Below are positions 1 to 64,000 of a stretch of DNA of 64,000 bases, one piece after another. The position numbers and the translations under genes are program-made. Under the pieces are notes generated by a model. The model saw nothing but the letters and a program-made list of their open reading frames with translations. It was not told where the DNA came from and did not search any database. Numbering within the stretch: the first letter of the stretch is position 1; the number at the start of each line of letters is the position of its first letter. The DNA lies in assembly GCF_001425165.1 (NCBI RefSeq), contig NZ_LMDU01000012.1, positions 201,036 through 265,035 of the forward strand. Direction: 5' to 3'. This DNA is from Pelomonas sp. Root405 (GTDB lineage: Bacteria > Pseudomonadota > Gammaproteobacteria > Burkholderiales > Burkholderiaceae_C).

Positions 1-360
1 ACGAACGCGTTTGTCAAAAGCCCGCTGGCCTGGGACGCCATTCCACGCTGGTCGGGGCGCCAGCCGGAGTTCGAGAAGCGCGCCGGTTTCACGCTGCTGG
101 CCGTGGCCGCGGTGCACCAAAAGACGCGACCGGATGCCGATTTCCTCGCCCGGCTGCCCCTTATCGAAGCCGCAGCCGACGACGAGCGCAACTTCGTCAA
201 GAAAGCCGTGAACTGGGCGCTGCGTCAGATCGGCAAGCGCAGTACCGGTTTGCGTGAGCCGGCGCTCACTTTGGCGGAGCGGCTGTGCGGCCGTCCCGAG
301 AAGTCAGCGCGCTGGATCGGCGCGGACGCCCGCCGCGAGCTGAGCCGGGCCCGCGGCTAG
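1..360 (+). CDS. DNA alkylation repair protein, AlkD-like (3' part only)
   Basis: The reading frame is open from the first base of the window, so the gene starts upstream and only the last 119 codons are seen. The visible part resembles the C-terminal HEAT-like helices of AlkD-type DNA glycosylases (COG4912), including the block NFVKKAVNWALRQIGKRS that is well conserved in the family. These enzymes excise alkylated bases from DNA in the cytoplasm. The catalytic Asp and Trp positions cannot be judged because the N-terminal half is missing. The TAG stop overlaps the stop of the convergent cupin gene by four bases (CTAG). Family assignment is good; substrate is inferred. Confidence 0.8.
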   Translation, partial: TNAFVKSPLAWDAIPRWSGRQPEFEKRAGFTLLAVAAVHQKTRPDADFLARLPLIEAAADDERNFVKKAVNWALRQIGKRSTGLREPALTLAERLCGRPEKSARWIGADARRELSRARG

Positions 361-734
361 CCGCGCAGCTGCTCATCAATGGAGCGCGTCTTTTCATTGG
401 GCGAGTCGCCGCTGTGCAGCGTGGTCTTGCGCTCGATCAGCATCAGCAGGCACTCCTCCTCGGCGACCGGGCAGTGCTCCACGCCGCGCGGCACGACGAA
501 CATCTGACCGGCCTCCAGCGTCACGGGGCCGTCGCGCAGCTCGATGCGCAGCTGGCCGCGCAGGATGTGGAAAAGCTCGTCCTCGTCCGGGTGGCGGTGC
601 CAGCCGAAGGTCCCCTGCACCTTGGCGACCTTGACGTAGTTGTCGTCAAAGGCGCCGACGACGCGCGGCGACCAGAGTTCGGTCAGGCTGGCGGCGATGT
701 CGATCGGACTGACGGCCGTGGTGAGTTGCTTCAT
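357..734 (-). CDS. cupin domain protein
   Basis: This is a 125-residue single-domain cupin. Motif 1 is seen as GWHRHPDEDELFHILRG with His46, His48 and a following acidic cluster as likely metal ligands, and motif 2 as GQMFVVPRGVEHCP with His87. Small stand-alone cupins of this type bind a divalent metal, but their reactions are diverse and no substrate can be assigned. The gene converges on the AlkD-like gene with a 4-base stop overlap and has 256 bases of non-coding DNA upstream. Confidence 0.85.
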   Translation of the reverse strand: MKQLTTAVSPIDIAASLTELWSPRVVGAFDDNYVKVAKVQGTFGWHRHPDEDELFHILRGQLRIELRDGPVTLEAGQMFVVPRGVEHCPVAEEECLLMLIERKTTLHSGDSPNEKTRSIDEQLRG

Positions 735-812
735 GTCGTTGTGCAGGCGTTGGGCTGAGGCAGGCGCCAGCGTATCCGCGGCGGCAGTTTGCGGTTCCGC
801 GGGATATCGAGG

Positions 813-826
813 GCATCAATTGATGC
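813..826. promoter_or_regulatory. 14-bp perfect palindrome in intergenic DNA
   Basis: The sequence GCATCAATTGATGC is a perfect palindrome in the gap 735-990 between the divergent cupin and small-protein genes. It could be an operator for a dimeric regulator, but no regulator is adjacent and a chance origin is not excluded. The rest of the gap shows only C- and G-runs (about 843-890). Confidence 0.25.
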
Positions 827-990
827 TGACCCCATTTTGAATCCCCCTTTTGGGTGAGTTCGGGGGGGGCCATCCCCCGCACTCCCCCTTCGTTCCACCT
901 TCCGGGTGATGGCCGGCAAGAGGGCTGGCGCCGATGCTGACGTTGTGCCGTTTTCCACGGTGTCGAACGCCTCAAACCCCGGAGCCCACC

Positions 991-1206
991 ATGCAATTCT
1001 TCAGCTCTTCGCAACAAGCCTGGTCCACTTCCAAGCTGCCGCTGACGCCGCTGCAGCGGCCCCGCGCAAACGGCGGCAATGGCGCCAAGGGCAAGGCCGC
1101 GGTCGGCGGCTGGTTCGACTCGAGCTTCGATCTGGCCACCGGCCTGGAAGTCTCGGAGCAGGACAACGACACTCTTTACCAACTCTGGGAACTGTCCCAG
1201 AGCTAA
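991..1206 (+). CDS. small hypothetical protein (71 aa)
   Basis: The ATG at 991 was chosen over an in-frame upstream ATG at 934 because GGAG lies at 981-984 and the protein from 991 has a clean start. The product is 71 residues with a Ser/Gln-rich N-terminus, a basic Gly-rich middle and an acidic C-terminus (EVSEQDNDTLYQLWELSQS). I recognise no domain, signal peptide or membrane segment. It stands alone, five bases before the convergent end of fadH. The compact composition and ribosome site argue for a real gene, but function is unknown. Confidence 0.6.
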   Translation: MQFFSSSQQAWSTSKLPLTPLQRPRANGGNGAKGKAAVGGWFDSSFDLATGLEVSEQDNDTLYQLWELSQS

Positions 1207-1211
1207 GCCGC

Positions 1212-3311
<2,100 letters not shown>

Positions 3312-3463
3312 TCACCCGGATCTAGGGCAGACCCTCTCCCTCAGCAACAGTTCTTCACCCGCCGCTGTGGGGTGGAAACCGTGACATCCTCCGCTTGAGT
3401 TCTAATCGCGAGTCCGCATTCCAGGGATAGGCCCGGCGGTTTGGTTTTTTCGGAGAGTTCTCG

Positions 3464-4780
3464 ATGCGATTCACCCCCTGGGCCACCCGGCTGGTCCTGA
3501 CGCTGAGCCTGTCGGCCACTGCATTCCTGACCGCCTGCGGCGGCGGCGGCGATGACGGCGACAGCAACACGCAGGTGCGCCTGCTCAACGCCACGCGGTC
3601 TTACAACTCGCTCGACCTCGAAGTCGACACGAAGAAGATCAACAGCGCGGTCGCCTACGCCAGCGTGGGTGAATACGGCGGCGTGAACACCGGCGCCACA
3701 GCCAGCAGGGTCACGACCAACCCCGTCGGCACCAGCATCTCGGCGACCACGCCCACGCTGACCGGCGGCACGAACTACACCTACATCACCTACGGCTTTG
3801 CCGGTGCCATCCGCACCACGCTGCTGCAGGAATCGGAAGCAGCACCCCCGGCCAACAAGGCCAAGCTGCTGGTGCTGAACCTTGCGCTCGATGCTGGCCC
3901 GATGGATGTGTACGTCACGGGCGCGACCGATCCGCTCGAGTCGGCCACCCCGCACACCACCAATCTGCAAGGCGGCTCCGGCAGCGGCTACGGTGAAATC
4001 AACTCGGGCACCTTCCGCGTGCGCGTGACGGGCTACAACAAGCGCAGCGACCTGCGCCTGGACATCCCGGCCATCACGCTGGATTCCGCCAGCGTCAACA
4101 CGCTGATCCTGACCGCCACCGACGGTGGCGTTCTGGTCAACGGCATCACCTTGGTCCAGAAGGGCGCCGCCAAGAACTTTGCCAACACGCAAAGCCGTGT
4201 GCGTACCGTGGCGGCACTCAGCGGCGGCGGTGCCGTCACCTCGTCGCTCAACGGCCAGACGATGTTCAACAGCGCCATCAGCCCGCTGATCAGCGAATAC
4301 GTCACCACGGCTTCGGGCGCGAGCACGCTCAATGTCGCAGTCAATGGCGTGAACCGGACGTTCGCGGCGCCGACGCTCGGCGTCGGCAAGGACTCGACGT
4401 TGCTGGTCTGGGGTGACCCGGCCAATCCGCAGCTGACCGTGCTGGACGACGACAACCGCCTGCCCACCGTGTCGGGTGAAGTCAAGATCCGCCTCGTCAA
4501 CGCCCTGCCCACGTCGGGCGCCGGCTTGAACGTGGCGTTCGGCTCGATCGCCTCCAACATCGCAGCCGGCAGTGCTTCGACGTTCAGCACCACGTCGTCC
4601 TCGGCGACTGGCGTGCAGGTGGACCTGACCGTACCGGCCGGTACCATCTACACGAACAGCGCGCTGGTCTTCCCGGCCAACAGCGTGTGGACCTTCTTCG
4701 CGGTGCCGACCACGTCGGGCGTCACGACGAACGCGCCGATCGCCGGCCTCACCGCCCTGCCCAAGCGCGAACGCCCGTAA
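3464..4780 (+). CDS. DUF4397 domain lipoprotein
   Basis: The 438-residue product starts with a lipoprotein signal peptide ending in the lipobox LTAC followed by a run of Gly, so it is probably anchored to the outer or inner membrane facing the periplasm. The mature part has Ig-like beta-rich repeats of the DUF4397 type, with recurrent segments of the form VRLLNA (QVRLLNATRS, KIRLVNALPT). GGAGAG precedes the start. The function of DUF4397 proteins is unknown; a surface or adhesion role is only a guess. The gene ends in a clear hairpin terminator. Confidence 0.85.
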   Translation: MRFTPWATRLVLTLSLSATAFLTACGGGGDDGDSNTQVRLLNATRSYNSLDLEVDTKKINSAVAYASVGEYGGVNTGATASRVTTNPVGTSISATTPTLTGGTNYTYITYGFAGAIRTTLLQESEAAPPANKAKLLVLNLALDAGPMDVYVTGATDPLESATPHTTNLQGGSGSGYGEINSGTFRVRVTGYNKRSDLRLDIPAITLDSASVNTLILTATDGGVLVNGITLVQKGAAKNFANTQSRVRTVAALSGGGAVTSSLNGQTMFNSAISPLISEYVTTASGASTLNVAVNGVNRTFAAPTLGVGKDSTLLVWGDPANPQLTVLDDDNRLPTVSGEVKIRLVNALPTSGAGLNVAFGSIASNIAAGSASTFSTTSSSATGVQVDLTVPAGTIYTNSALVFPANSVWTFFAVPTTSGVTTNAPIAGLTALPKRERP

Positions 4781-4797
4781 GCTTCACGCCCCTCAGC

Positions 4798-4829
4798 AAG
4801 GCCCCCGTGCCCTCCGGCCCGGGGGCCTT
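4798..4829 (+). terminator. intrinsic-type terminator hairpin after the DUF4397 gene
   Basis: AAGGCCCCC (4798-4806) pairs with GGGGGCCTT (4821-4829) across a 14-base loop, followed by GTCCTTT. The stem is strong; the T-tract is weak. It lies 18 bases after the lipoprotein stop and before the next rightward gene. Confidence 0.7.
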
Positions 4830-4856
4830 GTCCTTTCTGGCGGCAAGATCGCCCCT

Positions 4857-5546
4857 GTGTCCCAGCCCACCCGCTTCCACCTGCAGCGCCTGCGTCAGCT
4901 CTGGCGCAGCGCCGGCTGGCCCTGTCAGGACCTCGTCGAGGTCGAGATGCTGGCGGCCGGTTGGATCGAGCGCATGCAGGAAGCCGACGGCCGCGAGCGC
5001 CTGCGAGTGACCGATGCCGGCGTCGCCCTCATCGCCGCCTCGCTGAGCCGCAACCGCGCCGCGAGGGATGCGCACGAAGGGCTGGTCGAGCGCGTCGCCA
5101 CCGAGATGCAGCGCGCCGGCCGCATCGCGTGGCGCGGCCTGGTGTTGCGCGCCGGGCTGCCGCAGGAGGACGGCAAGACGCTCTGGGTCAACGCCATGCC
5201 GGATGTCTACTCCATCCGCCACAGCACCGTCGAGGACTACCTCGAACCCGCCGTCCACGAGATCAAGGTCAGCCGCGCCGACCTCCTCGGCGAACTGCGC
5301 CGGCCGACCAAGTCCGCCGCCTACCGCGCGCTGTGCGGCCAGTGCTGGTTCGTCATCAAGGCGGGTATCGCCGAGCCCGACGAAATTCCCGCGGAGTACG
5401 GTGTGTTGATCGGCCACCCCACCCATCTGGAACTCGCACGGCCCGCGCCCAAGCGCGCCTGCAAACCGGACTTCGCCACCTGGATGGCGTTGGCCCGCGC
5501 AACGCCGCTGCCCCCCCCCGACGACGATCCACAATGGCCGCTCTGA
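4857..5546 (+). CDS. conserved protein with winged-helix-like N-terminus and MmcB/PD-(D/E)XK-like C-terminus
   Basis: The 229-residue protein has a GTG start. Residues 1-60 look like a small helical, winged-helix-type segment. Residues about 105-200 carry a PD-(D/E)XK nuclease signature: Pro115-Asp116 (AMPDVYSIR) and Glu135-Ile-Lys137 (VHEIKVSRADLL), then a Tyr/Arg-rich helix and a strand, in the order seen in MmcB-like DNA repair proteins. This points to a DNA-acting, metal-dependent fold. Actual cleavage activity is inferred, not shown. It heads a run of rightward genes starting 12 bases later. Confidence 0.65.
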   Translation: MSQPTRFHLQRLRQLWRSAGWPCQDLVEVEMLAAGWIERMQEADGRERLRVTDAGVALIAASLSRNRAARDAHEGLVERVATEMQRAGRIAWRGLVLRAGLPQEDGKTLWVNAMPDVYSIRHSTVEDYLEPAVHEIKVSRADLLGELRRPTKSAAYRALCGQCWFVIKAGIAEPDEIPAEYGVLIGHPTHLELARPAPKRACKPDFATWMALARATPLPPPDDDPQWPL

Positions 5547-5558
5547 ACGGAGCCCGCC

Positions 5559-5972
5559 ATGGCCACAGCCAGCAAGACCGTGCCGACCGACGCTGATGTC
5601 GAGGCTTTCTTCGCCGCCCAGCCCGAAGCCCGCGCGGCCGACTGCCGGGCGCTGGCCGCGCTGATGCAGCGCGTCAGCGGCCACCCGCCGCGCATGTGGG
5701 GAAAAATGGTCGGCTTCGGCGACCACCACTATGTCTACGAGAGCGGCCGCGAAGGCGACATCTTCGAGATCGGCTTCGCTAGCGGCGCAGGCGGCAAGGG
5801 CGACATCAGCCTCTACCTGACGTGCGACGCCGGCGCCCACGCCGCCTTGCTCACCAGGCTCGGCAAGCACCGCGCCGGCAAAGGCTGCATCTACATCAAG
5901 CGCATGGCCGACGTGGATGCGGGCGTGCTGGCCGAACTGTGCGAAGCCGCGCTGCAAGAAGTGCGGCGATGA
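5559..5972 (+). CDS. DUF1801 domain protein
   Basis: The 137-residue protein contains the DUF1801 pattern: an N-terminal helix pair, a conserved MWGKMVGFG segment, an Ile/Gly-rich strand pair (GDISLYL) and the late GKGCIYIKRMADVD block. DUF1801 proteins are small soluble alpha/beta proteins without an assigned activity. It is translationally coupled to the next gene by an ATGA overlap at 5969-5972. Confidence 0.85.
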   Translation: MATASKTVPTDADVEAFFAAQPEARAADCRALAALMQRVSGHPPRMWGKMVGFGDHHYVYESGREGDIFEIGFASGAGGKGDISLYLTCDAGAHAALLTRLGKHRAGKGCIYIKRMADVDAGVLAELCEAALQEVRR

Positions 5973-6190
5973 AAGAAGCGCTGGTCGCAACAACCTGCCC
6001 GCGCTGCGGCGGCGGCTTCAACTGCGGCGTGAACGCGGGCCATTGCGTCTGCTTCAGCATCCGCCTGAGCGACGCGCAGCGCGCCGAGATCGCCGCCCAG
6101 TGGCCCGGGCGCTGCCTCTGCATGACCTGCCTGAGGGAGCTGGGCGCCGCCCCCGTACTGACGCCGCCGTCGAGCGGTGTGAGGGCATGA
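5969..6190 (+). CDS. cysteine-rich CWC family protein
   Basis: The 73-residue protein matches the cysteine-rich CWC family: CPRCGGGFNCG, then GHCVCF and a C-terminal CLCMTCL, giving eight cysteines in pairs likely to bind zinc. Function is unknown. The start is fixed by the ATGA overlap with the DUF1801 gene, and the EamA transporter follows 10 bases later, so these genes are probably co-transcribed. Confidence 0.8.
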   Translation: MKEALVATTCPRCGGGFNCGVNAGHCVCFSIRLSDAQRAEIAAQWPGRCLCMTCLRELGAAPVLTPPSSGVRA

Positions 6191-6200
6191 TGGTCGCCTG

Positions 6201-7085
6201 ATGCCTGTCACGACCACCCTCGACCGCCTCGCGCCGCCCCTCTTCATCTTCATCTGGGCAACCGGCTACATCGTCGCCAAGCTGGCGGCACCCTATGCCG
6301 ACCCGTTGACCTTCCTGAGCTGGCGCTATGCCGGCGTGGTCGTGCTGATGCTGGGCCTGGCGCTGGCCGCGCGTGCGGCCTGGCCGTCGCGGCGCGACAT
6401 GCTCCACCTGGCGGTGGCCGGCATCGGCATTCAGGCGCTCTATCTGAGCGGTGTCTGGGTCGCCATCCGCCAGGGCTTGCCGGCCGGCACGGCGGCGCTC
6501 ATCGTCAACCTGCAGCCGGTGCTCGTGGCCGCGCTGGCGCCGCTGATCGGTGAACGCGTCACGCCGCGCCAGTGGCTGGGTGTGGCGCTCGGGCTGGCCG
6601 GTGTGGTGCTCGTCATCTGGCACAAGCTCAACCTCGGCAGCAGCTTCGGCGCGCCGCTCTTGCTCTGCGTAATGGCCCTGCTCGCCATCACCGGCGGCAC
6701 GCTCTACCAGAAGCGCTTCGTGCCGCAGTTCGATCTGCGCACGGGCCAGGTGGTGCAGTTCGTGGCTTCGCTCGCCGTCACGCTGCCGCTGGCGTGGTGG
6801 CTGGAGCCGATGCGCATCGAGTGGAACGCGCCGGTGCTGGTTGCCATGGCCTGGAGCATCCTGGTGCTGACGGCCGGCGGCATCAGCCTGATGTTCTACA
6901 TGCTGCGCCACGGCCGCGTGACCGCCGTGTCAAGCACCATGTATCTGGTGCCCTCTGTCACCTCGGTGATGGCGTGGTTGCTGTTCGGCGAGACACTGGG
7001 CGCACAAGCCATCGCCGGCATGGTGGTGACGCTGCTCGGCGTCTACCTTGTCGTCGGGCAGAGAAAGCCGGAGACGACGCCATGA
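6201..7085 (+). CDS. EamA/DMT family transporter
   Basis: The 294-residue protein has ten predicted membrane segments arranged as two EamA repeats, with the typical N-terminal block FIFIWATGYIVAKL and the second-repeat end block VPSVTSVMAWLLFGE. Members export metabolites or amino acids across the inner membrane; the substrate is unknown. Its stop overlaps the start of the acyl-CoA ligase by four bases (ATGA at 7082-7085), so translation of the two is coupled. Confidence 0.9.
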   Translation: MPVTTTLDRLAPPLFIFIWATGYIVAKLAAPYADPLTFLSWRYAGVVVLMLGLALAARAAWPSRRDMLHLAVAGIGIQALYLSGVWVAIRQGLPAGTAALIVNLQPVLVAALAPLIGERVTPRQWLGVALGLAGVVLVIWHKLNLGSSFGAPLLLCVMALLAITGGTLYQKRFVPQFDLRTGQVVQFVASLAVTLPLAWWLEPMRIEWNAPVLVAMAWSILVLTAGGISLMFYMLRHGRVTAVSSTMYLVPSVTSVMAWLLFGETLGAQAIAGMVVTLLGVYLVVGQRKPETTP

Positions 7086-8743
7086 CCCCCCGAGCCCACC
7101 ACCAGTTCTGGCCGGCCCGCGTGCCGCATGCCATCGAGCCCCCGGCCACGGCCCTGCCCGACAACCTGCTGGTCAGCGCACGCCGGTTCCCACACCGGCC
7201 GGCCCTGGTCTACCTGGGCCACACGACAACCTATGCCGAGCTGGCCGTGCAAGTCGAGCGCCTGGCCGCCTGGCTGGCCGAGCGCGGCGTGGGCAAGGGC
7301 GACCGCGTGCTGGTCGGTCTGCAGAACTGCCCGCAGCTGGTCGTCGCGCATTACGCCATCCTCAGCGCCAACGCCGTCGTCGTGCCCGTCAACCCGATGA
7401 ACAAGGCGGCCGAGCTCAAGCACCTCATCGAGGACAGCGGGGCCGTGCTGGCCATCACCAGCGCCGACCTCAGTGCCGAGTGGCTGGCTGGCGGCATGGC
7501 GGCCGCTGACCTCCTGATCACACGGCTTGCCGAGGTGCTGCCCGGCGGCCGGACCGATGGCGCCGGGCTGCCGGCAGGCTGGGCCGACTGGCTCAGCGCC
7601 GACATCGCCTTGCCCGCCGGCGCCACGGCCTGGGCCGACGCGCTGGCCTGCATCGCTGCGCCGCCGGTCACGACCGTCGGCGCCGACGACCTCGCGCTGC
7701 TGCCCTACACCAGCGGCACCACCGGTCACCCCAAGGGCTGCATGCACCGCCACCGCAGCCTGCAGCACAACGTCTTTGCCGGCGGGCTGTGGGGCAGCGG
7801 CAGCCATGAGGACGTGGTGCTCGGCGTGGTGCCGATGTTCCACATCACCGGCATGGTCGTCGTCATGCATGGCACGCTCGCCGGCGGCGCGGCCCTGGTG
7901 CTGATGCCGCGCTGGCAGCGCGAGTACGCCGCCCGCCTCATCAAGGACCACCGCGTCACACGCTGGACCAACATCCCCACGATGGTCATCGACCTGCTCG
8001 CCAGCCCGCAGGTCGACAGCTTCGACCTGAGCAGCATGGTCTACATCGGCGGCGGCGGCGCCGCCATGCCGCAGGCCGTGGCCGAGCGCCTGTGGCAACG
8101 CTGGGGCCTGCGCTACATGGAGGGCTATGGCCTGACCGAAACGGCCGCGCCCAGCCACACCAATCCCTATGACGCACCCAAGCAGCAATGCCTGGGTGTG
8201 CCGTATCTGAGCTGCGATGCCCGCGTCGTCGACCCCGACACGCTGCGCGAACTTCCGGTGGGCGAGAGCGGCGAGATCATCGTCCACGGCCCCATGGTGT
8301 TCGACGGTTACTGGCGTCGCCCCGATGCGACCGAGGCGGCGTTCTGTCAGTTCGAGGGCCGGCGGTTCTTCCGCACCGGCGACATCGGCTATGTGGACGC
8401 GGACGGCTACTTCTTCATGACCGACCGCCTAAAGCGCATGATCAATGCGAGCGGCTTCAAGGTCTGGCCCAGCGAGGTCGAGAACCTCATGCACGCCCAC
8501 CCGGGCATCGCCGAGGCCTGCGTCATCGCGGCCCCCGACACCTACCGCGGCGAGACCGTCAAGGCGGTGGTCGTCCGGCGCGCAGGGCATGAGGCGCTGA
8601 CCGAAGCGCAGTTGCGCGACTGGTGCCGCGCCAACATGGCGGCCTACAAGGTGCCGGCGCGCATCGAGTTCGTCGATAACCTGCCCAAGAGTGGCACGGG
8701 CAAGGTGATGTGGCGGGCGCTGCAGGAGCGCGAGCGCGGCTGA
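7082..8743 (+). CDS. AMP-dependent acyl-CoA synthetase/ligase
   Basis: The 553-residue protein is an ANL-superfamily adenylating enzyme. It has the P-loop-like motif YTSGTTGHPKG, the motif YGLTE (MEGYGLTETAAP), the hinge TGDIGYVDADGYF and the C-terminal catalytic lysine in PKSGTGKVM. It should activate a carboxylic acid as acyl-AMP and transfer it to CoA. The closest general class is medium/long-chain fatty acyl-CoA ligases; the exact acid is not predictable. The start is set by the overlap with the transporter gene; the pairing suggests, but does not prove, a shared substrate. Confidence 0.9.
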   Translation: MTPRAHHQFWPARVPHAIEPPATALPDNLLVSARRFPHRPALVYLGHTTTYAELAVQVERLAAWLAERGVGKGDRVLVGLQNCPQLVVAHYAILSANAVVVPVNPMNKAAELKHLIEDSGAVLAITSADLSAEWLAGGMAAADLLITRLAEVLPGGRTDGAGLPAGWADWLSADIALPAGATAWADALACIAAPPVTTVGADDLALLPYTSGTTGHPKGCMHRHRSLQHNVFAGGLWGSGSHEDVVLGVVPMFHITGMVVVMHGTLAGGAALVLMPRWQREYAARLIKDHRVTRWTNIPTMVIDLLASPQVDSFDLSSMVYIGGGGAAMPQAVAERLWQRWGLRYMEGYGLTETAAPSHTNPYDAPKQQCLGVPYLSCDARVVDPDTLRELPVGESGEIIVHGPMVFDGYWRRPDATEAAFCQFEGRRFFRTGDIGYVDADGYFFMTDRLKRMINASGFKVWPSEVENLMHAHPGIAEACVIAAPDTYRGETVKAVVVRRAGHEALTEAQLRDWCRANMAAYKVPARIEFVDNLPKSGTGKVMWRALQERERG

Positions 8744-8744
8744 A

Positions 8745-8948
8745 TCAGCGCGCCGGTGCGGGCGCCGGCCGGGTGGACCAATGGGGCTGCCTGGCCAATT
8801 CCGCCGCAGTGGCCTCGTCGGCGGTGACTGCAAACTCGTTGCTGCTGCGCTCCACGAAATAGGCCGAGCGGTAGCGCCGCAGCAGCCCGCCAAGCGCTCT
8901 GCGGGCTTCGCCCGGCAGGCCGTTGAAGGTCAGGGTCAGCGTGGTCAT
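8745..8948 (-). CDS. small hypothetical protein (67 aa)
   Basis: The ATG at 8948 has AAGGAAG eight bases upstream, so it is preferred over an in-frame ATG at 8987. The 67-residue product begins MTTLTLTFNGLPGEARRALG, has an Arg-rich centre and an Ala/Pro-rich tail, and shows no recognised domain. It lies downstream of tapT on the same strand, with 131 bases between, and converges on the ligase gene with one base separating the stops. Confidence 0.55.
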   Translation of the reverse strand: MTTLTLTFNGLPGEARRALGGLLRRYRSAYFVERSSNEFAVTADEATAAELARQPHWSTRPAPAPAR

Positions 8949-9079
8949 GGGCGTTCTTCCTTCGAAAGTCTGATGGGTTGATGCCATCGGCCTTCATTGA
9001 ACGCCCGCGCGCCCCTGGCGTTGACGGCGCGCTTGCTACGTTGTGTGAACGGCAGCACGCAAGCCCCTTTTTCACACGC

Positions 9080-9835
9080 TCACGCCGCAGTCTCCATTTG
9101 CTGCGCCAGCGCTTCTGCCAAGCGCTGGTGCGCCGCGCCGTCCCACACAACGGGCAGCTGGTTCTTCGCCTGCAGGTAGTGATGTGTGAAGACGCCCAGA
9201 TAGGCCTGAAGCGCATCGCGCGCGGCCTCGTCGCCGGCAAGGCCCAGGCACCATGCGGCCACCTCACTGGTGCAGAAATGCTCGTCGCAGCGAGACCGAC
9301 GCAGCTTGTACTGCGAGGCTTCGGTGGGCGCCAGGCTGAGCACCGGCATGTGGTTCAGGTAGGAGCTGCGGCTGAACATCTTGCGCGCCTCGGACCAGGT
9401 GCCGTCCAGCAGGATGAACAGCGGCCGCCTGAGCGCACCGTCCTGGCCGGCCGCGCTCGGCCGGATGGACTGCACCACGCGTTCAGCCGCGGCGTACTCG
9501 CCCGGGAACACGACGTAGCAGTCCCAGGCGGGGTCGCTCAACAGTGCGATGAGCGCGGGATCGACCTCGGTCCGCGACCAGCGGAAAGCGAAGGTGTCGG
9601 CGACCAGGTCCGCGATCAGCCAACCGGTGTTGGTCGGCTTCAGCGGCTCGATGTCGGCCATCAGCAGGCACACCGCCGCACGCGTGTTCACTGACGGCCG
9701 CAAGGCGCACATGCAATGCGTGGCGACCAGCCGGCAGCCCTCGCAGCGCTCGCGCTTGAAGCCACCGCGAGCGGTGAAGGGCTTGGTGGCGTTGGCCAGG
9801 CGCGCTGCGCGCAGGAGAGACACCGCATGGGACAT
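9080..9835 (-). CDS. tapT: tRNA-uridine aminocarboxypropyltransferase (DTW domain)
   Basis: The 251-residue protein is of the DTW family (E. coli YfiP/TapT), which makes acp3U in the variable loop of tRNAs using S-adenosylmethionine. It shows the N-terminal Cys cluster (CEGCRLVATHCMC) that probably binds zinc, the motif LLDGTWSEARKM with the family DTW-type core (here DGTW), and the C-terminal YKLR and CTSEVAA blocks. Length and motif order are normal. Assignment as tapT rather than a paralogue such as tuaA-like DTWD2 proteins is by overall similarity. Confidence 0.8.
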   Translation of the reverse strand: MSHAVSLLRAARLANATKPFTARGGFKRERCEGCRLVATHCMCALRPSVNTRAAVCLLMADIEPLKPTNTGWLIADLVADTFAFRWSRTEVDPALIALLSDPAWDCYVVFPGEYAAAERVVQSIRPSAAGQDGALRRPLFILLDGTWSEARKMFSRSSYLNHMPVLSLAPTEASQYKLRRSRCDEHFCTSEVAAWCLGLAGDEAARDALQAYLGVFTHHYLQAKNQLPVVWDGAAHQRLAEALAQQMETAA

Positions 9836-9883
9836 GCGCCGATTGTCGGAGCAGCCGCATGCGGGCCTGGCCCCAGACTGCTC

Positions 9884-10201
9884 TCAGTGGCTGGGCGCGG
9901 CCGACGCCGCCGTGAAATCGCTGCGGCCCGACGGCCTGAGCAGCAGATACAGCAAGGGCCCGAACGAGCCGGCCGCCACCGTGATCAGCGCATAGGGCCA
10001 GAGCTTGCGCCCGGTGCGACGGGCGTCGCGCGCCATGTAGCCCAGCGCCAGGAGGGACATGATGATGAAGTCCAGCAGCAGCTGCCAGCTGCCCACGTTG
10101 GCCATCGCGGCCTGCCAGATGCCGAAGTAGCCGATCTGCCACATCGCATACAGCGAGAAGGCGCCGAAGGCTGCGAAGACGAGGAAGAGGAGGGGGCGCA
10201 T
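9884..10201 (-). CDS. DUF2834 small membrane protein
   Basis: The ATG at 10201 is preceded by GGAG with six bases spacing and is better than the upstream in-frame ATG at 10282. The 105-residue product has three hydrophobic helices and the DUF2834 features: an aromatic IGYFGIW after the first helix, a LLLDFIIM segment and a final SFGPLLYLLLRP. Function is unknown. It lies 48 bases upstream of tapT's far side in divergent-neutral order and may share its leader only by read-through. Confidence 0.75.
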   Translation of the reverse strand: MRPLLFLVFAAFGAFSLYAMWQIGYFGIWQAAMANVGSWQLLLDFIIMSLLALGYMARDARRTGRKLWPYALITVAAGSFGPLLYLLLRPSGRSDFTAASAAPSH

Positions 10202-10317
10202 GGTGATCTCCGGTGGTGGTTGCGATTGGGTGGCGCCATCGTCGGCAGCGGCCCGCAGCGCCGCAATGACCTCGGAGGTCATCGCCGGCTTGACCGGCGG
10301 CGCCTATGGTCGCGGTC

Positions 10318-10698
10318 ATGAAACACGTCGTTGCCGCCACCCTGTTGCTCGTCGCACTGCTGCATGCGCTGCCTCTCGCCGGCGTGCTGGGCGCGGCGCG
10401 CTTGTCCAGCCTCTACGGTATCGACGTAGCCGAGCCCAATCTCGCGCTGCTGCTGCGCCATCGCGCGGTGCTCTTCGGCCTGCTGGCCGCCTTGCTTGCC
10501 ACGGCAGCGCTGCGGCCGGCGCTGCATGGCGCGGGCTTGATGGCAGGCCTGGCGAGCGTGGGTGCCTTCCTGCTGCTGGCGCTGCTGGAGGGCCCGCTCA
10601 ATGCCGCAGTGCTCACCGTCGTGCGCCTGGACATCGCGGCGCTGATACTGCTACTCGCCGCCGGCATCGTTCATCTCGTGCAACCCGCCGCTCCATGA
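10318..10698 (+). CDS. small integral membrane protein (126 aa)
   Basis: The product has four hydrophobic helices separated by short polar turns, and no catalytic motif. The ATG at 10318 is used; an ATG four codons upstream (10306) is possible. It overlaps the next gene by four bases (ATGA at 10695), so the two are coupled. I cannot assign a function; it may act in the same pathway as the downstream regulator. Confidence 0.65.
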   Translation: MKHVVAATLLLVALLHALPLAGVLGAARLSSLYGIDVAEPNLALLLRHRAVLFGLLAALLATAALRPALHGAGLMAGLASVGAFLLLALLEGPLNAAVLTVVRLDIAALILLLAAGIVHLVQPAAP

Positions 10699-11465
10699 CC
10701 GCCACCTTCGCCGCCCTGCGCAAATCGCGCCGCGTCAGCCAGCTCGAACTGTCGCTGCGTACTGGCGTTTCGCAACGCCACCTCAGCTGCATCGAGACCG
10801 GCCGCTCGCGCGCCGGCCGCGAGACCCTGATCGCGCTGCTCGACGCCCTCGGCGCCACGCTGGAGGAGCGCAACCAGGCCCTGCTGGCTGCGGGCTTTGC
10901 GCCGGCACACGCCGAGCGCGCGCTCGACGCGCCGGAGATGGCGCCGGTGCGCGCCGCGCTGGAGCAGCTGATCCACGCCAGCGGCGCGGCACCGGCCCTA
11001 GTGCTGGACGGCGACTACAACGTCGTCATGGCCAACGCCGGGCTGGCCCGCGTCATCGAGCTGCTGGGCTTGCCCGCCGAAGCGATGTTGAGCCAGCCGC
11101 TGAACCTGCTGCGGGCCATGTTCGGCCCGGGCGGCCTGCGATCCCTGTGCGAGGACGAGTCCTGGCTGTGCAACGAGATGTGGGCGCGCGCCACGCGCGA
11201 GGCCGAGCACCTGCCGCGCCTGCGCGCCTTGCTGGACGAGCTGCGGCCCACGCTGCAGCCGTGGACGGCGGCCGAGGCCAGCAGCCACCTGCCCGTGCTG
11301 GCCTTCCGGCTGCGCGCGGCAGACGGGCGCATCCTGAGCTTCTTCTCCACCATCACCAGCTTCGGCACGCCGCTGGACATCACGCTGGCGTCGCTGAAGG
11401 TCGAGCACCTCTTCCCGACGGACGAGGTGACGCGGCAGGCGTTGGCGGAGGCGGATTACGGCTGA
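10695..11465 (+). CDS. XRE-family transcriptional regulator with MmyB-like ligand-binding domain
   Basis: The 256-residue protein has an N-terminal helix-turn-helix (LRKSRRVSQLELSLRTGVSQ, then HLSCIETGRSRAGRETL) and a PAS-like MmyB ligand-binding domain from about residue 85 (ALVLDGDYNVVMANAG). Regulators of this type sense small ligands and often repress an adjacent gene. The start overlaps the stop of the small membrane protein. Its 3' end overlaps the convergent HPF/RaiA gene by ten bases. The target is not known. Confidence 0.85.
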   Translation: MTATFAALRKSRRVSQLELSLRTGVSQRHLSCIETGRSRAGRETLIALLDALGATLEERNQALLAAGFAPAHAERALDAPEMAPVRAALEQLIHASGAAPALVLDGDYNVVMANAGLARVIELLGLPAEAMLSQPLNLLRAMFGPGGLRSLCEDESWLCNEMWARATREAEHLPRLRALLDELRPTLQPWTAAEASSHLPVLAFRLRAADGRILSFFSTITSFGTPLDITLASLKVEHLFPTDEVTRQALAEADYG

Positions 11466-11854
11466 AGCGGCGGTTCCTCGTCGTCGGACGCACGCGCCAT
11501 GTCCGCGCTCAATTCACCGGTTCCCAGATGACGTCGCTGCCGATCCTGCAGCTTGCCGAGCGCTGATTCAAGCGCGCTCGTCAGCTTGTCCGCCGCCCCC
11601 TCGATCGCGAGGTGCATGCTGTCGGCCTGATGCTTGACGGCGATGTTCTTCAGACCCGCCACACGCGCCTCCAGCATGCAGCGCATGTCGTCGGCGCCCG
11701 ATTTCTCGCCGCTGTTGACGTCACCCAGATGTGCCTCGACGTGCGTGACCTGACTCGCGTATCGGTCTACCGCGTCGCGGATCACGCCCTCGACATGCTC
11801 GATCAGCTTCTCGCGGCCCTCGACATGGTTGTCGGTCTCGACTTGTACCTGCAT
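11456..11854 (-). CDS. HPF/RaiA-type ribosome-associated protein
   Basis: The 132-residue product begins with the beta-alpha-beta-beta-beta-alpha pattern of the HPF/RaiA (sigma-54 modulation) fold, with the typical internal AHLGDVNSGEKSG loop and the final helix TSALESALGKLQDR. Such proteins bind the ribosome decoding region in stationary phase or stress. The start at 11854 has GGAAGGA seven bases upstream. This is likely a short paralogue, not the main hpf of the rpoN cluster, because no rpoN or ptsN is nearby. Confidence 0.75.
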   Translation of the reverse strand: MQVQVETDNHVEGREKLIEHVEGVIRDAVDRYASQVTHVEAHLGDVNSGEKSGADDMRCMLEARVAGLKNIAVKHQADSMHLAIEGAADKLTSALESALGKLQDRQRRHLGTGELSADMARASDDEEPPLQP

Positions 11855-11953
11855 GGCAATCCTTCCGACGCGCGGACATCGCGCGCATGCGGATGCTGGG
11901 CAAGCGGCGTGCCGGCCCGGCACCGGTAGCGCCGCCGCCCGAGAATGGGCGCC

Positions 11954-12607
11954 ATGCGACTGCTGCTGATCGAGGACGACGACATCCTGGGCGAGGCCCT
12001 GCGCGACTTCCTGCGCGCCGACGGCCACGGCGTCGACTGGTGCCGGCGCCTGGCCGATGCCCAGGTCTTGCGCGGCGAGAGTTACGACGCGCTGCTGGTG
12101 GACTGGCAGCTCCCCGACGGCTCCGGGCTGGACTGGCTGCAGCAGCGCCGCCAGCGCGGCGACCGCACGCCGGCACTGATGCTCACCGCCCGCGACCTGC
12201 TCAGCGACCGCATCAAGGGGTTGGATCAGGGCGCCGATGACTACCTGGTCAAGCCGTTCGCGCCGGAGGAGCTGGTCGCCCGGCTGCGCGCCGTGGTGCG
12301 CCGCAGCGCCGGCAGCGCGGCTTCGCGTTGCCGCTTTGGCGAGGTGGAGGTGGACATCGCGGCGCGCGCCGCCTGGTCCCGCGGGGCGGCGGCCGAACTC
12401 ACCGCGCGCGAATGGTCGGTGCTGGAGGCGCTGGTGCTGCGCGCCGGGCGCATCGTGCTGAAGGCCGAACTGGAGCAGCTGGTGCTGGGCTTCGACGCCG
12501 AGGTGGCCAGCAATGCGCTGGAAGTCCACGTCTCGGCGCTACGCCGCAAGCTGGGACGCGAGTTGATCGAGACCGTCCGCGGCCTCGGCTACCGCATCCC
12601 CGCATGA
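11954..12607 (+). CDS. OmpR/PhoB-family response regulator
   Basis: The 217-residue protein has a receiver domain with acidic pocket Asp8/Asp9, phospho-acceptor Asp50 (DALLVDWQLPDG), the switch Thr (LMLTARD) and Lys in YLVKPFAPEE, followed by a winged-helix DNA-binding domain (SALRRKLGRELIETVRGLGYRI). It resembles the QseB/PmrA branch. The ATG at 11954 is used rather than 11945. Regulators of this branch are normally followed by their sensor kinase with an ATGA overlap; here only a 14-codon ORF follows (see 12604). Confidence 0.9.
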   Translation: MRLLLIEDDDILGEALRDFLRADGHGVDWCRRLADAQVLRGESYDALLVDWQLPDGSGLDWLQQRRQRGDRTPALMLTARDLLSDRIKGLDQGADDYLVKPFAPEELVARLRAVVRRSAGSAASRCRFGEVEVDIAARAAWSRGAAAELTAREWSVLEALVLRAGRIVLKAELEQLVLGFDAEVASNALEVHVSALRRKLGRELIETVRGLGYRIPA

Positions 12608-12648
12608 CGCGGCGCCCGCCGTCCAGTCTGCCCCTTGCGCTTCCCTAG
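12604..12648 (+). pseudogene. possible remnant start of a sensor histidine kinase gene
   Basis: An ATG overlaps the response-regulator stop as ATGA, exactly where a partner kinase would start. The 14 codons (MTRRPPSSLPLALP) look like the basic n-region and first residues of a membrane anchor, but a TAG ends the frame at 12646-12648, on top of the convergent carbonic anhydrase stop. The reading as a kinase relic is inference; it may be chance. Confidence 0.25.
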
Positions 12649-13394
12649 GGCGAGACCCGCACCACCCGGCCGTTCAGCGGCTGCACCGGGCGGGCATTGG
12701 CGGCATAAAGGGCGCGGAACTGGCGGATCGAGGCCGCCGATACCGTGACCGATTGCTTCAGCACCAGCCAGTGGACATGCTCGGAGCAGGGCGGCGTGGT
12801 CAGTGAGCCGTCGAAGTCGTAGTAGCCGCGGTCGGCGGGCAGCAGCCCGGCGAGGTCGAGTGCCAGGCCGTCGACCGTGAGCGTTTCGCCGGCGTGCGCC
12901 GGCATGTGCGCCAGTACGGACTCGAAGCCGGGGTTGGCCCGGCCCGGCTGGATCAGCGCGGCCACCACCGCCAGGTGGCCTTCAGCATCGCGGTGGACGA
13001 AGTGCGCCACCATCGCGGCGGATTTGCCCTGGATGCGCTCTTCGCTGGGCGTGTGGAAGTGGAACTGCAGCAGTTCGTAGCGGTGGCCGTCGAGCGTCAG
13101 GGCGTTGCCGGCGGGCAGGTTGACCTGCACCGTGTGGCCGTTGTTGATGATGGCGGGCGGCACGCTGCCATAAGAGAACTCCAGCGGCGGCAGCGGCGTG
13201 ACCACGGCGTTGCGGATGTCGATGGGCGACTGCTGCGCGCCCTTGGCGCAGGTTTCAAAGCCGCTGTCCAGCGCGGCCCAGTGGGTCGGGCCGTGGGCGC
13301 CGCGGTATTCCCAGTGCGGGCCGGCGGCAAAGGCGGCATGCGGGGCCAGGGCCGCAAGCAGGGCAGAGCAGGCGGCGGCAAGACGAAACTTCAT
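12645..13394 (-). CDS. periplasmic alpha-class carbonic anhydrase
   Basis: The 249-residue protein starts with a Sec signal peptide ending AAFAAG and then matches alpha-carbonic anhydrases. Zinc ligands are His112 and His114 (QFHFHTPSEE) and His131 (VAHFVH). The family block QSPIDI and the TTPPCSEHVHW segment are present; Cys49 and the Cys in the latter probably form the usual disulfide. It should hydrate CO2 in the periplasm. The gene converges on the response regulator and its stop overlaps the remnant ORF. Confidence 0.93.
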   Translation of the reverse strand: MKFRLAAACSALLAALAPHAAFAAGPHWEYRGAHGPTHWAALDSGFETCAKGAQQSPIDIRNAVVTPLPPLEFSYGSVPPAIINNGHTVQVNLPAGNALTLDGHRYELLQFHFHTPSEERIQGKSAAMVAHFVHRDAEGHLAVVAALIQPGRANPGFESVLAHMPAHAGETLTVDGLALDLAGLLPADRGYYDFDGSLTTPPCSEHVHWLVLKQSVTVSAASIRQFRALYAANARPVQPLNGRVVRVSP

Positions 13395-13532
13395 GAGATC
13401 CCGTTCAGGGTGATTGCGACGGAGCCATTCAATGGCCTCAATCTGAAGCCACGCTGAAGGGCCCACCCTCAGCGCGGGAACACCGGAGGCGCACGCGGCG
13501 CTATCGTTGCGGCCCGCCCGAACCTGCTTGCC

Positions 13533-14054
13533 ATGCCCCGCTATGTCGCCCTGCTCCGCGGAGTGAGCCCGATGAACTGCCAGATGCCGGTGCTCAAACA
13601 CTGCCTGGAGGACGCCGGCTTCACCGACGTGAAAACGCTGCTCAGCAGCGGCAACGTTGCCTTCTCCACGCCCCGCGCGGCGTCGGTGTCCGCCCTGCAA
13701 AAGCGCGTCGAGAAGGCCATGCAACGCGGCGCGGGCTACGGCTTCTTGACCATCGTGCGCCCGACCACCCACCTGCAGCAGCTGCTGGCAGCCGACCCGT
13801 TCGCCGGCTTCAAGCTGCGCGCCGGCGCCAAGCGCGTCGTCACCTTTTTGCGCGAGCCGCTGGCAGCCAGTCCCGTCGAGCTGCCGCTGACGCATGGCGA
13901 GGCCTGCATCCTGGGACTGGACGGTGGCGAGGTGTTCTGCAGCTATGTGCCCGAGGCCAAGGGACCCGTCTTCATGCACCTGCTGGAGAAGACCTTCGGC
14001 AAGACCATCACGACGCGCACCTGGGAGACCGTCACCAAATGCGCGGCGGCCTGA
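13533..14054 (+). CDS. DUF1697 domain protein
   Basis: The 173-residue protein has the DUF1697 hallmarks: N-terminal YVALLRGVSP (usually RGINVG), LLSSGNVAFS and the later FLREPL. These are small soluble alpha/beta proteins of unknown function, common in soil bacteria. It is monocistronic. Confidence 0.85.
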   Translation: MPRYVALLRGVSPMNCQMPVLKHCLEDAGFTDVKTLLSSGNVAFSTPRAASVSALQKRVEKAMQRGAGYGFLTIVRPTTHLQQLLAADPFAGFKLRAGAKRVVTFLREPLAASPVELPLTHGEACILGLDGGEVFCSYVPEAKGPVFMHLLEKTFGKTITTRTWETVTKCAAA

Positions 14055-14222
14055 GTGCGGCCTAAGGCCTGCGCGCGCTAACGCGACAACTCGACGTGCT
14101 GTGTTGCGATTCCAGGTCGTAAGCGGCCTGTCCTCCTACATGACTTCGCCGGGCGCGGCCTAAGGTTGCAGTCGTGGCGGCGCAATGGGTGCGTCGCCCG
14201 GAACCTGAACGAAGGAAGTGCC

Positions 14223-14435
14223 ATGCCTAACCAACGTCAATCCAAGGACAAGCTGCAACCCCAAAGTGACGACAACCTCCAGCAGGGCGGTCACGACCGT
14301 GACGACAGCCCCGGCCAGCAGCAGCAGTCCGGCTCGGGCAGCAAGGGCGGGCAGCAGGGCGGCGGTTCCGCCAGCCGCGAGAACGTCGATCGCCAGCAAG
14401 GCGGCAAGGGCCAGCAGGGTTCCAAGAACCGCTGA
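14223..14435 (+). CDS. small Gln/Gly/Ser-rich hydrophilic protein (70 aa)
   Basis: The ATG at 14223 has AAGGAAG six bases upstream. The product is 70 residues of low complexity, made mainly of Gln, Gly, Ser, Lys and Asp with no hydrophobic stretch, Cys or Trp, so it is probably intrinsically disordered. Such hydrophilic proteins can be stress-related, but nothing here shows it. A perfect hairpin terminator follows at 14447. Confidence 0.6.
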   Translation: MPNQRQSKDKLQPQSDDNLQQGGHDRDDSPGQQQQSGSGSKGGQQGGGSASRENVDRQQGGKGQQGSKNR

Positions 14436-14446
14436 GGCGCGCTGCA

Positions 14447-14475
14447 CGTCATGCCGTCAAACCGACGGCATGACG
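14447..14475. terminator. bidirectional terminator hairpin between the small Gln-rich gene and ribA
   Basis: CGTCATGCCGTC (14447-14458) and GACGGCATGACG (14464-14475) form a perfect 12-bp stem with a 5-base loop, exactly between the two convergent stops. There is no long T-run on either side. Confidence 0.75.
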
Positions 14476-14476
14476 T

Positions 14477-15088
14477 TCACGCCTGATCGAACAGGTGGCC
14501 GAGGTCGTGGTGGCCCATCGACTCGGCCTTGGTGCGCAGGTATTTCTCGTTGTTCGGCCCCGGCTCGGTCAGCGACGCCTCGCGCTCGGCGATCTCGATG
14601 CCGAACTCGGCCAGCGCCGCCATCTTCAGCGGGTTGTTGGTCAGCAGCTTGATGCGGTGCACCCCCAGCGCCCGCAGCATGCAGGCTGCCGCGTCGTAGC
14701 GGCGCGAGTCGATGGGCAGGCCGAGCTGGGCGTTGGCCTGGATGGTGTCGGCGCCGGCATCCTGCTCGGCATAGGCGCGCAGCTTCTGCACCAGGCCGAT
14801 GCCGCGTCCCTCGTGGCCGCGCATGTAGACGATGGCGCCGCGGCCCACGGCGGCGATGCGCTTCATGGCGCCTTCGAGCTGCGGCCGGCAGTCGCAGCGC
14901 AGCGAACCGAAGACCTCGCCGGTCATGCATTCGGAATGCACGCGCACCAGCGGCGGGTCGTCGCCCGTCAGGTCGCCCAGGCTCAGCACGACATGTTCCT
15001 GCCCGCTGTCGCCTTCACGGAAGCCGTGGATGGCGAAGTCGCCATAGGGCGTTGGCAGGCGGGTTGAAACGATGCGTTCTATCTTCAT
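14477..15088 (-). CDS. ribA: GTP cyclohydrolase II
   Basis: The 203-residue enzyme opens the imidazole ring of GTP in the first step of riboflavin synthesis. It has the zinc-site cysteines in SECMTGEVFGSLRCDC, the GRGAIVYMRGHEGRGIGL phosphate-binding block, and the LLTNNPLKM segment with catalytic-site residues. Length fits stand-alone RibA (E. coli 196 aa), with no RibB domain fused. ATG 15088 aligns with the E. coli start; a TTG at 15145 would add 19 unconserved residues. No FMN riboswitch is visible upstream. Confidence 0.95.
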   Translation of the reverse strand: MKIERIVSTRLPTPYGDFAIHGFREGDSGQEHVVLSLGDLTGDDPPLVRVHSECMTGEVFGSLRCDCRPQLEGAMKRIAAVGRGAIVYMRGHEGRGIGLVQKLRAYAEQDAGADTIQANAQLGLPIDSRRYDAAACMLRALGVHRIKLLTNNPLKMAALAEFGIEIAEREASLTEPGPNNEKYLRTKAESMGHHDLGHLFDQA

Positions 15089-15185
15089 GGCAGGAGGCGT
15101 CAAGGGGGCATTCTCGCTGCCGGGCCGAAAGCCCGTGTCGCCCAAGTTAGGCTTTTGCCCTTAGCCGGTTTTCAGGAGATCCCCC

Positions 15186-15881
15186 ATGGCCCACACCCTG
15201 CAGTTCCAGCGTCCCGATGGCGCCACCGTGTCCGGCTACCTCGCCGAGGCGGCCAAGCCGCTCGGCGCCGTCGTCGTCATCCAGGAGTGGTGGGGCCTGA
15301 ACGACCAGATCCGCGGCGTGGCCGAGCGCTTCGCGCAGGCCGGCTTCACGGCGCTGGTGCCGGACCTGTACCGCGGCAAGAGCACGGTCGAGGCCGAGGA
15401 AGCCAGCCACCTGATGGGCGAGCTGAACTTCGGCGACGCCGCCTCGCAGGATGTGCGCGGCGCGGTGCAGCACCTCAAGGGATTGAAGATCGGCAGCGGC
15501 AAGGTCGGCGTGACCGGCTACTGCATGGGCGGCGCGTTGACGGTACTGGCCGCCACCGCGGTACCCGAGGCCGACGCCGCCGTTGTCTGGTACGGCATGC
15601 CGCCGCTGCAATATGTGGACGCCGGCAAGATCAAGCTGCCGCTGCAGGCCCACTGGGCCACGCAGGACGAGTCGTTCCCGATTGCCGGCGTGGACGACCT
15701 GGAGGCCAGGTTGACCGAGGCCGGCGTGCGCTACGAAGGCCACCGCTACCTGGCCCACCACGCCTTTGCCAATGAGACAGCCCAGGGCCCGGGGCGCATT
15801 GCCAAGACGCAGTACGACGCCGCCTGGGCGCAGCAGGCCTGGGACCGGAGCATGCGCTTCTTCGGCCGCCATCTGGCCTGA
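15186..15881 (+). CDS. dienelactone hydrolase family protein
   Basis: The 231-residue alpha/beta hydrolase has the DLH catalytic triad: Cys in GYCMGG, Asp in ATQDESF and His in LAHHAFAN. DLH enzymes open lactone rings in chloroaromatic or aromatic degradation, but many family members act on other esters and no aromatic-degradation genes are nearby. AGGAGAT precedes the start. It is followed four bases later by the glycosylase-like gene. Confidence 0.88.
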   Translation: MAHTLQFQRPDGATVSGYLAEAAKPLGAVVVIQEWWGLNDQIRGVAERFAQAGFTALVPDLYRGKSTVEAEEASHLMGELNFGDAASQDVRGAVQHLKGLKIGSGKVGVTGYCMGGALTVLAATAVPEADAAVVWYGMPPLQYVDAGKIKLPLQAHWATQDESFPIAGVDDLEARLTEAGVRYEGHRYLAHHAFANETAQGPGRIAKTQYDAAWAQQAWDRSMRFFGRHLA

Positions 15882-15885
15882 GCGC

Positions 15886-16488
15886 GTGGCCACGGCGCTG
15901 CAGAAGCTGCTGCCCGAACTGCGCGCCTGCACGCACTGCGAGCCGGCGCTGCCGCTGGGCGCCCGGCCCATCTTCCAGCTCGACGGCCGCGCCCCCATCC
16001 TCATCGCCAGCCAGGCGCCGGGCCGCGTCACGCATGCCAAGGGACGGCCCTTCGACGACATCAGCGGCGACCGCCTGCGCGCCTGGCTGGGCGTGTCGTG
16101 CGAGACCTTCTACGACCCGCGCTGCTTTGCCATCCTGCCGATGGGCCTGTGCTTCCCGGGCACGCGCGCCGGGGGCGACCTGCCGCCGCGCCCCGAATGC
16201 GCCGTGCGCTGGCGCCCGCGGCTGCTGGGCGCCCTGCCCCGGGTCCGGCTGACCCTGGCCATTGGCCAGCATGCGCTGGGCTGGCACCTGGCCAGCAAGG
16301 CGTCGGTCGATGAGCTGGTGTCGGCGTGGCGCGTCGGGCTGGCCAGGGGCCTGCTGCCCCTGCCTCACCCCAGCCCGCGCAACCAGCGCTGGTTGCGGCA
16401 GCGGCCCTGGTTCGAGGCCGAGGTGCTGCCGGCCTTGCGCGAGGCGGTGGCCGATATCCTCAGGCCGACAGCTCGCCCATTGCCTTGA
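15886..16488 (+). CDS. uracil-DNA glycosylase family protein
   Basis: The 200-residue product from a GTG at 15886 fits the uracil-DNA glycosylase-like family: motif 1 as ILIASQAPGRVTH (usually GQAPG), a central LAIGQHALGWHL, and motif 2 as LPHPSPRNQRWLR. Two N-terminal Cys (RACTHC) recall the Fe-S type, but the full four-Cys set is not seen. Activity on uracil is inferred from the motifs. An ATG at 15766 lies deep inside the previous gene and is unlikely to be the start. The 3' end overlaps the convergent GGDEF gene by 29 bases. Confidence 0.75.
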   Translation: MATALQKLLPELRACTHCEPALPLGARPIFQLDGRAPILIASQAPGRVTHAKGRPFDDISGDRLRAWLGVSCETFYDPRCFAILPMGLCFPGTRAGGDLPPRPECAVRWRPRLLGALPRVRLTLAIGQHALGWHLASKASVDELVSAWRVGLARGLLPLPHPSPRNQRWLRQRPWFEAEVLPALREAVADILRPTARPLP

Positions 16489-19400
16489 TGGCGGCGCTGC
16501 GCTGCACCTGCAGCCGCGGCTCGTTCATCCAGGTGTCGGTGTCGGGCCCCAGCTCGTCGGGCCGCAGGCCATCGGCGCGCAGCGCGCCCACGTAACCGTC
16601 GCGGCCCTGGGCCTTGGCCGCGTAGAGGGCGGCGTCTGCCAGGCTCAACGTGGCGTCCCAGTCCCAGGCACGGGGCGCCTCGGGGTCGAGCGGAAAGACC
16701 GCGAAGCCGATGGACACCGTGACGGGCAGCGCGCGCCCGTCGGGCAGCGTGAAGGGCTGCTCGCCCACGGTGGCGCAAAAGCGCGCCGCCAGCTCGGCCG
16801 CGCCGCTGCGCGCGCCGCCGCGGGCCAGCGCCAGGAACTCCTCGCCGCCCCAGCGCACCAGCACATCGCTCTCGCGGAAGACCAGGCGCAGCCGGCGCGC
16901 AAACTCCACCAGCACCTGGTCGCCCGCGGCATGGCCGTGGCGGTCGTTGATGCGCTTGAAGTGGTCCAGGTCCATCAGCATGACGAGCAGGTCAGCCTCC
17001 TCGTCGGGGTGGCGGCCAGGGCTGCGGTGGCGTGGCTCGGTGTAGTGGCGCAGGCTGAGCTGCAGGTCGGACTTGACGCGCGAGTCCAGGTAGCGACGGT
17101 TGCGCAGGCCTGTCAGTGGGTCGGTCGTGCTGGCCTCACGCAGCTCCGTGGTGCGCTGGTCCACCAAGGCCTGCAGCGCGGCCTCGCGGCGCCGCAGCTG
17201 CGCCGTGCGCCGCGCCACGCCCCAGCGCAGCAGTGCCCAGGCCAGCCCCGCCAGCGCCAGCAGCGCGCCGGCCTCGGCCCAGCGGGTCTGCCACCAGGCC
17301 GGCAGCAGCTCGATGTCCAGCCCCAGCGGCCGGTCACTCCACAGGCCGTGGTGGTTGGTGGCGCGCACCTCCAGCCGGTAGCGGCCCGGCGGCAGGCCGC
17401 CATATGACGCAAAGCGGGCACTGGCGTCGGTGGGCGTCCATTCATGGTCCCAGCCGTCCAGGCGCACCGAGTAGCGCAGCTTGGCCGGGTCGGTGTAGTC
17501 CAGCGCGGCAAACTCGACGGCGAAGCTGCGCGTGCCCGCCGGCAGCTTCAGGCCCTGCGCCAGGTCCTGCTCGGGCTGGTAGGGCTGGCCATTGCGGCGC
17601 AGGCTGCTGACGACCACCGGAGGCGCATAGCGCGAGGGCATGAAGGCCAGCGGCTCCACGACCAGCAGGCCGCGGCTGCCGCTGAATAGCAGCCGGCCGT
17701 CGGGCAGGGCGGCGTCGGCGAAGAAGCGCGGCGTGCCCATCGGCGGGCCCTCGGCGCCGCTGAGTTCGTCGAGGCGGTCGTTGGCCGGGTCGTAGACCGA
17801 CTGCTGGCTCCAGACGCGGCCCCTGGCATCCTCGTGCAGGTTCACGCCGAAGGGCCGACCCGGCGCGCCCAGGCGCTCGCTGATGCGCTCGAAGCGCGCG
17901 CGACCCTCGGCGTCAAAGGCCTTCAACCGGTGCAGGCCACTGACGGCCGTGTCCACGTACAGGCTGCCGTCTCGCGCATGCAGCAGTCCCAGCACGGCGG
18001 GAAAGCCGAGGGCCTCGCCGGGCGCATGTTTGACCTCGGCCAGGCGCTGCCCATCCCAGCGGAACAGCCCCGCCAGCGCGCCCACCCACAGCCGGCCATG
18101 GCGCGAACCCGCGGGCTCCACGCACAGCGCGTGCACGCCGCCGCGCAGTGGCTCGCCGTCGGCGCCGCGCACTCGTTCCACCCGCCGGGCCTGCCCCGCC
18201 TGCGCGGGCGTCAGGCGGTAGAGGCCGTCCTGCATGCCGACCCAGACCTCATCGCTGGGCAGCACCAGCACGCGGTGCGCGCGCCCGCCCTCCAGCGCCC
18301 AGCTGGCCAGCAGGCGGGCGCTGCCCGGCTCGCGGCGCTCCAGGCGGCCGTTGGCCACCAGCCAGACGCTGCCGTCCGGCCCCTCGGCCAGGCTGTCCAC
18401 CGGCGTGTCGGCCTCGCGCGGCCAGCGGCCGACGGTGTGCAGCTGCGCATCCAGCAGCGCCACCGGGCCGCTGTGCGTGGCCACCATCAGCAGGCCGTCG
18501 CGGCGGGCCAGCAGCCCGCGCAGGTCGCTGCTGGCCAGCGGGCTGCCGGGGTCGGCGTCGGGGCCGCGCACAGCCAGAGCCGGGTGCAGGCGGTGTCTCT
18601 GAAGGCCCACGCCATAACCGCCCAACCACATGGCGCCGGTCTGGTCGCGCAGCAGCACGTTGACATCATTGCCGGCCAGGCCGCCCGGCAGGTGCGGGTT
18701 GTGGCGCAGCTGGCGCAGCAGCGCCCCGCTGTCGGCATGCAGCCAAGCGATGCCATCAGTCAGCCCGGCCCAGACCGTGCCGTCCGCACCCTGCGCCAGT
18801 GCCTGCACGCTGCCCTTGAAGCGCGCCGCCAGCCAGCGCGGCTGGCCGGCCTCGATGCGGCCGATGCGGCCGTCCACGCTGCCGAACCACAGCCGGCCCG
18901 TGCCGTCCTCCAGCAGGGCGCTGATGCCGATGGCGCCGCCGGGCAGGTCCAGCGGCGTCCAGCTGCCCGCCTTGCTACGTTGCGCCAGGCCGCGCCAATG
19001 GCCGGCCCACAAGGTGCCACCGGGACCCACCGCCAGCGCCAGGACGCGGCGCTCCGGCTGGCCGTCCACCAGCAGGGCTTCGCTGCCGAAGCGCCCGGCC
19101 TTGGTGTCGTAGCGCAGCAGGCCCTGGCCCAGCGTGCCCACCCAGACCTGGCCGCTACCGTCCTCGGCCAGCGCGCGGATCGGCGTGGTGCGGCCTTCGC
19201 CGCTGCCCAGCATGCGCACACGGTCGAAGGCCGGCTCGTATCGCGCCAAGCCGTTGACCTCGGTGCCTATCCACATGCCGCCGTCGGCGGCGGGTGCGAG
19301 CGAGCGCACCCAGCCAAGGTTGCGCTGCACGGGCGTCGCGCCCTCGCGTTCGATGGGCCGCAAGCGGTAGCCGTCGAAACGCGCCAGGCCGTCGCTCGTG

Positions 19401-19606
19401 CCGACCCAGATCAGGCCCTGCTTGTCCTGCGCCAGGCTGCCGACCACGTCGCGTGGGACGGGGATGGTGGCGAATTGGGGCTCCAGCGCGCTGGCTGCGG
19501 ACTGTGCCGGCTGCGGCAAGGCCAGCCCGGGCAGCACGGTCAGCAGGCAGATCGCCAGCGTCAGAGAGCGGTGAAGCATGGGAGGCGCGGTCTTGAAAGC
19601 GCGCAT
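16460..19606 (-). CDS. two-component-regulator-propeller diguanylate cyclase
   Basis: This 1048-residue protein has a signal peptide, then about 600 residues of beta-propeller blades typical of periplasmic sensor domains (repeats such as GLIWVGTSDGLARFDGY and GGMWIGTEVNGLARY), a Y_Y_Y domain near 690-760, one membrane helix (about 770-795), a short coiled linker and a C-terminal GGDEF domain. The active site is GGEEF (about residue 921) and an intact inhibitory RxxD site (RESD) lies five residues before it, so c-di-GMP synthesis with product inhibition is expected. The ligand is unknown. ATG 19579 is an alternative start; neither has a clear ribosome site. Confidence 0.9.
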   Translation of the reverse strand: MRAFKTAPPMLHRSLTLAICLLTVLPGLALPQPAQSAASALEPQFATIPVPRDVVGSLAQDKQGLIWVGTSDGLARFDGYRLRPIEREGATPVQRNLGWVRSLAPAADGGMWIGTEVNGLARYEPAFDRVRMLGSGEGRTTPIRALAEDGSGQVWVGTLGQGLLRYDTKAGRFGSEALLVDGQPERRVLALAVGPGGTLWAGHWRGLAQRSKAGSWTPLDLPGGAIGISALLEDGTGRLWFGSVDGRIGRIEAGQPRWLAARFKGSVQALAQGADGTVWAGLTDGIAWLHADSGALLRQLRHNPHLPGGLAGNDVNVLLRDQTGAMWLGGYGVGLQRHRLHPALAVRGPDADPGSPLASSDLRGLLARRDGLLMVATHSGPVALLDAQLHTVGRWPREADTPVDSLAEGPDGSVWLVANGRLERREPGSARLLASWALEGGRAHRVLVLPSDEVWVGMQDGLYRLTPAQAGQARRVERVRGADGEPLRGGVHALCVEPAGSRHGRLWVGALAGLFRWDGQRLAEVKHAPGEALGFPAVLGLLHARDGSLYVDTAVSGLHRLKAFDAEGRARFERISERLGAPGRPFGVNLHEDARGRVWSQQSVYDPANDRLDELSGAEGPPMGTPRFFADAALPDGRLLFSGSRGLLVVEPLAFMPSRYAPPVVVSSLRRNGQPYQPEQDLAQGLKLPAGTRSFAVEFAALDYTDPAKLRYSVRLDGWDHEWTPTDASARFASYGGLPPGRYRLEVRATNHHGLWSDRPLGLDIELLPAWWQTRWAEAGALLALAGLAWALLRWGVARRTAQLRRREAALQALVDQRTTELREASTTDPLTGLRNRRYLDSRVKSDLQLSLRHYTEPRHRSPGRHPDEEADLLVMLMDLDHFKRINDRHGHAAGDQVLVEFARRLRLVFRESDVLVRWGGEEFLALARGGARSGAAELAARFCATVGEQPFTLPDGRALPVTVSIGFAVFPLDPEAPRAWDWDATLSLADAALYAAKAQGRDGYVGALRADGLRPDELGPDTDTWMNEPRLQVQRSAAIKAMGELSA

Positions 19607-19803
19607 TGTCCGAGCCAGGCGGCGCTTTTCGCGCCCGGTTTACCCGGCCTGTAAACAGTCAAGCCGCAGCAGAATGCCGCTGTAAGGGAACCAACTACAA
19701 GCGCTGCGCAAAGTCATCGGATTGATAGCCGCTGAAACGTCGAAGCCAGTTGCAAACCCGTGGATTTTTTGATCAACCCAGACATTCACGAAATTCGCCA
19801 GCA

Positions 19804-20148
19804 ATGTCTCGACGCGACAAGATCGTTCAGATACTGCTCTTCCTCGCTTTCCTGCAGCTTGGCGGGGGGCTAGCGGTCTCGGCGACCAAAAGTTGGATCG
19901 CCGGTGATTGGCATGCGCTCGCAGCGACCAAAGTAGCGCTACTTGGATTGGGAATGCTGTTGATTGGTGCGGTCGGCATCCGCGGCGCTTTCTTATCCGA
20001 GGGGCTCCATAGGCCCTCCTTTCTTGCGCGGGCCTACTACCACTCGAGTTTTGGGCGCCACGCATCCAACTCGGCAGGTGTTTGCTTATGGAGTTGGATT
20101 GCAATTCGAGTATGTGAAGCGCTATCAGAGATGGGCTGGTTGCCTTGA
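19804..20148 (+). CDS. hypothetical membrane protein (114 aa) in a low-GC patch
   Basis: The product has two clear hydrophobic helices (ILLFLAFLQLGGGLAV and VALLGLGMLLIGAVGI) and a C-terminal Trp-rich segment. No family is recognised. The DNA from about 19630 to 20160 is visibly poorer in GC than its neighbours and less biased at third codon positions, which suggests recent acquisition or weak selection. An in-frame ATG at 19750 is possible. Confidence 0.5.
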   Translation: MSRRDKIVQILLFLAFLQLGGGLAVSATKSWIAGDWHALAATKVALLGLGMLLIGAVGIRGAFLSEGLHRPSFLARAYYHSSFGRHASNSAGVCLWSWIAIRVCEALSEMGWLP

Positions 20149-20161
20149 GCTTCCGGCGACC

Positions 20162-20635
20162 TCAAAACGCCAACGCATTCGTCGCCTTCACCTCCTCCAT
20201 CACCGCGTACGTCCGGGTCTCCCGCACCCCCGGCAGCGTCCAGATCACGCTGCCGATGAACTCGCGGTAGGCGCCCATGTCGCGCACCCGCGTCTTCAGC
20301 AGATAGTCGAAGCCGCCTGCCACCAGGTGGCATTCCAGGATCTCGGGCCGGGCCTGGACGGCGGCCTTGAAGTTGTCCATGACGTCCTGCACCGTGCGGT
20401 CCAGCAGCACCTCGATGAAGACGAGCATGGCCGCGCCCAGCTTGGCCGGGTTGAGCCGCGCCTCGTAGCCGAGGATGAAGCCGTCGCGCGTCAGGCGCTT
20501 GACGCGCTCCAGCACGGCGGTGGGCGACAGGTGCACCGTCTCGGCCAGCTTGAGGTTGGAAATGCGCCCATCGGCCTGCAGCACGCGCAAGATGCGGGCG
20601 TCGATCTTGTCGAGAGCGCTGGCGTCGTCGTTCAT
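20162..20635 (-). CDS. Lrp/AsnC-family regulator, probably of putA
   Basis: The 157-residue protein has the AsnC helix-turn-helix (LDKIDARILRVLQADGRISN, LSPTAVLERVKRL) and the RAM ligand-binding domain (ECHLVAGGFDYLLKTRVRDM). It is divergent from putA with 88 bases between the starts. Since this PutA lacks the ribbon-helix-helix domain that autoregulates E. coli putA, a PutR-like proline-responsive activator role is the natural inference. The start ATG 20635 is the one aligned with the family. Confidence 0.9.
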   Translation of the reverse strand: MNDDASALDKIDARILRVLQADGRISNLKLAETVHLSPTAVLERVKRLTRDGFILGYEARLNPAKLGAAMLVFIEVLLDRTVQDVMDNFKAAVQARPEILECHLVAGGFDYLLKTRVRDMGAYREFIGSVIWTLPGVRETRTYAVMEEVKATNALAF

Positions 20636-20653
20636 CTGGATTTTTCTCGGCGA

Positions 20654-20684
20654 TTCTTGCGATCCTTCGAATTTAATCCAAGAA
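20654..20684. promoter_or_regulatory. candidate operator in the lrp-putA intergenic region
   Basis: TTCTTG (20654-20659) and CAAGAA (20679-20684) form inverted arms around an AT-rich centre containing TTCGAA, in an otherwise GC-rich genome. This layout suits an Lrp-type dimer site between the divergent starts. It is an inference from position and symmetry. Confidence 0.35.
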
Positions 20685-20723
20685 CACCGTGGATACATTG
20701 CTGCATCTCACCAGGAGCCCGCC

Positions 20724-23700
20724 ATGCCCACGCCTTTCGTCGCCCCGTCCGAACAGCCTCGCCTGCCTGACGCCTATGTGGCGGAGCACGGCGTCGTGCA
20801 GGCCCTGGCCGAGCGCGTCGGCGGCGCGCTGGGCTGGCCTGGCGTCATCGCCATGGCCGCACCCTGGGTGGAGCAGGTGCGCAAGAACCCGGCGCCGTTC
20901 TGGGCGATGGAGTCGCTGCTGCGCGAGTACCCGATCACCAGCGCCGAGGGCCTGGCCCTGATGCGCCTGGCCGAGGCGCTGCTGCGCGTGCCGGACGCGC
21001 CCACGGCCATCGCACTGACGGCCGACCAGCTCGGCCGCGCGGACTTTGACGGCGCCAGCGAGGGCAGCCCGCACAAGATGCTGGCCGCGCTGTCCGCCTC
21101 GGCCATTTCCATGTCCAAGCGCTTCCTGCCGGGTGCCGAGGACGACGGAGGGCTGTTCAAGCGCCTGGGCGCGCAGACGGTGGTGGCCGCCACCGTGCGC
21201 GCCATCCAGCTGCTGGGTCGGCAGTTCGTGCTGGGCCGCAACATCCGGGAGGCGATGGGCGAGGCGGACGACGCCCGCAAGCAGCAAAAGCAGCTTCGCT
21301 TCAGCTACGACATGCTGGGCGAAGGCGCCCGCACCGAGGACGACGCGCGCCGCTATCAGGCGGCCTATGTCGGTGCCATCAAAGCCATTGCGGCCGGCGC
21401 GCGGGCGGATTCCCCGGAGGCCTCCGACGGCATCTCCATCAAGCTCAGCGCCCTGTTCAGCCGCTACGAGGTGCTGCAGCGCGAGCGCGTCTTCGTCGAA
21501 CTGCTGCCGCGCGTGTGGGAGCTGATCGAGCTGGCCGCCAACGCCAACATCAACCTGACCATCGACGCCGAGGAGGTCGATCGCCTGGAGCTGTCGCTGG
21601 ACGTGCTGGACGCGCTGGCGGCGCGCATCGCGCTGATTTACCCGCAATGGCGTGGCTTCGGCCTGGCCGTGCAGGCCTATCAGACGCGGGCGCTCGCTGT
21701 CGTGGACGAGGTGGCGGCCATCGCGCGCAAGCATGGGCTGCGCTTCATGGTGCGGCTGGTCAAGGGCGCTTACTGGGACGGCGAGATCAAGCGCGCGCAG
21801 GAGCTGGGCCTGGCGGCCTATCCCGTGTTCACGCACAAGCAGCACACCGATGTGTCGTACCTGGCCTGCGCCCGCGCGCTGATCCAGCATGCCGACGTCA
21901 TCTACCCCCAGTTCGCCAGCCACAACGCGGGCACCATCGCGCCATCGTGCAGATGGCGCGCGCGACCGGCGCGCCGTTCGAGATGCAGCGCCTGCACGGC
22001 ATGGGCGAGGGCGTTTACCGCGAGGTGCTGAAAGACGAGACGATCCCCTGCCGCGTCTACGCGCCGGTCGGCGAGCACCGCGACCTGCTGGCCTACCTCG
22101 TGCGCCGCCTGCTGGAGAACGGCGCCAACTCCTCCTTCGTCCACCAGCTCGCTGACCCGAGCGTGCAGGTGCCTGAACTGCTGGGCTCACCGCTGGCCGA
22201 AGTACGCAGTCACAGCGCGTTGCCACTGCCGCCAGCGCTCTACCTGGACGAACAAGGCCGCGGCCGCGCCAACTCCACCGGCGCCGACCTGACCGCGCCG
22301 GATCAACGCCTGCCCCTGCAGACGGCGCTGGAGGCTTGCGGCGTGCATGTCGTGCCCGAGGCCTCGGCCGGGGAGGTGGACCGCGCCATGCAGCGCCTGC
22401 GCGTCGGCTTCACCGCCTGGAACGGCACGGCCGTCGCCCAGCGTGCGGCCATCCTGCGCCGAGCCGCAGACGACCTCGACGCCCGCCTGGCCGAGTTCTG
22501 CGCGCTGCTCGTCAAGGAGGCCTTCAAGACCCAGGCCGACTGCGTGGCTGAGGTGCGCGAGGCCGTGGACTTCCTGCGTTACTACGCTGACCAAGCCGAA
22601 GCCGACGCCGACCTGATGCAAGGCCGCGGCGTGTTCGTCTGCATCAGCCCGTGGAACTTCCCACTCGCCATCTTTGCCGGCCAGGTCGTCGCCGCGCTGG
22701 TGGCCGGCAACACGGTCGCCGCCAAGCCCGCCGAGCAGACGCCATACGTCGCGCTGAAGTTCGTCGAGCTGCTGCATGCCGCCGGCGTGCCCGCCGATGC
22801 GCTGGCGCTGCTGCACGGCCCCGGCGAGACCGTCGGTGCGGGCTTGGTGGCGCACCCGCACACGGCCGGTGTCTGCTTCACCGGCTCCACGGCCGTCGCG
22901 CAGATCATCAACAAGGCGCTGGCTGCCAAGCCCGACTCGCCCATCCCACTGATCGCCGAAACGGGCGGCCTCAACGCGATGGTTGTCGACTCCACGGCGC
23001 TGCCCGAGCAGGTCATCGACGCCGTCGTGCAGAGCGCCTTCCGCTCAGCGGGCCAGCGCTGCTCGGCGCTGCGCCTGCTGAGCGTGCAGTCCAGCATCGC
23101 CGACGGCGTCATCGAGATGCTCAAGGGCGCACTGCAGCAACTGCATGTCGGCCAGCCGGCCCACCTCGCCACCGATGTCGGCCCCGTCATCGACGACGAG
23201 GCCCATGCCGGCATCAGCAAGCATGTCGAGCGCCTCAAGCGCGACGCCAAACTGATTGGCGAAGCCCCCGTCGCCGATGCCATGCCGCGCCAGATCCGCC
23301 CGGTCGCGTTCGAACTGCCGCGCATCGCCCACCTTGGCGAAGAGATTTTCGGCCCGGTGCTGCATGTCGTGCGCTTCGACGGCTCGGTCGACGACGTCAT
23401 CGACGAGATCAACGCGCTGGGCTATGGCCTGACGCTGGGCATCCAGACCCGCATCGACAGCCGCGCCCAGCGCCTGGCCGACGCGGCACGCATCGGCAAC
23501 GTTTACGTTAACCGCAACATCATCGGCGCCGTGGTGGGCGTGCAGCCCTTTGGTGGCGAAGGCCTGTCGGGCACCGGTCCCAAGGCCGGCGGCCCGGATT
23601 ACCTGCGCCGCTTCTGCGCCGAGCCCCACCTTGACGCACCCGCCCCGCTGCTGGCGCTGGACGGTCCCGCCGACGCCCTCGCCGTCGCGACCGACGTGAG

Positions 23701-24280
23701 CTGGCGCGACACGCCGCTGGCCGAGCGCATCGCCACGCTGCGCCGCGCCGCCGACACGCTCGACGCGCCGACGGCGCTGGCCTTGCGCGGCCTGTTCACG
23801 GCGGCGCAGTCGCTGTTCGCCGACGTGGTGCTGCCCGGCCCCACCGGCGAGAGCAACACGCTGCGCCACCACGCCCGCGGCGTCTTCGCCGTGCTCGGAC
23901 GTGGTGAGGCGGCCCTGGCCGCCGCGGTCAGCGCACTGCTGGCCGGCAACAGCGCCATCTGGCTGGGCGGCGACGAACGCGCCCGCCAGGCGCTGCTGCG
24001 CGCCGGCCTGCCGGTCAATGCGCTGACGCTGCTGCCCGACTCCACCCTGGCCGGTCTGCTGGCCGCGCCACAACTGGCCGGCGTCGCCCTTGCTTCGTCA
24101 GACGCGGCGGCCGCCCACGTGCTGGCCAAGGCCCTGGCCGCACGCCCGGGCGCCATCCTGCCGCTGGTCACCGCGGCCGGCCATGTGCGCCAGCTCTACC
24201 GCTTCACGGCCGAGCAGACGCTGACGGTCAACACGGCGGCGGCCGGAGGGAATGCAGCGCTGCTGGCCGGCGTTCACTAA
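20724..24280 (+). CDS. putA: bifunctional proline dehydrogenase / P5C dehydrogenase, interrupted by an apparent frameshift
   Basis: PutA oxidises proline to glutamate in two steps. Reading on from ATG 20724 (AGGAG at 20713), the PRODH barrel runs to SHNAGTIA at about 21941, then the frame is lost; the correct continuation (IVQMARATGAPFEMQRLHG) is in another frame. One missing G in what should read GCGGCC at 21939-21943 explains it. Corrected length is about 1185 residues. The P5CDH part keeps catalytic Cys (SAGQRCSALR) and Glu (AETGGLNAM). A C-terminal ALDH-like domain is present and the N-terminal DNA-binding domain is absent, as in type B PutA. Whether the shift is real or a sequencing error cannot be told here. 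Confidence 0.9.
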
Positions 24281-24690
24281 CGTCGCGGTCCTCGGCCAAG
24301 GTGCTGCAAGCCGACCACCAGCAGGCAGACGATCAGCAGCACGCTGTATTCCGAGCCATTGCGCCCCAGGCCGACGACGAACCAGCCGGCCTTGGCGTGT
24401 ACCAGCGCGATGCCGGTCGCGTAGATGGCCGCGAACAGCACGGCCAGCGGCGCGACCAGGCGCCCGGTCGCCAGCAGCAGCGAGCCGACGATCTCCAGCG
24501 CGGTGATGGCCCATGCCACGGCCGCGCCGGCCGGAATGCCCTGCGCGTCGAGAAAGCCGCCGAACGGCACCACGCCGCCCGCCCACCAGCGCGCCCAGCC
24601 GTGCGCGGCGATCAGGCCTGCCAGCGTCAGGCGCAGCAGCAGCCAGCCCAGGCGGGCGCGCTGGTCGGGGTTGTTCAGGTTCGGCAGCAT
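24277..24690 (-). CDS. DoxX family membrane protein
   Basis: The 137-residue protein has four membrane helices and DoxX features: an early LRLTLAGLIAAHGWARW, the GIPAGAAVAWAITALEIVGSLLL helix and a charged-polar loop before the last helix. DoxX proteins are small inner-membrane proteins linked to oxidative or thiol stress in some bacteria; the specific role is unknown. Its stop overlaps the putA stop by four bases. The start is the first ATG giving a normal-length protein; no clear ribosome site is seen. Confidence 0.85.
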   Translation of the reverse strand: MLPNLNNPDQRARLGWLLLRLTLAGLIAAHGWARWWAGGVVPFGGFLDAQGIPAGAAVAWAITALEIVGSLLLATGRLVAPLAVLFAAIYATGIALVHAKAGWFVVGLGRNGSEYSVLLIVCLLVVGLQHLGRGPRR

Positions 24691-24844
24691 GGCGCGGCGG
24701 CTGGTGGCGAAGCCGGTGTTGTCGACGTGCAGGCAGTGCTTGTCATCAGAGGAAGCCCGCGAACCCGATGGCCTTGCCGCTGCCACGCGCCTGCGCCACC
24801 ATCGGGCCACGCGCCCGCTGTCACGGCGTGCAAGGGAGATGGCG

Positions 24845-25213
24845 ATGTATCCATGGTTCTGGCTCTGGGCGCCGCAGCTGCACCTGCCCTTCAGCGGCGA
24901 TGTCGCGCAGGACATCGAGCCGCGGCTCGACTGGTTCTTCAACGGCATCAGGCCCGAGGCCGGCGCCGCCCGCATCGAGGCGCGTGTCTTCGACGTGGCC
25001 AGCTACGGCCGCCAGCTCGGCGCCATCACCGACGCGCTGATCGACTTGGCCGAACGCCTGCCTGCGGATGTGGTGGCGGGTTCGGAGCCGCTGAAGGCCC
25101 TGCGCGTGATCCGGGACCGCATCGAGTCGGTCAAGGACGCCGAGTACGACCGTGAGCTGGTCGACCTGGAGGCACGCATCCAGCGCCTGCGCAAGCGCGG
25201 CGCGATCGCCTAG
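24845..25213 (+). CDS. hypothetical protein (122 aa)
   Basis: AGGGAG at 24833-24838 is well spaced for ATG 24845; ATG 24839 is too close. The product starts MYPWFWLWAPQLHLPFSGDV and continues as an amphipathic helical protein ending in a basic coiled helix (LEARIQRLRKRG). No domain is recognised. It abuts the convergent gene at 25214 with no gap. Confidence 0.65.
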   Translation: MYPWFWLWAPQLHLPFSGDVAQDIEPRLDWFFNGIRPEAGAARIEARVFDVASYGRQLGAITDALIDLAERLPADVVAGSEPLKALRVIRDRIESVKDAEYDRELVDLEARIQRLRKRGAIA

Positions 25214-25621
25214 TCAGAAGCAGCCCGCCAGCCAGGCCGCCGTCTGCGGGCTGAGGCCGACGATTTTGTTCGTCGCCTGCCGGTAGAACTTGAAGTTCAG
25301 CTCGGTCTCGGGGCGACTGTCGCCCCAGTCGGCAAAAGGCTTGAGCTCGACGCGGCCGAGGTGGCGTGTGGCCGTCGCCGTGCGCTGGACCGTGATGTTG
25401 ACGCGCGGGGTCTGCCGTTGGACGCCGGCTCGCCGGGCCGTGGCGTGCGCCGTCGTGACGACGCCTCGCGCGATCAGGCCGGCACCGCCCTCGTTCTCGC
25501 TTGCGAACAGGTAGATGACATCGCCCACCGCGATGCGCTTGCCGCCGTACATCGTCTTTTGCGCGATGAACTCGAACCGCTCGGCGGCGGGGTCGGCGAT
25601 CTCGGCCTTGATGGCGAACAT
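25214..25621 (-). CDS. conserved hypothetical protein (135 aa), possibly PUA/EVE-like
   Basis: The protein is beta-rich, with the segment RIAVGDVIYLFASENEGGAGLIARGVV reminiscent of the small barrels of EVE/PUA-like domains, and a C-terminal helix ending in AAWLAGCF. The fold guess is weak and no nucleic-acid-binding residues can be named. It lies divergent from the oxidoreductase-like gene with 33 bases between the starts. Confidence 0.6.
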   Translation of the reverse strand: MFAIKAEIADPAAERFEFIAQKTMYGGKRIAVGDVIYLFASENEGGAGLIARGVVTTAHATARRAGVQRQTPRVNITVQRTATATRHLGRVELKPFADWGDSRPETELNFKFYRQATNKIVGLSPQTAAWLAGCF

Positions 25622-25654
25622 GGCGCCATCTTCGCTGCTTCAAAATCGGTGTCG

Positions 25655-25834
25655 ATGACCGCTCCCGCCGCTCCCGACCCCGATCCGATGCCTCAGCCGC
25701 CGCCCGAGCCCGATCTCGACGCCTGCTGCGGCAATGGCTGCGACCCCTGCATCTTCGACCTCTACGACCTGGCCAAGGACGACTATCGCCGGGCGCTGAA
25801 GGCCTGGCGCGAGCGGCATCCCGACGTCAGCTGA
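25655..25834 (+). CDS. oxidoreductase-like domain protein (59 aa)
   Basis: The short product has a Pro/Asp-rich N-terminus and the conserved motif CCGNGCDPCIFDLYDLAKDD that defines the Oxidored-like family (PF09791 type). The four Cys suggest metal or redox chemistry, but no activity is known. It is followed 15 bases later by the DUF2277 gene and is probably co-transcribed. Confidence 0.8.
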   Translation: MTAPAAPDPDPMPQPPPEPDLDACCGNGCDPCIFDLYDLAKDDYRRALKAWRERHPDVS

Positions 25835-25849
25835 ACCAAGGGCCTTGCC

Positions 25850-26128
25850 ATGTGCCGCAACATCCGCACCCTCTTCAACTTCGAGCCGCCCGCCACCGAG
25901 GTCGAGATCCGCGACGCCGCGCTGCAGTTCGTGCGCAAGCTCAGTGGCTTCAACGTGCCGTCGCAGGCCAACGCGGCGGCCTTCGACCATGCGGTGGCGG
26001 CCATCGCCGACGAGGCGCGCACGCTGATCGCATCTCTCGTGACGACGGCCGAGCCGAAGAACCGCGAGATCGAGGCGGCCAAAGCCAAGGCGCGTTCGGC
26101 CGAACGCTTCGGCCGTCAGGACGGCTGA
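25850..26128 (+). CDS. DUF2277 domain protein
   Basis: The 92-residue protein matches DUF2277 over its full length, from MCRNIRTLFNFEPPATE through FVRKLSGFNVPSQAN to a charged C-terminus. It is a small helical cytoplasmic protein without known function. It sits between the oxidoreductase-like gene and a membrane-anchored hypothetical gene, all rightward. Confidence 0.9.
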   Translation: MCRNIRTLFNFEPPATEVEIRDAALQFVRKLSGFNVPSQANAAAFDHAVAAIADEARTLIASLVTTAEPKNREIEAAKAKARSAERFGRQDG

Positions 26129-26164
26129 CGCACAATCGCGCGCCCTGGCTCTCGTAGACACCCC

Positions 26165-26590
26165 ATGCGCCTGAAGCTCGCCCTGTCCTTCGTCGCCCTG
26201 CTGCTGCTCGTCGCGGCCTGGTTCGTCTTCGCCTGGCGCTGGAGCTACTCCGACGGCGAGCGCGCCGGCTGGGTGCAGAAGTTCTCGCGCAAGGGCTGGG
26301 TCTGCAAGACCTGGGAGGGCGAGCAGGCCCTCGTCTCGCTGCCCGGCACGGCCAGCGTCGAGAAGTTCTATTTCACCGTGCACGACGAGGCCACCGCCCA
26401 GGCCATCAACAAGGTCATGGGCCGGCGCGTCAACCTGCATTACGAAGAGAAGGTCGGCCTGCCCGGCTCCTGCTTCGGCGAGACGCGCTACTTCGTCACC
26501 GGTGTCACGCTGGTCGACGAGATCTCGCTGTCGCCCGGCGTCGTGGTGCCGGTGCCGCCGCAACTGCCGGCATCAGCGGCGAGCCAGTAA
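26165..26590 (+). CDS. membrane-anchored hypothetical protein (141 aa)
   Basis: One N-terminal hydrophobic helix (LALSFVALLLLVAAWFVFAW) anchors a domain of about 110 residues that probably faces the periplasm. The domain holds two Cys (GWVCKTWEG and GSCFGETRYF), which may form a disulfide, and a Pro-rich tail. I recognise no family. The gene converges on truD. Confidence 0.7.
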   Translation: MRLKLALSFVALLLLVAAWFVFAWRWSYSDGERAGWVQKFSRKGWVCKTWEGEQALVSLPGTASVEKFYFTVHDEATAQAINKVMGRRVNLHYEEKVGLPGSCFGETRYFVTGVTLVDEISLSPGVVVPVPPQLPASAASQ

Positions 26591-26635
26591 GCGCTTCGGC
26601 GCTGCTGTGTGGCGGGGTGCCGAGGTGCGGCACGG

Positions 26636-27649
26636 TCACTCGACAGCCGCAGGCTCGTTCTCCGTGCGCCGCTCAGGCTCCGTGGTGCGGAGGATTTCGC
26701 TCAGCACGGACGTGGCGTAGGTTCCGGCGGGCAAGGAGAACGTCAGCACCAGTTGATCGCCCTGCGGCCATTCCCATGACATGTCCAGCGGGCTCGCCAC
26801 GAGGGCGCGGCGCTCTTGGTCCAGGCCCGCGTGCTCCATGCCGTCGCACAAGCTGGCGTGACGCTCAGCCACGGCGTTCTCCAGGGCCTGCGCTTGATCG
26901 GCGGTGCCGACGCGGCCCCGTCCCCACAGCGGCCCGGTGGGCCGGCCCGCCTCGTCCACCACATCACCGGGCACCGTTTTGCCCCAGAGGCCCTGCTGAA
27001 TTCGCAGCGCCAGCACTTCATTGAAGACGAAGGAGCGCACCGCCGACAGGTAGATGCCCTTCTTCTTCGGGTTGCGCACGCGGATCTCGCGCGCCAGCAT
27101 GGCTCGGCCTTGCTCGACGTTGCCGCCGTCATGGCCGAAGCGCTGGGCGCCGAAGTAGTTGGGCACGCCCTGTGACGCCACGGCTTTGAGATTGGCCTCG
27201 ATGGCCTCGCGGTCGCCGGTCACATCACGCAGCACGATGCGGAATCGGTTGCCCTGCAGATCCCCGCGGCGCAGCTTCTTCACGTGGCGGCCCTGGCTCA
27301 GGACTTTGAACTCCGGGTGCTGGAGCAGGGTCAGGTCGGGCGTCTCTCCCTTCGGCAGATAGATGCTGAACCATTGACGGGTGATGGCGTAGCGGTCCTT
27401 GAGGCCGGCATAGCCAACGTCCCTTTCCTGCACACCGGCCGCCTCAGCCAGCTGCTCGGCGACGAAGGCGGTGTTGGCCCCGTTCTTCTCGACGTCCAGC
27501 CAGATGTGTTCGCCCTCACCGGAGGGGAGCTGCAGCGGCAATTCGGTCACGATGAAATCTTCGTTGAGGAATTTCAGCGTGGCGCTGGCGCCGCTGGCCG
27601 GATAAGCATTGGGCCACTGCGGCAAGGTCGTGTATTGAGCGTCGGTCAT
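26636..27649 (-). CDS. truD: tRNA pseudouridine(13) synthase
   Basis: The 337-residue enzyme makes pseudouridine 13 in tRNA-Glu. The catalytic Asp85 is in AGLKDRYAIT (E. coli Asp80), preceded by the family block EDFIVTELPL and followed by VPNYFGAQRFGHDGGN. Both the catalytic domain and the TRUD insertion region are present at normal length. No ispF or surE neighbours are seen, unlike in gammaproteobacteria. Confidence 0.95.
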   Translation of the reverse strand: MTDAQYTTLPQWPNAYPASGASATLKFLNEDFIVTELPLQLPSGEGEHIWLDVEKNGANTAFVAEQLAEAAGVQERDVGYAGLKDRYAITRQWFSIYLPKGETPDLTLLQHPEFKVLSQGRHVKKLRRGDLQGNRFRIVLRDVTGDREAIEANLKAVASQGVPNYFGAQRFGHDGGNVEQGRAMLAREIRVRNPKKKGIYLSAVRSFVFNEVLALRIQQGLWGKTVPGDVVDEAGRPTGPLWGRGRVGTADQAQALENAVAERHASLCDGMEHAGLDQERRALVASPLDMSWEWPQGDQLVLTFSLPAGTYATSVLSEILRTTEPERRTENEPAAVE

Positions 27650-27741
27650 GAGCGTTTTGACAGCACCAGCTGTGAATAGGGCAGGCTGTCCAGCCGACCA
27701 GGGGCAGTCGAGCCGGTGATTTTCGCCGTCAACTCACGGAC

Positions 27742-28431
27742 TTAGAGCGGCGGAAAGCGAATCGCGCCTTCCGCAGGCAACTTGTACATGCACGCAACGA
27801 AGAGTGGGCTGGCGAGCCAGCCGTTCAACCACGTCCTTACCGATGGCAAGTCCAGGGTTGCGAACCATCCCGGCGCCACTGCGGCGAACTGGCGGACGAA
27901 GGGAAACACTGCCAAGTCGGTAGCGCATGGCGAGGTGCCGCCCAGCCAGGGTGCGCTGTGCAGCCTCGCCTCCAGCGGTCGCAGCAGCACGTCCAGTGCC
28001 CTGCCGCGGTGTGCGTCTGGCGTGACCGTCTCGCTCACGTAGCGCTGGGCGTACTTCCAGCGGTCCAGGTGATGCTTGAAGTCACCGTCGTTTCGGTGGA
28101 CCAAGTCAAGGTTCTCAGGCGACTGCGACCGCGCCCACCAGCCCTGCGCATCGGGTGCAGCCAGTGCCCAGCGCATGATGTCCCAGCTTTCCTCGATCAC
28201 GCAGCCATCGGGCAACTGCAGCACCGGCACCGTTGCCTTGGGTGAGAGGGCCAGCAAGCTTGCTGGCTTGTCGCGCAAGCTGATCTCCACCGCCTCGAAG
28301 GCCTGCCCGGCCTGCAGCAGCGCCATCCTTGCGCGCATCGCGTAGGGGCAGCGGCGAAAGGTGTAGAGCCGCGGCAACCGTGGACCTGCGGTGGCGAGTG
28401 GCGCGTGCGGTGTCAAGGTCGATGTCTGCAT
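27742..28431 (-). CDS. glutathione S-transferase family protein
   Basis: The 229-residue protein has a thioredoxin-like N-terminal domain with CPYAMRARMAL, a cysteine-type active site close to that of glutaredoxin-2-like GSTs, then the cis-Pro segment KATVPVLQLPDG and an Ser-containing glutathione-binding ES pair (VIEESWDIMRWAL). The C-terminal helical domain is present. ATG 28431 is chosen because it starts just before the domain. It lies upstream of truD on the same strand and is divergent from the GreA/GreB-like gene. Confidence 0.85.
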   Translation of the reverse strand: MQTSTLTPHAPLATAGPRLPRLYTFRRCPYAMRARMALLQAGQAFEAVEISLRDKPASLLALSPKATVPVLQLPDGCVIEESWDIMRWALAAPDAQGWWARSQSPENLDLVHRNDGDFKHHLDRWKYAQRYVSETVTPDAHRGRALDVLLRPLEARLHSAPWLGGTSPCATDLAVFPFVRQFAAVAPGWFATLDLPSVRTWLNGWLASPLFVACMYKLPAEGAIRFPPL

Positions 28432-28494
28432 GGGTAGGTGGGCCCTCGATAATCGATCGGACCCTGCTCGTTTTCGAGGTCTCTGGCTTTCATC

Positions 28495-28977
28495 ATGGAT
28501 AAATTCTTCCTGCAGCAGCAGGTGTTGGAACGGCTCGCCGAAGACCTGCTGCAGGCCGAACAGGCAGCGCGGGCGGCGCATGAAGCGGCAACCCACGAAG
28601 AAAATATCGCCGAGAACAAGTACGACACATTGGGTCTCGAAGCGGCCTACCTGGCCACTGGCCATGCTCGTCGCGCCGAAGCCGTTCGTCAGGCGATGAC
28701 GAATTGGCGCCAGTTCCGCCCGCGCCCTTATGACGCCAGCCAAGGCATACAGCTAGGCGCCCTGGTTTGCCTCATCGATTCCGACGACCAGCAGCACCAG
28801 CTCTTTCTCGGCCCGGCTGGGGGCAGCATGAAGTTGGTCAGCGACGCTCAGCCCATTCAGGTCATCAGCGGCGAATCCCCGTTGGGCCGGGCCATGCTGG
28901 GTAAATGCGAGGGCGATGAGGTGTCGATACAAGTCGCTCCAGTTCGACAGCAGTTTGAGGTGCTGAAGGTTCAATAG
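28495..28977 (+). CDS. GreA/GreB-family protein
   Basis: The 160-residue protein has an N-terminal helical hairpin region (about 1-75) and a C-terminal FKBP-like GreA/GreB domain (about 85-158) with QLGALVCLIDSDDQQHQLFLGPAGG and the family end SPLGRAMLGKCEGDEVSIQ. The loop tip that in GreA carries two acidic residues is represented by EENIAENKYDT, so RNA-cleavage stimulation is possible. It is a divergent paralogue, more like Rnk/GreB-like stand-alone forms than housekeeping GreA. Confidence 0.8.
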   Translation: MDKFFLQQQVLERLAEDLLQAEQAARAAHEAATHEENIAENKYDTLGLEAAYLATGHARRAEAVRQAMTNWRQFRPRPYDASQGIQLGALVCLIDSDDQQHQLFLGPAGGSMKLVSDAQPIQVISGESPLGRAMLGKCEGDEVSIQVAPVRQQFEVLKVQ

Positions 28978-29036
28978 GCCGCAAGCAACCTACCTGTTGC
29001 CACGCTCTGACAACGGTGTCCGGCGACACTAGCTGG

Positions 29037-30890
<1,854 letters not shown>

Positions 30891-30896
30891 GTTCGC

Positions 30897-31895
30897 TCAG
30901 TCCATCACCGTCCAGCGCCCGTCGCGGCGCCGCAGCAGGCCCTGGAACACGGCGCCCTGGGCATCCGGCCCGATGCGCGCACAGACCTCTCGAAGGGCCG
31001 CGAGGCCTTCGTGCGAGTTGGCATCGCAGAAAGCCAGCACGTCGCGCGACGGAATGGCGACGACAGCGCCGTTGGGCGTCTTGTCCATGAAGAGGTGATC
31101 CCACAGCCCGTCCAGCAACACCAGGCAGGCCTCGTGGTCGCCGTCCAGCAGCAGGCCGTAATAGGGCGGATGCTCAACCAGGCGCATGCCCGGCTGGCCC
31201 TTGACCCGCTTCATCAGGTTGGCCAGCGCCTGGCGGTGCAAGGCATTCAGGCTCAGCCCGGCGTCGCGCAGGTCGTCGCGGTTCACCGACGTCCAGTGCG
31301 AGCCCGCATCGACGTGATAGCCCACGGCGAACACGCCGCCCGTCGCCCGCGTTGGCGGCATTTCAGCGTCGGCCGTCATGCCCGGCGGCAGCGGGCCGGA
31401 AATCTGCAGCTTGACCTCATCGCCCTCCGCCCAGCTGCCGTGGGCCACGCCGCGCAGCACGGGCAGGGCCTCCAGCGTGGGCGCACGCGGCGTGGCAGGC
31501 GTGGCGGCGGCCCCGGCGGGCGCGGCGGCGCGGCGGCGCTCACGCACCTCGGCCTGGCGGATCTTCGTCTCCAGCTCGGCACGCGCCGGGCGCATGTTCA
31601 GCCAGACATAGGTCGGCGCTGCCAGGCTCAGCACGGGCAAGGCGCAGGCCAGGAACAGCGGGTACTTGACGACGGCCGGCGTGCCCAGAAGCGGCGCGGC
31701 GCGGCTGATGACCCAGGGGCCGATGAACCAGCCGCCGACCCAGCCCACGACACCCAGTACCGGCTTCTGCACCAGCATGCCGAGCACGGCCGCCACCGTC
31801 ACGCCGAACAGGATCCACACCGGCAGCGCCAGCGCCTTGAGCTGCTCGTCGCGAAGCAGCAGTGCATCCAGGTCGCCGGCGGTTGTCGTGTTCAT
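30897..31895 (-). CDS. membrane protein with DUF1444 (YtpQ)-like C-terminal region
   Basis: The 332-residue protein has two to three hydrophobic helices between residues 20 and 100, a charged Ala-rich linker (about 110-140), and a soluble C-terminal part. The latter has WTSVNRDDLRDAGLS, LLLDGDHEACLVLLDGLW and VVAIPSRDVLAF, which recall DUF1444/YtpQ proteins. The function is unknown. It converges on the ABC exporter with a six-base gap. Confidence 0.7.
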   Translation of the reverse strand: MNTTTAGDLDALLLRDEQLKALALPVWILFGVTVAAVLGMLVQKPVLGVVGWVGGWFIGPWVISRAAPLLGTPAVVKYPLFLACALPVLSLAAPTYVWLNMRPARAELETKIRQAEVRERRRAAAPAGAAATPATPRAPTLEALPVLRGVAHGSWAEGDEVKLQISGPLPPGMTADAEMPPTRATGGVFAVGYHVDAGSHWTSVNRDDLRDAGLSLNALHRQALANLMKRVKGQPGMRLVEHPPYYGLLLDGDHEACLVLLDGLWDHLFMDKTPNGAVVAIPSRDVLAFCDANSHEGLAALREVCARIGPDAQGAVFQGLLRRRDGRWTVMD

Positions 31896-31953
31896 GTTCT
31901 AGCCCTCCCCGGGAGTCATTTCGCGCGCAGTGTAGGCAAGCCGCCGCGCGGTC

Positions 31954-32952
31954 TCAGCGAGTCGTCAGCAGGGGGCTCACCGGCATTGCCGCGCCGCGCA
32001 GCCGGGCGTCCAGGAAGGCCGCGCTGACGCGCAGCGCCTCGTTCAGGTCGGCCAGGGCGGCCTCGGTCGCGCTGCCGCTGCGCGGGCCGCGTGGGACACC
32101 CCCTGCCGGCATCGGGCCGGCGCGCACGCCCATGGGGGCGCGCTGGACCGCGTGACCGCGATGCTGGTCCTGTTCCTGCCAGCCCTCTGGCGCCAGCGTG
32201 CCGGACAGCGCCGCGTGCGACACGCCGGCCAGGCTCAGCAGCCAGCCGGCGCCCGGCTGCATCGCGTCGAAGGCGCGGCGGCGCTCGGCGGGGCGGGTGA
32301 CCAGGCCAAGGGCATCGCCGTCGATGTCGCTGGTGATCAGCAGCGCGGGTGGCGTCGCCGCGGCCGCGTCCATCGGCGGCGGGCTGATCGCGATGGCGGC
32401 CCGGGGTTGCCAGCCGGCGGCTTCGGCGCCGAGGTCCAGCGCGGTCTGCGCGCCGATCTCGTAGCCGGCGATCGCGCCGCGCTGCCAGTCCAGCGCCGCG
32501 CCGGCGTGGGCCTGCAGCGCGGGGACGAGGCGGCGCAGCGCCGCCAGGCGTGCTGCGCGCATCGCCTCGCCATAGTGCAGCTCGCCCAAAGCGCGGAACT
32601 CTCCCGTGCGCGCCAGCGGTGAGCGCCAGGCGGCGGCGTCGTCCTCCAGCGGCTGCACGGCCAGCATCGCATGACCAGCCAGGGCCCAGGCGGCCGCCCA
32701 GCGCTGGCCCGCGTCGCCGTCCTGGCCGATGCCGGGCAGGTAGACGACGACCGGCAGCGGCCCCGCCGCCACGTTGCGGCGCGTCAGCGTCACGCGCCGG
32801 CCCTGCAGCTCGAACTCGCTGACCGCCAGTTGCAGCTCGCGCGCAGCCGTCTCCGCCCAGGCCCGGGAAGGCGCGGGCGGACTGGCGCAGCCGCCGAGGA
32901 GGGCCAGCGTGCCGAGCAGGAGCTGGCGGCGATCAGGGCAGGGGTGGGTCAT
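31954..32952 (-). CDS. alpha/beta-hydrolase-like lipoprotein with altered nucleophile elbow
   Basis: The 332-residue protein starts with RRQLLLGTLALLGGC, a lipoprotein signal with Cys22 as the likely lipidated residue. The rest follows a dienelactone-hydrolase or PET-hydrolase-like alpha/beta fold: oxyanion strand VVVYLPGIGQDG, nucleophile region IAGYEIGAQTALDLG, acid region ITSDIDGDALG and His in GVSHAALSG. The expected GxSxG is GYEIG with Glu165 in place of Ser, so hydrolase activity is doubtful. It is divergent from proC with 55 bases between the starts. Confidence 0.75.
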   Translation of the reverse strand: MTHPCPDRRQLLLGTLALLGGCASPPAPSRAWAETAARELQLAVSEFELQGRRVTLTRRNVAAGPLPVVVYLPGIGQDGDAGQRWAAAWALAGHAMLAVQPLEDDAAAWRSPLARTGEFRALGELHYGEAMRAARLAALRRLVPALQAHAGAALDWQRGAIAGYEIGAQTALDLGAEAAGWQPRAAIAISPPPMDAAAATPPALLITSDIDGDALGLVTRPAERRRAFDAMQPGAGWLLSLAGVSHAALSGTLAPEGWQEQDQHRGHAVQRAPMGVRAGPMPAGGVPRGPRSGSATEAALADLNEALRVSAAFLDARLRGAAMPVSPLLTTR

Positions 32953-33007
32953 GGGCAGGACGATAGCCGCCTCGGGCGCGTGAAAACACCCGCTTAGACT
33001 CGCGCCC

Positions 33008-33820
33008 ATGAGTGCAGAACTGATCGCTTTCATCGGCGGCGGCAACATGGCCAGCGCCATCATCGGTGGCCTGCTGCGCGCCGGCATGGCGGCTTCGCGC
33101 CTGGTGGTCGTCGAACCCCATGCGCCGCAGCGCGACAAGCTGGTCGGCGAGTTCGGCATCGCCGCACTCGCCGCGGGCGATGCCGTGCTGGCCGGTGCCG
33201 GCACCGTCGTCTGGGCCGTCAAGCCGCAGCTCTTCGGTGCGGCCGCCGAGCCGGTCAAGGCCTGGGTCGGTGGCGCGCTGCAGTTGTCGGTCATGGCGGG
33301 CATCCGCTCGGACGCCATCGTCGCGGCCACCGGCAGCGAGCGCATCGTGCGCGCCATGCCGAATACGCCCGCGTTGATCGGCAAGGGCATTGCCGGCCTG
33401 TATGGGCGGCCCGCCGTGTCGGCCGACGAGCGCACGCGCGTCGAGCGCCTGCTGGCGCCGACCGGCCAGACGCTGTGGGTCGATGCCGAGGACGACCTTG
33501 ACGCCGTGACGGCGCTGTCGGGTTCGGGGCCGGCCTATTTCTTCTTCTTCGTCGAGGCCATGATGGCCGCGGCCGTCGACATGGGCCTGACGGCCGAGCA
33601 GGGCCGGCGCCTGGCGCTGGCCACCTGCGGCGGCGCGGCGGCGCTGGGCCTGGCGTCGGACGAGTCGCCCACCACCTTGCGCGAGCGCGTGACCAGCAAG
33701 GGCGGCACGACGCATGCCGCCATCACCTCGATGCAGGCGGATGCGGTCGATGCCGCCATCCGCCGTGCCGTGCTAGCAGCGCAGCAGCGCGCCGCCGAAC
33801 TGGGCAAAGAGTTCGGCTGA
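33008..33820 (+). CDS. proC: pyrroline-5-carboxylate reductase
   Basis: The 270-residue enzyme catalyses the last step of proline synthesis. It has the Rossmann motif FIGGGNMASAIIGGLL, the VWAVKPQ segment, the AMPNTPALIGKG block and the C-terminal TSKGGTTHAAI signature with the substrate-binding residues. Length is normal. It is two bases ahead of ubiC, so both are probably in one transcript. Confidence 0.97.
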   Translation: MSAELIAFIGGGNMASAIIGGLLRAGMAASRLVVVEPHAPQRDKLVGEFGIAALAAGDAVLAGAGTVVWAVKPQLFGAAAEPVKAWVGGALQLSVMAGIRSDAIVAATGSERIVRAMPNTPALIGKGIAGLYGRPAVSADERTRVERLLAPTGQTLWVDAEDDLDAVTALSGSGPAYFFFFVEAMMAAAVDMGLTAEQGRRLALATCGGAAALGLASDESPTTLRERVTSKGGTTHAAITSMQADAVDAAIRRAVLAAQQRAAELGKEFG

Positions 33821-33822
33821 AC

Positions 33823-34353
33823 GTGGGCATCGCCACCCGTGACAGCCTGCGCGACTGGCTGCGCGCACCGGGCTCGCTGAGCCGCCGCCTGGCCCGCCTG
33901 GGCGAGCGCTTCGAGGTGCAGGTGCTGCGCCAGGGCGTGGCGCCGTTCCGGGCGCTGGAGCGTGCGGCACTCGGCCTGCCGCCGCGCGGCCTGACGGTGG
34001 TGCGCGAGGTCATCCTGCGCGTGGACGGTGAGCCGCTGGTCTGGGCACGTTCCGCCGTGCATCAGCGCGCCACCACTGGGCCGTGGCGGGCGCTCAAGGG
34101 CCTGGGCACCAAGCCCCTGGCACATCTGCTTTATGACGACCCGGCCATCAGCCGCAGCGAGCTGCAGCCGCGCCGACTCTCGCGCCACGGCCACACGCGC
34201 CGGCATGCCGAACGCCAATGGCTGGCAGCCACCGGCGCGGCAGCGTCGCCGCAGATGCTGTGGTCGCGGCATTCGGTGTTCAGCCGCGGCGGCGCGCAAT
34301 TGCGCGTGATGGAGCTGTTCGCACCCGCCCTGGCCGGCAAGAAACCCGGGTGA
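33823..34353 (+). CDS. ubiC: chorismate lyase
   Basis: The 176-residue protein from a GTG start matches UbiC, which removes pyruvate from chorismate to give 4-hydroxybenzoate, the ubiquinone ring precursor. Family blocks are seen as PFRALERAALGLP, VREVILRVDGEPLVWARS and the late LWSRHSVFSRGGAQLRVMELFAP. Its partner ubiA is not adjacent but 5 kb away on the other strand. The GTG is two bases after the proC stop. Confidence 0.9.
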   Translation: MGIATRDSLRDWLRAPGSLSRRLARLGERFEVQVLRQGVAPFRALERAALGLPPRGLTVVREVILRVDGEPLVWARSAVHQRATTGPWRALKGLGTKPLAHLLYDDPAISRSELQPRRLSRHGHTRRHAERQWLAATGAAASPQMLWSRHSVFSRGGAQLRVMELFAPALAGKKPG

Positions 34354-34532
34354 ACCCTTGATCGGCGGGGTCGCTACCTGTCCCGGAGCTGACCGGTTTT
34401 CAATGAAACTGTTTTCACGGCGTCATAAATTAGCGGCTCGCCCATAAGCCCCCATAAACTCAGTCAGTACCAGAGGGGCGTTAGTAGACCCGCCGGCAAT
34501 GACGCAAGGTGGGCTGAATCACTGGGGGCGAA

Positions 34533-35081
34533 ATGAACACACGTGATGTGGTGATCTTCAGCGGCGAGCGCTTTGTCGTGCCGCAATGCATACAAAGAAT
34601 CGACCATTTGTCGACCCATGGCTGGCAGCTGCGCTACGGCGGCACCAAGCTGTATTCCGACCACAGCCAGGACGGCAGCGGCGCCAGGCGTGCGCTGGCA
34701 ATGGCGACCAAAGAGCTGCTCAAACGCATCGCGACGATGCCCGCGCCTTCGCGCCTGCGCCGCACGCCGAGCCGCAAGAAGCAGAGCGACCTGCCCTCGG
34801 GCATCTCCGGCCCCATAGTTCGTCAGCGGGCCGGCAGTCGTGTCCGTGATTGCAGCTTCGCGGTAACCCTGCCTCGCTTCGGCGAGACACCGCTGGCGCG
34901 CAGCGTCTACATCGGCACAGAGAACACCTACACGGTCGAGCGCTACACCGAGGCGTTGCAACGCGCGGTCCTGCTGCGCGAGAAGGCCGAGGCCGCCTAC
35001 CAGCGCGCCGCGACCAAGGAGCGCCGCGCCCAGGCCCAGGTGCTCAAGGTGCAGATGAGCGGCCTGCTCGGCAAGGGCTGA
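34533..35081 (+). CDS. hypothetical protein with two AP2-like repeats
   Basis: The 182-residue protein has two similar units: residues about 22-68 (THGWQLRYGG then ARRALAMATKELLKRI) and about 90-150 (SGISGPIVRQR, SFAVTLPRFG, RSVYIGTENTYT, EALQRAVLLRE). A Gly-Ile/Trp start, three strands and an amphipathic helix are the pattern of AP2/ERF-type DNA-binding domains, which also occur in phage and bacterial integrase-related proteins. Basic residues cluster between the units. DNA binding is an inference. The gene stands alone with 179 bases of unexplained DNA upstream. Confidence 0.6.
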   Translation: MNTRDVVIFSGERFVVPQCIQRIDHLSTHGWQLRYGGTKLYSDHSQDGSGARRALAMATKELLKRIATMPAPSRLRRTPSRKKQSDLPSGISGPIVRQRAGSRVRDCSFAVTLPRFGETPLARSVYIGTENTYTVERYTEALQRAVLLREKAEAAYQRAATKERRAQAQVLKVQMSGLLGKG

Positions 35082-35202
35082 TCGGGTCATATCGCGTCGG
35101 TCATCGCGACCGGCGCGTGCGCCGCATGAAACCGGTTTGAACCGGCGTGGGCGCTGGTAGCGCACACAATCGGCGGCTCGGCTTTCTGGCCTGCTGCCGT
35201 CC

Positions 35203-36354
35203 ATGTCCTCTGCCTCTTTGCCCGACCGGTTTCTCGCGCTGCTGAATGCGCTGCGGCCCGCGCCGCAGGCGGTCAACGCACGTGAGCGCCTGCGCGTGCT
35301 GTTTGGCGCGGGCCTGGGCATCCTGCTGGCCGGTGCGCTCAGCCAGGGCGCCATGGCGCCCGGCCTGCCCTGGCTCGTGGCGCCGCTGGGCGCCAGCGCC
35401 GTGCTCGTGTTCGGCCTCCCGTCCAGCCCGTTGGCCCAGCCCTGGGCCGTCGTCGGCGGCAACACCGTGTCGGCCCTGGTCGGCATCGCCTGCCTGAACT
35501 GGCTGCCGCTGCCACCGCTGGTGATCGCGGCCGCCGCCGTCGGCCTGGCCATCGGCCTGATGTTTCTGCTGCGCTGCCTGCACCCACCCGGCGGCGCGGC
35601 GGCGCTGCTGATGGTGATGACGGCAACGACCGACTGGCATTTCGCCTTTGTGCCGGTGGCGCTGAACTCCCTGCTGCTGGTGCTGGCCGGCATGGTCTAC
35701 AACAGCCTGACGGGCCGCCGCTACCCGCATGCCCAGCATGTGTCGGCGCCAGCGCCCAGCGCCGGGGCCACCGTGGCGCCACCGCGCTTCGGCGAGGCCG
35801 AGCTGGACGCCGTGCTGGCCCGCTACAACCAGGTGCTGGACGTGCCGCGCGACGACCTCGCCGACCTGCTGCACGAGGCCGAACTGCTGAGCTATCGCAA
35901 CCGCCTGGGCGGGTTGCGCTGCGCGGACATCATGTCCAGCCCCGTCATCACCGTCGAGTTCGGCACGCCACTGGCCGAGGCCTGGGCGCTGCTGCAGCAG
36001 CACCGCATCAAGGCCCTGCCGGTGGTGGATCGCGTGCAGCGCATCGTCGGCATCGTCACGCGCGCTGACTTCATGCGGGCAGCGGAAGCGGAGCAGCGCG
36101 AGGGCTTGGCCGGACGGCTGCAAACCCTGCTGAGGCCATCGCCTTCGACGCACTCGACCAAGCCCGAAGTCGTCGGCCAGATCATGAGCCGCCAGGTGCG
36201 CGTGGCCAGCGCCGACCGACCGATTGCCGAGCTGGTGCCGCTGTTTTCCACCACCGGCCACCACCACATTCCCATCGTCGGCGAGCAAGCCCGGCTCGTC
36301 GGCATCCTTACCCAGTCCGATCTCGTGAAAGCTTTAAGCAGCCATGACCACTGA
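35203..36354 (+). CDS. HPP-family membrane protein with tandem CBS domains
   Basis: The 383-residue protein has five or six membrane helices with the signature LHPPGGAAALL, the HPP motif, and a C-terminal pair of CBS domains (CADIMSSPVITVEF and VGQIMSRQVRVASAD) that usually bind adenosine nucleotides. HPP proteins have been linked to nitrite or anion transport, but not in this fused form. CBS domains suggest energy-state control. It overlaps the next gene by 11 bases. Confidence 0.88.
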   Translation: MSSASLPDRFLALLNALRPAPQAVNARERLRVLFGAGLGILLAGALSQGAMAPGLPWLVAPLGASAVLVFGLPSSPLAQPWAVVGGNTVSALVGIACLNWLPLPPLVIAAAAVGLAIGLMFLLRCLHPPGGAAALLMVMTATTDWHFAFVPVALNSLLLVLAGMVYNSLTGRRYPHAQHVSAPAPSAGATVAPPRFGEAELDAVLARYNQVLDVPRDDLADLLHEAELLSYRNRLGGLRCADIMSSPVITVEFGTPLAEAWALLQQHRIKALPVVDRVQRIVGIVTRADFMRAAEAEQREGLAGRLQTLLRPSPSTHSTKPEVVGQIMSRQVRVASADRPIAELVPLFSTTGHHHIPIVGEQARLVGILTQSDLVKALSSHDH

Positions 36355-37360
36355 AACCATCTTCAACTGGGGCGTCATCGGCCCGGGCGGCATCGCCAAC
36401 CGCTTTGCCGGCGCCCTGCCGGCCGTGCCTGGCGCGCGCCTGGCAGCGGTGTTCGCGCGCGACGCCGCCAAGGGCGAGGCCTATGCGGCGCAGTGGCAGC
36501 GCGACGGCGCAACGGCGCGCGTGACGACAACGCTCGCAGACCTGCTCGGCGACGCGTCCATTGACGCCGTCTACATCGCCACGCCGCACTCCAACCACGG
36601 CGAATACATCCGCGCCGCGCTGGAGGCCGGCAAGCCGGTGCTGTGTGAGAAGCCGCTGGTGACGACGCGCGCCGAAGGCCAGGTGCTGGTGGACCTGGCG
36701 CGCGAGAAGGGCGTCTTCTTGATGGAAGCGCTGTGGACGCGCTTCCTGCCCGCCTACGACCTGGCCGGCCGCATGCTGCGCGACGGCGCGATCGGCGAGC
36801 TGCGTGCGATGAACTCGACCTTCTGCTTCGCCTCGGTGTTCGACCCGCTGCACCGCCAGTGGAACCCGGCGCTGGCCGGCGGCTCGTTGTGGGACATCGG
36901 CATCTACAACCTCGCCGTGACGCGCTGGGTGCTGCAGCAGATGAACGACGGCGTCTGCCCCGAGCCCATCGCGATGGATGTGCAGGCCAAGATGGCACCG
37001 ACCGGCGTGGATGCAGCAGTCAACGTGACGCTGCACTTCCCTGGCGGCGTCACGTCGCAGTTCCGCTGCGGTTTCGATGCGGCCTCGGTGAATGCCTTCG
37101 AGGCACTGGGTTCCAAGGCCAGCCTGCGTTTTCCAATGGACTTCTGGGGCTCGGAGGCCGTCGAGCTGGTCACGCGCAAGGAGCCGGCCGAACGCATGGC
37201 CGCGCCCTATGTCATCAACGGCTTCGAAGGCGAGATCGCCGAGGCGCAGGCCTGCATCCGCGCGGGCCTTGTCGAGAGCCCGCGCATGCCGCACGCCGAG
37301 ACGCTGGCACTGCTCGGCTGGATGGACGCGATCCGAGCCCGTTTCCCGCAGGCCGCCTAA
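36344..37360 (+). CDS. Gfo/Idh/MocA family oxidoreductase
   Basis: The 338-residue protein has an N-terminal Rossmann domain (NWGVIGPGGIANRFAGAL), the characteristic CEKPLVT motif with catalytic-site Lys, and a C-terminal alpha/beta domain with GGSLWDIGIYNL. It is of the trans-1,2-dihydrobenzene-1,2-diol or sugar dehydrogenase type; the substrate is unknown. The start overlaps the HPP-CBS gene, and its stop overlaps that of the S41 protease gene by four bases. Confidence 0.9.
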   Translation: MTTETIFNWGVIGPGGIANRFAGALPAVPGARLAAVFARDAAKGEAYAAQWQRDGATARVTTTLADLLGDASIDAVYIATPHSNHGEYIRAALEAGKPVLCEKPLVTTRAEGQVLVDLAREKGVFLMEALWTRFLPAYDLAGRMLRDGAIGELRAMNSTFCFASVFDPLHRQWNPALAGGSLWDIGIYNLAVTRWVLQQMNDGVCPEPIAMDVQAKMAPTGVDAAVNVTLHFPGGVTSQFRCGFDAASVNAFEALGSKASLRFPMDFWGSEAVELVTRKEPAERMAAPYVINGFEGEIAEAQACIRAGLVESPRMPHAETLALLGWMDAIRARFPQAA

Positions 37361-38970
37361 CGCGGCAACAGCAGGCGGTTGCTGCGCGCCGGGTGGCGCT
37401 GCAGCGCCAGCGGCGCCGCGTCGACCGCGCTCTGTGCGCGCGCCGTCGCCAGCGCGCTCGGCTGCGCGGGGCACTGGCCCGTGGCGGCGTGGTTCAGCGC
37501 CGCGGCCAGCATGCCTTCCTGCGTGTCGCCCAGGGCGCGGCCGAGGTCGTCCTCGACCTTGCAGCCCGCCACGAAGCGCTGCGTCGGCCCGCTGCCGGGC
37601 TCGAAGCCATCGGAGTACTCGCCGAAGCCCTTGGCGTTGACGCCGGCGAACTCGATGGGGAAGTAGCTGATGCCGCAGTTGTCCTTGGCCGTGAAGCCAT
37701 AGGGCTTGCCGCAGGTCTTGCCGCCGATCAGTACCACGTCGACGTTGACGCCGCGCAGGCCGTTGATGACGGCCTCGCTGGCCGAGCAGGTGCCCGACTG
37801 GGCCAGCACATAGACGCGGCTCAGGTTGAGCGTCGGCAGCGGCTGCACGCTGCTGCAGCGGCCGCCCACGGCGATGCACGACTCGGCGTAGAAGGGAGTC
37901 ACCTCGTTCTCGGCGCTGCGCCGGGCGCTGAACTTCAGCGTCTCGAAGGCCTGACCGGCCGTGCGTGTGGTGCCGGCGATCATCGTCGCCAGTTCGCTGG
38001 CGAGGAACAGATAGCCGCCGCCGTTGTAGCGCAGGTCCAGCACCAGCTCGCTCACGCCGCGTGCGCGGAAGTCGCTGACGGCGGCAATCAACTGAGCCTC
38101 GGCCGTCAGCACATGGTCGTTGAAGACAAGGTAACCGGCGCGGGCACCGCTCGGCAGCGTCAGCACGCGTGCCTGCGGCACCGGGTTCTTGGTGATGCTG
38201 GCGCTGCTCAGGCTGCGCGTCAGCGTGCTGCCGCCGCGCTGGAAGACGAAGGCGTGCTGGCTGCCGGCTGAGCCGGGGTACAGACCGTCATACAGCCGGT
38301 CGACGCCGGCGTTGTCGCCGACATCGGCGCTGGTGCCGTCCACGCTGACCAGCTCGTCACCGCGCATCAACCCGGCAGAGGCGGCCGGGCTGCCGGGCTC
38401 CACATAGGCCACGCGGATGCGGCGCGGCGGGGTCGCATTGCCCAGCTTCCACTCGATGCCGTAGCCGGCCTCGACGCCGCTCTCGCTGAGCGCCTTCCAC
38501 TCATCGGTCGGGTAGGTGAAGCTGAAGCGGTCGCGGCGTGCGCCGGAGTCGGTGGTCTGCGGCGACTTCAGCGCTTCGAAATAGGCGTCCATCGCGGCAT
38601 AGCTGTCGCTGCCGCTGAAGTCGGCGCGGGCCGGGTCCACGCGCGGCACTTCGTCGCGCCACAGATAGGCCTCGTCGACATAGGCACGCAACCACTTCTT
38701 TTCGGTCTCCAGCGTCGAGTTGCGCTGGCTGGCCGCGGCCAGCGTATTGCCGGCTGCGCATTGCTGGGCAAAGCTGGCGGACGGGCCGGCTGGGTCGGCC
38801 GACGGGCCGACGACCGGCGGCGGGGTGGCGCCGCCGGGGTTGGGCGACGAGCCGCCCAGCAGCGGCGTGCCGGCCGGGCCGCCACCACCGCCGCAGCCGG
38901 CCAAGGGCAGCGACAAGAGCAGCGGCAGCAGCACGGCCAGCGTGGCCGCGCGGCGGGTTGAAAAAGACAT
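37357..38970 (-). CDS. S41 family peptidase lipoprotein
   Basis: The 537-residue protein has a lipobox (LAGC) followed by a Gly/Pro-rich linker, a PDZ domain (about 190-260, GLMRGDELVSVDG) and a tail-specific-protease domain. Catalytic Ser is in SGTCSASEAV (about residue 398) and Lys in IGGKTCGKPYG, the Ser/Lys dyad of CtpA-like enzymes. An N-terminal helical domain with a possible dimer role lies at about 60-180. It probably degrades or processes periplasmic proteins. Cys pairs near the active site are unusual for the family and may be disulfides. Confidence 0.9.
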   Translation of the reverse strand: MSFSTRRAATLAVLLPLLLSLPLAGCGGGGGPAGTPLLGGSSPNPGGATPPPVVGPSADPAGPSASFAQQCAAGNTLAAASQRNSTLETEKKWLRAYVDEAYLWRDEVPRVDPARADFSGSDSYAAMDAYFEALKSPQTTDSGARRDRFSFTYPTDEWKALSESGVEAGYGIEWKLGNATPPRRIRVAYVEPGSPAASAGLMRGDELVSVDGTSADVGDNAGVDRLYDGLYPGSAGSQHAFVFQRGGSTLTRSLSSASITKNPVPQARVLTLPSGARAGYLVFNDHVLTAEAQLIAAVSDFRARGVSELVLDLRYNGGGYLFLASELATMIAGTTRTAGQAFETLKFSARRSAENEVTPFYAESCIAVGGRCSSVQPLPTLNLSRVYVLAQSGTCSASEAVINGLRGVNVDVVLIGGKTCGKPYGFTAKDNCGISYFPIEFAGVNAKGFGEYSDGFEPGSGPTQRFVAGCKVEDDLGRALGDTQEGMLAAALNHAATGQCPAQPSALATARAQSAVDAAPLALQRHPARSNRLLLPR

Positions 38971-39089
38971 GACAAAACTCCCTGATCAAGCGCAAGGCGG
39001 TCTGATGCCGCTGCGGGCGCAATTTAGCTCAGCTTGCGGCCCGTGCTGCGCTCGGTGGCGCCGTTACATGGCCCGCTGCCTGATCGACG

Positions 39090-39995
39090 TCAGCGCAAGG
39101 CCAGGTCAACGACCGTGCCGGCGAACACCGCAAAGCCCAGCCAATGGTTGGCACGAAAGGCTGTGAAGCAGCCCGCCCGGCTGCGCCGGTGGATGAGCCG
39201 GTAATGCCAGGCCGCCTGAGCCGCGGCCACCGCGATGCCGAGCAGGAACCAGCGCCCGAGGCCCAGGCGAAGGCCCAGCCCGGCCCACATGGCCAGATAG
39301 GCCGTGTAGAAGATCATGATGGCCGGCACGTCCCAGCGGCCCAAGGCGATGGCCGAGGAGCGCACGCCGATCTTCAGGTCATCGTCGCGGTCGACCATAG
39401 CGTATTCGGTGTCATAGGCCAGCACCCAGAACAGGTTGGCCACCAGCAGCGCCCAGGCCGACAGCGGCACGGCGCGCAGGTTCCACTCAATGCCGCCCAG
39501 CGCCGCCGCAAACGCCATCGGGATGCCGAACGAGAAAGCCACGCCCAGGACGGCCTGCGGCATGGCCAGCACGCGCTTGGCGAAGGGGTAGGCGATGGCC
39601 ACCGCCAGGGCCGCGAAGCTCAGCAGAATGGCCGGCGGGTTGGTGGTCAGCACCAGGGCGAAAGACAACAGGGACAAGGCCGCGCCAAGGATCAGCGCCT
39701 CCTTCACCGACACCGCGCCGGTCGTCACCGGCCGCTGGGCGGTGCGCGCCACATGGCGGTCGAAATCGCGGTCGGCCACATCGTTGACGCAGCAGCCGGC
39801 CGAGCGCATCAGCACGGTGCCCAGCGTGAAGACGGCCAGCAGATGCCAGCCCGGCCAGCCGTCCGCCGCGATCCACAGCGCCGACAGCGTCGGCCACAGC
39901 AGCAGCAGCCAGCCGGCGGGGCGGTCCCAGCGGATCAGCTGCAGATAGAGCGCAAGCCGCGAGGGCGGCGCGGCAGCGGGAGCGGCGGTCGTCAT
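39090..39995 (-). CDS. ubiA: 4-hydroxybenzoate polyprenyltransferase
   Basis: The 301-residue integral membrane enzyme attaches the polyprenyl chain to 4-hydroxybenzoate in ubiquinone synthesis. Both Asp-rich Mg2+-diphosphate motifs are present: NDVADRDFD and [12 protein letters not shown]. About eight or nine membrane helices are seen. ATG 39995 begins just before the conserved [16 protein letters not shown]. It is separate from ubiC and divergent from the next rightward gene. Confidence 0.95.
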
Positions 39996-40047
39996 GCGGG
40001 CATTTTCACGCGGCGCGGGGCGCCGGGGTGTTGGCATAGTCGCCAGC

Positions 40048-40524
40048 ATGCCCATCACGCCCTTCCACTTCGGTCCCGGCGCCGCGCTGCATGCGCTGGC
40101 GCCGCGCCATGTCAGCTTCCTGGCTTTCTGCGCGGCCAATGGGCTGATCGATGTCGAGTCGCTCTACAACCTCGTGCATGGGCGCCAGCCGGTGCATGCC
40201 TTCTTTCACACCTATGTCGGTGCAAGCCTGGTGGCGCTGGGCATAGCAGCGCTGTTCCGGGCCTGGCTGCGGCTGATGCGCGGGCGGTTCAGCGGCGGGC
40301 TCGGGCTGCGGCAGGTCGTCATCGGCGCGACGCTGGGTGCGTGGACACATGTGCTGCTGGACAGCGTGATGCATGCCGACATCCAGCCACTGCAGCCCTT
40401 GTCGGCGGCAAACGGCCTGTACCGCATCGTGTCGCTGTCGGCGCTGCACTGGGGCTGCATCGCGGCCGGCGCGCTGGCGCTGCTGGTCATCGGCGTCCGG
40501 CGCCTGCGGGCGACGCGGCAGTAG
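40048..40524 (+). CDS. integral membrane protein with His/Asp-rich motif (158 aa)
   Basis: The protein starts [18 protein letters not shown], has [26 protein letters not shown] and later [16 protein letters not shown]. This spaced His/Asp pattern is like that of YdjM/DUF457-type membrane-bound putative metal hydrolases. Three or four membrane helices are predicted by eye. Activity is unknown. It is divergent from ubiA with 52 bases between starts. Confidence 0.7.
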
Positions 40525-40597
40525 TTATTCCCTGGCTGGCGCACGGCCATGCAGGGCGCCCCTAAAGTCGCCCAACCTTGTGTTCACCTGCGCCACC

Positions 40598-41302
40598 ATG
40601 TCAGCCCTCGACGACTTTCCCATCACGAAGAAATGGCCCGCGACCCACCCCGAGCGTCTGCAGCTCTACTCGCTGCCCACGCCCAACGGCGTCAAGGTGG
40701 CCATTGCGCTGGAGGAACTGGGCCTGGAGTACGAGCCCCACCTCGTCAAGTTCGACACCAACGACCAGCTCACACCTGAGTTCATGTCGCTGAATCCGAA
40801 CAACAAGATCCCCGCCATCATCGACCCGCGCGGCCCGGGCGGCGTGCCGCTGCCGCTGTTCGAGAGCGGCGCCATCCTGATCTACCTTGCCGACAAGACC
40901 GGCCGGCTGCTGCCCCCGGACGGCGCTCGCCGCTACGAGACCATCCAGTGGCTGATGTTCCAGATGGGCGGCGTCGGGCCGATGTTTGGCCAGCTCGGCT
41001 TCTTCCACAAGTTTGCCGGCAAGGACTATGAAGACAAGCGGCCGCGCGACCGCTACGCGGCAGAGGCGCGTCGCCTGCTCGGCGTGCTGGATGGCCACCT
41101 GAAGGGTAAGGCCTGGATCATGGGCGACGAGTACAGCATCGCCGACATCGCGACCTGGCCTTGGGTCAACAACCTGGTCGGCTTCTATGGCGCCGGGGAG
41201 TTGGTCGGTTATGGCGACTTCGCGGAAGTCGACCGCGTGCTCCAGGCCTTCCTGGCGCGGCCGGCGGTCCAGCGCGGCCTCAAGATCCCCGCCCGCGACT
41301 AG
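40598..41302 (+). CDS. glutathione S-transferase, YfcG/YghU-like
   Basis: The 234-residue protein fits the nu-class disulfide-bond reductase GSTs: LYSLPTPNGVKVAIALEELGL with Thr/Asn instead of a catalytic Cys or Ser, MSLNPNNKIPAI and FESGAILIYLADKTG. The C-terminal helical domain ends in DIATWPWV. It likely reduces disulfides or uses two bound glutathiones, as in YfcG. It converges on the oxoamine-synthase-like gene with a two-base gap. Confidence 0.88.
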   Translation: MSALDDFPITKKWPATHPERLQLYSLPTPNGVKVAIALEELGLEYEPHLVKFDTNDQLTPEFMSLNPNNKIPAIIDPRGPGGVPLPLFESGAILIYLADKTGRLLPPDGARRYETIQWLMFQMGGVGPMFGQLGFFHKFAGKDYEDKRPRDRYAAEARRLLGVLDGHLKGKAWIMGDEYSIADIATWPWVNNLVGFYGAGELVGYGDFAEVDRVLQAFLARPAVQRGLKIPARD

Positions 41303-41304
41303 GG

Positions 41305-42648
41305 TCAGTGCACGCCGCCCGTCAGGTCTCGTGCACGTTGCAGCGCATCGGCCACGATGCGCGCCGCCGTCTGGCACAGCGCCGGCGTGTGGTCGGCCAT
41401 CACCTGCATGCGCAGCCGCGCGCTGTTCATAGACACGGCCGGGTACTCCACCAGGTTGGCCAGCAGGCCGGCCTGACTCATCTCGCGGCTGGCCACGCGG
41501 GCCAGTGCGTCGGGCCCGAGCATGACCGGCACGATGGGTGAGGGCTGTCCCAGAACGCTGATGCCCTGCTCGGTCAACGCGCCGCGCAGCGCGAGGATGG
41601 CGCGCATCAGGCGGCCGCGGCGGTCGACGCCCTCGGCCGAGCGCACGATGGCCAGGCAGGCCCGGATGATGGCCACCTGGACCGGCGACAGCGCATTCGA
41701 GAAGGTGTTGGGCGCCGCATAGAAGCGCAGGTATTCCTTGATGGCGCGGTCGTGGCTGGCGACGAAGCCGCCGTTGGATGCGAAGGTCTTGGAGAACGAG
41801 CCCATCACCAGGTCCACCTGGCCCAGCAGGCCCTGCAGCTCCAGCTGGCCGCCGCCGCCCGGCCCCAGGCTGCCGAGGTCATGGGCCACGTCCACCATCA
41901 GCAGCGCGCCGTGCTCGCGCGCCACGGCCTGCAGGCGGGCGATGTCGGGCGCGTCGGCGTCCATCGAGAAGCAGCCCTCGGTGACGACGAGGATGCCGTT
42001 GTGCGGGTCGCGCTGGCGAACGCGCCTGAGCAGGCGCTCGGCATGGTCGACGTCCAGGTGGCGGTGCAGGTGGATGTTGGGCGTGGCCGCGCGGGCGCCC
42101 TCGTGCAGGCAGTTGTGGGCCAGCTGGTCGATGATGATGTGGTCGGTCTCGCGCACCAGGCCCTTGATGGCGCCGAAGCCCGCCGCCCAGCCGGTCGGGA
42201 ACAGCAGCACCTCGGGCATGCGCAGCAGCTCGCCCAGCTCGGCCTCCAGCGCCGTGGCCTCCTCGACATTGCCGGCCAGCGCCGTGGAGCCGGCGCTGTG
42301 CACGCCGTAGCGCTCCATCGCTGCCTGGGCCGCCGCGCAGACCTTGGGATGGCGGGCCAGCGACAGGTATTCCTGCGATGAGAAGTTCAGCCCCGCATGG
42401 CGCTGGCCGTCCAGCAGCATCAGCTCGGCCGTTGCGCCCGGCCGGCCACCCAGGCGCTTGGCATAGGGAAAGACGCCGTGCGACACCCGCGTCTGTGCCC
42501 AGGCGTGGAAGGCCTGGGCCTTGGCGGCGAGGTCGGTGCCAGGTCTTGTCAGGTAGTCGAACGACGAGCCCTGAAGCTCGGCGCCATCGCTCGCGGCAAT
42601 GGTGATTTCCGGCATCGTGTCATCGACCCGGTCCAGCAGTTCTTCCAT
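41305..42648 (-). CDS. PLP-dependent alpha-oxoamine synthase-like enzyme
   Basis: The 448-residue protein is a fold-type I PLP enzyme of the 2-amino-3-ketobutyrate CoA ligase / 8-amino-7-oxononanoate synthase / serine palmitoyltransferase group. It has SSQEYLSLARHP, the Gly-rich GVHSAGSTALAGN, MVDVAHDLGSLG with the cofactor Asp and His, and PLP Lys in SFSKTFASNGGF. An N-terminal extension of about 70 residues and the SFSKTFASNGG form resemble serine palmitoyltransferase-type members more than BioF. No biotin or threonine genes and no acyl carrier protein adjoin, so the substrate is open. ATG 42648 is used; TTG 42660 is the alternative. Confidence 0.8.
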   Translation of the reverse strand: MEELLDRVDDTMPEITIAASDGAELQGSSFDYLTRPGTDLAAKAQAFHAWAQTRVSHGVFPYAKRLGGRPGATAELMLLDGQRHAGLNFSSQEYLSLARHPKVCAAAQAAMERYGVHSAGSTALAGNVEEATALEAELGELLRMPEVLLFPTGWAAGFGAIKGLVRETDHIIIDQLAHNCLHEGARAATPNIHLHRHLDVDHAERLLRRVRQRDPHNGILVVTEGCFSMDADAPDIARLQAVAREHGALLMVDVAHDLGSLGPGGGGQLELQGLLGQVDLVMGSFSKTFASNGGFVASHDRAIKEYLRFYAAPNTFSNALSPVQVAIIRACLAIVRSAEGVDRRGRLMRAILALRGALTEQGISVLGQPSPIVPVMLGPDALARVASREMSQAGLLANLVEYPAVSMNSARLRMQVMADHTPALCQTAARIVADALQRARDLTGGVH

Positions 42649-42772
42649 ATCAGCCCCCAAATCAACAAAGTCATCTTGTGGGGGCGGACTGTGCGCAGTG
42701 GCGGCCCGGCTGACATCCGCACTTCTGTCGAGCGGCGGCGACTACGAGGGGCGTTCTGCGCCTCCGGCTGGA

Positions 42773-43651
42773 TCAGTCGAGCGAGGTTATCCGGTCGCCG
42801 GGTTGCGGCTGGCAGCCAGCGGCCAGCGGTGCGCCGCCCTCGCGCTGCACCACGCCTTGCGGCCCGTGGCAGAACTCCAGGCGCCGGGCCGTCGGCCAGC
42901 GCTGCAGCGCGAAAGTCTCGACGCTGGCCGGCAGGCTGGTCTGCACGGCGCCGGCGCCGAGCTGCTCCGGCGGGTGGTCGTCGAAATGCAGCCAGGGCAC
43001 GAAGCGGCCGGCCAGCATCAGCCATGGCGAGGCCTGCACGGGCACGGGCGCGTAGCCCTCGCGCTGAAGCCAGGCCTGTGTGTCTGCGCGCGCGGCCAGT
43101 CCGGTGGCGGACGCGGCGATCAGCTCGGCCACCCACTGGTTGCAGTTCTGGTACCGCGTGCTGAACGGGTAGGCGTTGGCGCTGTAGCGTGCGTTCAGCA
43201 GGCCCAACGCGACGCTCTTGTCCAGCGCAGCGGCGGCCAGCGGGCCGGCGGCCTCGGGGGGCAGCAGCAGCAGGCTGACATAGCCGATTTCGGCGTCGTC
43301 GCTGCCGGTCACGAAGCCGGCCAGGCCCTGGTCGAACAGCCGCGCCTGGCCCTCGGCGCAGGCGTAGTAGAGCTGGCGCACGGCCCAGGGCGTGCCCAAC
43401 CCGTCGGCCAACGCCACGGCAGAGTGGGAGTAGCGCAGGCCGAAGCGGGACAGGTCGGTGCCTGAGCGGGCAATCAGCGCGGCCTGCGCGCCGGAGGCGG
43501 CCAGCGCCTCGCGGATGACGGCCGCAAAGCGCAGCAGGCGGTCCTGCTGCGTGGCGGTGATGCTGACGGGGCGGTCGCAGCCTTGCGGCAGCGAGCCGGC
43601 CTGCGCCCCGGCGGCGGCGGCCAGCAGCAGGGCCGCTACCGACCGTCTCAA
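42773..43651 (-). CDS. secreted DUF2145 protein
   Basis: The 292-residue protein has a signal peptide (RRSVAALLLAAAAGAQAGS) and DUF2145 features: YSHSAVALADG, then PWAVRQLYYAC, and NCNQWVAELIA, a Cys/His arrangement compatible with a papain-like or NlpC-like fold (Cys in NCNQW, His in YSHSAV). Protease or amidase activity is only a possibility. It overlaps the upstream small secreted protein gene by four bases (43648-43651), so the pair is one translation unit. Confidence 0.8.
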   Translation of the reverse strand: MRRSVAALLLAAAAGAQAGSLPQGCDRPVSITATQQDRLLRFAAVIREALAASGAQAALIARSGTDLSRFGLRYSHSAVALADGLGTPWAVRQLYYACAEGQARLFDQGLAGFVTGSDDAEIGYVSLLLLPPEAAGPLAAAALDKSVALGLLNARYSANAYPFSTRYQNCNQWVAELIAASATGLAARADTQAWLQREGYAPVPVQASPWLMLAGRFVPWLHFDDHPPEQLGAGAVQTSLPASVETFALQRWPTARRLEFCHGPQGVVQREGGAPLAAGCQPQPGDRITSLD

Positions 43652-44091
43652 GGCTTGACGACGCGCGCGGCCAGCTCTCGATGCCAGGCGTCTTCCAGCA
43701 CCAGGAAGAAAGCCTGGCCGGTGTCGGCATGCGCGAACGCGACGCCATAGGGCTGCGGCGTGGCCTGCACCGCGTCGCCGACGTTGACGGCGCGCGCGGC
43801 CAGCGCCTGCTGGGGCAGGGTCAGCTCGACGGTGTCGTTGGGTTGCGCTGCACCGTCCCGCGCCAGTGTCAGTCGCAGCTTGCCGGCGTCGGCCTGGGCC
43901 ACCTCGGTGACGCGGTAGCGGCCCTCGGCGCGCTTGTCGCCGCCGGTGCTGCTGCCCGACGAGGCCTTGAAGGAGTCGGACACGCTGCCCGATGACGCCG
44001 AACCAGCGCCTGCGGCCGAGGAGGCGAACGAGGTGGCCTGGGCGGCGCTGGCAGTGAGCAGGGCCAGGGTGGCTATGAGGACAAGGCGCAT
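43648..44091 (-). CDS. small secreted hypothetical protein paired with DUF2145
   Basis: The 147-residue product has a signal peptide (LALLTASAAQA), a Ser/Gly-rich segment (about 20-50) and a C-terminal domain of about 90 residues with VELTLPQQAL and GQAFFLVLEDAWHRELA. Family is not recognised. Translation is coupled to the DUF2145 gene downstream, so they probably act together in the periplasm or at the surface. Confidence 0.7.
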   Translation of the reverse strand: MRLVLIATLALLTASAAQATSFASSAAGAGSASSGSVSDSFKASSGSSTGGDKRAEGRYRVTEVAQADAGKLRLTLARDGAAQPNDTVELTLPQQALAARAVNVGDAVQATPQPYGVAFAHADTGQAFFLVLEDAWHRELAARVVKP

Positions 44092-44150
44092 CGTGGGCTC
44101 GCTGGGCTGATGAGGACGGGCAACGATAGCGCGGATGTGTCAGCGCTTTG

Positions 44151-44545
44151 TTACTGCGGCGGCTGGGTCCCGAGCGAGTCGAGGATGGGGCAGTCGGGCC
44201 GCTCGTCGCCGTGGCAGCTGTGCACCAGTTGCTCCAGCGTCGCCTTCATCGCCTGCAGCTCGGCGAGCTTGGCCTCCAGCTCGGCCAGGTGCGTGGCGGC
44301 CAGCGCGCGCACCTCGCGGCTGGGCCGGGCACGGTCTTGCCACAGGCTGAGCAGCGCGCGGATCTGTTCGAGCGAGAAGCCGAGGTCGCGTGAATGCCGG
44401 ATGAAGCGCAGCTGGTGGACCTCGCGCGGGCCGTAAACGCGGTAGCCCGCATCGGTGCGCGCGGGTGCCGCAAGCAGTCCCAAGCTCTCGTAGTGACGGA
44501 TCATCTTGGCCGACACGCCGGCCGCCTGGGCTGCTGCACCGATGT

Positions 44546-44549
<4 letters not shown>
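44151..44549 (-). CDS. cueR: copper-responsive MerR-family regulator
   Basis: The 132-residue protein has the MerR winged helix ([27 protein letters not shown]) and a dimerisation helix. The Cu(I) ligands of E. coli CueR, Cys112 and Cys120, fall at exactly the same positions here ([10 protein letters not shown]). It activates copA in response to Cu(I). It is the second gene after copA, with a 4-base overlap, so it is expressed from the promoter it controls. Confidence 0.95.
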
Positions 44550-46786
<2,237 letters not shown>

Positions 46787-46792
46787 GCCGGC

Positions 46793-46823
46793 ATCGTCAA
46801 GCTTGCCATGATGGCAAGGTCAA
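46793..46823 (-). promoter_or_regulatory. CueR-type promoter and operator of copA
   Basis: On the minus strand, TTGACC (46818-46823) and GACGAT (46793-46798) are separated by 19 bases, the long spacer typical of MerR-family promoters. The spacer holds CTTGCCAT/ATGGCAAG (46802-46818), a perfect dyad with one central base. It lies directly before the copA start, so CueR should twist this DNA to allow transcription when Cu(I) is bound. Confidence 0.8.
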
Positions 46824-46883
46824 GCGGCTTGTGCTTTGCGGTGGGTCATGACGCGCAGCGCTGTCGCTGTTACCGACGCACGA

Positions 46884-47384
46884 TCAATCCGTATTCTTTG
46901 CCAGGCGAGCCGCCAGCTTCATCAGCGTGGGCACGCGCTTCCTTCCATGCATCGCGCGCAGTCGCGCCTTGGCGGCACCGATGTCGATGCCCGCGCAGGT
47001 CACCCACAGCGGCGGCGCTTCTTCTTCGCGCATGACCTCGACCTGCGCCGACAGGCCGGGCAGGCTTTTCTTGGAAACGCCGACGACAGGCACGGTGCTG
47101 CCCAGCGCATGAAACAGGTGCTGGCCGAGCCCCGGTGTTTCGTTGGCATCCAGATGGACGAAGCCTTCAAACAGGATGAGTTCAGGCGCCAGGCCGTGCT
47201 CGCGCAGCAACTGCATCACGCACGGCAACTCCCGCAGGTCGAGTTCGCCGCGTACCGGCTTCTCGACATGGGCGATGCGCGAGACATACGTCTTCGTTGG
47301 TTCCGCGGCATACCAGGCGTCGAAGGCTACGGCTGCGACATTGGCGTGCGCGCCATCGAGGTGGACTGTGACGAGGAGCTTCAT
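46884..47384 (-). CDS. endonuclease V-like protein
   Basis: The 166-residue protein aligns with endonuclease V: a first-strand Asp (VHLDGAHAN, Asp10), VRGELDLRELP with Glu52, ELILFEGFVHLDANETPGLGQHLFHAL and VPVVGVSKKSLPG. EndoV cuts DNA or RNA next to inosine. The usual third acidic residue in (V)DG is Glu73 here, and the family GLAsH-like His is kept (His89). The protein is shorter than E. coli Nfi (223 aa). Activity is uncertain. It is divergent from copA's far side and leftward next to a short membrane ORF. Confidence 0.6.
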   Translation of the reverse strand: MKLLVTVHLDGAHANVAAVAFDAWYAAEPTKTYVSRIAHVEKPVRGELDLRELPCVMQLLREHGLAPELILFEGFVHLDANETPGLGQHLFHALGSTVPVVGVSKKSLPGLSAQVEVMREEEAPPLWVTCAGIDIGAAKARLRAMHGRKRVPTLMKLAARLAKNTD

Positions 47385-47402
47385 GCAGGTTGCGGTTGTC
47401 GA

Positions 47403-47693
47403 TCAGTCTGGGTCGGGGGCGGATGACGATGTGCACCGCTCGTCCTGCAGAAACGACGCGCGATGCAAATCATCGCTCTCTGAAGGGGCCTGGCCTTCGG
47501 CGCCAGTGCGGCGCCACAACCCGCGTTTCGGCATGGCTAACCCGACAGCAAGTATCGACCCGCCAAGGATGGCCAAGATCACTGGACCGCCGGCTCTGGA
47601 CCCGGCAAACCCGACGCGCCCAAAAGCCACAAGCGCTGCCAGCATCAACAAAACGCCAAGGACTAGGACGACGGCACGTAGCGACGATTGCAT
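47403..47693 (-). CDS. small hypothetical membrane protein (96 aa)
   Basis: Two hydrophobic helices are seen (VVLVLGVLLMLAALVAFG and VILAILGGSILAVGLAM), followed by a polar tail rich in Ser and Asp. It resembles small DUF-type membrane proteins but matches none that I know. The region is lower in GC and codon bias than average, and its coding status is not certain. Confidence 0.4.
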   Translation of the reverse strand: MQSSLRAVVLVLGVLLMLAALVAFGRVGFAGSRAGGPVILAILGGSILAVGLAMPKRGLWRRTGAEGQAPSESDDLHRASFLQDERCTSSSAPDPD

Positions 47694-47839
47694 GACACCA
47701 CGCCGTCATTGACTCAGCGGAAGTTGAAGGCAAAGCAAGTATGTCCGCTCTCGCAGAACGGTCCGTCGTCCTGACTGCTTACGCCGTCGAGCAGGCTGCA
47801 CAAGTTCGCGGTGCAACCGCCACTAGCCACAATGCCTCG

Positions 47840-49006
47840 ATGACCCTCCCCCGCCGCCTCTTCCTCCTCACCGCCCTCGCCTCGACGCTGGCCGCCGCCG
47901 AACCGGCCTACTTCCCGCCCCGTGGCGACTGGCAGCGCGCCGAGCCGGCCGCCGCAGGCCTGGACGGCGCCAAGCTGGCCGAGGCCGTGGCCTACGCGCA
48001 GGCGCATGAGAACCCCGCGCCGCGCGACCAGGCGCTGGCGCTGGCGCAGACCTTTGGCAAGGCCGAGCCCTATTTCGGCGGGCAGATCGGTCCCACGCGT
48101 GAGCGCGGCGCCATCAACGGCATCGTCATCCGCCGCAGCAAGGTGGTGGCCGAATGGGGCGACACGCGGCGCGTGGACATGTCGCACAGCATCACCAAGA
48201 CCTTTCTGTCCACGGTGGTCGGCCTGGCCTGGCAGCAGGGGCTGATCAAGAGCACCGACGAGCGCGTGGCCGACGCGATGCCGCCCGGCGTCGACCTGTT
48301 CACCACGCCGCATAACGCGCCCATCAGCTGGGAGCACCTGCTGCGCCAGACGAGTGATTGGCAAGGCACGCTGTGGGGCAAGCCCGACTGGGCCGACCGC
48401 CCTGTCGGCAAGGCGCCCGCGGACTGGCCCAATCGCGCGCTGCATGTGCCGGGCTCTCACTACAAGTACAACGACGTGCGCATCAACGTGCTGGCGCTGG
48501 CCGCGTTGCAGGTCTGGCGCCGGCCTCTGCCCGAGGTGCTGCGCGAGCAGGTGATGGACCCCATCGGCGCGTCCAGCCGCTGGCGCTGGCATGGCTATGA
48601 CAACAGCTGGGTGGAGCTGGACGGGCAGCGCATGCAGTCGGTGTCGGGCGGCGGTCACTGGGGTGGCGGCATGTTCATCGACGCCTGGGACCTGGCGCGC
48701 TTCGGCTACCTGCACCTGCGCCAGGGTGAATGGGACGGCCGCCAGATCGTGTCGCGGGACTGGCTCGCCAAGGCCCGCGCGCCCGGACCCGCCAATGCCG
48801 AGTACGGCTACGCGAACTGGTTCCTGAACACCGGCCGCAAGGCGCTGCCGGCGGCACCCGAGAGCAGCGTGACTTTCCGCGGCAATGGCCAGAACATCAT
48901 CTACATCGACTGGGAGAACGATGTCGTGGCGGTGGTGCGCTGGATCGACAACGGGCCGGCGTTGAACGAATTCATCGCGAAGCTGCTGGCGGCGGTGAAG
49001 CGCTGA
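47840..49006 (+). CDS. serine hydrolase, beta-lactamase/class C-like fold
   Basis: The 388-residue protein has a signal peptide (LPRRLFLLTALASTLAAAEP) and penicillin-binding-fold motifs: Ser-X-X-Lys in SHSITKTFLS, Tyr-X-Asn in YKYNDV and a late GGGHWGGGMFI block near the KTG position. Such enzymes are esterases, beta-lactamases or peptidases in the periplasm; substrate is unknown. ATG 47840 is chosen over 47741 because the signal peptide starts there. Confidence 0.85.
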   Translation: MTLPRRLFLLTALASTLAAAEPAYFPPRGDWQRAEPAAAGLDGAKLAEAVAYAQAHENPAPRDQALALAQTFGKAEPYFGGQIGPTRERGAINGIVIRRSKVVAEWGDTRRVDMSHSITKTFLSTVVGLAWQQGLIKSTDERVADAMPPGVDLFTTPHNAPISWEHLLRQTSDWQGTLWGKPDWADRPVGKAPADWPNRALHVPGSHYKYNDVRINVLALAALQVWRRPLPEVLREQVMDPIGASSRWRWHGYDNSWVELDGQRMQSVSGGGHWGGGMFIDAWDLARFGYLHLRQGEWDGRQIVSRDWLAKARAPGPANAEYGYANWFLNTGRKALPAAPESSVTFRGNGQNIIYIDWENDVVAVVRWIDNGPALNEFIAKLLAAVKR

Positions 49007-49098
49007 GCGGCGGCCGACACCCCCACGCTTGAGGGCTGCATCGCTGCGGCGCGCAAACCTAGACTCGCGGCGCTTGCCTCAACCGGAGGATGGATGCG

Positions 49099-49824
49099 AT
49101 GAACAAGTTCGCCATCTCAGCCGCTGCCCTGGCTCTCGCAGCCCTCGGCGCCTGGACCCCGTCGGCCAGTGCGGCCCTGATCTACGGCACGAGCGCGATC
49201 GGTGCGTCACCGCGCACGTCTGACTACGGCACCGTCTCGGGCGGCGGCTTTCGCACCTTCGATAACTTCACCTCGGCCAGCGGCGCGTCGGTCGAGCGAG
49301 TCAGTTGGCGCGGTCTGTGGTTCGGCAACACAACGCCGGCGCCGGCACCTGCGCCGCTGGTCGACACCTGGGAAATCGCTTTCCATGCCAGCGGCGGCGG
49401 CGCGCCGGGTGCCGTGCTCTGGTCGCAAAACATCGCGCCCGCCAGCGTGGGCGCCACCTTCGCCGGCACAGGCGTGCTCAACGCGGGCGGCAGCTACAAC
49501 GTCAGCCTCTACGACTACGTGCTCGATCTGCCGGCGGTGTTCAACCTCGCGGCAGGCACGGAGTACTGGATCAGCGTGACGGCGATTGCGGACGACTTCA
49601 ACCCTGCCTTCGCCATCCTCGGCGCGACGGGCGGGGACGACGCTTCCTACCAGCAGACGCTGGGCGCCGGCATGGCCGTTGTCAGCGGCCAGAGCGTGGC
49701 CCGTGATCGTGCTTTTCGCATCGAGGGCACCTTCACGGTGCCGGAGCCGGGCACGCTGGCGCTGGGTGGCATCGCACTCGCGGCGCTGGCTGGGCTGCGT
49801 GGCAGAAGGACTTCGCCCCGCTGA
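49099..49824 (+). CDS. PEP-CTERM sorting domain protein
   Basis: The 241-residue exported protein has a signal peptide (ISAAALALAALGAWTPSASA) and a C-terminal sorting signal VPEPGTLALGGIALAALAGL followed by Arg residues. An exosortase should cut near the PEP motif and anchor or release it at the cell surface. The body is beta-rich and Gly/Ala-rich, without a known domain. GGAGG at 49085-49089 fits ATG 49099 better than ATG 49090. No exosortase gene is nearby. Confidence 0.88.
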   Translation: MNKFAISAAALALAALGAWTPSASAALIYGTSAIGASPRTSDYGTVSGGGFRTFDNFTSASGASVERVSWRGLWFGNTTPAPAPAPLVDTWEIAFHASGGGAPGAVLWSQNIAPASVGATFAGTGVLNAGGSYNVSLYDYVLDLPAVFNLAAGTEYWISVTAIADDFNPAFAILGATGGDDASYQQTLGAGMAVVSGQSVARDRAFRIEGTFTVPEPGTLALGGIALAALAGLRGRRTSPR

Positions 49825-49832
49825 GCCGTCCG

Positions 49833-50219
49833 TCAGTCCAGAAAGGTCCAGCTGTCGGCGCCGTCGAAGCGCCGCACCTGGACGGATGCCTGCAGCTGCG
49901 GGTCGAAGTTGTTCAGGTTCACGCCGTGCCGCGCGCCCGCCTCGGGCGCCAGCGGCTCCCAATGGGTGACGCAGCCGCAATGGACGCAGCGGACATTGCG
50001 AAGCGTCTTGTCACCCCAGATGTACTCCGCGGTGTGCTCGGGGTGACCTTCCACCGTGACCGTGCCGAACTCGTAATAGGCCCACAGGCCGCCCAGGCGG
50101 CGGCACAGCGAGCAGTTGCACTTCGTCGCCTTCTCGGGTGAAAAAGGCAGCGTGAGGCGCACGGCGCCGCAGTGGCAGCTGCCATGCAGCAAGCGAGCGG
50201 CGTTCTCGGCGGCGCTCAT
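49833..50219 (-). CDS. GFA family protein
   Basis: The 128-residue protein has the GFA (glutathione-dependent formaldehyde-activating) fold with the paired zinc cysteines: SCHCGAVRL, KCNCSLCRR and CVHCGCVTHW. Function in this clade is not established beyond possible thiol adduct chemistry. The gene overlaps the TPR-like gene upstream by four bases. Confidence 0.9.
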   Translation of the reverse strand: MSAAENAARLLHGSCHCGAVRLTLPFSPEKATKCNCSLCRRLGGLWAYYEFGTVTVEGHPEHTAEYIWGDKTLRNVRCVHCGCVTHWEPLAPEAGARHGVNLNNFDPQLQASVQVRRFDGADSWTFLD

Positions 50220-50746
50220 GTCTGCTCCCGCAGTTCGGCCAGGCCGGCCAGGGCCTGCTCGGTGGACGCGGTGCGTGGGTCGTTCAGCTGGCGGCGAATC
50301 GCGAGTGCCTCCTCGAACTTGGACTGCGCCTCATTGAGTTCGCCTTGCTCGACCAGGCTGCGGCCCCAGTGCTGCAGCACGAAAGATTGCAGGCGGACCC
50401 AGCCGCCGGCGCGGGCCAGCGCCAGCGCTTTCGCGAAGACGTGCTCGGCCTCGGCGCGCAGACCGTTGTACTGCAGCGCCGTGGCATAGGTGTTCCAGAA
50501 CCAGCCGGAGATCTCGGAGGCCGGGAAACGCTCGGCGCCGTCGAGCTGGCTTTGCAGCAGTGCCAGCGCCTCAGGCTCGCGGCGAGCCGTCGTCAACAGG
50601 CCGGCCAGGTCGGCGGTGCCATCAATGACGTCGAGATCGTCGCCTGCTTGCAGCGCCTGCGCCAGTTTGACTCGGTGCTCGCCAATGTTGACATCGAGTG
50701 CTGCCGCGTCGGGCGCGGTGAATCGTTGAAATTCCATGTCCCGCAT
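50216..50746 (-). CDS. TPR-like helical repeat protein
   Basis: The 176-residue protein consists of helical repeats with TPR features (GWFWNTYATALQYNGLRAEAEHVF and FVLQHWGRSLVEQGELNEAQSKF, each about 34-40 residues). Such domains bind protein partners. AGGGA precedes ATG 50746. It lies between the carboxymuconolactone decarboxylase-like gene (31 bases upstream) and the GFA gene, with a 4-base overlap to the latter, so the three are probably one operon. Confidence 0.75.
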   Translation of the reverse strand: MRDMEFQRFTAPDAAALDVNIGEHRVKLAQALQAGDDLDVIDGTADLAGLLTTARREPEALALLQSQLDGAERFPASEISGWFWNTYATALQYNGLRAEAEHVFAKALALARAGGWVRLQSFVLQHWGRSLVEQGELNEAQSKFEEALAIRRQLNDPRTASTEQALAGLAELREQT

Positions 50747-50777
50747 CGAAGTTGTCCCTGCGGCCCGACGATAGCCG

Positions 50778-51335
50778 CTAGCGGTAGCAATCAAAAGCCG
50801 GCTTGACCAGCGCCGCCAGCATGGCCACGCCGGTGTAGTGGCCGACGAGCTGGGTGATCTCGATCAGCGCGGCCTCGTCGAAGTGGCGGCGCAGCTCCGC
50901 CCAGGTGGCGTCGTCGACATCCAGGCGTTGGACTAGGCCGTCGACGAGGCGCAGCACGGCCAGCAGCTCGCGGGACCACAGCGTCGTGTCGGGCGCGGCC
51001 TCGCGCAGGTCGGTGATCTGCGCGTCGCTCAAACCCATGCGCCGCGAGATCGTCTGCTCATGCAGGTTGAATTCGTAGTCGCAACGGGCCGCGGCACAGG
51101 TGCGCAGGATGACGGCCTCGCGCAGCGGGGGCGCCAAGCGCCTGCGGTCCGCCAGGCCGGTGGGGCCGAGCAGGCCGCTGTCCACCATCTCCTTGAACAA
51201 CTCGCCGTGGCGGGCGACGGTCAGGAAGATCTGCGGCGGCGCCATGCCAGCCGGCACCAGCCGGGCCATGCGCTCCGCCAGATCGGGCGGCAGTGGCAGG
51301 GTCCGAGGGGCGATGCGAGGAGAGGTTGTGTTCAT
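50778..51335 (-). CDS. carboxymuconolactone decarboxylase family protein
   Basis: The 185-residue helical protein has CMD features: LREAVILRTCAAARCDYEFNLHEQ with the Cys-X-X-X-Cys-like pair near a conserved His, and a late IEITQLVGHYTGVAMLA. Members are decarboxylases or AhpD-like peroxidase partners. It is divergent from the HxlR regulator gene by 63 bases, a common pair in which the regulator controls the CMD gene. Confidence 0.85.
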   Translation of the reverse strand: MNTTSPRIAPRTLPLPPDLAERMARLVPAGMAPPQIFLTVARHGELFKEMVDSGLLGPTGLADRRRLAPPLREAVILRTCAAARCDYEFNLHEQTISRRMGLSDAQITDLREAAPDTTLWSRELLAVLRLVDGLVQRLDVDDATWAELRRHFDEAALIEITQLVGHYTGVAMLAALVKPAFDCYR

Positions 51336-51398
51336 GCTTCGGAATCAGAAGCGTCGCGGTGAGCGGACTCTAGCTGGATCTGCTTCTAAAATCAAAGC

Positions 51399-51758
51399 AT
51401 GACAACCAAACGCCTGGCGCAGCTGGCGGCGGCCACCGAGCCGCCTTCAGGCAAGGACGCGGTCAACGCCGCGCTGGAGCTGTTCAACCGCCGCTGGACA
51501 CTGCGCATCCTGTGGGAGCTGCGCGGTGGGGCCGTGCGCCTCAATTTCCGCGCGTTGCAGGCGGCCTGCGGCGATGTGTCGGCCTCGGTGCTGAACCAGC
51601 GGTTGGCCGAGCTGCGCGAGGCGCTGCTGGTCGAGCATGACGCGGGCAGCGGCTATGGGCTCAGCGCCCAGGGGCGCGCGTTGCTGGTGGCCATCGAGCC
51701 GCTGCTGAAATGGGCGCCGCGTTGGGCGCGCGACGTGCAGCGCGCCGCGAAACCCTAG
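51399..51758 (+). CDS. HxlR-family winged-helix regulator
   Basis: The 119-residue protein has the HxlR pattern: ALELFNRRWTLRILWELRGG, FRALQAACGDVSASVLNQRLAELRE and a wing (SGYGLSAQGRALL). It is divergent from the CMD gene and likely represses it. The intergenic 51336-51398 has an inverted GCTTC/GAAGC (51336-51352) near the CMD start and a TAAAAT that could be a -10 box. Its stop shares CTAG with the convergent receiver gene. Confidence 0.85.
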   Translation: MTTKRLAQLAAATEPPSGKDAVNAALELFNRRWTLRILWELRGGAVRLNFRALQAACGDVSASVLNQRLAELREALLVEHDAGSGYGLSAQGRALLVAIEPLLKWAPRWARDVQRAAKP

Positions 51759-52942
51759 GCCGGCAAGCGCACGGCGAGCCTTGCCTTCTCGATCGCGGCG
51801 ATCAGCGCTTCTTCCGAATAGGGCTTGCCGAGCAGCTGGGTCACACCGGCCGCTTCGGCCTCGGCCTGCTTGTCGTCGGAGGACGTGATCATGACGACGG
51901 GCAGTTCAGCCGTCGCGGCCGCGGCGCGTACCTGGCGGGTCAGCTCGAAGCCGTCGATGCCGGGCATTTCGACGTCGGTGATCAGCAGGTGCGGGCGCTC
52001 GGCGGCCATCAGTTCTAGCGCCTGCTCACCGCTCTCGGCCAGCGCGACGCGGTAGCCCTGGCCGGCCAGCAGGCGGCTGATCTTGACGCGCACGATCTTG
52101 GAGTCGTCGGCCACCAGCACCAGGGTCTCGTCGGCGCGCAGCTCGCGGGTTGCGGCTGCAGCGGCGGCCGCTGCAGCAGCTTCCGCGGCAGCGCGTTCCG
52201 CTTCGAGGCGGGCAGCCTCTTCGGCTTGTCGCTGGGCCACCAGCCGTGCGGCTTCGGCGGCTTGCGCGGCTTCGCGGGCCGCTTGTTCTCGCGCCAAGCG
52301 CTCGGCGGTTTCTCGCTCGGCTTGCTGCCGTTGGGCTTCCGCTTGCTCCTCGGCCACGCGCCGCGCTTCAGCGGCGGCGTGGGCCTCAGCTTCGCGTGCG
52401 GCCTGCTCCTGGGCAAGTCGTTCGGTTTCAAGCCGTTCGGCCTCGGCCCGCGCTTCGGCCAGGCGCTGCACCTCGGCAGCGGCGGCCGCCTCGCGCGCCG
52501 CGTCTTCCTCGGCTTCGCGGGCCAGGCGTTCGACGTCCAGCCGCTGCGCCTCGACGCGCAATTCCTCCTGCCGCTGCGCTTCGGCCGCGGCGGCGGCTTC
52601 GCGGGCCGCGAGGGCCTGGGCCTCGATGCGGGCCGCGTCCTCGCGGTCGGCGCGTGCGCGGTCGGCCTCGATGCGCTCTTCCTCGCCGCGCTGTTGGGCC
52701 AGGCGCTGCGCCATGCCCGCTTCGACCTCGCGCAGCGCCTGGGCGTCGGCCTGCTGCGCGGGGGTCTCTGCGGTCCGGGAGGCGCGAGCGATGTGCTCGG
52801 CACGCTCCAGCATCAGCCGCTCAGCCTCGCGGCGCTCTGCATTGGCGCGCGAACTCTGCTGGCGGCGCCAGCCCAGCCACAGCAACAGCAGCACGACGGC
52901 GGCCGCCGCGGCGGCCAGGGTCCAGGTCAACAGCTCGTTCAT
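51755..52942 (-). CDS. membrane-anchored receiver-domain protein with long coiled coil
   Basis: The 395-residue protein has one N-terminal membrane helix (about 5-25), then residues about 30-268 of uninterrupted Ala/Glu/Arg/Gln-rich heptad-like sequence (for example REAERLMLERAEHIARA) that should form a coiled coil of about 35 nm, then a C-terminal receiver domain. The receiver has the acidic pair Asp279/Asp280, phospho-acceptor Asp323 (ITDVEMPGID), the Thr/Ser switch (MITSSDD) and Lys in LLGKPYSEE. No kinase or output domain is present. This is a CheY-type domain on a stalk, in the cytoplasm if the helix is N-in/C-in. Function is not known. Confidence 0.85.
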   Translation of the reverse strand: MNELLTWTLAAAAAAVVLLLLWLGWRRQQSSRANAERREAERLMLERAEHIARASRTAETPAQQADAQALREVEAGMAQRLAQQRGEEERIEADRARADREDAARIEAQALAAREAAAAAEAQRQEELRVEAQRLDVERLAREAEEDAAREAAAAAEVQRLAEARAEAERLETERLAQEQAAREAEAHAAAEARRVAEEQAEAQRQQAERETAERLAREQAAREAAQAAEAARLVAQRQAEEAARLEAERAAAEAAAAAAAAAATRELRADETLVLVADDSKIVRVKISRLLAGQGYRVALAESGEQALELMAAERPHLLITDVEMPGIDGFELTRQVRAAAATAELPVVMITSSDDKQAEAEAAGVTQLLGKPYSEEALIAAIEKARLAVRLPA

Positions 52943-53065
52943 CGTCGGGGCGAAAGTGCTAGATCAGGTCGCACATCATCGCGCCGGCGAGTGTCTTGTT
53001 CGCGAACAGGCCCATCGGCGGCCGGCCCCGGGGGCGTCGTTTGTCACGCCGGGGGCGGCTGTGCC

Positions 53066-53212
53066 TCAGCGCTGAGGTGGCAGCATCAGGCGGGCGGTCG
53101 CCAGCGGGCTGTCGGCTGGCTCGCCTTCGTCGGGGATGCACAGCGTCAGCGCGAAGCCCAGCACCGACACGATGAGCGTGGCGGTGAAGAGGGCGCGGGC
53201 CGACTTGAGCAT
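53066..53212 (-). CDS. possible small membrane protein (48 aa)
   Basis: A 48-codon ORF in the gap 52943-53292 encodes MLKSARALFTATLIVSVLGF, a single hydrophobic helix, then a polar tail ending LMLPPQR. No good ribosome site is seen. The rest of this 350-base gap shows nothing else I can support. Confidence 0.35.
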   Translation of the reverse strand: MLKSARALFTATLIVSVLGFALTLCIPDEGEPADSPLATARLMLPPQR

Positions 53213-53292
53213 GGCCTGGATAGTGGGCCACGGTGGCGTTTGGCGCGCCCCCTAACTCACCAGTGAATGCTGACGACGTACTGGCAGCAGCC

Positions 53293-54192
53293 TCAGCCGG
53301 CCAATGTGCGCCGGTACTGACCGGGCGTCGTCCCGGTGCCCGCCTTGAAGCGCTGGCTGAGATGGCTGGCGCCGGCATAGCCGCAGGCGGCGGCGATGTC
53401 GGCCAGCGGCGACGCCGTTTCGCGCAGCAGCGCGCGAGCACGGTCCAGGCGCCGGCGGGCGACCCAGTCGTGCACGCTGCAGCCCATGGAAGCGCGGAAC
53501 ATGCGCGCGAAGTGGAACTCGGACAGGTGGGCCTGCGCGGCCAGGCGCGGCAGGCTGAGCTCGGCGCTGTCGAGGTGGGCGTCGACGAAGCCCAGCACTT
53601 GCCGCCGGGCCGGTCCGGACAGGCCGCCGGCCAAACGTTCGGCGCGCTGGCGTTGCCGGGGCTGGGCGGCGTGCAGCACGAGATGGTCCAGCGCGCCCTG
53701 GCTGAGAGCGTCGATGCGCAGGCGCTCCGCCGGGTCCCGCCAGTCCAGTGTGGCGACCCGCTGGCCCCAGGCGGCCAGCGTCGCGTCCGCGCCGAAGATG
53801 CGCTGCTCCAGCGTGATGGCGCGCGGCTCGGCGTCCAGCAGGCGCACCACGCGGTCTGCCCAGGCGTCGGCCGACAGGTAGAGGTGCACGAAGCGCAGCG
53901 GCCCGGCGACGTTCCAGCGCGATTCGTGCTCGGCCGGCAGGATGCAGTGGCAGCCGGGCGAGCCCGTCTCGCGCGGCGTCTCGATGAGGTGGGTAGCGTG
54001 GCCGCCCTGCAGGTAGACCGACAGCGTGTGGTGGCCCGGCCGCTGGTAGTCCATGCGGCCGCCGTCGTTGTGCCACTGGACTAGGCGCAGGCCGTCGGTC
54101 AGCGCCAGCTCACGCTCGCGGCGCGCGCGGGAACGGGCCAGCACTTCGAAGACGGGTTGCTGGTCGGTTGCGCCGGCGGTCAGGAAGGCCAT
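53293..54192 (-). CDS. AraC-family transcriptional regulator
   Basis: The 299-residue protein has an N-terminal cupin-like sensor region (YQRPGHHTLSVYLQGG, CHCILPAEHESRW) and a C-terminal double helix-turn-helix (LPRLAAQAHLSEFHFARMFR, DIAAACGYAGASHLSQRFK). It is divergent from the EamA transporter gene with 101 bases between starts and probably controls it. The effector is unknown. Confidence 0.92.
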   Translation of the reverse strand: MAFLTAGATDQQPVFEVLARSRARRERELALTDGLRLVQWHNDGGRMDYQRPGHHTLSVYLQGGHATHLIETPRETGSPGCHCILPAEHESRWNVAGPLRFVHLYLSADAWADRVVRLLDAEPRAITLEQRIFGADATLAAWGQRVATLDWRDPAERLRIDALSQGALDHLVLHAAQPRQRQRAERLAGGLSGPARRQVLGFVDAHLDSAELSLPRLAAQAHLSEFHFARMFRASMGCSVHDWVARRRLDRARALLRETASPLADIAAACGYAGASHLSQRFKAGTGTTPGQYRRTLAG

Positions 54193-54293
54193 GACCCGAT
54201 GCTAGTGCCGCAGGCCTTTCCCAGCAGATGGCCGGGGAGACGATGCGCAGGAATCTGCAATCGCGCGGCGCCCCGGCGCGCGATGCTGGCGGC

Positions 54294-55208
54294 ATGAATG
54301 CATTGCTGTACGGACTCGTCGTGCTGATCTGGGGCACGACGTGGATCGCCTTGAAATGGCAGCTGGGCCCCGTGCCTATTTCGCTGTCCATCGCCTACCG
54401 CTTTGGCCTGGCGGCGCTGGTGCTGTTCGCCTGGCTGGCCTGGCGGCGCCAGCTCGTCGTGCCACGTGGGCGAGCGCTCACCTGGGTGCTGGCCCAGGGC
54501 CTGTGCCTGTTCTGCCTGAATTTCGTCTGCTTCCTGAACGCCAGCCAGACGCTGGCCAGCGGCCTGGTGGCCGTCGTGTTCTCCAGCTCGGCGCTGTGGA
54601 ATGCGCTGCTGGCGCGTGTGGTGCACGGCCGGTCGATTGCGCCGCAAGTGCTGGGCGGAGGCGCACTCGGCTTGGCGGGACTCACGCTGCTGTTCTGGCC
54701 CGAGATCGCCGGCCAGCAAGCGAGCGCGGCGACGCTGACCGGCCTGGCCTGGGCGCTGGCCGGCACGCTGTGCTTCTCGACCGGCAACCTGCTGTCGGCC
54801 GCATTGCAGGGCCAGGGGCTCAAGCCGGTGCAGACGAATGCGTGGGGCATGGCCGTCGGCACGGCCATCTTGCTGGGCTATGCGCTCGTGGCCGGCTTAC
54901 CGTTCACGTTCGACAGCAGCGAGCGCTATGTCTGGGCGCTGCTGTACCTGGCGATTCCGGGCTCGGTCATCGGCTTCACGGCCTATCTGACGCTGGTCGG
55001 TCGGCTGGGCCCGGAGCGCGCTGCCTACAGCACGGTGCTGTTCCCGGTCGTCGCGCTGAACGTGTCGGCCTGGGTGGAGGGCTACCAGTGGACGGCACCG
55101 GCCCTGGCCGGGCTGGTGCTGGTGATGGCCGGCAATGTGCTGGTTTTCAGGAAGAAGCCGGTCGCTTTGCCCGCGGCACCGTCGCCTCAGCCCCGCGTCG
55201 GGGCCTAA
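54294..55208 (+). CDS. EamA/DMT family transporter
   Basis: The 304-residue protein has ten predicted membrane helices in two EamA repeats, with LIWGTTWIALKW at the start and the second-repeat end LGPERAAYSTVLFPVVALNVSAWVEG. It exports an unknown metabolite, possibly the signal of the divergent AraC regulator. ATG 54294 is used rather than 54228 because the first helix begins there. Its stop shares CTAA with the convergent PEP-CTERM gene. Confidence 0.9.
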   Translation: MNALLYGLVVLIWGTTWIALKWQLGPVPISLSIAYRFGLAALVLFAWLAWRRQLVVPRGRALTWVLAQGLCLFCLNFVCFLNASQTLASGLVAVVFSSSALWNALLARVVHGRSIAPQVLGGGALGLAGLTLLFWPEIAGQQASAATLTGLAWALAGTLCFSTGNLLSAALQGQGLKPVQTNAWGMAVGTAILLGYALVAGLPFTFDSSERYVWALLYLAIPGSVIGFTAYLTLVGRLGPERAAYSTVLFPVVALNVSAWVEGYQWTAPALAGLVLVMAGNVLVFRKKPVALPAAPSPQPRVGA

Positions 55209-55873
55209 CGCGCGACGGAGCGACGGCGCCATCGGCTGCTGGCGCCAAGGGAAGCGATCCCGCACAACCATGCGGCTGCGCCGGCGGGCTCGGGCACCGG
55301 GGAAACCTCCACGCGGGTGATAACGAAGCCGCCGAGCGCGGCCGGCTGGTCATGCGTGAAGGCGATGCCACTGAGTGTGACTGGCGTCGCCGGCACGAAA
55401 TCCAGTCGGCCCTTGCCGTCTGCGCCCAGAGCCAGTACATCGCCACCGGCATAGCTGGCGCTGCCGTCGGGACTGTCGAAACTGATCGTGAACGGCGGTG
55501 GGGCGATGACGTCGAAGGCCGTGAGGCGCTCGGCTTGGCCGCCCGCCGCAGTCAGCCCCACGAAGCTCATGCTCAGCCGCGTGATCGGCAGGTTGAACAG
55601 CACCAAGTACCGCGAGCTCAGCCCGTCCTGGCCCAGCCACAAGCCTTGATGGCCGGGGGCGCTGGAGCTTCCCATGCTGCCGTCGCCGGTGCGATCCTGG
55701 ATGACGCTCAGAATGAGTTCGCTGCCGTCGTCGGAAAAGTAGTGCGCAGCGCCCACCGTGGAGGTCGGAATCGCCGCGAGCGCGGCAGCGTCCCAAGTGG
55801 TGGCGTGCGCTGCAGGCGCCGCCAAAGCGGTGGTCAGTGCGAGCGCGAGAGCGGCAGACAGGGATGGGCGCAT
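55205..55873 (-). CDS. PEP-CTERM sorting domain protein
   Basis: The 222-residue protein has a signal peptide (LSAALALALTTALAAPAAHA), a beta-rich body and the C-terminal signal SPVPEPAGAAAWLCGIASLG followed by an Arg-rich end. It is likely sorted by an exosortase encoded elsewhere. GGAGG lies eight bases before ATG 55873. It is the second PEP-CTERM protein in the window and is not similar in its body to the first. Confidence 0.85.
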   Translation of the reverse strand: MRPSLSAALALALTTALAAPAAHATTWDAAALAAIPTSTVGAAHYFSDDGSELILSVIQDRTGDGSMGSSSAPGHQGLWLGQDGLSSRYLVLFNLPITRLSMSFVGLTAAGGQAERLTAFDVIAPPPFTISFDSPDGSASYAGGDVLALGADGKGRLDFVPATPVTLSGIAFTHDQPAALGGFVITRVEVSPVPEPAGAAAWLCGIASLGASSRWRRRSVAR

Positions 55874-55896
55874 GGCGGCAACCTCCAAGAACGGGG

Positions 55897-55914
55897 GCCC
55901 CGTTTTTACGGGGC
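55897..55914 (-). terminator. GC-rich hairpin between livM and the PEP-CTERM gene
   Basis: GCCCCG (55897-55902) and CGGGGC (55909-55914) pair across a 6-base loop. It lies 41 bases after the livM stop and just before the next leftward gene's ribosome site. It could end the transporter operon, though there is no T-tract on the minus strand. Confidence 0.4.
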
Positions 55915-55954
55915 GCCGCTCATTCGGGCAACGCCTCGCATCCCCTAGAAGCGG

Positions 55955-56932
55955 TCAGTTAGCAGCCCGCCGCTTCTCCAGCAGCGCCATTGCCTCACCC
56001 ACCAGCCCGCGCCTGAAGGCCAGCACGCAGACGATGAAGATCAGCCCGGTGACGAGGCTGACCGATTCACCCAGGCCGTTGAACCAGGCCACGCCGGTGG
56101 TGTCAGCCAGCAGCTTGCCGAAGTCGCCGATCTTGTTCTCCAGCGCAATGATGACGAGCGCGCCGACCATCGGGCCGACCAGCGTGCCCATGCCGCCCAC
56201 AAGCGTCATCAGGATGACCAGGCCGGAGGTGGTCCAGATCGCATCGGTCAGCGTGGCAAAGCCCAGCACCAGCGTTTTGGTCGCACCCGCCAGGCCAGCC
56301 AGGCCGGCGGACAGCACGAAGGCCAGCAGCTTGAAGTGGGCGGTGTCGTAGCCCAGGGACGTGGCGCGCGCCTCGTTCTCGCGGATGGACGTCAGCACCT
56401 GGCCGAAGGGCGAATGGACGATGCGGTAGATCAGCCAGAAGGCGGCGATGAAGATCCCCAGCACGACGTAGAACAGCGTCAGGTCGTTGGCCAGATCCAG
56501 ACCGAAGAAGCTGCCACGCGGCACCGACTGCAGGCCGTCCTCGCCGCCGGTGAAGGGCGCCTGCAGGAAGACGAAATACAGCATCTGCGACAGCGCCAGC
56601 GTGATCATCGAGAAATAGATACCCGAGCGCCGGATGGCCAGCAGGCCGAACACCAGGCCCACCGCCGCCGCCGCACCGGCGCCCACCGCCAGGCCCAGCG
56701 GCGCTGGCAGGGCCCAGACCTTGAGCGCGTGCCCGGTCACGTAGGCAGCGGTACCGAGAAAGGCCGCATGGCCGAAGGACAGCAGGCCGGTGAAACCCAC
56801 CAGCAGGTTGAAGGCGCAGGCGAACAGCGCGTAGCACAGCACCTTCATCACGAAGATGGGATAGACGCCCAGCGCCGGCAGCAGCGCGATGCCGACGAAC
56901 AAGGCGACATAGCCGAGCAGTTTCTTGTTCAT
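55955..56932 (-). CDS. livM: branched-chain amino acid-type ABC transporter permease
   Basis: The 325-residue membrane protein is a LivM-type permease: FACAFNLLVGFTGLLSFGHAAFLG, TGGEDGL and the ATPase-contact EAA-like loop ENEARATSLGYDTAHFKLLAF. It pairs with LivH to form the inner-membrane channel. Its ATG overlaps the livH stop (ATGA at 56932). The substrate may be an amino acid, amide, or aromatic acid; it is not fixed by the sequence. Confidence 0.92.
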   Translation of the reverse strand: MNKKLLGYVALFVGIALLPALGVYPIFVMKVLCYALFACAFNLLVGFTGLLSFGHAAFLGTAAYVTGHALKVWALPAPLGLAVGAGAAAAVGLVFGLLAIRRSGIYFSMITLALSQMLYFVFLQAPFTGGEDGLQSVPRGSFFGLDLANDLTLFYVVLGIFIAAFWLIYRIVHSPFGQVLTSIRENEARATSLGYDTAHFKLLAFVLSAGLAGLAGATKTLVLGFATLTDAIWTTSGLVILMTLVGGMGTLVGPMVGALVIIALENKIGDFGKLLADTTGVAWFNGLGESVSLVTGLIFIVCVLAFRRGLVGEAMALLEKRRAAN

Positions 56933-57819
56933 CACTTCTCTTTGCCGAAGAGCCCGGCGGGGCGGACGAGCAACACGATGGCCATGACGACGAAGACGAC
57001 GGTGTTGGACGCCTCGGGGTAGAAGACCTTGGTCAGCCCTTCGACGACGCCCAGGCCCAGGCCCGTGACGATGGAGCCGAGGATGGAGCCCATGCCGCCG
57101 ATGACGACCACGGCAAACACCACGATGATGAGGTTGCTGCCCATCAGCGCCGACACCTGAAGGATGGGCGCTGCCAACACGCCGGCAAACGCCGCCAGCG
57201 CCACGCCGGCGGCATAGGTCAGCGTGACCATCAGCGGCACATTGATGCCGAAGGCCTGCACGAGCTTGGGGTTCTCGGTGCCGGCACGCAGCTTGGCACC
57301 GAGCGAGGTCTTCTCGATCAGCGCCCACACGGCCAGGCAGACGGTGATGGACGCGACGACCACCCAGGCCCGGTAGTTCGGCAGGATCATGAAGCCGAGG
57401 TTGGTGGCGCCCTGCAGCTGCTCGGGCACCGAGTAGGGCTGGCCCGAGACGCCGTAGAAGCTGCGGAACACGCCCTCGATGACAAGCGTGAGGCCGAAGG
57501 TCAGCAGCAGGCCGTAGAGATGGTCGAGCTTGTAGAGCCACTGCAACATCGTGCGTTCGATGACGATACCCAGCAGCCCGACGAGGAGGGGCGCCAGGCC
57601 CAGCATGACCCAGTAGTTCAGCCCCAGCAGGTCCATGCCCATCCACGCCAAAAAGGCGCCCATCATGTACAGCGCCCCGTGGGCGAAGTTGATGATGTTG
57701 AGCATGCCGAAGATGACCGCCAGGCCCAGCGAGAGCATCGCGTAGAACGAGCCGTTCACCAGGCCGAGCAGCAGCTGGCCGAGCAGCGCGGGCAGTGGAA
57801 TACCAAACAACTCAGTCAT
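56932..57819 (-). CDS. livH: branched-chain amino acid-type ABC transporter permease
   Basis: The 295-residue LivH-type permease has about eight helices, with GLVNGSFYAMLSLGLAVIFGMLNIINFAHGALYMMG at the N-terminus and the EAA-like ENPKLVQAFGINVP loop. It partners LivM. The next gene upstream (substrate-binding protein) is separated by a 115-base gap that contains a palindromic repeat. Confidence 0.92.
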   Translation of the reverse strand: MTELFGIPLPALLGQLLLGLVNGSFYAMLSLGLAVIFGMLNIINFAHGALYMMGAFLAWMGMDLLGLNYWVMLGLAPLLVGLLGIVIERTMLQWLYKLDHLYGLLLTFGLTLVIEGVFRSFYGVSGQPYSVPEQLQGATNLGFMILPNYRAWVVVASITVCLAVWALIEKTSLGAKLRAGTENPKLVQAFGINVPLMVTLTYAAGVALAAFAGVLAAPILQVSALMGSNLIIVVFAVVVIGGMGSILGSIVTGLGLGVVEGLTKVFYPEASNTVVFVVMAIVLLVRPAGLFGKEK

Positions 57820-57837
57820 GGGGCGTCAGGTTCAAAG

Positions 57838-57911
57838 GCAGCCACAGAGGCACAGAGACACGGAGGAAATGCAAAGGAGTCAAAGGCTGTTCTCAGTGCC
57901 TCTGTGGTTGC
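57838..57911. repeat. palindromic intergenic repeat between livH and the binding-protein gene
   Basis: CCACAGAGGCAC (57842-57853) and GTGCCTCTGTGG (57896-57907) are perfect inverted arms; extended arms 57838-57857 and 57892-57911 match at about 18 of 20 positions. The motif is of the CCACAGAGGCACAGAG type that recurs in many proteobacterial genomes, from general knowledge. It would form a stem-loop in the operon mRNA and could stabilise the upstream (binding-protein) part. Confidence 0.8.
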
Positions 57912-57934
57912 ATTTCCCCATGCCGGTCAGCCCA

Positions 57935-59131
57935 TCACTTCTTGACCAGCGGGCACTTGCTGTCAGCCAGCTTGGTGTACGCGTCGTTCGCGGGGATGGT
58001 CTGCACCACGTTGTAGTAGTCCCACGGCTCCTTGGACTCGGATTGCTTCTTCACCTGCATCAGGTACATGTCGTAGCGCATGCGGCCGTCGGGGCCGATC
58101 TCGCCGTTCTTGGCGAAGAAGTCATTGACCTTGGTGGCCTTCATCTTGGTCATGACCTTGTCGGCGTCGTCGGTCTTGGTCGCGTCGACGGCCTTCAGGT
58201 AGTGGGTCACGGCCGAGTAGTCCGCCGCCTGCAGCATGGAGGGCATGCGCTTCATCTTGGCGAAGAAGTTGCGGCTCCAGGCGCGCGACTCGGGGCTCTG
58301 GTTCCAGTACCAGCCATCGGTCAGGTACATGCCCTCGGTGGCCTTCAGGCCCAGCGAATGCACGTCGTTGATGAACATCAGCAGGCCGGCCAGCTTCATC
58401 GTCTTGGTGACGCCGAACTCGTTGGCGGCCTTGATCGAGTTGATCGTGTCGCCACCGGCGTTGGCCAGGCCCAGGATCTGCGCGCCCGACCCCTGCGCTT
58501 GCAGAAGGAAGCTGGAGAAGTCGCTGGCCGACAGCGGGTGCTTGACGCTGCCCACGACCTTGCCGCCGGCCTTCTGCACAACGGCCGTCGTGTCGGCCTG
58601 CAGACTGGCGCCGAAGGCGTAGTCGGCGGTCAGGAAATACCAGTTCTTGCCGCCGCTCTTGACGACCGCGTTGCCGGTGCCGTTGGCCAGCGCGACGGTG
58701 TCGTAGGCGTAGTGCACGGTGTAGGGCGTGCAGTCTTCGTTGGTCAGGCGGGCCGAGGCAGCACCGATGGAGATGAAGAGGCGCTTCTTCTCGGCCGCAA
58801 TCTTGGCCATGGCCAGGTTGGCGCCGGAGTTGGTGCCGCCGATCAGCAGGTCCAGACCCTGCGTGTCCATCCACTCGCGCGCCTTGCTGGCGGCGACGTC
58901 GGCCTTGTTCTGATGGTCGGCAAAGATCAGCTCGACCTTCTTGCCCGCGGCCATGCCCTTCATGTCGGCGATGGCCATCTTGATGGCCTCCACGCCGCCC
59001 TGGCCGTCGATGTCGGCGTACAGGCCGGACATGTCCGTGATGATGCCGATGCGGATGACGTCACCCGAAATCTGGGCCTGCGCGGTCAGGCCGCAGCATG
59101 CGAGGGTGGCGGCGATGAGTGTCTTCTTCAT
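57935..59131 (-). CDS. ABC transporter periplasmic substrate-binding protein
   Basis: The 398-residue protein has a signal peptide (KKTLIAATLACCGLTAQAQ) and a type-1 periplasmic binding fold of the Leu/Ile/Val or amide class: VIRIGIITDMSGLYADIDGQGG at the start, and FLTADYAFG and ADYSAVTHYLKAV later. It captures the solute and hands it to LivH/LivM. The Peripla_BP_6 type is clear; specificity is not. Confidence 0.92.
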   Translation of the reverse strand: MKKTLIAATLACCGLTAQAQISGDVIRIGIITDMSGLYADIDGQGGVEAIKMAIADMKGMAAGKKVELIFADHQNKADVAASKAREWMDTQGLDLLIGGTNSGANLAMAKIAAEKKRLFISIGAASARLTNEDCTPYTVHYAYDTVALANGTGNAVVKSGGKNWYFLTADYAFGASLQADTTAVVQKAGGKVVGSVKHPLSASDFSSFLLQAQGSGAQILGLANAGGDTINSIKAANEFGVTKTMKLAGLLMFINDVHSLGLKATEGMYLTDGWYWNQSPESRAWSRNFFAKMKRMPSMLQAADYSAVTHYLKAVDATKTDDADKVMTKMKATKVNDFFAKNGEIGPDGRMRYDMYLMQVKKQSESKEPWDYYNVVQTIPANDAYTKLADSKCPLVKK

Positions 59132-59157
59132 GGTGTTGTCTCCAGTGGGTTGTTGGG

Positions 59158-59871
59158 TTAGACGCTGAGCAGCTCGTCCATCCGGGCCTGGTGGGCCTGG
59201 AGTTCGGCTGCGGGGAAGGACAGCACGACTTCGCCGTGCTCGATGACGATGAAGTGGTCGGCCAGCGGTGCGGCGAAACGGAAGTTCTGCTCCACCATGA
59301 CGATGGTGAAGCCCTGGCTCTTGAGCGTGCGGATCATGCGCGCCAGGGCTTGGACGATGACGGGGGCGAGGCCTTCGCTGATCTCGTCCAGCAGCAGGAT
59401 GTCGGCGCCGGTGCGCAGGATGCGCGCGACGGCCAGCATCTGCTGTTCGCCGCCCGAGAGGCGCGTGCCGGGGCTGTTCTTGCGCTCGGCAAGGTTGGGG
59501 AACATGGCGTAGATGTCTGCCTCGCTCATCACCTTGCCACGTTTGGATTTGAGCGGTGGCGGCAGGCGCAGGTTCTCTTCGGCGGTGAGGCTGGCAAAGA
59601 TGCCGCGCTCTTCAGGGCAGTAGCCGAGGCCGAGCTGGGCGATGCGGTGGGTGGCGAGGTGGATGGTCTCTTCACCGTGGACCTTGATGCTTCCCTTGCG
59701 TGCGCCGGTCAGGCCGAGGATGGCGCGCAGCGTGGTGGTGCGGCCGGCGCCGTTGCGGCCGAGCAGGGTGACGACCTGGCCGGGCTGCACGGACAAGTTG
59801 ATGCCGTGGAGGATGTGGCTTTCGCCGTACCAGGCGTGGAGGTTCTGGATTTCGAGGGCTGGAGTGGCCAT
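59158..59871 (-). CDS. livF: ABC transporter ATP-binding protein with Arg in Walker A
   Basis: The 237-residue LivF-type ATPase has Walker A as GRNGAGRTT, where the invariant Lys is Arg44, signature LSGGEQQMLAVARIL, Walker B ILLLDEISEGL and a normal His switch region (MVEQNFRFA). It forms the heterodimer with LivG. The codon is CGC, so this is not a wobble reading. Arg at this site usually abolishes ATP hydrolysis, so the protein may act as the degenerate half of the pair; I recall the same variant in related LivF proteins but cannot verify it. Confidence 0.9.
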   Translation of the reverse strand: MATPALEIQNLHAWYGESHILHGINLSVQPGQVVTLLGRNGAGRTTTLRAILGLTGARKGSIKVHGEETIHLATHRIAQLGLGYCPEERGIFASLTAEENLRLPPPLKSKRGKVMSEADIYAMFPNLAERKNSPGTRLSGGEQQMLAVARILRTGADILLLDEISEGLAPVIVQALARMIRTLKSQGFTIVMVEQNFRFAAPLADHFIVIEHGEVVLSFPAAELQAHQARMDELLSV

Positions 59872-59916
59872 GGCTTTGGTCAGCTTGCTCGGCGAAGAGA
59901 GCGTGTCATCGTTGCA

Positions 59917-60478
59917 TTGCCGGGAGTCCGTCCCGGCAGCCGGGTAACTTTCTTCTGCGGGGCCAGAAGAAAGTCACCAAAGAAGAGGCCCTGAACCGCA
60001 CACGAGTGCGGCGCCGCCATCAGCGGCGCGCGAAAACAGCCGCTGGCGTTTCGGGCAGACGCGAACCGCTGCGCTCTCGCTGCTGTCCCTATGACGAGAG
60101 CCAAGGATCGAACCTTCACGCCCGTTAACGCCGGCTGCACGCCGGGCTCACCAGGGAATGCGAACGCGGCTTCGCTGGGGCGACGCGTCGACGGAGTCGG
60201 TGCGGCTGAACGCGGCGCCCGAGCGCCGCCGTCTTGGTATTCCTGGTGAGTCCGGCGTGCAGCCGACGTTAAGCGGGTAGGTGGTGCGGTGAGTGATGCT
60301 GGTGACAGGGACAGCAGCGAGAGCGCAGCGGTTCGCGTCTGCCCACTCGCCGTTCGCCTGTCGCACGGCGCAGCTCGTGCATGTGGTGCTGGTGTGCGGT
60401 TAAGGGCCTCTTCTTTGGTGACTTTCTTCTGGCCCCGCAGAAGAAAGTTACCCCGCCGCCGGGCGGGACTCCCGGCAA
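59917..60478. repeat. large inverted-repeat element (about 560 bp) inside the liv cluster
   Basis: The 643 bases between livF and livG (59872-60514) hold an almost full-length inverted repeat centred near 60198. Outer arms 59943-60003 and 60392-60452 match at 60 of 61 positions; middle arms 60055-60090 and 60307-60342 are 36 of 36; inner arms 60127-60157 and 60240-60270 are about 28 of 31; the apex is a hairpin (60212-60218 with 60223-60229). Flanks 59917-59929 and 60466-60478 also pair. Each outer arm has its own 11-bp stem-loop (59947-59974, 60421-60448). Small ORFs across it look like artefacts of the repeat. It may be a non-coding mobile element, a dispersed repeat, or a functional RNA. 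Confidence 0.9.
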
Positions 60479-60514
60479 CGTGGCGCCAAGCCAGAGCACC
60501 GAGCAGCAGCACCA

Positions 60515-61285
60515 TCAATGCGCCCCCACCAACTCACTCGCCTCGGTGCCCATATAAGCCTCCAACACCGCCGGATGCTTCGACACCGTCGCGTAATCAC
60601 CCTCAGCCAGCACCGCACCCCGCGCCAACACCGTGATCCGATCCGCGATGCTCGCGACGACCTTCATGTTGTGCTCCACCATCAGCACCGTCCGCCCTTC
60701 GGCCACGCGCTTGATCAAGGCAGTGACCCGGTCCACGTCTTCATGCCCCATGCCCTGCGTCGGCTCGTCAAGCAGCATCAGCTGCGGCTCCATCGCCATG
60801 GTCGTGGCGATTTCCAGAGCGCGCTTGCGGCCATAGGGAAGGTCCGCCGCTTTCAACGAGGCCATGTCCCGCAGGTCGACCAGCTCCAGCAGCGACAACA
60901 CCTTCGCGTCCAGCGTCTTCAGCCCCGTGAGCCCCTTCCAGAAGTGGAAGCTCGTGCCCGTGAACCGCTGCAGCCCGATGCGCACGTTCTCCAACACGGT
61001 CAGGTGCGGAAACACCGCCGAGATCTGAAACGACCGGATCACGCCACGCCGCGCGATTTGCGCCGAGGTCTCACCAGTGATGTCGGTGCCTGCAAGGACG
61101 ATGCGCCCACGCGTCGGCACCAGGAACTTGGTCAGCAGGTTGAAGCAGGTCGTCTTGCCGGCACCGTTGGGCCCGAGGAGCGCGTGGATGTGTCCGCGCT
61201 GAACCTGCAGGTTCACCGAGTCTACGGCGGTGAAGCCTTTGAACTCCTTCGTCAGGTCGTGCGTCTCGAGGATGAATTCGCTCAT
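60515..61285 (-). CDS. livG: ABC transporter ATP-binding protein
   Basis: The 256-residue LivG-type ATPase has an intact Walker A (LLGPNGAGKTTCFN), a signature region of the LivG type (LPYGRKRALEIATTMA), Walker B LMLLDEPTQGM and the VEHNMKVV switch. With LivF having Arg in its Walker A, LivG probably carries the catalytic ATP site. It starts 60 bases after the hydrolase gene and ends 37 bases before the inverted-repeat element. Confidence 0.95.
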   Translation of the reverse strand: MSEFILETHDLTKEFKGFTAVDSVNLQVQRGHIHALLGPNGAGKTTCFNLLTKFLVPTRGRIVLAGTDITGETSAQIARRGVIRSFQISAVFPHLTVLENVRIGLQRFTGTSFHFWKGLTGLKTLDAKVLSLLELVDLRDMASLKAADLPYGRKRALEIATTMAMEPQLMLLDEPTQGMGHEDVDRVTALIKRVAEGRTVLMVEHNMKVVASIADRITVLARGAVLAEGDYATVSKHPAVLEAYMGTEASELVGAH

Positions 61286-61345
61286 GGACTTGGCTGTTGG
61301 CTGCGCGACTCTAGGCCTTCATGCATCGCGTCGGCTTACGGGCAT

Positions 61346-62188
61346 TCACGGGGTCTGGCCCGCTGAAAGGAAGCGTTCGATGAGGCCAATCTGCTCGGGC
61401 GTGTTCAGCGCCGGCGCGTGGCCGCAGCCGGGGATCAGCGCCACCGCCGCGCGCGGGCCGCGCTCCCGCATGGCCTGCGCCGTCTCAGCGGTCAGCAGTG
61501 TCGAGTCCTCGCCGCGCAGGCACAGCACTGGCAGGTCAAGCTGGTCCCATGCGGCCCACAGCTCGTAGTCGTGCGGGTGATGCTCGAACTGCTGCACCAG
61601 CGCCGGGTCGTAATGGGGCGTCACATGGCCATCGGGCAGGCGGCGCAGCGAGGTCTCGGTCAGGTGTCGCCACTGCGTGTCACTCAGGTGACCGAAGCTC
61701 GCATAGATCTCGCGGAAGTAGGCCTCCAGCTCGGTCACGGTCACGAAGCTGGGCGGCTGGCCGGCATAGGCCTTGATGCGGGCCATCGCCGGCGTAGCCA
61801 GCTCCGGGCCGTTGTCGTTGAGCACCAGGCGCTTGATGCGGCCGCGAAGCTTGGTCGCGGCCCCCAGCGTGCCGATGGCGCCGCCCATGGACGTGCCGAC
61901 CCAATGCACCTTCTGCAGGCCGAGTCCATCCAGCAGCGCCTCGGCGATGTCCACGTAGAAGTCCAGGCAGTATTCGCGCGCCGGGTCCGTCGCCCACTGC
62001 GACAGGCCGCGACCCGGCGTGTCCGGGCAAATGACGTGCCACCGGGTGCTCAGCGCGGCCGCGAAGTCGTCGAAATCGCGCCCGCTGCGAGCCAGGCCGT
62101 GCCAGGCGATGACAGCCGGCGACGCCTCGTCGCCCCAGGCGGTGACGTGGATTTCGCGACCCAGGCAGTTGATGTAGAGCGATCTCAT
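61346..62188 (-). CDS. alpha/beta hydrolase embedded in the transporter cluster
   Basis: The 280-residue alpha/beta hydrolase has the oxyanion HGLARSGRDFDDFA, nucleophile GTSMGG, acid GEDSTLL and His CGHAPALN. The ATG overlaps the livM-2 stop (ATGA), so it is made with the transporter. A transporter plus hydrolase pair suggests uptake and cleavage of an ester, amide or lactone substrate. Substrate identity is open. Confidence 0.85.
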   Translation of the reverse strand: MRSLYINCLGREIHVTAWGDEASPAVIAWHGLARSGRDFDDFAAALSTRWHVICPDTPGRGLSQWATDPAREYCLDFYVDIAEALLDGLGLQKVHWVGTSMGGAIGTLGAATKLRGRIKRLVLNDNGPELATPAMARIKAYAGQPPSFVTVTELEAYFREIYASFGHLSDTQWRHLTETSLRRLPDGHVTPHYDPALVQQFEHHPHDYELWAAWDQLDLPVLCLRGEDSTLLTAETAQAMRERGPRAAVALIPGCGHAPALNTPEQIGLIERFLSAGQTP

Positions 62189-63267
62189 GGCTTGGCTCTC
62201 CCGCGCGCCCACGCCGCCAGCCGCAGCCGCCCGACGATGCCGCCGGGGAAGTGGTAGACCGCCAACACGAATAGCAGGCCCAGCCACAGCAGCCAGCGGT
62301 CGGGCGACACCAGCGTGCTCAACACCGGCACGCCGTCGACCAGCGAGCCGGCGCCCTTCAACAACGCCTGCAGATAGTTCTGCGCGACGATAAAGAGCAC
62401 GCTGCCGATGACCGCACCGTAGACCGTGCCCATGCCGCCGATGACGACGATGAGCAGCAGGTCCAGCATGATCTCCATGCTCATGGCCGTCTCGGGGCCG
62501 GTGTAGCGCAGCCACAGCGCCAGCAGCGCGCCGCCGCAGCAGGCCAGCAGGGCCGCGATGACGTTGGCGCCGGTGCGATAGACGACGATGCGATAGCCGA
62601 TGGCTTCGGCGCGGAACTCGTTCTCTCGAATTGCCTGCAGCACGCGGCCGAACGGTGAGTTGACGATGCGCAGCAGCAGCACGATGAGGGCCGCGACGGC
62701 GACGAAGAGCAGGTAGTAGGTCAGCAGCCGGCCGTCCAGCATGACGCCGAGGAACGGCTCCTCCATGAACTCAGTCGATGGCCGCAGCACGTCGGGCAGC
62801 TGGAAGTTCAGGCCGTCCTCGCCGCCGGTGAACTCGCTCAGTTGGGAGGCCAGTGTCATGAAGGCCGAGGCGACAGCGAGCGTGATCATCGCGAAGAAGA
62901 TGGCCTTCACGCGCAGGCTGGCCAGGCCCATGGCAAGTGCCAGCACGGCGCTGAGCGCAAGGGCGGCGATGAAGCCCATGCCGAGCGAGGTCCAGTCCGG
63001 CCCGAGACGCGCCGACGCAATGGCGATGCCATAGGCGCCGATGCCAACGAACATCGTGTGCGCGAAGCTGACGATGCCGGTGTAACCCAGCAGCAGGTCG
63101 TAGCTGGCCACGAGCAGTATGAAGACGAGGATCTTGGCGGCAACGTTGAGCGCCTGTGTGCCCGGGAAGATGAAAGGCGCGCCGAGCAGGCCGACGAAGC
63201 AGGCGATCAGCAGCGCGGCCAGGAGGCGGCTGCGTGGCAGGTCGTGGGAGAGCAGTGCGCGGATCAT
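62185..63267 (-). CDS. livM: second LivM-type ABC transporter permease
   Basis: The 360-residue permease has LivM features: YDLLLGYTGIVSFAHTMFVGIGAYG, FTGGEDGLNFQLPDVL and the EAA-like ENEFRAEAIGYRIVVYR loop. It is only distantly similar to the livM at 55955. The ATG overlaps the livH-2 stop by four bases (63264-63267). Confidence 0.92.
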   Translation of the reverse strand: MIRALLSHDLPRSRLLAALLIACFVGLLGAPFIFPGTQALNVAAKILVFILLVASYDLLLGYTGIVSFAHTMFVGIGAYGIAIASARLGPDWTSLGMGFIAALALSAVLALAMGLASLRVKAIFFAMITLAVASAFMTLASQLSEFTGGEDGLNFQLPDVLRPSTEFMEEPFLGVMLDGRLLTYYLLFVAVAALIVLLLRIVNSPFGRVLQAIRENEFRAEAIGYRIVVYRTGANVIAALLACCGGALLALWLRYTGPETAMSMEIMLDLLLIVVIGGMGTVYGAVIGSVLFIVAQNYLQALLKGAGSLVDGVPVLSTLVSPDRWLLWLGLLFVLAVYHFPGGIVGRLRLAAWARGRAKP

Positions 63268-64000
63268 TTGGCGCCCACCGGGTAGAGGCCCTGCGGGCGC
63301 CACAGCAGGATGGCCACCATCAGCCCGATGTTGGAGAACAGCGCGGCTTTGGGCGCGATGAAGCCGACGTAGTTGGCCACCAGGCCGACGAGCAGCGCGC
63401 CGACGAGGCAACCCACCGTCGAGCCGAGGCCGCCGATGATGATGACGATGAAGAGCAGCAGGTTGACCTGCGCGCCGATCTGCGGCGTGACCCCCTGCTG
63501 GACGAGACCCCACAGCACGCCGCCGAGGCCGGCGAGCGCAGCGCCGGCCACGAAGACGCCGACGAAGAGGCGCCGCACGCGGTAGCCCAGCGCCTCGACC
63601 ATCTCGCGGTCCTGCACGCCGGCGCGTATCAGCAGGCCGATCTTGGTGCGGTTCAGCACGAGCAGCAGGCCGACGAGCACGACCAGGCCGACGACCATCG
63701 ATAGCACGCGGAACTTCTCAACCGCGACGTCGCCGAACAGGAAGATGCCGCGCAGCGTCTCGGGCATTGGCAGCGGGATGAGCTGCGGTCCCCAGCTGGC
63801 CTTGATCAGCTCCTCGCCAATGATCATGCCGCCCATGGTGATGAGGATCTGCTTGAGATGCTGGCCGTAGACGGGGCGGACGAGCACGCGCTCGAACACG
63901 ACGCCAACGGCGGCGGCGATCGCCATGCCGGCGAGGCAGGCGGCGGCGAGTGCTGTCAGGTTGGATAGCACGTCAGGACTGCTGGCCCACGGCGCCATCG
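63264..64000 (-). CDS. livH: second LivH-type ABC transporter permease (5' part missing)
   Basis: The frame is open to the window edge, so the N-terminus lies beyond it. The visible part has the LivH signature FERVLVRPVYGQHLKQILITMG, and the EAA-like loop IRAGVQDREMVEALGYRVRRLFV. Together with livM-2 it forms a second permease pair; further ATPases and a binding protein may lie upstream outside the window. An ATG at 63998 is probably internal. Confidence 0.88.
   Translation of the reverse strand, partial: MAPWASSPDVLSNLTALAAACLAGMAIAAAVGVVFERVLVRPVYGQHLKQILITMGGMIIGEELIKASWGPQLIPLPMPETLRGIFLFGDVAVEKFRVLSMVVGLVVLVGLLLVLNRTKIGLLIRAGVQDREMVEALGYRVRRLFVGVFVAGAALAGLGGVLWGLVQQGVTPQIGAQVNLLLFIVIIIGGLGSTVGCLVGALLVGLVANYVGFIAPKAALFSNIGLMVAILLWRPQGLYPVGAK

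What the first reader, a model, noticed from the sequence alone, without database searches (positions are those of the whole stretch)
59917..60478. A 560-bp nearly full-length inverted repeat inserted between livG and livF
Three collinear arm pairs (60/61, 36/36 and about 28/31 matches) share a common centre near 60198 within one base, so this is one giant imperfect hairpin, not random repeats. livF and livG are normally adjacent, and the element splits them by 643 bases. If transcribed it would fold into a stem of roughly 280 bp, longer than usual attenuators. The arms contain secondary 11-bp stem-loops. Candidates are a MITE-like non-autonomous element, a dispersed repeat family, or a structured operon RNA. 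Similar-looking arms occur, from memory, as mis-called ORFs in Burkholderiales and Xanthomonadales, but the whole element is not, to my knowledge, assigned a function.
Basis: partly seen in the sequence, partly recalled or inferred. Interest (0 to 1): 0.75.

Follow-up and report, generated by a model that had tools for sequence, protein, structure and literature searches.

The report
Dispersed repeats with triple-helix RNA ends
A 560-base palindrome between two transporter genes is one of ten copies of a scattered non-coding element whose two ends appear built to fold into a rare three-stranded knot, a design found in many bacteria that our literature searches did not turn up.

Summary
Observation confirmed. 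Window 59917-60478 is one of ten copies of a dispersed non-coding element in a Roseateles/Pelomonas-type genome. livG and livF lie 2-6 bases apart in 7 of 17 genomes of the genus; one old insertion explains the filled clade. The giant hairpin shows at most weak compensation. What is conserved is local, at each inverted end: a pyrimidine/purine hairpin (S1:S2), a third strand (S3) mirroring S2, and a tail complementary to the loop: an H-type pseudoknot with a predicted triple helix. In loci gathered without using S3, 61 of 68 distinct ends mirror exactly (9 stem types); loop-tail helices of 4 bp or more occur in 33 of 38 (shuffles: at most 26). All 15 readable ends at the old site are intact; diversity of the ten copies is 0.013 in the modules, 0.185 inside. 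The motif is in 50 of 398 Pseudomonadota genomes. In three genomes of other orders it lies 3' of 14 of 25 fetched TwoAYGGAY RNAs (Rfam), never 5'. Mobiliser and function are unknown; I favour an RNA role within transcripts.

The parts
59883..59916 (.). Outer arm, livF side (related to GGTTGC...GAGAGC outer sequence of other copies; boundary approximate)
   Evidence: related sequence flanks other copies; not present in empty sites
59917..60478 (.). Core element, inverted repeat, one of 10 copies in the genome
59932..59944 (+). Outer hairpin of the livF-side end (CCCGG-CAG-CCGGG)
   Evidence: sequence; for the class, stem of 5 bp or more outside S1 in 42 of 100 distinct flanks, shuffled at most 17
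59948..59956 (+). S1, pyrimidine strand, livF-side end
59960..59964 (+). Loop bases (GGGCC, with the closing C) complementary to the tail
59965..59973 (+). S2, purine strand, pairs with S1
59979..59986 (+). S3, mirror image of S2, proposed third strand
59987..59991 (+). Tail (GGCCC) complementary to the loop: pseudoknot stem
60053..60344 (.). Interior inverted arms and centre, variable between copies
   Evidence: interior diversity 0.185 against 0.013 in the end modules
60404..60408 (+). Tail of the livG-side end, read as complement (GGGCC)
60409..60416 (+). S3 of the livG-side end in pyrimidine form (TCTTCTTT)
60422..60447 (+). S2'-loop-S1' hairpin of the livG-side end
60454..60469 (+). Outer hairpin of the livG-side end (CCCGCC-GCCG-GGCGGG)
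   Evidence: sequence; for the class
60479..60514 (.). Outer arm, livG side (boundary approximate)

Best explanation
Identity (shown): one copy of a dispersed, non-coding, inverted-repeat element of about 560 bp plus about 35 bp of outer arm on each side, ten copies in this genome. Fold (supported by covariation, not by experiment): each end is an H-type pseudoknot. S1 pairs with S2, the S1-S2 loop pairs with the downstream tail, and S3 lies along the S1:S2 stem as a third strand. Read on the strand that runs outwards it is tail'-UCUUCUUU-GGUGAC-UUUCUUCU-loop-AGAAGAAA, an order that allows a telomerase-like major-groove triplex (geometry from general knowledge). How it works (inferred): the element is read as part of operon mRNA behind a stop codon, and the folded ends plus the long stem act there, most likely as a barrier to 3' exonucleases and an RNase III substrate that separates the stability of the upstream and downstream messages, as REP elements do. 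It entered livG-livF once in an ancestor, was kept in place, and its copies are homogenised within each genome.
For: Ten copies; 20 of 20 sites of the 28-bp end palindrome exact with 3 mismatches allowed, two per copy. In loci gathered without using S3 (L001-L298; detection asked only for a C and four purines after the hairpin): S3 exactly mirrors S2 in 61 of 68 distinct ends, 9 stem types; stem positions 5 and inwards agree 290 of 299, against at most 0.732 in 500 shuffles; loop-tail helix of 4 bp or more 33 of 38, shuffled at most 26. In loci found with a pattern that fixed part of S3, the unfixed positions agree 85 of 100 (shuffled at most 0.610) and loop-tail helices are 42 of 76 (at most 15). 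Local helices: 98.7% of cells paired, 111 cells with two-sided changes, covariation score 0.170 against 0.074 in shuffles; slid controls 49-62% paired. Kept in place: 15 of 15 readable ends at livG-livF in 8 genomes intact, 3 stem types; diversity 0.0126 in modules against 0.1853 inside. In transcripts: 43 tandem, 14 convergent, 1 divergent, 5 unassigned junctions, against 35/13/12 in the window, p = 0.002, loci partly orthologous. TwoAYGGAY RNAs in three other genomes read towards the end motif: 14 of 25 fetched hits have it on the 3' side, 0 on the 5' side.
Against: No transcript or probing data. Both strands of an inverted-repeat element carry one end in each form, so sequence alone cannot separate RNA from single-stranded DNA. 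Wobble-like neighbours of the loop-tail helix (15 G-T against 8 A-C) do not settle the strand. Polarity relative to transcription is only mildly biased (29 to 14, p = 0.03, non-independent). Concerted evolution could keep ends intact without host selection at each site. In one search the number of pairs with two-sided change (6) does not exceed shuffles (5.5). Counting hairpins with no demand on what follows, 161 of 407 directed readings have an exact mirror (each palindromic hairpin is read twice, so about 161 of 204). S3 is imperfect in 39 of 187 distinct ends, and the loop-tail helix is under 3 bp in 17 of 114 combinations. All 5 sub-threshold TwoAYGGAY hits of a fourth genome (G153) lack the motif, as do 7 of 9 fetched in G395.
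Confidence: 0.5

Rival explanations
1. A MITE- or REPIN-like non-autonomous mobile element. The folded ends are recognised as single-stranded DNA by a Y1/HUH transposase (RAYT or IS200-like) in trans; the fold is kept because only copies that fold can move.
For: Inverted ends, each a hairpin, at many sites. Y1_Tnp matches occur in 20 of 20 genus genomes and more often in motif-positive genomes across the phylum, 38 of 50 against 175 of 348, p = 0.0007, not corrected for ancestry, lists read off by hand.
Against: The 10 Y1_Tnp loci fetched (of 40 listed genus matches) carry no end motif within about 1.5 kb. Y1_Tnp is also in G003 and G014, which have no match to the element (G003 has 3 sites of a shorter hairpin pattern). 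Twelve of 50 motif-positive genomes have no Y1 match, including G264 and G303 with 11 and 6 motif hits. A duplication of about 9 bp is not typical of HUH transposition (general knowledge). Old sedentary copies should decay, but their ends do not.
Confidence: 0.27
2. A MITE of a cut-and-paste DDE transposon: the ~115-bp inverted ends are plain double-stranded transposase sites, and the pseudoknot relation is a by-product.
For: Remnant of an 8-10 bp duplication (GCGCACTGAC) at livG-livF in G009, G007 and G013; terminal inverted repeats.
Against: A double-stranded site does not predict S3 mirroring S2 through 9 types, nor loop-tail complementarity. No copy with a matching transposase seen: of the three long inward-facing cases read, one holds an inserted IS5-type transposase, one a toxin-antitoxin-like pair, one a short lipoprotein-like frame (names from reading the frames).
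Confidence: 0.1
3. The whole 560-base palindrome is the unit: a giant RNA hairpin or cruciform kept for its length.
For: Very stable fold; long-range pairs 82.5% paired, a little above shuffles at 80.4% (0 of 500 reach it).
Against: Arms of one copy are no more alike than arms of different copies in this genome; where local and long-range pairing conflict, local pairing wins. Many distant ends have no detected partner in the stretch held.
Confidence: 0.08
4. Mirror and tail relations only reflect a few linked haplotypes inherited together, without a fold.
For: Within Roseateles two main stem types occur and copies are homogenised.
Against: Nine types in the S3-blind set and 16 in all, different in length and position, each with its own mirror; cross-type matches 4 of 1203.
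Confidence: 0.05

Closest known systems
REP / REPIN elements with RAYT (Bertels and Rainey 2011, PMC3116915; passages read)
   Same: Dispersed, non-coding, paired inverted hairpins in intergenic space; avoidance of divergent promoters is recalled for REPs.
   Different: Core far longer (about 560 bp; REPIN size recalled as about 100 bp); ends are pseudoknots with a mirror strand; no RAYT beside them at the 10 loci checked; 10 copies, not hundreds; the 28-bp end palindrome is never solo in this genome.
Rfam RF01731 TwoAYGGAY (Weinberg 2010, PMC2864571, passages read; proposed CsrA binder, PMC4333381, passages read)
   Same: In G101 (8 of 9 fetched hits), G220 (4 of 7) and G395 (2 of 9) the end motif lies on its 3' side; in G101 hits often come in inverted pairs.
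   Different: No TwoAYGGAY match in this genome. Whether the Rfam model itself covers part of the end motif was not examined.
Triple-helix H-type pseudoknots: telomerase RNA, SAM-II, ToxI/CptI (recalled; start of the CptI abstract PMC4627078 seen in a listing)
   Same: Order and polarity of strands allow the same kind of major-groove triplex.
   Different: No homology known to me; here the motif sits in pairs at the ends of a dispersed repeat, and triplex formation is untested.
STAXI motif (PMC2864571, passage read)
   Same: Repeated pseudoknots, RNA or single-stranded DNA undecided.
   Different: Described as tandem, near DNA-handling genes; not compared in sequence here.

Membership tests
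REPIN with RAYT | RAYT gene with the same palindrome in its flank | tested here: not met
   10 Y1_Tnp loci of the genus examined, of 40 listed matches; none with the end motif
REPIN with RAYT | Two palindromes in inverted orientation, extragenic, several copies | tested here: met
   20 hairpins as 10 inverted pairs; intergenic
MITE (DDE type) | Terminal inverted repeats | tested here: met
MITE (DDE type) | Target-site duplication | tested here: inconclusive
   8-10 bp at livG-livF in 3 genomes; at the second locus not separable from what start and stop codons need
MITE (DDE type) | Autonomous relative with the same ends | tested here: inconclusive
   None seen among the loci read; three long cases hold other insertions or frames; not an exhaustive search
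IS200/IS605 (PATE) | Insertion without duplication after a fixed short target, moved by Y1 transposase | tested here: inconclusive
   Only one locus with a readable empty site, and it shows a duplication
TwoAYGGAY RNA (RF01731) | Match above gathering score | tested here: not met
   None in the window or in G000; above gathering score in G101, G220, G395
Triple-helix H-type pseudoknot | Two crossing helices with covariation | tested here: met
   S1:S2 and loop:tail
Triple-helix H-type pseudoknot | Third strand covarying with the stem | tested here: met
Triple-helix H-type pseudoknot | Measured base triples | not testable with these tools
   needs a structure or chemical probing

The most novel reading that the evidence does not exclude
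A phylum-wide, undescribed class of mobile or formerly mobile RNA elements whose defining unit is a 3' cap: an outer hairpin plus a telomerase-like triple-helix pseudoknot. Two inverted units make the giant palindromes; TwoAYGGAY is one of several cargo RNAs; copies are selected in place within operons and homogenised in each genome, possibly through an RNA or single-stranded DNA intermediate recognised by the cap.
Probability: 0.35. Interest if true: 0.9.

Novelty: new variant of a known kind. Interest (0 to 1): 0.75.

Why it matters
Bacterial triple-helix pseudoknots known to me (recalled) are few, mostly riboswitches or toxin antidotes. Here a three-strand covariation rule (stem, mirror strand, loop-tail helix) marks the ends of dispersed elements; the pattern is in 32 of 213 genera sampled. 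If it holds, it gives a sequence test for third strands, ties an orphan Rfam family to an element class, and makes testable whether such elements tune operon messages or move as folded single strands.

Tried and rejected
Long hairpin as compensating unit: not seen in this genome, weak in the wider set. Plasmid or phage origin: no match in 72,556 plasmid and 50,697 phage records, from which near relatives may be left out. Rfam on the window: nothing at gathering score; MIR918 and sR24 below score taken as chance or hairpin matches. RAYT linkage: negative at 10 loci, but a positive phylum association stands. Autonomous copy: none among the loci read. Description in print: searches gave no paper on this element or its end sequence in what I saw of the listings; only open-licence PubMed Central is held. 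PMC3733652 was searched for Variovorax, Burkholderia and motif strings, 0 found. A strand test from single mismatches in the end hairpins found none to count. A duplication at the second liv locus could not be separated from codon needs.

Rows dropped and limits: of 60 fetched relative loci, 46 showed two or more recognisable ends, 14 one or none. One search kept 63 of 77 loci given. The 64-copy alignment takes only copies with two recognisable ends (a search that fixes pyrimidines and purines but not their pairing), so it leans to intact ends; searches do not. Copy numbers in relatives are lower bounds (10 candidates scored per genome); in G000 40 of 83 candidates were scored, but one search covers the whole genome for the 28-bp site. 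G010 and G011 gave only paralogues of livF and are not among the 17. The agreement figure (0.920) includes loci found by a pattern that fixed part of S3; one search replaces it. One search placed four TwoAYGGAY loci wrongly (contig edges); one search corrects it. G000 holds three further hairpins of another stem type (23 sites of the shorter pattern), not examined.

Full report
1. The observation. It holds two 28-bp palindromes with 0.00 expected by chance.

2. Copies. The genome (G000, 5.81 Mb, 18 contigs) holds ten copies; the other nine match this one at 79-90% over the matched parts, with one 107-base piece at 95%. Allowing three mismatches, the 28-bp end palindrome has exactly 20 sites, all exact, two per copy, none alone. 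Of 60 genomes (own included) 23 match: 18 of 20 of the genus and 5 of 40 beyond it. Named contigs put the genus at Roseateles/Pelomonas: G008, G009 and G003 share contig lengths with Pelomonas sp. Root1444, R. caseinilyticus P7 and R. saccharophilus DSM 654, and G003 shares livG-livF sequence with the last. G000 itself is not named by any search; the lineage is.

3. Empty sites and history. Eighteen of 20 genus genomes, own included, have a livF match of 90% or more; G007 had no livG in reach. Of the other 17, seven have livG and livF 2-6 bases apart, eight have 600-729 bases, and two (G012, G013) keep 121-127 bases with a smaller palindrome that looks like an internal deletion. On a livG+livF tree the branch that separates outgroups and six empty genomes from all filled ones has support 0.942; G005, inside the filled group, has a 6-base junction unlike the usual 4. 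One insertion, one loss and two internal deletions explain this (inference). G009, G007 and G013 carry GCGCACTGAC near the livF start, a second copy of the end of livG as seen in empty genomes such as G015: a remnant duplication of 8-10 bp. A second copy in the same cluster lies beside a livF paralogue; that junction is 447-817 bases long in 12 of 16 genomes and 65-118 in four (contents not checked in every genome). G004 carries a different family at livG-livF, also with intact ends.

4. Placement. With a simple codon-based gene finder, 43 elements sit between tandem genes, 14 between convergent and 1 between divergent genes, 5 unassigned; the window gives 35/13/12 (p = 0.002; some loci are orthologous).

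5. What is conserved. In the ten copies nucleotide diversity is 0.0126 in the two 44-nt end modules, 0.152 in the terminal 31 nt and 0.185 inside. The arms are a poor long-range pair: within-copy arm identity 0.752, between copies 0.766 here; 0.728 and 0.710 over 56 copies. On a 64-copy alignment the local end helices are 98.7% paired (shuffled 93.4%) with 111 two-sided changes (shuffled 38); at four stem pairs the ends switch between C-G/U-A and U-A/C-G in 10 and 27 copies without a single break, while long-range pairing of the same columns fails in up to 26 copies.

6. The end motif. Outside to inside: an outer hairpin; S1 (CTTTCTTCT and variants); a loop; S2; a short spacer; S3; a tail. S3 is the mirror of S2, not its complement, and the tail is complementary to the loop. 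In loci gathered without using S3, 61 of 68 distinct ends mirror exactly over 9 stem types that differ in length and in the position of C; from stem position 5 inwards 290 of 299 positions agree (shuffled at most 0.732), and loop-tail helices of 4 bp or more are in 33 of 38 combinations (shuffled mean 18.1, at most 26). In loci found with a pattern that fixed part of S3, the free positions agree 85 of 100 (at most 0.610) and helices are 42 of 76 (mean 7.6, at most 15). Over all loci 148 of 187 ends mirror exactly. Cross-type matches are 4 of 1203. An earlier count on overlapping data gave 58 of 90 loop-tail helices against at most 30. This is the mark of an H-type pseudoknot whose linker runs along the stem base for base, as in a triple helix. 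That a triplex forms is inferred.

7. Breadth. The pattern with a mirrored S3 is in 50 of 398 Pseudomonadota genomes, 32 of 213 genera, with no hit of the reversed control in the rows listed, and in 66 stretches of IMG/VR contigs, some of which may be chance. In several phage-like contigs read there a single copy lies near frames that read like terminase, RadC or portal genes (output cut; names from reading). In the distant loci 18 of 19 inward-facing pairs span 376-613 bases (some loci counted twice, one from G000) and one 1495; many ends have no partner in the stretch held.

8. Link to a known RNA. Rfam TwoAYGGAY matches G101, G220 and G395 30, 7 and 18 times, in G101 often as inverted pairs; G153 has 5 sub-threshold matches. 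Of the 30 loci fetched, 14 have an end motif on the 3' side within 90 bases and none on the 5' side: G101 8 of 9, G220 4 of 7, G395 2 of 9 (one with a short stem), G153 0 of 5. Several G395 copies carry another hairpin there. Of the 12 end motifs that one search lists for G101, G220 and G395, 11 lie within about 100 bases of a TwoAYGGAY match, three of these below gathering score. This orients the RNA: the motif is on its 3' side in pyrimidine-first form.

9. Kept in place, homogenised. At livG-livF all 15 readable ends (one is masked) of the 8 filled genomes are intact with their own mirror, in three stem types. Copies at two old loci of one genome are 0.874 alike (6 pairs), the same locus in different genomes 0.779 (43), unrelated pairs 0.783 (42): concerted evolution; in G002 the paralogue (0.819) does not exceed the best orthologue (0.823). 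Repeated independent insertion at the same junction would also give this, but the tree and the shared flank argue against it.

10. Mechanism. Shown: dispersal, an insertion, constraint on the end modules, covariation, homogenisation. Inferred: the fold as a triplex, RNA (rather than single-stranded DNA) as the acting form, and an mRNA-stability role. The mobile-end rival keeps real weight because Y1 transposase matches are commoner in motif-positive genomes (38 of 50 against 175 of 348), though 12 motif-positive genomes lack one and none of 10 genus Y1 loci is flanked by the motif.

11. Novelty. Dispersed palindromes are a known kind; the three-strand end rule, its breadth and the TwoAYGGAY link did not come up in the searches.

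Noticed in passing
L240 (G009:C36:251600-254100): A decayed element interrupted by a pair of frames that read like a HigB/HigA toxin-antitoxin module and a fragment like an IS3 OrfA (names from reading the frames, no family search).
   Followed up: no
L239 (G009:C1:71700-74600): A frame that reads like an IS5-family transposase inserted inside an element copy.
   Followed up: partly
L319, L320, L415-L444: Rfam TwoAYGGAY RNAs lie beside this end motif, motif on their 3' side in 14 of 30 fetched loci; several G395 copies carry a different hairpin there that may keep the pseudoknot without a pyrimidine third strand.
   Followed up: partly
L330, L345, L356, L378, L333, L357 (IMG/VR contigs): AT-rich phage-like contigs carry a single copy of the motif near frames that read like terminase, RadC or portal genes.
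   Followed up: partly
G000:C12:265316 to about 265945 (just beyond the window end): Second element copy of the same gene cluster; its end hairpins are 543 bases apart against 474 here, and its outer sequence on one side diverges just outside the end hairpin.
   Followed up: partly
G000, 3 sites of the shorter hairpin pattern, e.g. C3:76105: Three hairpins of another stem type (CTTTCTTGTGCGCACAAGAAAG seen for one) outside the ten copies.
   Followed up: no
window 59880-60518: Open frames of up to 212 aa run across the element (QKKVTKEE-type peptides), likely miscalled as genes elsewhere.
   Followed up: no
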